Assembly: GCA_944325815.1 (NCBI GenBank)
Contig: CALVBV010000014.1
Coordinates: forward strand, 1-32,073
DNA from: Candidatus Gastranaerophilales bacterium
Lineage (GTDB): Bacteria > Cyanobacteriota > Vampirovibrionia > Gastranaerophilales > Gastranaerophilaceae
DNA length: 32,073 bases
Reading direction: 5' to 3'
Shown piece by piece: positions 1 to 32,073 of this stretch (position 1 is the stretch's first letter; every line of letters begins with the position of its first letter). The position numbers and the translations under genes were made by a program. Under the pieces are notes generated by a model that saw only the letters and a program-made list of their open reading frames with translations, searched no databases and was not told the DNA's origin.

Positions 1-63
1 ATGTTAAGGAGTATTTGTTTTTGTTTGTGTTGCTTGGGTTTTTTGATTATGCCTCAAATTAGT

Positions 64-81
64 GGGGGGGGGGGGGGGGGG
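64..81. repeat. Poly-G tract, 18 consecutive G, upstream of flagellin
   Basis: An uninterrupted run of 18 G, followed directly by TAAAAC, lies 207 bp upstream of the flagellin start. Homopolymers this long are prone to slipped-strand mispairing. An ATG at position 1 reads through 20 codons with a hydrophobic, Cys-rich character into the tract and stops at TAA (82-84). With 17 or 20 G that frame would stay open to about 296, but the extension runs through repeat modules and is probably not a real protein. Another G tract with the same 3' flank lies at 30289. The exact count is uncertain because homopolymers are hard to sequence. Confidence 0.85.
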
Positions 82-130
82 TAAAACCTGCTTGTAGTCT
101 GCGTTTTGAGCTCGGCTCTTTTGGTTTAGG

Positions 131-184
131 AGTTTGTAACAGTTCCTCCCTAATGAGGGAGGCTAGGTGGGTGCCAGCCTCGGT
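131..184. repeat. 54-bp dispersed repeat with hairpin, copy 1
   Basis: This segment matches 29895-29948 at about 50 of 54 positions; all the differences I see are transitions. Its core is an inverted repeat, CCTCCCT (145-151) and AGGGAGG (156-162), around a 4-nt AATG loop. It is followed by GTTGAGAAG-type words (184-221) and by a TTCAC/CTCAC-rich stretch (226-260), in the same order as upstream of the adhesin at the other end of the window. No open frame in it looks coding. Confidence 0.75.
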
Positions 185-288
185 TGAGAAGTTTAGTAGT
201 TTAGCAGTTGAGAAGAAGTTAAAACGCACCCTTCACTCTTCACGCCTCACGTTTCACCCATTTACCCCCAAAAACAAGGAGGCTTGCC

Positions 289-1944
289 ATGGTTAGCATA
301 AACACTAATTTATCCTCCTTACTCGTCCAATCAAGCCTTACAAACTCGACAAACGCACTCAATACGGCAATCGAGCGCATGACAACTGGGTTCAAGATTA
401 ACAATGCAAAAGATAACGCAGCAAATTATTCAATATTAACAAAGCTTAGCAGTAAAATAAGCGCCTATCAGGTAGCAGAAAATAATACCCTGATGGGTTT
501 GGATATATTAAGAACCGCATCGGAGAATTTAAGCCTCGTAACATCTCATCTGGAACGAATGCGCGCATTGACAATTCAGGCTTTAAACGGCAGCTATGGT
601 GCAGATTCATTGCAAACAATTCAAAAAGAAATGGATCTTCGGGCAGAGGAAATTTTTCGTGTAATGAAGAATACCGAATATAATGAAATTCGGTTATATG
701 GAGATGGCAGCCCTGTTTCAACAGGTAATTTTATACAGGTAGTAAAGCCTTTAACTGAAGCAGAGGCTGTGTCTCAGGGGTATACAATAGTAAAAACTGC
801 TGAAGAACTGGATGATATCAGGAATAATCCGACAGGTAGATATATATTAATGAATGACATAGATTTATCCGGATATAATTGGGAACCTATGAAGTTTTCT
901 GGTATTTTGGACGGGAATGGATATGTGATAAAAAATTTAAAAATATATAAACCCGCTGAAAATTATGTAGGTTTTATATCAAGCGGTACTGCAATAGTCA
1001 GAAATCTTGGTTTAGAAAATGTAGATATAACAGGCAAAATCTCCGTTGGAGGGCTAATGGGAGAATTGATTCATTCAATTACTAATTGTTATGTCACAGG
1101 AAAAATTGCAGGTGAAGATAATGTCGGAGGTTTGGCCGGCGGAACGAAAGTCTCAACAGGAGTTAATAAATGCTATGTAGCAGCAAATGTCTCCGGTAAT
1201 AATCGAGTAGGCGGGTTACTGGGAAGTACGGCCGGAGGCGTTTCTAACTCTTTTTCAACCGGAAATGTCAGCGGTAATACTGATGTTGGAGGCTTAGTAG
1301 GTAGAGTCTCCGGCGGAGTTAATAATACATGCTATTCTTCTGCAAGTGTCAAAGGTAATTCTAATACAGGCGGTTTTGCAGGCAGTGTTACAGCAGGATT
1401 TAAGGCTGAGGGCTATTGGAATAGTGAAACATCCGGCCAGACCGTTGGTGCAGGCAATCCTGCAGGAATCACAAATATAACAGGGGTAACAACTGCAGAG
1501 TTGAATGAAATTATAAAAACCGGTGTTTTGCCGTCTATTCCTCCCGAGGAACTAAAAGGCGGGAGTGTGTTCTCTCTCCAGGTCGGGATAGATTCGACAG
1601 AGGCTTCCGTAATAAAATTTGACACAACTTTCTCATTTGAACTTCTGCTGGATGTATCGACCCAATCATCTGCAAATGAGACTCTTGCATCAATAGATAA
1701 AGTGCTTGCTCAGGTGAATAGCAGGCAGACAGATTTTGGCGCTGCACAAAACCGTTTGGAAAGCGCGTTGGAACAAATTTCAACGGCTTATGATAATCTT
1801 GTTTCATCCCGTTCAACAATTCGTGACGCGGATATAGCGGAAGTGTCGAGTGAGTATATTAAGATGCAGATTTTGCAACAAGCATCAGCCACGCTTCTTG
1901 CAACCGCCAACCAAACCCCGGCAATCGCCTTGCAGCTGCTATAA
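289..1944 (+). CDS. fliC: Flagellin with GLUG-repeat insertion domain
   Basis: Structural subunit of the flagellar filament, 551 aa. Residues 1-140 show the N-terminal D0/D1 helices (MVSINTNLSS start, then ERMTTGFKINNAKDNAANY). Residues about 460-551 are the C-terminal D1/D0 helices, ending in the hydrophobic heptad pattern typical of flagellins. Between them, about residues 165-415 form an exposed insert. It opens with a TAEELDDI-type lead and continues with GLUG-like units (VGGLMG, VGGLAGG, VGGLLGS, VGGLVGR, TGGFAGS), a beta-solenoid motif better known from adhesins and IgA-protease-like proteins. It contains three cysteines (267, 295, 348), unusual in flagellin. The start is fixed by AAGGAGG at 276-282. 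No convincing sigma28 promoter was found. The flagellin assignment is firm; a special function for the insert is inference. Confidence 0.95.
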   Translation: MVSINTNLSSLLVQSSLTNSTNALNTAIERMTTGFKINNAKDNAANYSILTKLSSKISAYQVAENNTLMGLDILRTASENLSLVTSHLERMRALTIQALNGSYGADSLQTIQKEMDLRAEEIFRVMKNTEYNEIRLYGDGSPVSTGNFIQVVKPLTEAEAVSQGYTIVKTAEELDDIRNNPTGRYILMNDIDLSGYNWEPMKFSGILDGNGYVIKNLKIYKPAENYVGFISSGTAIVRNLGLENVDITGKISVGGLMGELIHSITNCYVTGKIAGEDNVGGLAGGTKVSTGVNKCYVAANVSGNNRVGGLLGSTAGGVSNSFSTGNVSGNTDVGGLVGRVSGGVNNTCYSSASVKGNSNTGGFAGSVTAGFKAEGYWNSETSGQTVGAGNPAGITNITGVTTAELNEIIKTGVLPSIPPEELKGGSVFSLQVGIDSTEASVIKFDTTFSFELLLDVSTQSSANETLASIDKVLAQVNSRQTDFGAAQNRLESALEQISTAYDNLVSSRSTIRDADIAEVSSEYIKMQILQQASATLLATANQTPAIALQLL

Positions 1945-1975
1945 TATTTAATTGTAAGTATGATTGTTCTATAGT

Positions 1976-2004
1976 TTGCATAAACCTGTTTTTTGCGCTA
2001 CAAT
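1976..2004 (+). promoter_or_regulatory. Sigma70-type promoter for the zinc-finger gene
   Basis: TTGCAT (1976-1981), a 17-nt spacer and TACAAT (1999-2004) give 4/6 and 5/6 matches to consensus. They sit 23 bp before the ATG at 2027, so the housekeeping run appears to start its own transcript after flagellin. Confidence 0.6.
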
Positions 2005-2026
2005 TGTAAAAAATAAGGAGAGAGTA

Positions 2027-2308
2027 ATGTCAGACGAAAAAGTCGTTAAACTTGGCGCACGAGGTAAAAAGAAAAAAGATAATGAACAGCCGGTTCACCA
2101 TTTCCGCCACGAGGGCATTCAAGAACCTGTTTACTGCAGTTTCTGCGGGAGACCTAATACAGAAGTAATAAAAATGGTTAAAGGGCCGGGGGTTAACATT
2201 TGTTCAGAGTGTACTATGATTGCAGTGCAGTATTTGATACTTAATGACAGGATGCTTTCTGCCGAAGCTCAGCACATTCTTGATGCGTTCTGGGGAAAAG
2301 CAAGATAG
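2027..2308 (+). CDS. Stand-alone ClpX-type C4 zinc-finger protein
   Basis: A 93-aa protein with a Lys/Arg-rich N-terminus and one ClpX-type zinc-binding domain: CSFC at 37-40 and CSEC at 59-62, separated by a segment resembling the [14 protein letters not shown] stretch of the ClpX in this window. It lacks any AAA+ module. In ClpX this domain dimerises and docks substrates and adaptors, so a free copy could be an adaptor, competitor or DNA/RNA-binding protein; that is inference. The ATG at 2027 is preferred over the in-frame codon at 1964 because it has AGGAGAG at 2017-2023 and an upstream promoter. It is followed closely by the unknown gene at 2316. Confidence 0.8.
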   Translation: MSDEKVVKLGARGKKKKDNEQPVHHFRHEGIQEPVYCSFCGRPNTEVIKMVKGPGVNICSECTMIAVQYLILNDRMLSAEAQHILDAFWGKAR

Positions 2309-2315
2309 GATATTT

Positions 2316-3911
2316 ATGAATAAAATTCAAATAAAAGCGGAAATTCTGGCAACACTAACGGCGCTGATGAGTTCAACTCAGCCAAACGCCTCTTTGCTGA
2401 CTGATTTAAAACTGATAGAGGATAAGAAGACAGTTCTTGAGGTTCTGATAAAAGAGCTGGTTAATGCCCCGGAACAAAAAGCGCTTCTTATTTGCTGGCT
2501 TCTGACAGAACTTATTGATAAAGATGTTTTGAACGACGAGCTCTGGAATGTGATTAAGGCGCCTGAGTACAGTGATCATGTTAAAATGATTGCTTTTAAT
2601 ATGCTCAAGGATTTGGGAAATAAAATAGACTACGACGTTATAAGCGGATATTTTGAACAGTTTAATGAACTTATTAATAAAGAAACAAAAGAACTTTTGG
2701 AAACCGCTATAATGAATCCGGAAGCTCAAATTGATTTTATGGATTTTTTAAGCGCCATAAATGACAATGATAAAATAATTTTAATAAAATCTCTGGAAGA
2801 AGATTATGCAAACGACGCGCTTGCTAATATTCTTATACCGGTATTTTTATATTATATGGGAACCGATGTCGGAAACACAGCTTTAGAAATAATCGGACGT
2901 TCAAAGTCGCAGCTTGCTTATCATGCGATAGAAAATGCAATGAAATTCGCACCGGAAGATATACAAGGAAGGCTTAACAAGGCTCTTTCGGAATTAAAAA
3001 TGTCCGGTATCAGGGTTGATAACACCGAGGAGTTTTATAAAATTATTCTGAAAGAATCAAAACCTTATAAAATCTATGTTTCTTTCCCTGATGGGCACGG
3101 CAATATGGCAATAATATTTTCACGTGTCAGGGCAAATCGCTCTCTTCAGTTTTTGGCCGTTGTTGTTAACCCAAGATATGGTATTTTAGATGCGTTCGGG
3201 TTTAATTCCATGACAGAGCAGGATTTTTATAAAATTGTAGATAAGTTTTATAACTATCAGGAAAAATATGAAATTAACGCAGGAATTGCAAAATATCTGC
3301 TTGTGCAGGCAGAAGAAAATTCGCATCTCAACGGAGAACCTATTCCGTATGAGTATATATGCTGGCAGAGTATTCTGCTTGATGTTGTTCCTGAAAAGCC
3401 TGCTATTTATTTAGAAAAAAGAGAATTAAATCAAAAAGATATTGATAAATTGTGTCTGAATGATTATGTTCAAAATTGGTTTTTTGATGAAATTACTTGT
3501 CCGGAATTTAAGGTTTTTATTGATAAATTGTCTAAAGAGTTTAAAGATAATAATTTCAATGTGGATTTGGATAAATTTGTTGCGGATAATTATGATTCAA
3601 TATATACAGCCAAGGAACTTGCGTATAAACTTATAACTTTTAATATAGCAGCGTATTTGAGAATGCTAAAAGGCGATACCGAATTGGCGGAAGTTCTTTA
3701 TTCTCTAGGCTCAAATTATTCGTTTTTGTCAAATATTATACGAAAAAGTATTTATGAATATTATATCGGCAAGCGCTATTTAGTTAAAAATCAGCGTAAA
3801 ACTTCCAATATATTTGAAAAGAAAATGTTCCCAAAATCAGATGATTTTGAGCTGCTGCAATTGGATATGATAATCTCCAGTATAGAAGCAAGGTGGGTCG
3901 ATAATGGATAA
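2316..3911 (+). CDS. Uncharacterised 531-aa protein upstream of ruvX
   Basis: I do not recognise this family. The N-terminal ~230 residues look like alpha-helical solenoid (HEAT-like): short helices with recurring Leu/Ile/Ala, such as the stretch around IEDKKTVLEVLIKELVN. The middle has a more beta-rich segment (SFPDGHGNMAII onward), and the C-terminal third is Lys/Asp/Tyr-rich and helical. No signal peptide, membrane span or catalytic motif is apparent. The ATG at 2316 is 7 bp after the zinc-finger stop, with a weak ATAGGA before it. An in-frame codon at 2244 lies inside the previous gene and is less likely. The 3' end overlaps ruvX by 8 bp, so it is almost certainly cotranscribed with it. 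Confidence 0.75.
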   Translation: MNKIQIKAEILATLTALMSSTQPNASLLTDLKLIEDKKTVLEVLIKELVNAPEQKALLICWLLTELIDKDVLNDELWNVIKAPEYSDHVKMIAFNMLKDLGNKIDYDVISGYFEQFNELINKETKELLETAIMNPEAQIDFMDFLSAINDNDKIILIKSLEEDYANDALANILIPVFLYYMGTDVGNTALEIIGRSKSQLAYHAIENAMKFAPEDIQGRLNKALSELKMSGIRVDNTEEFYKIILKESKPYKIYVSFPDGHGNMAIIFSRVRANRSLQFLAVVVNPRYGILDAFGFNSMTEQDFYKIVDKFYNYQEKYEINAGIAKYLLVQAEENSHLNGEPIPYEYICWQSILLDVVPEKPAIYLEKRELNQKDIDKLCLNDYVQNWFFDEITCPEFKVFIDKLSKEFKDNNFNVDLDKFVADNYDSIYTAKELAYKLITFNIAAYLRMLKGDTELAEVLYSLGSNYSFLSNIIRKSIYEYYIGKRYLVKNQRKTSNIFEKKMFPKSDDFELLQLDMIISSIEARWVDNG

Positions 3912-4302
3912 AGTGATGGCACTGGATGTCGGTACAAAAAGAATCGGCGTAGCATTGAGTGATTATTTGAAAGTTATTGCAATTCCTCATTCCTGCCTGA
4001 TGCGTCATCCTGAGAACGAAGCATTAGCAGAGATTGTTAAAATAGCGGCAGAAAACCGGGTTGAAAAAATTGTTGTCGGTGTTCCTGTGAATATGGACGG
4101 TTCAATCGGCGGGCAGGCAAAAGATTGTATAGATTTTTCACAAAAAATTACTGGTTTTGATATAATATTAGAAGATGAAAGATTAACTTCCGAAGAAGCA
4201 GAAGAAAGGCTTCGGGAAAGAAAGATTGATTTTCGTAAAAATAAAGGGCTTGTCGATATGGAAAGCGCGTGTATAATATTAGAACAGTATTTAGGGAAAT
4301 GA
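3904..4302 (+). CDS. ruvX: RuvX/YqgF Holliday-junction resolvase-like nuclease
   Basis: 132 aa, normal length for YqgF/RuvX. The RNase H-like fold is shown by the N-terminal ALDVGTKRIGVALSD with its first catalytic Asp, the VVGVPVNMDGSIG strand-loop, EDERLTSEEAEERL, and the C-terminal DMESACIILEQYL. Family members process Holliday junctions or 5' ends of pre-16S rRNA. AAGGTGG at 3890-3896 supports ATG 3904, which overlaps the end of the preceding gene by 8 bp. Adjacency to a DUF1292 gene is the arrangement known from Firmicutes (yrrK-yrzB). Confidence 0.93.
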   Translation: MDKVMALDVGTKRIGVALSDYLKVIAIPHSCLMRHPENEALAEIVKIAAENRVEKIVVGVPVNMDGSIGGQAKDCIDFSQKITGFDIILEDERLTSEEAEERLRERKIDFRKNKGLVDMESACIILEQYLGK

Positions 4303-4304
4303 TT

Positions 4305-4577
4305 ATGAGTGAAGAAGAACAAAATTATGTAGAAATTTATGACGAAGACGGGCAGATAACAAAGTGCGAAATTTATGATGTAATAGACTTTGAAGAAAAA
4401 ACTTATGCACTTTTGCTTCCATTGGGTGAAAGTGAAGATGATGAAGATGCCGAAGTCATTGTTATGGAATATGTAGAAGAAGGCGATGACGGGTATTTCA
4501 AGAATATTGAAGATGACGCAGAGTTTAACCGTGTATGTCAATATATTGAGACTTTAGACGAAGAAGATGAGGAATAA
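4305..4577 (+). CDS. DUF1292 (YrzB-like) acidic protein
   Basis: A 90-aa, very acidic protein of the DUF1292 family, function unknown. The typical core is visible: YDEDGQITKCEIYDVIDFEEKTYAL and then a segment with IVMEYVEEGDDGYF. ATG 4305 has GGGA at 4294-4297 at a usable distance. ATG 4299, which overlaps the ruvX stop as ATGA, is the alternative and would add two residues. It lies between ruvX and the Clp_N-repeat gene in the same transcript. Confidence 0.88.
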   Translation: MSEEEQNYVEIYDEDGQITKCEIYDVIDFEEKTYALLLPLGESEDDEDAEVIVMEYVEEGDDGYFKNIEDDAEFNRVCQYIETLDEEDEE

Positions 4578-4582
4578 TAGTT

Positions 4583-5920
4583 TTGTTTGAGCGTTTTACG
4601 GAAAGAGCTGTCAATGTAGTAAGTGAGTCGCAAAAACTGGCTCAAGAAATGTCTTGTTTAGAAGTTCTGCCGGAACATCTTCTGCTTGCGCTTGTAAAAG
4701 AGGCTAAAGGCGTGTCTTTAAAACTGTTTAGAATGTATGGCGTTACAGAAGAGTTGGTCCGTGAAAAGATTGAAGCTTGTGTAAGTAAATCAAATAAAGT
4801 ATCCGCAAATATTCCTTTCAGCCGTGAAGTTAAAGATATTTTAAAACATACGTTGGATTTAGCCGGCAAATCCGGCAATACCAATATTCTCTTTGAACAT
4901 CTTTTCTTATCTGTTATAACGGATAAAAATCCCAACATTCAGGAGATTCTAAAAAGCTGTAATTTTGATATATATAATTCAAAGGACATTTTAACAAAAC
5001 TTGTACAGAGGAAAATTAAGCGTCTTGAACATCCGGAAGCTGAGGATGACGAGGATAAAAACAATAGTTTTGAATCTGTATATGAAGGCGAAGCTTTGAA
5101 AGATGTTTTGGAAAGCGCTGTTTCCAAACTCTCTGCAGCCGGTTATGAAATCTTAGGCACAGAGCAGATAATGGCTTCTATACTTGAGTTTTCTGATAAA
5201 GAGCTGGTTAAGACCATTAATAAATACGGACTTAATGCGGAAATTTTTGAGCAAAAGCTTAAAGAACAACAGTCGCGTCAATCAGAATATGAAGGAAAAA
5301 GAATAATTTTTACGCCGAATGCGTTCTTGATGATGAACTCAGCTTTCCAAGCCGCAAAAGAGCTTGGCTCTTCCGTGATTACACCAGAGCATATTGTTTT
5401 AAGTATTCTGAAAACGAAAAAAGGCTTGGCTTATGATATTATCAAGTCTCTTGGGATAAACAGCGATGAATTATCAACAGAAATTTTAAAACCAATAGAA
5501 AAACAAATGCCCGAAACCTTGACTATAATGAAGCTTGCAAAAGAAGAGGCAAGAAGAATCGGAAGAAACGTCGTCGGTACGGAAATGTTTCTGCTTGGAA
5601 TTATTGCAGAAGGAACAAGCGTTGCGTTTGAGGTTTTGAATGATTTGGAAATAACCATGAAAGATGCAAGACTTGTTGTGGAAAATCTTGTCGGATACGG
5701 TAATGAGTATTTTGATAAGGAAATAACATTTACGCGCCGAGCCAAAAGAGTGCTGGAAAAAGCCTGGGTTTCGGCTAAAAAATCCAACAAACAGAAAATT
5801 GAGGCAGTTGATTTACTCCTTGCTATCCTGGATGAACCTGAGTCGCTCGCGATGAAAGCGCTGAATCAGCTTGGAGTTGATGCTGTTGAAATTAAACATG
5901 GTATTCAAGGTATTAAATAG
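4583..5920 (+). CDS. Triple Clp_N-domain protein lacking AAA+ ATPase
   Basis: 445 aa made of six Clp_N half-repeats of about 65-75 residues, equivalent to three full ClpA/ClpC N-domains, at roughly 1-70, 75-145, 165-230, 240-305, 308-375 and 380-445. Hallmarks are FERFTERAVNVVSESQKLA, LPEHLLLAL, ITPEHIVLSIL, VVGTEMFLLGII and KIEAVDLLLAIL. No Walker A or B motif and no D1/D2 ATPase module is present. In ClpC/ClpA this domain binds adaptors and substrates, so this protein may be an adaptor scaffold or regulator of a Clp machine (inference). Translation starts at TTG 4583, 9 nt after GAGGA (4569-4573). Its TAG stop overlaps the GTG of tilS by one base. Confidence 0.85.
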   Translation: MFERFTERAVNVVSESQKLAQEMSCLEVLPEHLLLALVKEAKGVSLKLFRMYGVTEELVREKIEACVSKSNKVSANIPFSREVKDILKHTLDLAGKSGNTNILFEHLFLSVITDKNPNIQEILKSCNFDIYNSKDILTKLVQRKIKRLEHPEAEDDEDKNNSFESVYEGEALKDVLESAVSKLSAAGYEILGTEQIMASILEFSDKELVKTINKYGLNAEIFEQKLKEQQSRQSEYEGKRIIFTPNAFLMMNSAFQAAKELGSSVITPEHIVLSILKTKKGLAYDIIKSLGINSDELSTEILKPIEKQMPETLTIMKLAKEEARRIGRNVVGTEMFLLGIIAEGTSVAFEVLNDLEITMKDARLVVENLVGYGNEYFDKEITFTRRAKRVLEKAWVSAKKSNKQKIEAVDLLLAILDEPESLAMKALNQLGVDAVEIKHGIQGIK

Positions 5921-7260
5921 TGATTAATCGTGTAATAGATTTTTTGAGGAAATACGAACTGCAGGATAAAACAATTATTGTAGGGTTTTCCGGCGGTTAT
6001 GATTCCATGTGTCTTCTGGATATCTTATCTAAGATTAAAACCCTGCCTGAATTTGCAGAGATGACAATAATATCAGCCCATTTTAACCACAATTGGCGCG
6101 GTGAAGAATCTTTAAAAGAACAGGAAGTCTGCAGGATTTTTTCCAGTGCAAAAGGCGTGGAATTTTATACTAAAGATGCCCCGAAAGGATTAAAAAAGAC
6201 CGAAAACGATGCCAGAATTGCAAGGTATGAGTTTTTTGAAGAAGCTTATGAAGAGTATGATGCAGATGCTGTTTTTACTGCACATAACAAAGATGATAAT
6301 GCGGAAACAGTTTTATACAGGATTATAAAAGGAACGGGAATCGTCGGATTAAAGGGAATTTCCGAAAAAAGACTGTATTTTTATCGTCCGCTTTTGACAA
6401 CAAGACGTTCGGAGATTGTTGATTATTGTAACGAAAATAATCTTGCGCCTAATAACGATTCTTCAAATTCTAATATTGCGTACAAAAGGAATTATTTGCG
6501 GCTCAATGTAATCCCTGCGCTTGAAAAAATTAATGAGAATGTAAAAGATGCTCTTAATACGCTTTCTGCGGTTGCGACAAGCGAAAATGAGATTATTGAA
6601 GAATACTTAAAAACAATAAGACCTAATGTTTTTAAGGGTGATCGTATAATTTCTTCTGAGTATAAAAAACTTTCTAAGCCTGTTAAATTACGGCTTCTGC
6701 ATGAATATATCCAACAGCTTGATTTGGATTACGACTTCAAGAAAATTTCTGAAATATATGAATTTATAGAAAGTAATATTAATCAGAGAAACGGAAGTAC
6801 AATGTCTCTTGCCTCCGCCAAATGGCTTTACGCTGATGAAAAGTTTGTGGAGAAAATACCCCGCAGTAATGCAGAAGAAAAAGAGGTCATAGAAGTTTTG
6901 ATTCCATCTGAGGGCGAGTATGTTGTCGGCAATAAAAAATTTTTATTAAGACGGCATAATGAAAAAGACCTGTTTGTATTTCCGGAAGCAACTGCGAACT
7001 TTGCCTATGCAGATTTTTCAAACATTCAGTTTCCATTGACATTGAGAACACGTAAAGACGGAGATATTATTACACCTTTTGGGATGAAAGGTACAATGAA
7101 GCTTAAAAAATATTTAAACTCTAAAGGTGTTCCGCGTCATAATCGGGATAAGATGCTGCTTTTATGCAAGGATAACGAAGTTCTCTGGGTCTTAGGCGCT
7201 GGAATCAGCGACAAAATCGGAGTAAAAGGGATTCCAACGCATGTTATAGAATTTATCTGA
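5920..7260 (+). CDS. tilS: tRNA(Ile)-lysidine synthase TilS
   Basis: 446 aa. It modifies the wobble C34 of tRNA-Ile(CAU) to lysidine with ATP and lysine, which is required to read AUA. The N-terminal PP-loop ATPase motif SGGYDS is at residues 24-29, followed by SAHFNHNWRGEES and ending with FTAHNKDDNAETVLYR. The C-terminal TilS domain (about 365-440) contains RTRKDGDIITPFGMKGTMKL. GTG start, overlapping the previous TAG (TAGTG) with AAGGT upstream. The downstream hpt is the classic tilS-hpt neighbour of Firmicutes and related groups. Confidence 0.95.
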   Translation: MINRVIDFLRKYELQDKTIIVGFSGGYDSMCLLDILSKIKTLPEFAEMTIISAHFNHNWRGEESLKEQEVCRIFSSAKGVEFYTKDAPKGLKKTENDARIARYEFFEEAYEEYDADAVFTAHNKDDNAETVLYRIIKGTGIVGLKGISEKRLYFYRPLLTTRRSEIVDYCNENNLAPNNDSSNSNIAYKRNYLRLNVIPALEKINENVKDALNTLSAVATSENEIIEEYLKTIRPNVFKGDRIISSEYKKLSKPVKLRLLHEYIQQLDLDYDFKKISEIYEFIESNINQRNGSTMSLASAKWLYADEKFVEKIPRSNAEEKEVIEVLIPSEGEYVVGNKKFLLRRHNEKDLFVFPEATANFAYADFSNIQFPLTLRTRKDGDIITPFGMKGTMKLKKYLNSKGVPRHNRDKMLLLCKDNEVLWVLGAGISDKIGVKGIPTHVIEFI

Positions 7261-7268
7261 GGTGGTTT

Positions 7269-7793
7269 ATGATTACGGAAAATGATTTGAAGGTTTTGTT
7301 CAAAAAAGATGATATTCAGGAAGCTATAAAAGCGCTCGGCAATAGCTTAAATAATGAATATCAAGACGAGGAACTTTATTTAATCTGCGTGCTAAAAGGT
7401 GCTGTGATGTTTATGACAGATTTATCAAAACATTTGAAAATGCCTTTGAGAATGGAATTTATCCGGCTTTCAAGCTACGGTTCAGGCTTCTCTTCTACTG
7501 GAAAGGTCAATGCCGTTGATATTTCACTTCCGGATTTGAACGGAAAGAATGTTTTGATAATAGAAGATATTATTGACACCGGGCATACTGCAAAGTTTTT
7601 GATGGATTTTATAAGACACAATTTCAAGACAAAGAGCTTAAAATTCTGTTCCCTTCTTGATAAAAAAATAAAAAGAGAAGTTGAAATTGACCCTGATTAT
7701 CACGCATTTGAGGTAGACGATAAGTTTCTTGTCGGCTACGGGCTGGATTACGACGGGTACTACAGAAATCTGCCATATATCGGGTATGTGTAA
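7269..7793 (+). CDS. hpt: Hypoxanthine phosphoribosyltransferase
   Basis: 174 aa. It salvages hypoxanthine or guanine with PRPP to IMP/GMP in the cytosol. The type I PRT signature VLIIEDIIDTGHTA is present, as are LICVLKGAVMFMTDL (the cis-peptide PPi loop region), the flexible-loop SSYGSGFSSTG and the C-terminal FLVGYGLDYDGYYRNLPYIG. GAGGTGG at 7259-7265 overlaps the tilS stop and precedes ATG 7269 by 3 nt from its last G. It is the last gene of the run that begins at 2027. Confidence 0.95.
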   Translation: MITENDLKVLFKKDDIQEAIKALGNSLNNEYQDEELYLICVLKGAVMFMTDLSKHLKMPLRMEFIRLSSYGSGFSSTGKVNAVDISLPDLNGKNVLIIEDIIDTGHTAKFLMDFIRHNFKTKSLKFCSLLDKKIKREVEIDPDYHAFEVDDKFLVGYGLDYDGYYRNLPYIGYV

Positions 7794-7837
7794 AATCTCT
7801 TTGTTGAGGGAAGAATTTAAAATATTAACTTTTACGG

Positions 7838-7843
7838 TATAAT
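7838..7843 (+). promoter_or_regulatory. -10 element upstream of flavodiiron gene
   Basis: A perfect TATAAT lies 37 bp before the ATG at 7880 in the 86-bp gap after hpt. No good -35 is found at 16-18 bp, so a separate transcript for the flavodiiron-rubredoxin pair is likely but activator dependence is possible. Confidence 0.45.
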
Positions 7844-7879
7844 AATTTTATAAAAGGCTAAGAATTTTTGGAGTATAAA

Positions 7880-9085
7880 ATGCACAATATTAGAAAAATT
7901 ACGGATGATATAATCTATCTGGGCTGCTCTGACAGGCGTCTTGCGTTGTTTGAGAGTGCATATCCCGTAAAAGACGGGATGTCTTATAATTCTTATTTAA
8001 TAAAAGATGATAAAACTGTCCTTATGGATACAGTGGATAAAGTCTGCGCAGAACAATTCTACGAAAACTTAGATGAAGCTTTAGGCGGCAAGGGACTTGA
8101 CTATATTGTGGTTCAACACATGGAACCCGACCATTGCGCTTTGCTGCAGGAGGTTGTAAAAAATCATCCGAATGTTAAAATTGTCTGCTCTCAAAAAACT
8201 GTCAGCATGATAAAACAATTTTTCACTTTTGATATTGATTCAAGATCTATTGTTGTAAAAGAAGGTGAAACCTTAAAAACAGGCCGGCATGAACTGAAGT
8301 TTATAATGGCGCCGATGGTTCACTGGCCGGAAGTTATGGTAACTTATGATATAAAAAAGAAAATTTTGTTCTCCGCAGATGCGTTCGGCTCATTTGGCGC
8401 AATAAACGGCAACCTTTTTGATGATGAGGTTAATTGGGAACGTGATTATCTTGATGAGGCAAGAAGGTACTATACAAATATCGTAGGAAAATACGGGCTT
8501 CAAGTCCAAATGCTTCTGAAAAAAGCCTCAGAACTTGATATAAAACTCATTTGCCCCCTTCATGGTCTTATGATAAGGAAAAATACAGGCTTATTTGTCG
8601 AAAAATACGATAAATGGTCAACATATACTCCGGAAGAAAAATTCGTTTTGATAGCATATTCATCAGTCTATGGCGGAACGGAAAATGCTGTGAATCTTCT
8701 GGCATCAAAACTTGCTGACAAGGGGGTTCGAAATATTAAAATGTATGATGTTTCAATCACACATCCGTCTTTTGTTCTGGCAGAAGCTTTCAGATGTTCT
8801 GATATCGTTCTTGCAACAACTACATATAATGCAGGGATTTTTGAATCTATGGAAACATTCTTGCATACCTTAGTTTCTCATAACTTACAGAACCGCAAAT
8901 ATGTAATTATTCAAAACGGTTCTTGGGCGCCTAATTGCGGAACTTTAATCAGAGAAAAGCTGGAAAAGCTGAAAGGGACAGAAATTTTAGATGATTCAAT
9001 TTGTATCAAATCTACATTAAAGCCTGAACAAATTCCCGAGGTGGATAATGTTGTAAATACAATAGTAAAATCTTTGGGAATATAG
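7880..9085 (+). CDS. Flavodiiron protein (O2/NO reductase, FprA family)
   Basis: 401 aa. The N-terminal metallo-beta-lactamase-like di-iron domain (about 1-250) shows HMEPDHCALLQ (HxExDH ligands), MVHWPEVMVTYD, the LFSADAFGSFG ligand Asp and CPLHGLMIR. The C-terminal flavodoxin domain starts at IAYSSVYGGTENAV, the FMN-binding loop. These enzymes reduce O2 to water or NO to N2O in anaerobes, taking electrons from rubredoxin, whose gene follows at 9141. ATG 7880 is chosen because GGAG (7870-7873) is 6 nt upstream; an in-frame TTG at 7868 overlaps that site. There is no C-terminal rubredoxin or flavin-reductase fusion. Confidence 0.95.
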   Translation: MHNIRKITDDIIYLGCSDRRLALFESAYPVKDGMSYNSYLIKDDKTVLMDTVDKVCAEQFYENLDEALGGKGLDYIVVQHMEPDHCALLQEVVKNHPNVKIVCSQKTVSMIKQFFTFDIDSRSIVVKEGETLKTGRHELKFIMAPMVHWPEVMVTYDIKKKILFSADAFGSFGAINGNLFDDEVNWERDYLDEARRYYTNIVGKYGLQVQMLLKKASELDIKLICPLHGLMIRKNTGLFVEKYDKWSTYTPEEKFVLIAYSSVYGGTENAVNLLASKLADKGVRNIKMYDVSITHPSFVLAEAFRCSDIVLATTTYNAGIFESMETFLHTLVSHNLQNRKYVIIQNGSWAPNCGTLIREKLEKLKGTEILDDSICIKSTLKPEQIPEVDNVVNTIVKSLGI

Positions 9086-9140
9086 TAGTATAGAAAAGCA
9101 GGTGATTTGCTTCACCGAAAACTATAAGGAGGAATGAATT

Positions 9141-9302
9141 ATGCAAAAATATGTATGCACAGTATGCCATTATGTTTATGACCCTCAGGCAGGCGACCCT
9201 GATAACGGAGTAAATCCCGGAACTGCATTTGAAGATTTGCCGGAGGATTGGGTATGTCCTCTGTGTGCAGTAGGAAAAGATATGTTTGAAGCAGAAAACT
9301 AA
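9141..9302 (+). CDS. Rubredoxin
   Basis: A 53-aa rubredoxin, the usual size. Two CxxC knuckles are visible, CTVC (6-9) and CPLC (39-42), with the conserved [27 protein letters not shown]-type middle. It carries one Fe(Cys)4 centre and donates electrons, most likely to the flavodiiron protein encoded 55 bp upstream. Start ATG 9141 has a perfect AAGGAGG (9126-9132) 8 nt away. A terminator follows at 9330. Confidence 0.97.
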
Positions 9303-9329
9303 TTAATAAAAATCATACAAAATAAAAAA

Positions 9330-9357
9330 GGCTTAGTTAATAACTAAGTCTTTTTTT
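9330..9357. terminator. Bidirectional intrinsic terminator
   Basis: A 9-bp stem, GGCTTAGTT (9330-9338) and AACTAAGTC (9342-9350) with one G-U pair and a 3-nt loop, is followed by seven T on the plus strand. An A-rich flank upstream serves as the U-tract for the minus strand. It separates rubredoxin from the convergent gene ending at 9359. Confidence 0.85.
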
Positions 9358-9358
9358 A

Positions 9359-9676
9359 CTAATCTCTGTCACGTCTGGCGTGATCTTCTGCGTAATCGAC
9401 CCAGCCTTCATGCTCAGCAGGCGATGCATTTTCTTGTATATCAGCCTCAGTGTGGGCAGCGCTTCCTGCAACCCCTGCGCCGATAAGGGCACCCAGCGGG
9501 CCTCCAAGTGCAAATCCTGCAATTGCACCAGCTATTGCACCAAGAGATGTGTAGACTGTTTTTCCGGTTCCGCCTTGGAATGTTATAGGCGCACTTACAA
9601 CAGGGTCAACAACTCTGTGTGCTCTTGGCATTACAGATGTGCGGGTTAAATTTGGGTTAACTGCATTAATTCTCAT
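9359..9676 (-). CDS. Small glycine-zipper protein
   Basis: A 105-aa protein of unknown function. The middle (about 46-73) is a Gly/Ala-rich glycine zipper with GAIAGAIAGFALGGPLGALI, able to form a membrane helical hairpin. The N-terminus is MRINAVNPN followed by a conserved-looking ITFQGG before the zipper, and the C-terminus is charged. There is no classical signal peptide. The start is fixed by AGGAGGG (plus-strand CCCTCCT 9681-9687) and by a consensus promoter upstream. Glycine-zipper proteins are often envelope or membrane associated; I cannot assign a role. Confidence 0.75.
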   Translation of the reverse strand: MRINAVNPNLTRTSVMPRAHRVVDPVVSAPITFQGGTGKTVYTSLGAIAGAIAGFALGGPLGALIGAGVAGSAAHTEADIQENASPAEHEGWVDYAEDHARRDRD

Positions 9677-9699
9677 ATTTCCCTCCTGTTTATCGTTGA

Positions 9700-9728
9700 A
9701 TTATATAATGCGCATGGCATTTTGTCAA
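9700..9728 (-). promoter_or_regulatory. Perfect sigma70 consensus promoter
   Basis: Read on the minus strand: TTGACA (9728-9723), exactly 17 nt, then TATAAT (9705-9700). All 12 bases match consensus with ideal spacing, 24 bp from the ATG of the glycine-zipper gene. Strong, probably constitutive expression is predicted for this small protein. Confidence 0.85.
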
Positions 9729-9817
9729 TAGTTTGTAAAATCTTTATTTTTTATGTGAAAATTTGGTTTAATAACTTGACTTATTTTGAAAAATTTATTA
9801 GCATGATTTTGAGGATT

Positions 9818-11176
9818 ATGATTACTTCAATAACAAATATCAACAAACATAATACTTTTAGGGAATCAAACAGACGGGAGAATGCGCTCTATAGAGAGAA
9901 AGCAAAAGTCGTTTTGAATGCGATAAATACGGTTGACAGAAGAACTCAAAATCTTGTATCACAGACGGATAATGCTAATAATACATTAATCTTTTTGCCG
10001 ACTGTTCTATGTGCAGGTCTTAGCCTCGGTTCAGCTCTTTCTTTGGCGGAGAAAACAAAAAGTATTTCCGGCAAGGCATTTGCTGGATTGGCGGCCGTAG
10101 GTACGCTTTTGTATTCACAGTTTGCCTTAAAGCGAGGTAAGGATGACGCCAGAGCCTATCATACTGGAGTTTATGAGGCTATCGGAGAAGATTTGCAGGA
10201 TTCTAAGCTCTTTGCAATGCCTTCTGAGGAACAAATGTCTAAGATTGAGAACAGCCCTGTATACAAATATTATAAAGAATATGATTATACGAAAAGTCCG
10301 GATTTAATGCCGGATTTTCTGTTTTTAAAACACATAAAATTTTTAAAAGGATTAAAAAAGGAAGAAAAATCTATTGAAAGTAAAGCTCTTCTTAAAGAAA
10401 ATATTCAAGCCAATAATACTGATAAAGAATTAATAGAAAATTTATCACACAGAATTGATAGAGAAACAATTGATTATTCCAATAAGGTTGCCTTGGGTTT
10501 GAACTACCTTGTTTCCGGGGGCTTGGCCGGCGGGCTCGCTTTGGCGTCAATATCCGGAAAAGCAGCTAAAAAATCAAAAGCACTTGGGTATGGAGTCAAG
10601 ACGGCAGCAGTGGCTTTATGTGCTTTGCCGGTCTGTGTTCTTTCTAAACTTACTAACATACCTTTTTTCAGAAATATTGAAGAAGTGGGAAGGTACAAAT
10701 CAAAAGAACGTATTTACAGGGAACTTGCCGGACAGGAGGCAAAGCCTAAACTCCCTGATAATGCTATAAGCGCCCTTGTAGAGCATATAAAAACCAAAGA
10801 TGAATACAAAACAAAAATAGAGAGACTAAACCAATTAACCGAGACAAAAAATAATATTGTTAGAAAAATGGATTTTACGGAAGAACAACTGAAACAGGGT
10901 AAAGCTTTGAAAGATAGTTTTGCGGCTTCTGCTGATAAAATAGACAGTAATGAAAGGCAGCGCCATTTTAAAACGAAAAGCTTTTATAGAGACTTCTTCC
11001 TGCTCTCTGCTACTCCGATAGTGTCAGTACTTTTTAATTCCGTTTTATATAAAAATACTTTTAAAACAAATATTAAGAAACCTCTGATAACATCGGCATA
11101 CCTGGCAGGAGGTGCAGCCATACTCAATACATTATTTATAAAATCGTACGCATCAAAGGTTGAAAAACAAAACTAG
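9818..11176 (+). CDS. Uncharacterised multi-pass membrane protein
   Basis: About 452 aa from ATG 9818 (MITSITNIN). Hydrophobic stretches occur near the N-terminus (NTLIFLPTVLCAGLSLGSAL and a following segment), in the middle (YLVSGGLAGGLALASI; VKTAAVALCALPVCVL) and at the C-terminus (FFLLSATPIVSVLF; SAYLAGGAAILNTLF). Long charged, Lys/Glu-rich helical regions lie between them. I do not recognise the family. Start choice is uncertain: ATG 9803 and a TTG at 9722 are in frame, and GAGGA at 9811-9815 is very close to ATG 9818. A TTGACT (9776-9781) lies upstream. It is divergent from the glycine-zipper gene. Confidence 0.65.
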   Translation: MITSITNINKHNTFRESNRRENALYREKAKVVLNAINTVDRRTQNLVSQTDNANNTLIFLPTVLCAGLSLGSALSLAEKTKSISGKAFAGLAAVGTLLYSQFALKRGKDDARAYHTGVYEAIGEDLQDSKLFAMPSEEQMSKIENSPVYKYYKEYDYTKSPDLMPDFLFLKHIKFLKGLKKEEKSIESKALLKENIQANNTDKELIENLSHRIDRETIDYSNKVALGLNYLVSGGLAGGLALASISGKAAKKSKALGYGVKTAAVALCALPVCVLSKLTNIPFFRNIEEVGRYKSKERIYRELAGQEAKPKLPDNAISALVEHIKTKDEYKTKIERLNQLTETKNNIVRKMDFTEEQLKQGKALKDSFAASADKIDSNERQRHFKTKSFYRDFFLLSATPIVSVLFNSVLYKNTFKTNIKKPLITSAYLAGGAAILNTLFIKSYASKVEKQN

Positions 11177-11199
11177 TCATTTCACTATTACTTATTTTA

Positions 11200-11208
11200 T
11201 GCTATAAT
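11200..11208 (+). promoter_or_regulatory. Extended -10 promoter upstream of clpP (distal)
   Basis: TGCTATAAT at 11200-11208 is a full extended -10 element. A weak -35 (TTTCAC, 11180-11185) is present 17 bp upstream. It lies 109 bp before the clpP ATG. Confidence 0.55.
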
Positions 11209-11228
11209 ATTTTGTGCGATTAACCCAA

Positions 11229-11242
11229 GGATAATATCATCC
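11229..11242. promoter_or_regulatory. 14-bp imperfect palindrome between clpP promoters
   Basis: GGATAATATCATCC matches its reverse complement at 12 of 14 positions. It sits between the distal extended -10 and the proximal TATAAT of clpP, a position suited to an operator. It is not CIRCE and I cannot name a regulator. Confidence 0.3.
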
Positions 11243-11253
11243 AAATTAATTAT

Positions 11254-11281
11254 TTGTGTAAAATTTTATGTAATGTATAAT
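11254..11281 (+). promoter_or_regulatory. Proximal clpP promoter
   Basis: TTGTGT (11254-11259), a 16-nt spacer and TATAAT (11276-11281), 35 bp before ATG 11317. Together with 11200-11208 this suggests tandem promoters for clpPX. Confidence 0.45.
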
Positions 11282-11316
11282 GATATTGTCATTTGATTAA
11301 AGAAAGGAAAATAAGA

Positions 11317-11901
11317 ATGAGTTTTGTACCTGTAGTAATAGAACAATCAAGCAGAGGGGAACGTTCTTTTGATATCTTCTCAAGATTGTTGAGAGAGAGA
11401 ATAATCTTTTTGGGAACCCCGGTTGACGATATGGTTGCAAATTTAATAGTTGCGCAATTATTGCTGCTGGATAGTGAAAATCCGGAAAAAGATATTATGC
11501 TGTATATCAACTCTCCGGGCGGAAGTGTAACTGCAGGTTTAGCAATATATGATACAATGCAGCACATAAGAGCAGATGTATGTACAATCTGCTTAGGTCA
11601 AGCTGCTTCAATGGGTGCCTTTCTTCTTTGCTCAGGTGCTAAAGGCAAGAGAATGGCTCTTCCTCATTCAAGAGTTCTTATCCACCAGCCTTTAGGCGGT
11701 GCGCAGGGTCAGGCTACCGATATTGAAATTCAGGCACAAGAAATCTTGAGAATCAAGAAAACCCTGAACGAAATTATGGCTGCAAATACAGGCCAGTCAA
11801 TTAAGAAAATTGAAAAGGATACTGATCGTGACTATATCATGACACCTCAAGAAGCTCTTGAATACGGTATGATTGATAAAGTCATTACCAAAGAGGGGTA
11901 G
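11317..11901 (+). CDS. clpP: ATP-dependent Clp protease proteolytic subunit ClpP
   Basis: 194 aa. Serine protease that forms the tetradecameric chamber working with ClpX (next gene). The catalytic triad is visible as Ser98 (GQAASMGAF), His123 ([10 protein letters not shown]) and Asp172 ([11 protein letters not shown]), equal to the E. coli mature positions plus one. [17 protein letters not shown] is the oxyanion/handle region. ATG 11317 is chosen over the upstream in-frame TTG at 11293 because AAAGGA (11303-11308) is 8 nt before it. Confidence 0.97.
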
Positions 11902-11917
11902 GTAATTAACCTCATCT

Positions 11918-11945
11918 CTGCTGAATGCGGAATCTGTTTCAGCAG
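11918..11945 (+). other. Hairpin in clpP-clpX intergenic spacer
   Basis: A perfect 8-bp stem, CTGCTGAA (11918-11925) and TTCAGCAG (11938-11945), encloses a 12-nt loop. No T tract follows, so it is not a standard terminator. It may tune mRNA stability or the clpP:clpX expression ratio. Confidence 0.5.
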
Positions 11946-11974
11946 GATAAACTATCTAACAATAGGAGAAATCT

Positions 11975-13306
11975 ATGGCATCACAAGACAGGCTAAAATG
12001 TTCATTTTGCGGAAAAACGCAGGATCAGGTAAAAAAATTAATTGCAGGACCTGATGTATTCATTTGTGATGAATGCGTTGAGCTTTGTAATGAAATATTA
12101 GACGAAGAGTTTTTTGAAGCCAAAGAAAAAACGAGCGGAAAACAGGATTCCAAATCTTCCGATATGGAAGATAAACCTATTCCAAAACCACATGAAATCA
12201 AAGCGTACCTGGATCAACATATAGTCGGTCAGGATGATGCCAAAAAAGTTCTTTCTGTAGCGGTTTATAATCACTACAAACGTTTGAAACATAACCAGAA
12301 AGAGGATACAAACGGAGTTGAAATCCAAAAATCCAATATTCTTCTTGTAGGACCTACCGGAAGCGGCAAGACACTGCTTGCTCAGACATTGGCTAAAATG
12401 CTTGATGTTCCGTTTGCTGTAGCTGATGCTACAACCCTTACTGAGGCCGGTTATGTCGGGGATGATGTAGAAAATATTCTTCTCCGTCTTTATCAGAATG
12501 CTGATTATGATGCTAAAAAAGCAGAAAAAGGTATTATCTATATTGACGAAATCGATAAAATCGCCAGAAAATCCGAAAATACCTCAATAACAAGAGATGT
12601 GTCCGGTGAAGGGGTTCAACAGGCATTATTGAAGCTTATTGAAGGCACAATATCAAATGTACCTCCACAGGGCGGAAGAAAACACCCTCAGCAGGAAATG
12701 ATTCAGATTGATACAAGCAATATTCTGTTTATTGTAGGCGGTGCGTTCGTTGATTTGGATAAGATTATTGAACACAGAGTAAAAGACGGTTCTTCGATTG
12801 GTTTCGGAAAATCTGCACCGACTCAGGCAGAAAAAGAACAGGCAGCAGCAAGACTTCTTAAGAAGCTGCAGCCGGAGGATTTGCTTAAATTTGGTTTAAT
12901 ACCAGAATTTATCGGCAGAATTCCTGTTTATGCAGTACTTGATGCTCTTGATGAAGATACTTTGAAGATGATTCTTACAGAGCCAAAGAATGCTATAATT
13001 AAGCAGTATCAATGTCTGCTAGCAATGGACGGTGTAGAATTAGAGTTTGAACCTGATGCAATTGATTTAATAGCTAAAAAGGCTATAAAACGTAAAACCG
13101 GAGCCAGAGCATTACGTTCCATTGTAGAAGAATTAATGCTTGATGTAATGTATGATATTCCGACAAAACATGATATCAACAAGTTTGTTGTTACAAAGGA
13201 TATGGTAGAAAAGCAGGATGAGATAGATAATCGTGCTGAATTAATCCATTTGCCTCACAATAAACCTGCAGATATTTCAGAAAAAACAAGAGCGGAAATT
13301 GCATAA
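11975..13306 (+). CDS. clpX: ATP-dependent Clp protease ATP-binding subunit ClpX
   Basis: 443 aa, full length. The N-terminal C4 zinc domain has C9, C12, C31 and C34. The AAA+ domain shows Walker A GPTGSGKT, the GYVGDDVE pore loop, Walker [15 protein letters not shown], the [19 protein letters not shown] region with sensor 1, and GFGKS near the ClpP-binding IGF-loop region (SSIGFGKS), then sensor 2 GARALRSI. It unfolds tagged substrates and feeds them to ClpP. AGGAG (11964-11968) fixes ATG 11975. Only 2 bp separate its stop from that of the convergent gene on the minus strand. Confidence 0.97.
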
Positions 13307-13308
13307 AT

Positions 13309-14706
13309 TTAGACATTTTCAATTTTTTCAATAATGTTATTTTTAAAATAAATTCTTGTAAAGATATCATTATGTTTAATTAAAAAATATCCTTGTTTAT
13401 TATTGTCTTGGCAGTAAACATTAATAAGGCAGATTTTAAATTTTTGAATATTTTTTAAAACATCTTGTTTTGTTTTGTATAAATAAAGATTAAAATCTTC
13501 TTTGAGGCTAAGTTTTTGTGCGTTTTTTATATTTTTTAAAGTTTTCACTAATTTGCGAGGTATATGTTTAACTCTATGTTTTATTAGATTAACTGCTTCC
13601 GTATAATTTTTGTCAAGACAGAATTTTTGAATAGTGTCAATATTTTTTTGATTAAGCTTCCAGGTTATTTGTTCTTTTTTGTGCTTATAATTTAAATTTT
13701 GCCATATAATTCTAACCATTCTTGCGATTTTTTTATCTTTTAATAATTTTTCTTCAATACACATTCCCCCAAAATCAACGATTTTGCCAAATAGGATATT
13801 TTCCGGCTTTTGTTCTTCCTTATCAATAGTAAGATGGTGAAAAGGAATAGAGTCTTTTGCTATATTATCCTTTGTTACCCAGTCGCAAATCATATAACTG
13901 TATGGCTCATCAAATGCAGAGATTTTACCCGCATAAAAGCGCGTAAACAGATTTTTACTCGTTGATTTATATGCATATAATCCTGCCTGCGGTTCAAAAA
14001 AGCATCCGTGATATTTATTAATATATGTATCGGGGAACTTATTATAAGGAAAGAAAATTTTACAAGCGTAACATTTAGTATTAGCAGAAATTTTGAATAC
14101 ATTCCCAAAAGTTCCGTGTTCTATATACTTTATTGATACTTTTTGTCCAATGATAAGTGATAATTCTTTTTCCAATTTCTTCAGCCCGGAGTTTAATAAT
14201 GTTTTTAATTCTTCTGTATTGTCATCCTCCGCTTCAAAGTCTAAATTAAGGACATACGTGTATTTTAAGAATATGTTAGAAAGCAGAGTCGCAGTTTCTC
14301 TTTTTTCGTGTTGTTCAGCCTGGCTGAAAAACTCTCCCGGCATACTGCCTATAAATTGATTTTTTATATCATATTTATTTTGCAGTTTATTAATATCATA
14401 TCCGGAGAATAGTTTCTTGCAGATAATTTTATTAAGATTAAAAGTCGGGTTTGTATTTTTAATGCACAACAAAGCTTCTTTGGCTTTCAAACAGGAAAAA
14501 AATAAATTTTTGATTAAAATTTTTTTATTAGAAAGAGTTCCATCCCGCTTAGAAATATCAATATCAGCTATTTTTTGTTTAATTTTTTTTAGCTGATATT
14601 GATTTTTTGCAGTATATATTTCTTTAATAAAGTTTTCTGTTTCAGAAAAGAGCTCATAGTATAGAGAGCTCTTTTCAATAAAATTTTTATTATAAAGCTT
14701 GTGCAT
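13309..14706 (-). CDS. Divergent protein-kinase-like protein
   Basis: 465 aa, unnamed family. Residues about 185-315 match a kinase fold pattern: glycine loop HGTFGNVF (197-204), beta-3 Lys216 (YACKIF), a possible alpha-C Glu238 (FFEPQAGLYAY), a hinge-like YMICDWV (271-277), KPENIL with Asn303, and DFG at 311-313 (KIVDFGG). The HRD position reads KEE, so the catalytic Asp is replaced by Glu298, and Asn303 lies only 8 residues before the DFG Asp against about 13 in typical kinases. The flanks are Lys/Asn/Ile-rich helices. The ATG overlaps the end of the upstream EF-hand gene by 17 bp, implying coupling; no ribosome binding site is seen. It could be an active atypical kinase or a pseudokinase. 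Confidence 0.6.
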   Translation of the reverse strand: MHKLYNKNFIEKSSLYYELFSETENFIKEIYTAKNQYQLKKIKQKIADIDISKRDGTLSNKKILIKNLFFSCLKAKEALLCIKNTNPTFNLNKIICKKLFSGYDINKLQNKYDIKNQFIGSMPGEFFSQAEQHEKRETATLLSNIFLKYTYVLNLDFEAEDDNTEELKTLLNSGLKKLEKELSLIIGQKVSIKYIEHGTFGNVFKISANTKCYACKIFFPYNKFPDTYINKYHGCFFEPQAGLYAYKSTSKNLFTRFYAGKISAFDEPYSYMICDWVTKDNIAKDSIPFHHLTIDKEEQKPENILFGKIVDFGGMCIEEKLLKDKKIARMVRIIWQNLNYKHKKEQITWKLNQKNIDTIQKFCLDKNYTEAVNLIKHRVKHIPRKLVKTLKNIKNAQKLSLKEDFNLYLYKTKQDVLKNIQKFKICLINVYCQDNNKQGYFLIKHNDIFTRIYFKNNIIEKIENV

Positions 14707-17077
14707 AGAATTTATTGAAGATGTCCATTACGCATCTCATGTTGACGACTACCTGATAAGTACTCGGACTGTTGTATGATTCATTAAGTGATAAACCGAG
14801 CTGGTTGTTAGCGGCGGATTGGCTTCTTGCTTGTTCTGTATTTTCAGCAGAGCTTTCTCTGTACCATTTTTTAGTTTGGAATGTATAATTTTCGCCGTCA
14901 TAGCTGATAGTGCTTGTTTTATCTGATTTTTTGCCAGCCATATCACCGTTTTGGATTTGGGTGAGTGCTGCCTGATATAATTCAATAGTTTTTTGTGCGG
15001 CAATTTTCAGTGCATTTTCGTCGTAGTTTCCTGTATTTCTTACCGCATTGCACAGTGTTCCGTTAATGAAATCCGCAAGGCGTGTTTTGGATGAATTTAT
15101 TGTATTGTTCCAATCTCTTGTAAATTCTCCGTTTGTGCCGTTAAGAATTAAACAAGCTGTATTGCTATAAGCTTCTTGTAGAGAAATATTTCCGTTGCTG
15201 CCTCTTTTTTTTCTGTCTCTTGCTATGACACCGGTGTAAGTGTCTGCCATATTGCCCCAATTAAAGCTTTGATTTACAGTTTTAACTTTTATAACTTGTT
15301 CACCGAGTTCTACGCCGTCGACCAGAAGGCTTATTGTTATTGTAGTATATCCGTTATTTGAAGCGCCTGTAACTGTTAATGTGTTGTTGTTAACAGATAC
15401 CGTTGCATTGCCAGAAGCACTGACTTTGTAGCTGATTCTGTCGCTGCTGATTGTTGTATCTCCATTCTTGACGCTGGTATTAAGCTGATAATTCTTAGCA
15501 GCATTTTGTGCAATGGTGATATCAGCAGGGATTTCGCCCCAATTATCAATTCTAAATGTAGAAATGTCGCCAATTTCAAGAACTCTTTCTTTTAATTCGT
15601 TTATTTTGTCTTCAATTTCACTGGGATATAATTTGTTAATTTCTGTTGTATAATTTTCTCCGAAAATATCTTTAATCGCTTGCTTCATAAGAGCGCCTTT
15701 ATCACATACAGCGTCACAATACTGTATTGCGGCTTTGCGTGCAAGAGATAAAGATTTGTCATCATCAGTTTCATTTATAGCAGATTCAGCAAGCTGATCA
15801 TACATAATATTTAAGTCTTTCAGAGGCATATCTCCCAAGCCGTTAGGATAAAACTCCGAGATATTATTTTTGATTTCATTTGCAGCCCATTCTACAAGTT
15901 TGGCGGAATCAAATGCACCATCTGTATCAAAATCACCGGCTTTTGCTTTTTTAATAGCTTCTTCAGTAATTTTATCGTAAGCGTCAAAGTATCGTCCGTC
16001 ATTTTTTATTTTATCCGCAAGCGATTCACTTACACCGGAAGACAATGCTTGATAAAGTTCATCACCCTGAAGAACATTTTTTACTTCTATCGTTGTTTCA
16101 ATATCTTGATATTCTTTTGTTGCTTTAAATTCTTCAATGCCGTATTCCTGAATTGCTTCTAATTCAGAGAATTTTGCGTTGGCAAGTGTTTTTGAAATAT
16201 ATTCATTAACTGCAGCATCATACAATTCTGCATAATTTTCATAATTTGATTCATTCTTTATAGCCTCAAGGTTGTCTTGAAGTTTCTTTTGAGCGATACA
16301 TTTTTGCAAATCATTTAATGCCGAGTTTTCGGTTACAGTATATCCGTATTCTGACAAGTCAATCGGGCTTTCATCAGCCAGACCGGCTGTTGCCATATAG
16401 GCGTCAATTATGCCTGTAACGGTTGCTTTAATCTCTTCACCGTCCTCTTCTCCGGCAAGAGTTCCTATATACGCGTCAATTATGTTCTGTAATGTATTGT
16501 CAGATGCGTAAGCATAACCATATTCATCTACCAAATCCGCCATAGTCGCATCCAGATATTCTGTAGCGCAATAATCAGCAGTTGCTTTATTCATCACTTT
16601 GGGTGCAGCTTCTTCTAGATAAGCTTGAAGTTCTTCTGCGGGTTTTCCTTCCTTGATATAAGCCTCAACAAGTGCGGCCAAACCTTCTGAAACGGATTTT
16701 TTCCATTCTGAAGTCGATGAAATGACTGTCGGGGCATTAAGTGTTGAGGTAAAATCATTGAGTATTTCATACATCTCAATGCGTTTTTCCATATTTGCAA
16801 CTTCATTTTTGTCTAATGCATTAGCATTTTTGAACTTAGTATTCTCAATTTTAGTTGCACTTCTGTTGGAATCAATGGTTTTCCAGAAAGAGTTTATCAG
16901 GTCATTCTTCCCGGCTTCTGTGGTTTCTCCGTCCCATTCAAAATTATCTTCCATAAAAGAACGAAACTCGCTTTTAATAATTGTGCCGTCACCGTTAGAG
17001 TCAACTGCATCCTGCCAGCTGTTGCCGTTCTCGTTAAATTTTGCTAGAAATTGATAAACTCTTGATACGTCAGTCAT
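14690..17077 (-). CDS. Large EF-hand/Ig-like protein of unknown function
   Basis: 795 aa, acidic and mostly helical, without a signal peptide or membrane span. A canonical EF-hand loop, DSNGDGTIIKSE, is at 26-37 and a near-canonical one, DFDTDGAFDSAK, at 382-393, so calcium binding is likely. Residues about 520-600 look like a beta-sandwich Ig-like (Big_2/cadherin-type) domain with YKVSASGNATVSVNN and LTVTGASNNGYTTITI. The N-terminal half carries repeated helical units with DAYI/EAYI-type words. The start is set by AAAGGAG (plus-strand 17088-17094). It is the first gene of a pair with the kinase-like gene, which overlaps its 3' end. Possible roles are an exported or surface effector or a scaffold; undecided. 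Confidence 0.7.
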   Translation of the reverse strand: MTDVSRVYQFLAKFNENGNSWQDAVDSNGDGTIIKSEFRSFMEDNFEWDGETTEAGKNDLINSFWKTIDSNRSATKIENTKFKNANALDKNEVANMEKRIEMYEILNDFTSTLNAPTVISSTSEWKKSVSEGLAALVEAYIKEGKPAEELQAYLEEAAPKVMNKATADYCATEYLDATMADLVDEYGYAYASDNTLQNIIDAYIGTLAGEEDGEEIKATVTGIIDAYMATAGLADESPIDLSEYGYTVTENSALNDLQKCIAQKKLQDNLEAIKNESNYENYAELYDAAVNEYISKTLANAKFSELEAIQEYGIEEFKATKEYQDIETTIEVKNVLQGDELYQALSSGVSESLADKIKNDGRYFDAYDKITEEAIKKAKAGDFDTDGAFDSAKLVEWAANEIKNNISEFYPNGLGDMPLKDLNIMYDQLAESAINETDDDKSLSLARKAAIQYCDAVCDKGALMKQAIKDIFGENYTTEINKLYPSEIEDKINELKERVLEIGDISTFRIDNWGEIPADITIAQNAAKNYQLNTSVKNGDTTISSDRISYKVSASGNATVSVNNNTLTVTGASNNGYTTITISLLVDGVELGEQVIKVKTVNQSFNWGNMADTYTGVIARDRKKRGSNGNISLQEAYSNTACLILNGTNGEFTRDWNNTINSSKTRLADFINGTLCNAVRNTGNYDENALKIAAQKTIELYQAALTQIQNGDMAGKKSDKTSTISYDGENYTFQTKKWYRESSAENTEQARSQSAANNQLGLSLNESYNSPSTYQVVVNMRCVMDIFNKFYAQAL

Positions 17078-17220
17078 TTTTTTAATACTCCTTTAAAGTT
17101 TTCCCTATTTTATATTATTGTTTACGGCATTTTTAGAGAAAACTTTAGTATAGAATACAAAATTGTTACAAAAGTTAATAATAGTAGTTGTAAGAAAGTG
17201 TAGTATATAATTAATATGTA

Positions 17221-17229
17221 TGGTATAAT
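17221..17229 (+). promoter_or_regulatory. Extended -10 promoter for prepilin pair
   Basis: TGGTATAAT (17221-17229) is an extended -10 located 22 bp before ATG 17252. The -35 region is poor, as is acceptable for extended -10 promoters. Confidence 0.6.
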
Positions 17230-17251
17230 GCTTTTGTAGAGAGGTGTTTTT

Positions 17252-17905
17252 ATGAAAAAAGGATTTACTATAGCGGAACTTTTAATAACTTTGGGGATTG
17301 TCGGACTTCTCGCTGCAATGACAGCACCTGCCGTAATGAATATGATGCCGAATGAAACAAAAATAAAATATATGAAAGCATATAATGCTATTGCTGTAAC
17401 AAATGATGAAATATTAAACAATTCAGATTTGTATTACCAAACAGTTTATACCGAAGGTTCTGTCTCATTATTAGGAGAACCAACCTGTATGGGGCTGGGC
17501 TGTGTACAGAAAACAAAATCCAATGATCCTGATTTGAACGAGGCCACTGCTTCTGAAAATTCAAGTAAATACGGAAAAATACTTGCTTATCAATTTGGAG
17601 TGCCTTTAGACGATGTAACAACTACGGGAAATAAATGTATATTTATCCTAAAAGACGGAAGTCAGTGGGAAATAACTGCTAATTTAAAAACGGAAGATAA
17701 TGCCAAAATTTTAAATGCTAATATAGTAGTTGATTTAGATGGTAAAGATAAGGGCAAGAATTGCTATTCTTCATCATCGTCTTGTAAAAAACCTGATAAA
17801 TTTAAATTTAAAGTAGATACTTACGGCGCTGTATCTGCCGATGACCCGCTAGGAGAAGAATTTTTAAAAGATGCGTCTAACGTAAGTTCCGATGACGAAG
17901 AATAG
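17252..17905 (+). CDS. Prepilin-like protein with N-methylation signal (1)
   Basis: 217 aa. The N-terminus MKKG/FTIAELLITLGIVGLLAA is a class III prepilin leader: cleavage after Gly4, methylated Phe, Glu5 and then a hydrophobic helix. The globular part has paired cysteines (CMGLGC) and a C-terminal KGKNC...PDKFKFKVD block shared with the next gene. It is processed and assembled at the inner membrane by a type IV pilus or type II secretion machine; none of that machinery is in the window. GAGAGGTG (17239-17246) sets the start. Confidence 0.88.
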   Translation: MKKGFTIAELLITLGIVGLLAAMTAPAVMNMMPNETKIKYMKAYNAIAVTNDEILNNSDLYYQTVYTEGSVSLLGEPTCMGLGCVQKTKSNDPDLNEATASENSSKYGKILAYQFGVPLDDVTTTGNKCIFILKDGSQWEITANLKTEDNAKILNANIVVDLDGKDKGKNCYSSSSSCKKPDKFKFKVDTYGAVSADDPLGEEFLKDASNVSSDDEE

Positions 17906-17917
17906 AGAGGTTATGTT

Positions 17918-18604
17918 ATGAAAAAAGGGTTTACTTTGGCTGAATTATTGATAACAATAGCTATTGTAGGAGTCGTTGCGGCTCTTGCGACACCGACTAT
18001 TGTAAAATTAAAGCCGGATGAGACAAAAGGGTTGTATCTGAAAGCTCATAATATTCTTGCAAATACAACTGTGGATATTGTAAGTGACACATCTTTATAT
18101 ATGACTGAATATAATACCTCGGAACAAGCTGTTTGCACGGGGCTGGGGTGTAATAAAATGCCGGATTATATTGATAATGAGGAAGCTTCTGAACTTATAA
18201 ATACTGATGCCTCCGGCACTAAGTTCGGCTCTTTGCTTGCTTTAAGACTGGATGTTGATAAGGATGATGTAGAGACAGCTGATAATAGTGTTACATTTAC
18301 GACAACAGACGGTATAGAATGGAAAATAACTTCCAAAGAAGGGTCTGTTGCCCCAAACGGATTGAATTTGAAAACAGAAGAAAATGAAGTTGTTATTGAT
18401 ATTAACGGAGAAGATAAAGGTAAGAACTGCGAGTATTCGTCTACCTGCAAGAATCCGGATAAGTTTAAATTTAAGGTTGATAACAACGGGAATGTTACCC
18501 CTCAGGATGCTTTAGGCAAGGCGTATCTAAAAAATTCTACTAATATGAAAGCCTCTGATGAGGATAAAAAAGAAGCTGATAAACTTTTGAATACTAAAGA
18601 TTAA
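17918..18604 (+). CDS. Prepilin-like protein with N-methylation signal (2)
   Basis: 228 aa, a tandem paralogue of the preceding gene. It shares the MKKGFT(L)AELLIT leader, CTGLGC, GEDKGKNC, the PDKFKFKVD block and a DALGKAYL tail, but the middle is diverged. The C-terminus is Asp/Lys-rich. AGAGAGG (17904-17910) overlaps the previous stop and lies 7 nt before ATG 17918. The pair is probably cotranscribed and may encode minor pilins or pseudopilins of one filament, or alternative subunits. Confidence 0.88.
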   Translation: MKKGFTLAELLITIAIVGVVAALATPTIVKLKPDETKGLYLKAHNILANTTVDIVSDTSLYMTEYNTSEQAVCTGLGCNKMPDYIDNEEASELINTDASGTKFGSLLALRLDVDKDDVETADNSVTFTTTDGIEWKITSKEGSVAPNGLNLKTEENEVVIDINGEDKGKNCEYSSTCKNPDKFKFKVDNNGNVTPQDALGKAYLKNSTNMKASDEDKKEADKLLNTKD

Positions 18605-18629
18605 GTTTTATAAATTTTTACTTTATAAT
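18601..18629 (+). promoter_or_regulatory. Possible promoter for DUF47-pit
   Basis: TTAAGT (18601-18606), a 17-nt spacer and TATAAT (18624-18629), 47 bp before ATG 18677. The -10 is perfect but the -35 is weak and overlaps the previous stop. Confidence 0.35.
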
Positions 18630-18676
18630 TAAGCATTTTTTGTATACACTAAAGTTGTATGAAAAAGGAGGTTGTT

Positions 18677-19318
18677 ATGCCGAAATTTAATTTGTTGTCG
18701 TATATTATGCCGCCTGAGGATAAGTTGTTTTTTACTCTTTTTCAAAACAGTGCGGAAATTTGTAAAGAGACGGCGCAATTATATAATGATATTATGAGAA
18801 ACGGCTTTTCAAGCGAGAAAAAAGAAGAGATTTTAAAGTATAAAAAGAAAGGGTCTATATCGATTAAACTGATTTTGAAGCAGTTGAATAAAAGTTTTAT
18901 AACACCGCTGGAACGCGAAGATATACAGTATTTAGCAGTAACACTGAATAAAATTAATAAAAGAATTATTAAAGCCTGTTTGAATTTGGAAGTATACAGA
19001 TTAACAAAGTATACGGAAGAAATGAAAGAACAGGCTTTAACATTGGTCAGCGCATCTGAAAAATTGGGTGAAATTATAAAAAAACTTAAAAAAGTCAGTG
19101 ATGTGGAAGAGATGACTAAATTAAATATTGAGATGAAAGAGTTGGAAACTCACGGTGACGAAGTTCACAGAAAAGCCATGTTTGACCTGTTTTCCGGTAA
19201 ATATGACGCCCTTGATGTTATCAAACTCCGTGATATTTATAAAGAAATTGAAAACGCCTTGGATGCGTGTTTTCATGTTTCTGATACTGTATTAAATGTT
19301 GCATTAAAGCAGAGTTAG
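18677..19318 (+). CDS. DUF47/PhoU-like Pit accessory protein
   Basis: 213 aa. All-helical DUF47 (PhoU-like) protein, usually encoded beside low-affinity phosphate transporters and thought to regulate or assist them. The pattern is typical: MPPEDKLFFTLFQNSAEIC at the start, ELETHGDEVHRKAMFDLF and LRDIYKEIENALDACFHVSDTV near the end, with Glu/Asp/His that could bind metal. The start is ATG 18677, because an upstream in-frame ATG at 18659 would place the AAGGAGG (18665-18671) inside the coding region. pit begins 1 bp after its stop. Confidence 0.9.
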   Translation: MPKFNLLSYIMPPEDKLFFTLFQNSAEICKETAQLYNDIMRNGFSSEKKEEILKYKKKGSISIKLILKQLNKSFITPLEREDIQYLAVTLNKINKRIIKACLNLEVYRLTKYTEEMKEQALTLVSASEKLGEIIKKLKKVSDVEEMTKLNIEMKELETHGDEVHRKAMFDLFSGKYDALDVIKLRDIYKEIENALDACFHVSDTVLNVALKQS

Positions 19319-19319
19319 G

Positions 19320-20330
19320 ATGGCTATGAGTATTACAATATTACTATTAATAGCTGTAATCATTGCAGCACTGGCGTTTGAATTTATAAATGGTTTTCAT
19401 GACTGCGCAAATGCAATTGCAACAGTTGTTTCGACAAAGGTTTTGGCACCGAGACAGGCTGTTTTATTTGGTGCATCGCTTGAGTTTATCGGTGCTTTGA
19501 CAGGTACGCATGTTGCTAAAACTATTGGTTCAGGGATTGTCAATGCAGAGTTAATTACTCTGACAGTTATTTTCTGTGCTCTTTTAGCGGCTGTGTTGTG
19601 GAATTTATTAACCTGGTATTTAGGGCTGCCCTCAAGTTCTTCGCATGCTTTAATCGGGGGGCTTTTAGGCGCTTCAATTGTAAAAGCAGGGGTGAGTGTT
19701 GTGCATTTCAATACTTTGATGGACAAAGTACTTATTCCGATGTTTACATCTCCGGTTCTGGGATTTTGTACCGGTTTTTTAATTATGCTTTTGCTTATAC
19801 GAGTCTTTTACAGGTTTCATCCGCAGACAGTTAATAAGCGTTTTAGAAAACTTCAGTTGATATCCTCAGGATTAATGGCTCTGAGTCACGGTTCCAATGA
19901 TGCCCAAAAAACTATGGGGATTATTACTCTTGCCCTTATTGCAAGCGGAGTGCTGAAAACAAACGGAGAGTTTGAGATTCCATTATACGTTATTATAGTA
20001 TGTGCAATGACAATGGCTGCCGGTACTATGAATGGCGGATGGAAGATTATTAAAACAATGGGACATAAGATTATCAAGCTAAAGCCTATCCACGGGTTTG
20101 CAGCTGAAACATCTGCTGCGGGGCTTATTCTGACTGCTTCCCACTTCGGGATTCCGTTGAGTACAACTCATGTAATTTCAACTGCAATTATGGGGGTAGG
20201 ATCTACCTTTCATGCACATGCAGTTAAGTGGAGAATCGTAGGGAATATTGTTATAGCCTGGGTTTTAACGATTCCGTCTTGTATGATTCTCTCATCAATT
20301 ATTTATTATCTGATATATAAAATTTTTTAG
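19320..20330 (+). CDS. pit: PiT-family inorganic phosphate transporter
   Basis: 336 aa inner-membrane protein of the PiT (PHO-4) family, a cation-coupled phosphate symporter. The two inverted signature motifs are present: FEFINGFHDCANAIATVVSTK near the N-terminus and LSHGSNDAQKTMG in the second half, each followed by hydrophobic helices; about 9-10 spans are expected. ATG 19320 is 1 bp after the DUF47 stop; ATG 19326, with AGGA before it, is an alternative. The pair forms a phosphate uptake unit ending at the terminator at 20337. Confidence 0.94.
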   Translation: MAMSITILLLIAVIIAALAFEFINGFHDCANAIATVVSTKVLAPRQAVLFGASLEFIGALTGTHVAKTIGSGIVNAELITLTVIFCALLAAVLWNLLTWYLGLPSSSSHALIGGLLGASIVKAGVSVVHFNTLMDKVLIPMFTSPVLGFCTGFLIMLLLIRVFYRFHPQTVNKRFRKLQLISSGLMALSHGSNDAQKTMGIITLALIASGVLKTNGEFEIPLYVIIVCAMTMAAGTMNGGWKIIKTMGHKIIKLKPIHGFAAETSAAGLILTASHFGIPLSTTHVISTAIMGVGSTFHAHAVKWRIVGNIVIAWVLTIPSCMILSSIIYYLIYKIF

Positions 20331-20336
20331 AAAAAA

Positions 20337-20365
20337 AATCCGGGTTTATAACCCGGATTTTTTTT
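20337..20365. terminator. Bidirectional intrinsic terminator between pit and pyk
   Basis: A perfect 10-bp stem, AATCCGGGTT (20337-20346) and AACCCGGATT (20350-20359), has a 3-nt loop, eight T after it and eight A before it. It serves the two convergent genes. Confidence 0.93.
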
Positions 20366-20367
20366 AT

Positions 20368-21831
20368 TTATCTGGCAGATGCCGGCTCTTCCATAGGTGC
20401 GCCTATTCTGTGAACCCTTATAAAGTTCGTGCGCCCTGTTATAAGTTTAGGGATAGAACCGATGATGATTATTCTTTCACCTTTTTTGAAGTTTGTATTT
20501 TCAAGAATATAATCATCTATTTTTCCGAGCAAGTCTGCATCCAGAACCGTATCCCATTCTTTATAGTCAGCAAAAATATCCCAATACAGGCATAATCTTC
20601 TGCAGGTAGCCTCAGAATCGGATATCGCAATTATCGGAACAGTCGGTCTCAGTTTTGATAAAAGTCTCGGAGTATATCCGCTGTGTGTGAATGCCATAAT
20701 TGCTTTTGCCTGCAAGTCTTCCGCCATTTTTATTGCAGCATTTGATATTGCCTGGGGAGAAAGTTCGTATTCATTGCTCATTTCTAAATCAAGATTAGAA
20801 AGACAGAAACTGCAGTCTTCCACATTTGAAGCTATTTTTTTCATCATTTTGACTGCTTCTACAGGGTATTTTCCCATTGCAGTTTCTCCGGAGAGCATAA
20901 TTGCGTCCGTCCCGTCAAAGATAGCATTTGCAACATCGCTTGCTTCAGCTCTTGTAGGAATAGGTTCTTCTATCATAGATTCAAGCATTTGGGTTGCTAC
21001 AATACAAGCTTTCCTGTTTCTAATAGCCTGATCTACTATGTATTTTTGTACAATTGGAACTTCTTCCGGTGACATTTCAATACCTAAATCGCCTCTGGCA
21101 ACCATAATTCCGTCTGAGACTTTGATAATCTCTTCAAGTTTTTCAACTGCCTGCGGTTTTTCTATTTTTGCTATAACCGGTATTCGTCCGCCGTAATCTT
21201 TAATATATTTTTTTGCAAGTTCAATATCCTTGGCTTCTCTTACAAAAGAAAGGGCGATATAATCTGCATCATATTCTACTGCAAATCTTATATATTCAAC
21301 ATCCCTTTCTGTAACAGCAGCGAGGCTGGCTGTGGTTCCGGGCAGGTTTATCCCTTTTCTCGGACGGATTAAGTCGCCGTATAAAACTTTTGTTTTAACT
21401 CGGCCGTCTTTTACTTCCAATACTTCAAGCCCGATTTTGCCGTCATCAAGAAGAATTTTATCTCCAGGTTTGACATCTTCCGCGATTCCTTCATAATCAA
21501 CAGGAATAATATCAGGATTTGCAGTATTGTCTGTTGCTTCCAGAACAACTTCGCTGCCGGGTTGAATTTTTACAGGCTCGGCTATATTGCCGACTCTAAT
21601 TTTAGGGCCTTGAAGATCTATCAAGATGGGAATATACCTTCCGGTTTCTTCAGATATTTTTCTTATGATTTGAATATTTTCTGCATGCCCTTCTTCTGTA
21701 CCATGCGAAGTATTAAGTCTGAACATTGTAGCACCGGCATCTACCAGTTGTTTTATCATTTCATAACTTGAGGTTGCCGGACCAAGAGTCGCTACTATCT
21801 TGGTTTTTACACGTTTAAATTTCTTTTCCAT
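20368..21831 (-). CDS. pyk: Pyruvate kinase
   Basis: 487 aa. Converts phosphoenolpyruvate and ADP to pyruvate and ATP, the last step of glycolysis. Motifs are TKIVATLGPATSS, MFRLNTSHG, ILIDLQGPKIRVGN, IAKIEKPQAVE, MVARGDLGIEM (Mg/PEP site) and IFDGTDAIMLSGETAMGKYP. The C-terminal regulatory domain is present without the extra PEP-utiliser domain found in some Firmicutes. The start is supported by AGAGG (plus-strand CCTCT, 21840-21844). Monocistronic, bounded by the terminators at 20337 and 21901. Confidence 0.96.
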   Translation of the reverse strand: MEKKFKRVKTKIVATLGPATSSYEMIKQLVDAGATMFRLNTSHGTEEGHAENIQIIRKISEETGRYIPILIDLQGPKIRVGNIAEPVKIQPGSEVVLEATDNTANPDIIPVDYEGIAEDVKPGDKILLDDGKIGLEVLEVKDGRVKTKVLYGDLIRPRKGINLPGTTASLAAVTERDVEYIRFAVEYDADYIALSFVREAKDIELAKKYIKDYGGRIPVIAKIEKPQAVEKLEEIIKVSDGIMVARGDLGIEMSPEEVPIVQKYIVDQAIRNRKACIVATQMLESMIEEPIPTRAEASDVANAIFDGTDAIMLSGETAMGKYPVEAVKMMKKIASNVEDCSFCLSNLDLEMSNEYELSPQAISNAAIKMAEDLQAKAIMAFTHSGYTPRLLSKLRPTVPIIAISDSEATCRRLCLYWDIFADYKEWDTVLDADLLGKIDDYILENTNFKKGERIIIIGSIPKLITGRTNFIRVHRIGAPMEEPASAR

Positions 21832-21900
21832 TTTAATTTCCTCTAGTGTACTCTTCTTTCATACATTTTTATTATATGTCAAACATACATTTCAAGCATA

Positions 21901-21929
21901 AAAAAGGAGGAATTATGTTCCTCCTTTTT
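21901..21929 (-). terminator. Intrinsic terminator after the M48-like gene
   Basis: A perfect 12-bp stem, AAAAAGGAGGAA (21901-21912) and TTCCTCCTTTTT (21918-21929) with a 5-nt loop. The minus strand ends in a T tract. It lies 2 bp beyond the stop of the gene ending at 21931. Confidence 0.85.
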
Positions 21930-21930
21930 A

Positions 21931-22761
21931 TTATCTTTCGCTTGATTCAGAAAGGTTTTTTAATATCATATAAGAAGCGTCCCATCCGCTGACTCCTCCT
22001 GTTGCTTTATACTGAGCGATATTTTTAGCTCTCTGCGCTTTGTTTTTAGCTTGTTCTTTATGGAATTTTTCCAATTTTTTCTCGCTGGAATTTCTTTCCT
22101 GAACAATAGGGTCAGCATAAGTTAAAAATGCACGGTATTCCTGGCATCCGTATCCGGCTTTTACTTTAGAAGGGTAGTTGTATGTTAAATAATCAAAAAT
22201 ATTCATTGCCCTTTCTGAGTTTGCAGGTTTACCCATTATTGCCTCAATAGTGCTGCCGGGTTTTTTGGTCAGAACTACAATCATTGCAAGCGGATTGTAA
22301 CCTGCCTGTATCATTAAGTCTACGCCTGTTATATCGGCTTCTTTATCATCTTTCATGCTGGTTTTGTTTGCTATAAATTCACTGTTTGCCGTGGTATTTA
22401 AAACATTGTCTGCGCTTAAATTTTCGCTTAATACAGCTTTTGCAATATTTCTCATTTTATCTTTTGATGCTTTTCCGTTTATAATATGTCCGATTTCGTA
22501 ACAGATTACTGATGCGACTTCATTGTCGTTGCCTGTGTAGGCTAAGTCGTCGGCGGATATTTCAATAACATTTGTTTGAGAAGTATTAGAATTATTAGAG
22601 GCGCGGTTTACTACTTTGAATGTTGTTTTAGCCGGCAGATTGTTTTTTGTGATAATATTTTTGCCGACGTCTGCAACTCTGTCAGAAGCTGACCAGTTTG
22701 AAGCATTTGCAGGCATAATTAATAATGCCATTGAAAATAATGAAATGATAATCTTGTTCAT
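21931..22761 (-). CDS. Exported M48-like peptidase with YEXXH in place of HEXXH
   Basis: 276 aa. The signal peptide MNKIIISLFSMALLIMPANA is predicted to be cleaved after ANA, sending it to the periplasm. The core resembles M48 metallopeptidases: VASVICYEIGHIING at the zinc motif and KEADITGVDLMIQAGYNP with the third ligand Glu141 in the right context. The first zinc His is Tyr88 (codon TAC), giving YEIGH. The remaining residues Glu89, His92 and Glu141 are kept. The C-terminus is a basic Lys/Gln/Ala-rich helix. A strong AAGGAGG precedes the ATG. It lies 12 bp downstream of gmhA, so it is probably the last gene of the glycan operon. Catalytic activity is doubtful. Confidence 0.8.
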   Translation of the reverse strand: MNKIIISLFSMALLIMPANASNWSASDRVADVGKNIITKNNLPAKTTFKVVNRASNNSNTSQTNVIEISADDLAYTGNDNEVASVICYEIGHIINGKASKDKMRNIAKAVLSENLSADNVLNTTANSEFIANKTSMKDDKEADITGVDLMIQAGYNPLAMIVVLTKKPGSTIEAIMGKPANSERAMNIFDYLTYNYPSKVKAGYGCQEYRAFLTYADPIVQERNSSEKKLEKFHKEQAKNKAQRAKNIAQYKATGGVSGWDASYMILKNLSESSER

Positions 22762-22773
22762 ATTTCCTCCTTC

Positions 22774-23343
22774 TTATAATTTTTCTTCTATCAAAGCACA
22801 GAGAATGTGTCCAATCATCATGTGTGCTTCTTGTATAACAGGTGTATCTGATGACGGGACTTTTATTAAATAATCGCATATTTCATCCATTTGACATCTG
22901 TTCTTCCCGGTAAGCCCGGCAACAGTAAGCCCTCTTTTTTTTGCCTCTTTTATTGCCGTAATTATATTAGCGGAATTCCCTGAAGTAGACAGCGCCAGAA
23001 ATACGTCTCCCTTTTTACCGCAGGCTTCTATTTGTCTTGCAAAAATATTTTCAAATGAATGGTCATTTGCAATAGCTGTAATAACCGAACTGTCTGTAGT
23101 AAGTGCGATAGCAGGAAGAGCCCTTCTTTCTTTATAGAATTTTACAACAAGTTCTGCTGATATATGCTGTGCGTCTCCGGCAGAACCGCCGTTGCCTGCA
23201 GTTAAAACCTTGCCGCCGTTTTCAATACATTGATATATGCAATCAGCCAGACTTTTTATTGACTCTACTGCCGGCTCAGAGTCTAAGATTAACTTGCGTA
23301 CGGCTATTGAGTTATTTATATAATTTTCTATAAAATTTTTCAT
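22774..23343 (-). CDS. gmhA: Sedoheptulose-7-phosphate isomerase GmhA
   Basis: 189 aa SIS-domain protein making D-glycero-D-manno-heptose 7-phosphate, first step of ADP- or GDP-heptose synthesis for LPS core or S-layer/capsule glycans. It shows GGKVLTAGNGGSAGDAQHISAELV and LSTSGNSANI. The zinc/active-site set His60, Glu64, Gln171 and His179 matches the known GmhA residues with a one-residue offset. The start ATG 23343 follows the ugd stop by 1 bp with AAAGGG upstream. A longer in-frame reading up to 23421 would lie inside ugd and is rejected. Confidence 0.93.
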   Translation of the reverse strand: MKNFIENYINNSIAVRKLILDSEPAVESIKSLADCIYQCIENGGKVLTAGNGGSAGDAQHISAELVVKFYKERRALPAIALTTDSSVITAIANDHSFENIFARQIEACGKKGDVFLALSTSGNSANIITAIKEAKKRGLTVAGLTGKNRCQMDEICDYLIKVPSSDTPVIQEAHMMIGHILCALIEEKL

Positions 23344-23344
23344 T

Positions 23345-24646
23345 TTAACCCTTTCCGATTTGGTGGTATTCAAAACCTCTTTGGGGCAGTGAATAACTGC
23401 TGTATTGATTTCTGCCGTCAAAAATTACAGGTGTTTTTAAAAGTTGTTTTATTTTGTTGAAATCAGGATTTCTAAACTCGTTCCATTCTGTCAGAAGTAA
23501 CAGGGCATCTGCATTTTTAAGAGCATTATAAGCTGATTCTGCGTATAAAATCCTGTCTTTGAATATTAATTTTGCATTGTCAAAAGCCTTAGGGTCAAAG
23601 GCTTGTATTTGAGCGCCTCTTTTAAGGAGTTCTTCTATAATAGTAATGGCCGGTGCTTCTCTCATATCATTTGTTTTCGGCTTAAATGACAGTCCCCAGA
23701 CAGCAAAGAGTTTTCCGGTTAAATCACTGCCGAAACGATTTGTTATTTTGTGTACGAAATTTAACCGCTGTTGTTTATTTATATTGTCAGCCGATTTAAT
23801 AAGTTCACACTCGCAATTATTATCCAGTGCTGTTTTTATAAGGGCTTTAATATCTTTTGGGAAACAGCTTCCGCCGAATCCGATTCCCGGATAAAGAAAT
23901 TTGGTGCCAATTCTTGTGTCAGAACACATGCCGAGGCGAACCTGATTGATATCTGCACCTGTTTTTTCGCATATATTTGAAATTTCATTAATATATGAAA
24001 TTTTTACAGCAAGGAATGTATTGGAAGCGTATTTTACCATTTCAGCAGATTTATTGTCCATTGTAATTACGGGGTTTTGATTTCTTACAAACGGACTGTA
24101 GAGTTCAAGCATTATTTTCTTAGCCTTTTCGGATTCTGTTCCGATAATTACTCTGTCCGGTCTTAAGAAGTCCTCTACGGCAGAGCCTTGTTTTAAAAAT
24201 TCAGGGTTTGAGACTACGTCAAATTCTTCATTGGTAAAATTTTGGATAATTTTCTGCACTTCCCCGGCTGTTCCAACCGGAACCGTAGATTTATTAACTA
24301 TAACTTTATATCCGTTAATTGATTTGCCGATTTGTTCTGCCACATTAAGAACATATTGCAGATCCGCAGAGCCGTCTTCTCCCTGCGGAGTCCCGACGGC
24401 AATAAAACAAACAAGCGAACTTTGGACTGCTTGAATGATATTATCCGTGAATACAAGCCGGCCTTCTTCAACATTTGTTTTTATAAGGGCTTCCAGCCCC
24501 GGTTCGTATATAGGTATAATGCCCTTGCGCAGAAGAGCGAGTTTTTCCTGATTATTATCAACACAGATTACATCATTTCCCATCTCTGCAAGACAAGTGC
24601 CTGCGACTAATCCGACATATCCTGTTCCAATGACGCATACTTTCAC
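23345..24646 (-). CDS. ugd: UDP-glucose 6-dehydrogenase
   Basis: 433 aa. Oxidises UDP-glucose to UDP-glucuronate with two NAD+, supplying acidic sugars for surface polysaccharide. The N-terminal Rossmann motif is VIGTGYVGLVAGTCLAEMG. The catalytic loop GFGGSCFPKD places the nucleophile at Cys261; NKSTVPVGT, SNPEFLKQGSA and AVWGLSFKPKTNDMREAP are all present. It starts at GTG 24646 with AGGAGG (plus-strand 24653-24658) 6 nt upstream. It lies between the epimerase (10-bp gap) and gmhA (1-bp gap). Confidence 0.96.
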   Translation of the reverse strand: MKVCVIGTGYVGLVAGTCLAEMGNDVICVDNNQEKLALLRKGIIPIYEPGLEALIKTNVEEGRLVFTDNIIQAVQSSLVCFIAVGTPQGEDGSADLQYVLNVAEQIGKSINGYKVIVNKSTVPVGTAGEVQKIIQNFTNEEFDVVSNPEFLKQGSAVEDFLRPDRVIIGTESEKAKKIMLELYSPFVRNQNPVITMDNKSAEMVKYASNTFLAVKISYINEISNICEKTGADINQVRLGMCSDTRIGTKFLYPGIGFGGSCFPKDIKALIKTALDNNCECELIKSADNINKQQRLNFVHKITNRFGSDLTGKLFAVWGLSFKPKTNDMREAPAITIIEELLKRGAQIQAFDPKAFDNAKLIFKDRILYAESAYNALKNADALLLLTEWNEFRNPDFNKIKQLLKTPVIFDGRNQYSSYSLPQRGFEYHQIGKG

Positions 24647-24656
24647 GTTTTTCCTC

Positions 24657-25652
24657 CTATTGTTTCCAATAGCTGTACAAGTTTTTTATTGTTTCATACT
24701 TCATTGTTTTAACCCTTCTGTCCGGCTGTTTTATTGCCCAGGAAAACATTTCGTTAATCGTTTTTTCCAAATCGGTTTTATCTTCAAACCCGAGCAGTTT
24801 TTTTGCTTTTGTATGGTCAGCGTATGCATATTTCGCTTCAACTCTGGGCTCAAGGTGGATTATTTCCGGTTTGAATCCAAAATTAGATGCACATTTTTGC
24901 ACGAGTTTTGCGCAATCTATTAATGTGATTTCTTTATCGGCGCCAAGATTAAAGATTTCGCCGTTAAATTCTGTCATTAGTTGTTCAAATGGTTCATTAT
25001 AATAAACCATATCAGAGAATGCCCGTTTTTGTAGGCCGTCACCGTAGACTGTCAAAGGTTCATTATGAAGCGTCTGGCGAATCCAGATACCGACGACATT
25101 CCTGTATTTATCCCAAATATTCTGATATATACCTATAACATTATGCGGTCTTATTATTGAATAATTAAGCCCAAACTGTGAGCGTGCATTTTTTAAATCC
25201 ATCTCTACGGCGTATTTAGCAATACCATACGGGTCTATGGGTTTTGGAATCATATTTTCGTTAAAAGGAGGGAGATTATCTTCTCCGTACACACCGTTTG
25301 AGGAGGTGAATATAAACTTTTTGACACCATAATTTATAGATGCTGTTATAAGATTTGCGGAGGCTATTACATTGTTTGTATAATTAAATGTTCTGATAAA
25401 AGGGGACAGGCCTTCTGCAGCGTATGCCGCAAAATGGTATACATAGTCGAATCGTTCTTCGTTGAAAAAATTATCGACGGCATCAAAGTCTGCAAGATTA
25501 AGCGTTGAGCAGAATACTCCATCAGGAAGGTTTTCTTTATACCCGCCGGAAAAGTCATCTATACCGGTCACTTTATATCCTTTTGCGAGTAAATATCTTG
25601 AAAAATGGCTTCCCAGAAGTCCTGCTATTCCTGTTATCAGAATTTTTGCCAA
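24657..25652 (-). CDS. NAD-dependent sugar epimerase/dehydratase (extended SDR)
   Basis: 331 aa. Rossmann motif GIAGLLGSH at the N-terminus, IDDFSGG, a catalytic triad region SSNGVYG and YGIAK (Tyr/Lys), then RPHNVIGIYQN and YGDGLQKRAFSDMVY. This is the pattern of UDP-glucose/UDP-glucuronate 4-epimerases, which would feed UDP-galactose to the galactopyranose mutase encoded nearby; substrate is inferred. It begins at TTG 25652: no ATG fits, and GGGAGA (plus-strand 25659-25664) is 6 nt upstream. Confidence 0.88.
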   Translation of the reverse strand: MAKILITGIAGLLGSHFSRYLLAKGYKVTGIDDFSGGYKENLPDGVFCSTLNLADFDAVDNFFNEERFDYVYHFAAYAAEGLSPFIRTFNYTNNVIASANLITASINYGVKKFIFTSSNGVYGEDNLPPFNENMIPKPIDPYGIAKYAVEMDLKNARSQFGLNYSIIRPHNVIGIYQNIWDKYRNVVGIWIRQTLHNEPLTVYGDGLQKRAFSDMVYYNEPFEQLMTEFNGEIFNLGADKEITLIDCAKLVQKCASNFGFKPEIIHLEPRVEAKYAYADHTKAKKLLGFEDKTDLEKTINEMFSWAIKQPDRRVKTMKYETIKNLYSYWKQ

Positions 25653-25668
25653 TGATTATCTCCCTTTT

Positions 25669-26388
25669 TTATATTGTAGCATATTTATTGTTTGAATGCG
25701 CATTTTCTACAAAGTCGCGTTCCCAATAGACATTGCGTTTTACAATTACTGCAGGCGTGCCTGCAATAATTACATTCGGTTCCAAAATTGATTTTGTAAC
25801 AACGGAATTACAGCCTGCAATTATGTTATCGGCTAGTGTTACTCCTTTTAAAATTTTGACGTCTTCGCCAATCCATACTTGCGAGCCTATTGTAATATTT
25901 TTCTGCTGGTTTATAAGTTCTTTTGTTTCTAAACTGTATATCGGATGGAAGTCTGTTGTTCTCAGTGTTATGTCTTTTGAAAACATACAGTTCTTTCCGA
26001 TTTTTATCTTGCTGTTAACACCTATAAGAAAGTCGCAGCCGGCACAATTAAAATTATCATCTATTTCAAGTTCGGAATTGTTTTCTATAAAAACAAACAA
26101 TTTCTTTATTTTGTATTTATTAACTTTACCAATACGGAGTTTGCAGTTGCTGTTTATATCAAGACATGTTTTTTCAAAACGTTTTTTAAAATCACCGGCG
26201 GAAAAGATAACAGAGGAGTTTTCACCGCGGAAACGGATTTTTACACCGTTGGGCGGTTTTCGTACAATCCTGAGTGTATCTCCTTCTTGAGCGTATATTT
26301 TGTTGGTATTGTATTTGAAATTAAATTTTAACCTGCATATTCCCATATTAATGATTGTATGGGAACCTTCTTTTTCTATAAATCTCAT
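25669..26388 (-). CDS. Hexapeptide-repeat acyltransferase
   Basis: 239 aa. The C-terminal ~120 residues form a left-handed beta-helix of the CatB/LacA O-acetyltransferase type: IGKNCMFSKDITLRTTDFHPIY (with a probable catalytic His), WIGEDVKILKGVTLADNII, AGCNSVVTKSI and IIAGTPAVIVKRN. The N-terminal half is also beta-rich with degenerate hexapeptide turns. It probably O-acetylates a sugar of the surface glycan. The start ATG overlaps the glf stop (ATGA), so the genes are translationally coupled. Confidence 0.87.
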   Translation of the reverse strand: MRFIEKEGSHTIINMGICRLKFNFKYNTNKIYAQEGDTLRIVRKPPNGVKIRFRGENSSVIFSAGDFKKRFEKTCLDINSNCKLRIGKVNKYKIKKLFVFIENNSELEIDDNFNCAGCDFLIGVNSKIKIGKNCMFSKDITLRTTDFHPIYSLETKELINQQKNITIGSQVWIGEDVKILKGVTLADNIIAGCNSVVTKSILEPNVIIAGTPAVIVKRNVYWERDFVENAHSNNKYATI

Positions 26389-27479
26389 ACAATCTCTCCG
26401 AAAAGGTTTAAGGCGCGTTCTACAGCGTTATCTATATTGTAGTATTTATAGTCGCCAAGTCTGCCCAAAAAGTATACATTGTCCAATTTCTCCGCTTCTT
26501 TCAGGTATTTGTTGTAAAGTTCCGTATTTTCCTTGCAGGCGATAGGGTAATACCTTTCGTTTTTTCCTATTTCAAACTGTTCTGAATATTCTTTTGCAAT
26601 CACGGTTTTTGAGCTTTGGTCTTTCAAATAGTGTTTGTACTCATGAATCCGTGTGAAGTCATAGTTGTTTGGATAATTTATGCAGGCATGTGACTGGTAA
26701 TAATCCATTGCATATTCTTCAAATTTAAAATAAACGCTTCTATATGGAAGTATGCCGTATTTATATGAGAAAAATTCGTCAATAGAGCCGGTGTAGAAAA
26801 TTCGTTCAAAACCTTCGCTGCTTTCAAATGGCGTGTTGAGCCGGACTTCAATGTTGGGGTGATTAAGCATATTTTCAATAACTTTAGTATATCCTTCAAG
26901 CGGAATCCCCTGATATTTATCCTGAAAATATCTGTTATCTTTGCTTAGATAAACCGGTACTCTGGCCGTTACTGCGCCTTCCACTTCTTTGGGCGAGAGG
27001 CCCCACTGTTTTGTGGTGTAGTTTAAGAAGATTTTTTCATAAATGTAGTCTGCAAGAAATTTCAACTCTTCGTGTTTTTGAAATTCTAAAATCGGAACTT
27101 TTGTATTGTATTCAAAAGTCTTAAGCAGTTTTTCTTCAAACTTTCGAGCCAGGCTCTCCGGAAAAACCTGATAGAGTGTGTTAAAATTAAACGGAATATT
27201 TGCTTCAATGCCGTCAATAATCCCTGCAACTTCGTGCATATATGTATTAAAATCGGTAAAGCGTTTTAAGAAATTCCAAACTTTGTCGGAATTGGTATGG
27301 AAAATATGCGAACCGTATTTGTGAATCATAATTCCGTTTTTATCTCGGAAATCATAGCAGTTTCCTGCAATATGGCTTTTTTTATCTATTACAAGAACGG
27401 TTTCATTCAAGTTTTCAGCTAAAAGTCTGGCGATTACCGCGCCTGAAAATCCGGCGCCGGCGACTAAATTTTTTTTCAT
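26385..27479 (-). CDS. glf: UDP-galactopyranose mutase
   Basis: 364 aa flavoenzyme interconverting UDP-galactopyranose and UDP-galactofuranose, the donor for Galf in O-antigen or capsule. The FAD-binding GAGFSGAVIARLLAE is at residues 7-21. DKKSHIAGNCYDFRD, HKYGSHIFHT, FNTLYQVFP, TTKQWGLSPKEV and the C-terminal YFLGRLGDYKYYNIDNAV are all diagnostic. ATG overlaps the stop of the upstream glycosyltransferase as ATGA, and its own stop overlaps the acyltransferase start the same way. Confidence 0.96.
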   Translation of the reverse strand: MKKNLVAGAGFSGAVIARLLAENLNETVLVIDKKSHIAGNCYDFRDKNGIMIHKYGSHIFHTNSDKVWNFLKRFTDFNTYMHEVAGIIDGIEANIPFNFNTLYQVFPESLARKFEEKLLKTFEYNTKVPILEFQKHEELKFLADYIYEKIFLNYTTKQWGLSPKEVEGAVTARVPVYLSKDNRYFQDKYQGIPLEGYTKVIENMLNHPNIEVRLNTPFESSEGFERIFYTGSIDEFFSYKYGILPYRSVYFKFEEYAMDYYQSHACINYPNNYDFTRIHEYKHYLKDQSSKTVIAKEYSEQFEIGKNERYYPIACKENTELYNKYLKEAEKLDNVYFLGRLGDYKYYNIDNAVERALNLFGEIV

Positions 27480-28480
27480 TTGTTTTTCCTGAATCTGCTT
27501 TTTAACCAGCCGAACAAGTCCCTTCTTACTACTTTATACAGATACTCATCCGGATTTTTGATAAGCATATTATAATCCGATTTGTTGATAGAATCAAAGA
27601 AATTTTCTTTGATTTCGTTTTCAAAATTTTTGAATGTTTCTGAAAATTTTTTAAGGAATTCTTTTTGCAAAGATTTATCGAGTCTTCTGATGTTCCACAA
27701 ATACGCTCTGTACTGGTTCACAAGTTTTTGCGTATTATACAGTTTTTTTAAATCTGGATTGTTGTTTAAAAATTTTGTAATTTCTTCATATTCATCGCAG
27801 ACACAATAAATTTTTTGGGGATTATTGACGGAAGAGCTTGGATTATCTTGTCTGTAATAAAGCAGTGGTTTGTTTATCAGTTTAATCTTTTGGCAGGAAG
27901 TTATTACTTTAAAGTTAAAAGACATATCCTGATAAGAAGCCCCGGGAGTTTCTAAAAATCTTATGTTATTTTTATCAAGAAAACTTTTTTTGTAAATACC
28001 TGCCCAGACACTGGCGTGATTTGTGAGCATTAAGAGATTATCTTTAGGATTAAAAACTTCTTCTCTTGCTGTTCGTGCAACCAGTCCGCTTCGTTTTATT
28101 TTATTTTTCTTTGCCCAATAGTTATAAAAGTTGCATTTTACGACATCTAAATCATTTTCAACAGCTTCTTTGTATAGAATTTCATAGATTTTTTTATCCA
28201 GAATGTCATCCGGTTCAAATATAGCAATAAATTCCCCGCGAGCATTTTCAATACCCAAGTTTACGGTTGCGCCGTATCCGGAATTGGGTTTATCAAATAG
28301 TTTTATCCTGGAATCTTTGAGCGAATAATCTTGCAGTATTTTTAAAGAGTTGTCTTTTGAACCGTCGTTAATGCAGATTATTTCTAACTCCTGCAGGCTT
28401 TGTGCAATCACGCTGTCTAGAGCTTCTGTTAAATATTTTTCGGCATTATAGACCGGAATTATTATTGAAATTTTGGGCAT
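27476..28480 (-). CDS. Family 2 glycosyltransferase
   Basis: 334 aa with a GT-A fold. The N-terminus ISIIIPVYNAEKYLTEALDS is the GT2 nucleotide-binding strand. ICINDGSKDNS follows, and FEPDD (about 90) fits the DxD metal site. ASYQDMSFNF resembles the acceptor-side ED motif. No membrane anchor is obvious; the C-terminus is basic and helical. It is the first gene of the minus-strand glycan operon; being next to glf it could be a galactofuranosyltransferase, though that is only context. The ribosome binding site AGGAAGAG precedes the ATG. Confidence 0.93.
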   Translation of the reverse strand: MPKISIIIPVYNAEKYLTEALDSVIAQSLQELEIICINDGSKDNSLKILQDYSLKDSRIKLFDKPNSGYGATVNLGIENARGEFIAIFEPDDILDKKIYEILYKEAVENDLDVVKCNFYNYWAKKNKIKRSGLVARTAREEVFNPKDNLLMLTNHASVWAGIYKKSFLDKNNIRFLETPGASYQDMSFNFKVITSCQKIKLINKPLLYYRQDNPSSSVNNPQKIYCVCDEYEEITKFLNNNPDLKKLYNTQKLVNQYRAYLWNIRRLDKSLQKEFLKKFSETFKNFENEIKENFFDSINKSDYNMLIKNPDEYLYKVVRRDLFGWLKSRFRKNK

Positions 28481-28583
28481 TCAACTCTTCCTGATAATAG
28501 TCGACTCTTATTTATATTAAATAATAAAACAACTCTATTTGCAAATATTTGATTTTATCTCATATTCTATTAAAATAATTAAT

Positions 28584-29297
28584 ATGTTGAAGAAGAGTTT
28601 GATAGTTTTTTTATTATTTTTATCTTTGCCGGCATTATCAGTTCCTGTGGAGGATAGAGGCGCAGGTACACCGCCGGGATTTTATGATGATATTGATCCG
28701 GCTTCTTTGGAACAGGAAGATGCAGAATCGGAAACTATTCAGACACCGGCTGAGGAAGAGATTATTATACCTCCTCCGGCAGAAAAAGCCAAGCCTTCCA
28801 GGAATTACGCGGAAATATATAATAATTTGGAAGTCCCGGATTTTTCGTATCTTCACGATATTGATCCGGATCAGTATTATGATATAAAAGATACAGCCTG
28901 GTCTCCATATCCTTTAATCCGGTTAAATTCTCCGATATATTTTAAAACCATTACCGTAGAGCCGGGCTACTACCTTTTAACTCCTCGTGAGCATGAAGAT
29001 AAGTGGTATATTTTGTTTAAACAGAACGGAATTGTAAAGTATATAATACCTGTTTATGAGAGAGATTATACACCTGAGATGTTTTATGATGAGCACATTC
29101 CGAAGCCGAGGCTGACATTTGCCCAGAAGGTTCATATGGGATTTTTGGATTTTATAGGCAATTTTAAAAGCACAAAGCGTAAAGAGCCTGTTCAGACGTA
29201 TATGGAAATAAATGATTTGGAAAATTATTTTGTATCAATAATAATTTATTACGGTGCGCATAAGTATTCCACTATTTTCAGAACAATAAGATTATAG
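28584..29297 (+). CDS. Exported protein of unknown function
   Basis: 237 aa. The N-terminal signal peptide MLKKSLIVFLLFLSLPALS is clear. A Pro/Glu-rich low-complexity linker (about 20-70, with EEEIIIPPPAEKAKP) leads into a folded domain beginning near YAEIYNNLEVPDF, with several Tyr-rich beta segments (WSPYPLIRLNSPIYF, GYYLLTPREHEDKWYILF). No family is recognised. ATG 28584 is preferred since an in-frame TTG at 28539 would bury the signal peptide; no good ribosome binding site is seen. It diverges from the glycan operon and borders the repeat block. Confidence 0.75.
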   Translation: MLKKSLIVFLLFLSLPALSVPVEDRGAGTPPGFYDDIDPASLEQEDAESETIQTPAEEEIIIPPPAEKAKPSRNYAEIYNNLEVPDFSYLHDIDPDQYYDIKDTAWSPYPLIRLNSPIYFKTITVEPGYYLLTPREHEDKWYILFKQNGIVKYIIPVYERDYTPEMFYDEHIPKPRLTFAQKVHMGFLDFIGNFKSTKRKEPVQTYMEINDLENYFVSIIIYYGAHKYSTIFRTIRL

Positions 29298-29477
29298 CCT
29301 CCAGGTTTTGCGATGGTAATATAGTTGGTCAGTTTAGATGTTGAGGAGTAGGGAAGACTTTAGTCTACCACACTACAGAAAGGTTTAGAAGTTGAGTGGT
29401 TTAGGAGTTGAGAAGAAGTTATAAATGTTGAAAAGTGGATAAGTTGAATAGTTGAAAAGTAGTTATAATAAATTCTT
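29298..29477. repeat. Gene-free stretch with degenerate GTTGA-rich tandem words
   Basis: No coding potential is seen. From about 29380 the sequence repeats variants of GTTGAGAAG/GTTGAAAAGT and TTTAGGAGTTGAG. These also occur at 184-221 and 29946-29990. GTTGAGAAGAAGTTA is nearly the same at all three places. The first 80 bp show nothing I can name. Confidence 0.6.
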
Positions 29478-29621
29478 AGTCACTTAGTCACCTAGTCACT
29501 TAATCACTTCATTAACGAACCCTTCACCCCTCACGCCTCACCTTTCACCCGGTAAAAGCATCAATAAAATCCCCTCTCCCCTTGTGGGAGAGGGCCGGGG
29601 AGAGGGGTCTGCTTGGGTTTA
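29478..29621. repeat. 144-bp composite repeat, copy A
   Basis: Composite unit: four tandem octamers of the form RRTCACYT (29478-29509), then CATTAACGAACCC, a TCAC/CTCAC-rich stretch, GGTAAAAGCA, and a GC-rich palindrome (29571-29607), ending TCTGCTTGGGTTTA. The palindrome can pair CCCTCTCCC (29572-29580) with GGGAGAGGG (29586-29594), or CCCCTCTCCCC (29571-29581) with GGGGAGAGGGG (29597-29607). The same unit, equal in length, recurs at 29741. Confidence 0.85.
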
Positions 29622-29685
29622 GGAAAGAAAAAGTTTAGTAGTTTAGATGAAGTTTTTTTCTATTCTTCTTTTTTCAACCCCCAAA

Positions 29686-29733
29686 CACCCCTCCCCGAAA
29701 TCAAAGATTTCGACCCTCCCACAAGGGGCGGGT
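29686..29733. repeat. Inverted, degenerate palindrome copy with internal hairpin
   Basis: CCCCTCCCCGAAATC...GATTTCG contains a perfect 7-bp hairpin (CGAAATC, AAA loop, GATTTCG) and is followed by CCCTCCCACAAGGGG. The latter is the reverse-complement orientation of the CCCCTTGTGGGAG core in the 144-bp units. Confidence 0.6.
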
Positions 29734-29740
29734 TAAGCTT

Positions 29741-29884
29741 AATCACTTGATCACCTGGTCACTTGGTCACTTCATTAACGAACCCTTCACCCCTCACGCC
29801 TCACCTTTCACCCGGTAAAAGCACCAATAAAATCCCCTCTCCCCTTGTGGGAGAGGGCTAGGGAGAGGGGTCTGCTTGGGTTTA
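29741..29884. repeat. 144-bp composite repeat, copy B
   Basis: Same architecture as copy A, shifted by 263 bp: octamers at 29741-29772, the CATTAACG module, then a palindrome with CCCCTCTCCCC (29834-29844), GGGAGAGGG (29849-29857) and AGGGAGAGGGG (29860-29870). From the CATTAACG module onward the two copies are almost identical; the octamers vary more. Confidence 0.85.
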
Positions 29885-29894
29885 GTCGTTAAGA

Positions 29895-29948
29895 AGTTTG
29901 TAACAGTTCCTCCCTAATGAGGGAGGTTAGGTGGGTGCTGGCCTTGGT
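29895..29948. repeat. 54-bp dispersed repeat with hairpin, copy 2
   Basis: Second copy of the repeat at 131-184, including the CCTCCCT-AATG-AGGGAGG hairpin. It is followed, as in copy 1, by GTTGAGAAGAAGTTA words and a CCCTTCACTCTTCAC stretch. Confidence 0.75.
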
Positions 29949-29994
29949 TTAGGAGTTGATAAGTTTAGGAGTTGAGAAGAAGTTATAAATTCTT

Positions 29995-30066
29995 GATCAC
30001 TTGATCACCAAGTCACTTAATCACTTCATTAACGAACCCTTCACTCTTCACACCTCACCCTTCACG
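29995..30066. repeat. Third octamer array with truncated composite repeat
   Basis: Four octamers (29995-30026) and the CATTAACGAACCCTTCACTC module, but the unit stops before the GC-rich palindrome. The TTCACTCTTCAC variant here matches the copy upstream of flagellin (226-245) better than copies A and B. Confidence 0.75.
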
Positions 30067-30219
30067 CAATCCCCCTCAAACCCAGCGCCCGCCTAAGTCT
30101 CCGCCTAAACAACCCAACCCCAATTGTAAATTTTTGTAACAATTTGCCCTAAAATGCGTTATAAATCTCCAAAATGTGGAATTTAAAAAATATACGACAA
30201 AAACGCGAGGATACAAATT

Positions 30220-32073
30220 ATGAAAGGATATCAAAACAGAAAGAGCTTAAACACTTGCTGTGAGCAGATTTTGGCCGCCGAACCCTTAGGGGGGGGGGGT
30301 AAAACACACTCCGGTAAAGGGTTTTAGCCCTCTGGGGAAATTATCCGCTGTTTTGTGTTTATCCTTGATGGCGCTTCCTGCCGCAGCCGGCGAGAGCCCG
30401 ACACTTGATGAGCTGCACAATAACGGCGTAATCAACCCGTCAACAATGGAACAGGATGACGAGGGAAACCCGATAGAGGGAACGGGCGAAGTTTATCCGG
30501 AATCCGCTTATACACTGACTCGCGTAGACGAGGCCGGGGTAAATACTATAACCAAGTATGAATACAATGAAGAAACCCAAAAGTTTGAGCCTGTGTATTA
30601 TGAGCTCACCCTGAAGCAGACTGAATACGGCGAGGGCGCTAACAGCAAGTATTTTGAGTGGGGCGAAAATTCAGACGGCAATTATGAGTTTAAAGAAGTT
30701 GCAGCGCCAACCGAAGGCAAAACAACAATTACAGCCTATTATGACACGAATCATGACAGAATAGATACAGACCAGCAGGGGCAGAATGTAGTAGGAGATT
30801 TTGTTGGAAACTATGTAAGTAATTCCGGTTATGCCAGGGGCGGCGCGATTGATAATGATGGCACAATTGGCGATATCACGGGTGATTTTATCGGCAACTA
30901 CGCACAGAGTGAGTCCGTTTATGTCTCTGGCGGTGCGATTTATAATTATGACACAATCAGCAATATCACAGGTGACTTTATCGGCAACTATGCACAGAGT
31001 GATTCCAATTCTGCCCGTGGCGGTGCGATTTATAATTATGATGGTACAATCGGCAACATCACGGGTGACTTTATAGGAAATTATGTACAGAGTGATTCCG
31101 GTTATGCCGAAGGCGGTGCGATTTATAATGAATATAGTTTTATTGGCAACATCACGGGTGACTTTATCGGCAACTACGCCAAGAGCGATTCCGATGATGC
31201 CAAATACGGCGCGATTTGTAATGATTACATAATCGGCAATATAACTGGCGACTTTATCGGCAACTATGCACAGAGTAATTCCGGTTATGCCCATTGCGGT
31301 GCAATTTATAATAATGGAAGAATCGGTGATATCACGGGCGATTTTATTAGTAACTACGCACAAAGTGATTCTGGTTCTGCCTCTGGCGGCGCGATTTATA
31401 ATTACTCTGAAATCGGTGATATCACGGGCGACTTTATTGGTAACTATGCGCAAGGTGGGTCTCATTCTGTCCATGGTGGCGCGATTTATAATGATGGTAT
31501 ATTCAGCAATATCACGGGCGACTTTATTGGTAACTATGCGCAAGGTGGGTCTGATTCTGCCTATGGTGGCGCGATTTATAATGAAGATACAATCGGCGAT
31601 ATCTCCGGTAGTTTCATAGGTAATTATGCGCAAGGTGGGTCTGGTTTTGCGCAAGGCGGCGCGATTTATAATGAAGATACAATCGGCGATATCTCCGGTA
31701 GTTTCATAGGTAATTATGCAGAGACTTCTTCTAGTTCAGAGCTTGCCATTGGCGGCGCAGTGTATACAGAGTATGATATGACCTTTTTAGCCAATAATAA
31801 GACAATTGAGTTTACCGGCAACTATACAAAAGATTCCAGAGGCGCGATCCCAAACGCAATCTGGGTTGATACTAGTTATTCTCCGCCTAGCATTATTACT
31901 CTCAAAGCCCAGAATAACGGCAATATTGTCTTCAACGACCAGATAGATGGGGGCAAAGTAAGAGGAACAACTATCGACCGCACAAAACAGTATAAACTCT
32001 CCCTCACAGGCGACAAAACCGGCAATATTTATTTCAATAACGACATAATAAACGCGGATATCACGCTGGATGA
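30220..32073 (+). CDS. Phase-variable Pmp-like repeat adhesin (frame broken at G11; 3' end outside window)
   Basis: ATG 30220, with GAGG at 30207-30210, reads 35 codons through the G11 tract and stops at 30325-30327. One base out of frame, an open frame continues from before 30296 to the window end without a stop. It encodes a signal peptide (GKLSAVLCLSLMALPAAA, ending near 30388), about 130 residues of unique sequence and then eleven ~30-residue repeats with consensus ITGDFIGNYAQSDSG..GGAIYN. The paired GGAI and FxxN motifs are those of chlamydial polymorphic membrane proteins, which form beta-helical autotransporter passengers. With G10 or G13 the start and signal peptide would be fused. 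An autotransporter barrel, if present, lies beyond the window. Codon use (GGC, GCG, ATC) is more GC-rich than in neighbouring genes. Confidence 0.8.
30289..30299 (+). repeat. Poly-G tract (G11) inside the adhesin N-terminus
   Basis: Eleven consecutive G at codons 24-27 of the frame opened at 30220, followed by TAAAAC. The downstream coding frame is displaced by one base, so the cloned or assembled length is OFF. Loss of one G, or gain of two, restores a continuous frame of the form PLGGGVKHTPVKGFSPLGK ahead of the signal peptide. Confidence 0.85.
30788..31776 (+). repeat. Eleven tandem ~90-bp Pmp-like repeats
   Basis: Units are 29-31 codons with GDFIGNYA and GGAIYN as anchors. Neighbouring units 8 to 10 are nearly identical: 62 nt at 31568-31629 recur exactly at 31658-31719, and 44 nt at 31419-31462 recur at 31511-minus-2 (31509) to 31552, both at a 90-bp offset. 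This points to recent duplication. The long minus-strand frame here is a by-product of the repeat. Confidence 0.85.

Follow-up and report, generated by a model that had tools for sequence, protein, structure and literature searches.

The question raised by this locus is what a protein built from Clp_N domains, and bearing no ATPase of its own, might do in a cell that also possesses a separate ClpC. The gene lies within a window (the whole stretch of DNA analysed, 32,073 nt from a Candidatus Gastranaerophilales bacterium), and its parts and neighbours are collected in Table 1. The original prediction of three Clp_N domains without an ATPase is borne out by the open reading frame, Pfam, an AF2 model and structural matches. 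The Pfam match to Clp_N has an E-value of 2.2e-46 and a score of 156.2 bits (PF02861 cut-off of 20.7) across five significant stretches, with this being the sole family above cut-off and no AAA+ or other ATPase domain detected by Pfam. No NCBIfam model reaches its cut-off for the array, and PADLOC returned nothing for it. The AF2 model, built on 41 orthologs (mean pLDDT of 85.4, pTM of 0.62), displays 24 main helices, which form six four-helix groups, as well as a short linker helix at residues 164–167, and it supports the weaker half-repeats. Apart from a linker of ~20 residues, six half-repeats make up the protein, as proposed. Comparison of the model with the PDB using Foldseek and VIA-align returns ClpC N-domains as the best matches, with D3 aligning to a ClpC N-domain structure at a Z-score of 22.8 and an rmsd of 1.4 over 137 residues. 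Structural matches to D1 include the N-domains of Hsp104, ClpB and ClpC2, whilst ClpT structures are also found amongst matches to the array. The overall fold, from both the model and the PDB matches, is that of paired four-helix repeats, as in the Clp_N family.

Table 1. Coordinates of the triple Clp_N array, its parts and associated genes within the window
Feature	Position	Strand	Remarks
Lone ClpX-type C4 zinc finger	2018-2308	+	96 aa, without ATPase; Pfam E = 5e-13
DUF1292 gene	4302..4577	+	Directly upstream of array; listed ORF starts at 4269
Triple Clp_N array gene	4583..5920	+	Whole gene with its stop codon; begins with TTG and encodes 445 aa
D1, two Clp_N half-repeats, aa 1-143	4583..5011	+	AF2 model and ortholog alignment
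D1-D2 linker, aa 144-164	5012..5074	+	Variable, mostly low model confidence
His-Pro-Glu, aa 150-152, inside linker	5030..5038	+	Invariant in 41/41 aligned orthologs
D2, two half-repeats, aa 165-300	5075..5482	+	Most divergent from ClpC, 22% identity
D3, two half-repeats, aa 301-445	5483..5917	+	Most ClpC-like and most conserved
tilS	5920..7260	+	Directly downstream of array; such a neighbour in window's family only
ClpP	11293-11901		
ClpX	11975-13306		

The amino terminus of the array (MFERFTER) is ClpC-like and begins at the TTG. This codon starts 86 of the 107 distinct array orthologs, and 14 of the 17 outside the window's family, whereas in each of the nine genomes read ClpC has an ATG start. 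A weak start codon, conserved in this manner, could limit levels of the array protein.

When the architecture was sought in relatives, full-length orthologs were found order-wide by protein search, in 53 of 56 Candidatus Gastranaerophilales genomes. In a second, phylum-wide draw, the array is present in every genome of the window's family (65/65), whilst for the 81 other genomes the top match covers only part of the protein and has the strength that ClpC gives; a further family within the class has free Clp_N arrays of its own. The array was not found in the assemblies of three genomes of the order (G039, G046 and G052). For G039, the genes that flank the array in its sister genome, G044, were not found either, so an assembly gap may account for its absence there. 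All that was recovered of these flanks in G039 is a dispersed repeat of ~150 bases, which in G044 is located immediately upstream of the array (L133:4752-4930) and has >20 matches in G039; this element folds better than its shuffled counterparts (z of -2.9) and has no Rfam match. Where estimable, dN/dS values between the window and close relatives are 0.07–0.12 for D1 (five comparisons), 0.02–0.03 for D2 (two comparisons) and 0.01–0.02 for D3 (three comparisons), with dS saturated in the remainder. All three domains are under purifying selection, and D3 is the most constrained. As nearly all tested relatives keep the array, it is a genuine component of their protein quality control, and probably a regulatory one.

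That the gene is a ClpC or ClpB stripped of its ATPase by a frameshift or an assembly error, a concern raised alongside the original prediction, is scarcely credible. Orthologs are 442–467 aa wherever read and lack the AAA+ module also, the adjoining DUF1292 and tilS genes are intact, dN/dS is low (0.01–0.12) in every domain for which an estimate was obtained, and nothing was found in favour of such a loss. A broken or split ClpC is ruled out in addition by genes elsewhere in the same genome: the proposed check for a separate clpC located an 827-aa frame (contig C19), and likewise an 873-aa frame for ClpB (contig C81), and the portions read of each contain AAA+ sequence. The ATPase-free form is the native state of the array.

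With regard to genomic context, only five bases separate the DUF1292 stop from the TTG of the array, the stop codon of which overlaps the tilS start. Loci resembling the window share a recurring set comprising the zinc-finger gene, a 531-aa protein, ruvX, DUF1292, the array, tilS and hpt, and in 74 loci the array is flanked by DUF1292 and tilS. The 531-aa protein (2316-3911, + strand) adjoins ruvX in 74 of 80 related loci, and no family of Pfam or NCBIfam matches it above cut-off. None of these genes is found beside the array in other families of the order, where it adjoins, for example, a MurE-like ligase or a NIF3-like protein (names read by eye). The argument originally drawn from an operon with ruvX and tilS is consequently weakened, as the ruvX-DUF1292-array-tilS order was found only in the window's family, and because neighbours change outside of it, this linkage is weak evidence of function. 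Elsewhere in the window, a flagellin gene (289-1944, + strand) retains intact N- and C-terminal domains around a central insert that weakly resembles the GLUG motif, and a tandem 90-base unit (30818-31693; about 9.7 copies, 78% match) is open in frames on both strands.

The clpPX pair and the separate ClpX-type zinc finger noted near the array are present as described, and the genome holds two ClpP genes. Nevertheless, the proposed connection to ClpX is not supported: clpP occurs in 12 and clpX in nine of 80 related loci, most of which end near there, and to our knowledge ClpX has no Clp_N domain. Nor does the array display a fixed genomic link to clpC or clpP. The zinc finger is another motor-free piece of a Clp machine, found upstream of the array in 46 of the 80 loci. 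Of the established partners, ClpS was not found in the genomes of 37 relatives, nor MecA in those of 19, with positive controls detected in both searches. The suggested link to phospho-arginine likewise lacks support, there being no match to an McsB-type arginine kinase in 28 genomes, although the control was silent too and this result does not establish absence. What is supported of the original interpretation is a free, multivalent Clp_N array beside a separate ClpC, with the operon, ClpX and phospho-arginine parts left unsupported.

The three domains are far from interchangeable. Identity to the N-domain of the same genome's ClpC is about 41% for D3 and 27% for D1, with D2 lower still (Table 1), whilst mutual identity between the three is only 17–20%. 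In a domain tree, D2 and D3 each form a well-supported group on the ClpC side, whereas D1 lies on the opposite side with ClpB, its exact place left unsure by long branches. Due to this low mutual identity and these separate groupings, D1–D3 are diverged paralogs, not recent copies. The His-Pro-Glu of the linker, constant although the residues surrounding it vary, looks like a candidate short binding motif.

Functional sites described for ClpC are distributed unevenly across the array. In the ClpC N-domain, E32, E106 and T7 belong to the phospho-arginine (pArg) pockets, T7, R9 and R122 contact the M-domain, and K85 contacts AAA1 (PMC12583610), whilst F2, F80 and E89 are groove sites for cyclomarin (PMC10030653). 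D1 of the window keeps T6, K/R8, E31, F79, K84 and the second Glu (corresponding to T6, K8, E31, F80, K85 and E106 of ClpC). Amongst 24 diverse orthologs, D1 has Thr at the T7 site and Lys or Arg at the R9 site in every case, F80 in all 24, K85 in 22, and the two Glu in 22 and 23. This occurs within a domain that keeps only 15 of 88 ClpC-conserved columns overall; five of seven named, ClpC-conserved sites are retained versus 10 of 81 others (P = 0.0013; leaving out the two Glu shared with ClpB, P = 0.023), in a test that was made once the alignment had been seen. D2 is without the T/R segment and has Phe or Tyr at the K85 site, whilst D3 has lost T7 and R9 but retains K85 (22/24) and, at position 122, a basic residue (24/24). 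The groove aromatic F80 is found in 24, 20 and 17 of the 24 orthologs for D1, D2 and D3, respectively. At the F2, F80 and E89 sites, D1 has F/L/I, F and K, D2 has Y/F/L, F and N, and D3 has I, F/Y/L and E. On the opposing side, alignment of the window's ClpC demonstrates that E359 and the M-domain partners E426, E435 and F436 (sites: PMC12583610) are kept, so that, judged from these residues, a contact between D1 and the M-domain could form in trans. In the same alignment, position 356 of this ClpC is Pro and position 462 is Arg, so the dominant contact between N-domain and AAA1 described for S. aureus is not preserved as such.

A protein that is Clp_N over its whole length is thus conserved across the order, under purifying selection, beside a separate ClpC. 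The reading favoured here, with roughly even confidence, is that the array is a dedicated ATPase-free Clp_N receptor or regulator, acting in trans on the ClpC-ClpP branch. Its domains would present ClpC-N-like surfaces, namely peptide grooves and, for D1, pArg-pocket and M-domain-contact residues as well. Through these, the array may bind the M-domain of ClpC directly, or else clients or partners such as those of the ClpC N-domain, and would thereby set either the flow of clients to ClpC or the exit of ClpC from its resting state; the net outcome would be client delivery or client sequestration. A role in the ClpC branch is favoured by conservation of the array at constant length whatever its gene neighbours, by the ClpC sites kept in D1 and the M-domain partners kept in ClpC, by ClpS (0/37) and MecA (0/19) not being found in relatives, and by the precedents of ClpC2 and ClpT1. 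It is weakened by Pro 356 and Arg 462 of ClpC, by the three genomes of the order whose assemblies are without the gene, by the timing of the site test after the alignment, and by the variable genomic position relative to clpC and clpP. A bolder version, which is unlikely at present, holds that this order regulates ClpC through the array instead of through ClpS and MecA: D1, as a pseudo-N-domain, would dock in trans on the M-domain of ClpC and open the resting state, whilst D2 and D3 hold clients. If true, this would represent an adaptor class built from the N-domain of the unfoldase itself.

In a more restricted version of the ClpC-branch reading, the array is a ClpC2-like sponge or holdase that never touches ClpC itself, but competes for what the ClpC N-domain would bind, be it toxic peptides, phage proteins or unfolded clients. 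This is less probable. In its favour, ClpC2 sets a precedent as a free Clp_N protein that binds cyclomarin and protects the cell (PMC10030653), and the groove aromatic is kept in D1, D2 and mostly D3. The grooves differ, however, both from that of ClpC and from each other (K, N and E at the E89 site, and I at the F2 site of D3), which speaks against a sponge because a decoy for a single ligand would not need such divergence; it also leaves the invariant His-Pro-Glu unexplained. With three diverged grooves, a multi-specificity receptor, be it adaptor or holdase, is likelier than a simple decoy.

A partner of ClpB, or a chaperone or scaffold that acts alone and has no connection to ClpC, is quite improbable: the position of D1 near ClpB in the tree, its matches to Hsp104 and ClpB N-domains, and a best NCBIfam match to ClpB (though far below cut-off) are countered by the placement of D2 and D3 on the ClpC side, by the resemblance of D3 to ClpC, and by the long branches involved in grouping D1 with ClpB. 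The Clp_N domain of ClpC2 also binds the operator of its own gene (PMC10030653), yet a DNA-binding regulator of this kind is very hard to reconcile with an array that is acidic overall (pI of 5.6, net charge of -8; +1, -5 and 0 for D1, D2 and D3, respectively), and with neighbours that change between families, and therefore suggest no fixed operator.

Amongst the papers searched, none covers Gastranaerophilales together with ClpC, nor was anything relevant found on tandem Clp_N. Hsp100 unfoldases (ClpA/B/C) carry AAA+ after the N-domain, which the array does not; ClpC has one N-domain fused to two AAA+ modules, whereas the array has three in a row, although the fold is the same and D3 is about 41% identical. 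The adaptors MecA, MdfA, McsA/McsB and ClpS bind the ClpC N-domain with folds unrelated to it, and share with the array its proposed role of steering clients to ClpC; the array differs in being the N-domain fold itself. All ClpC adaptors characterised so far bind this N-domain (PMC12583610), and the array would show control of ClpC by a docking surface presented in trans. Within the same class, family f8 (L136-L138) also possesses ATPase-free Clp_N proteins, one of which (434 aa) has a comparable layout and starts MFERFT, but there are many variable copies per genome, of differing lengths and fusions, and their domains do not correspond one-to-one with D1–D3 in the tree. This family, the genomes of which are large, also encodes an 829-aa protein of many Clp_N-like repeats without an evident ATPase, a 254-aa Clp_N protein and a 482-aa fusion of Clp_N with a protein-kinase-like region, these domains having been assigned in part by eye.

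ClpC2 and ClpT offer the closest precedents for the probable mode of action of the array, although it belongs to neither. Mycobacterial ClpC2, like the array, is a free ClpC-N-like protein without an ATPase in a genome with a complete ClpC elsewhere; it competes for ligands of ClpC1, binds cyclomarin as tightly as ClpC1, shields the cell and has been discussed as a holdase (PMC10030653). ClpC2 has one Clp_N following a four-helix dimerisation domain, whereas the array starts directly with Clp_N and has three such domains with different grooves. Antibiotics target the ClpC N-domain, and ClpC2 demonstrates that free copies of it are able to weaken the effect of such drugs. The plastid accessory factors ClpT1 and ClpT2 are similarly ATPase-free Clp_N proteins (PMC4243950, PMC7966870), with ClpT1 binding Hsp100 partners and altering the ATPase of ClpD (PMC4243950). 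ClpT, however, has a single Clp_N, is reported as unique to algae and plants, and binds the ClpPR core, whilst the array is bacterial and has three domains. Together with ClpC2 and ClpT, the array would point to a wider group of Clp_N regulators that lack a motor.
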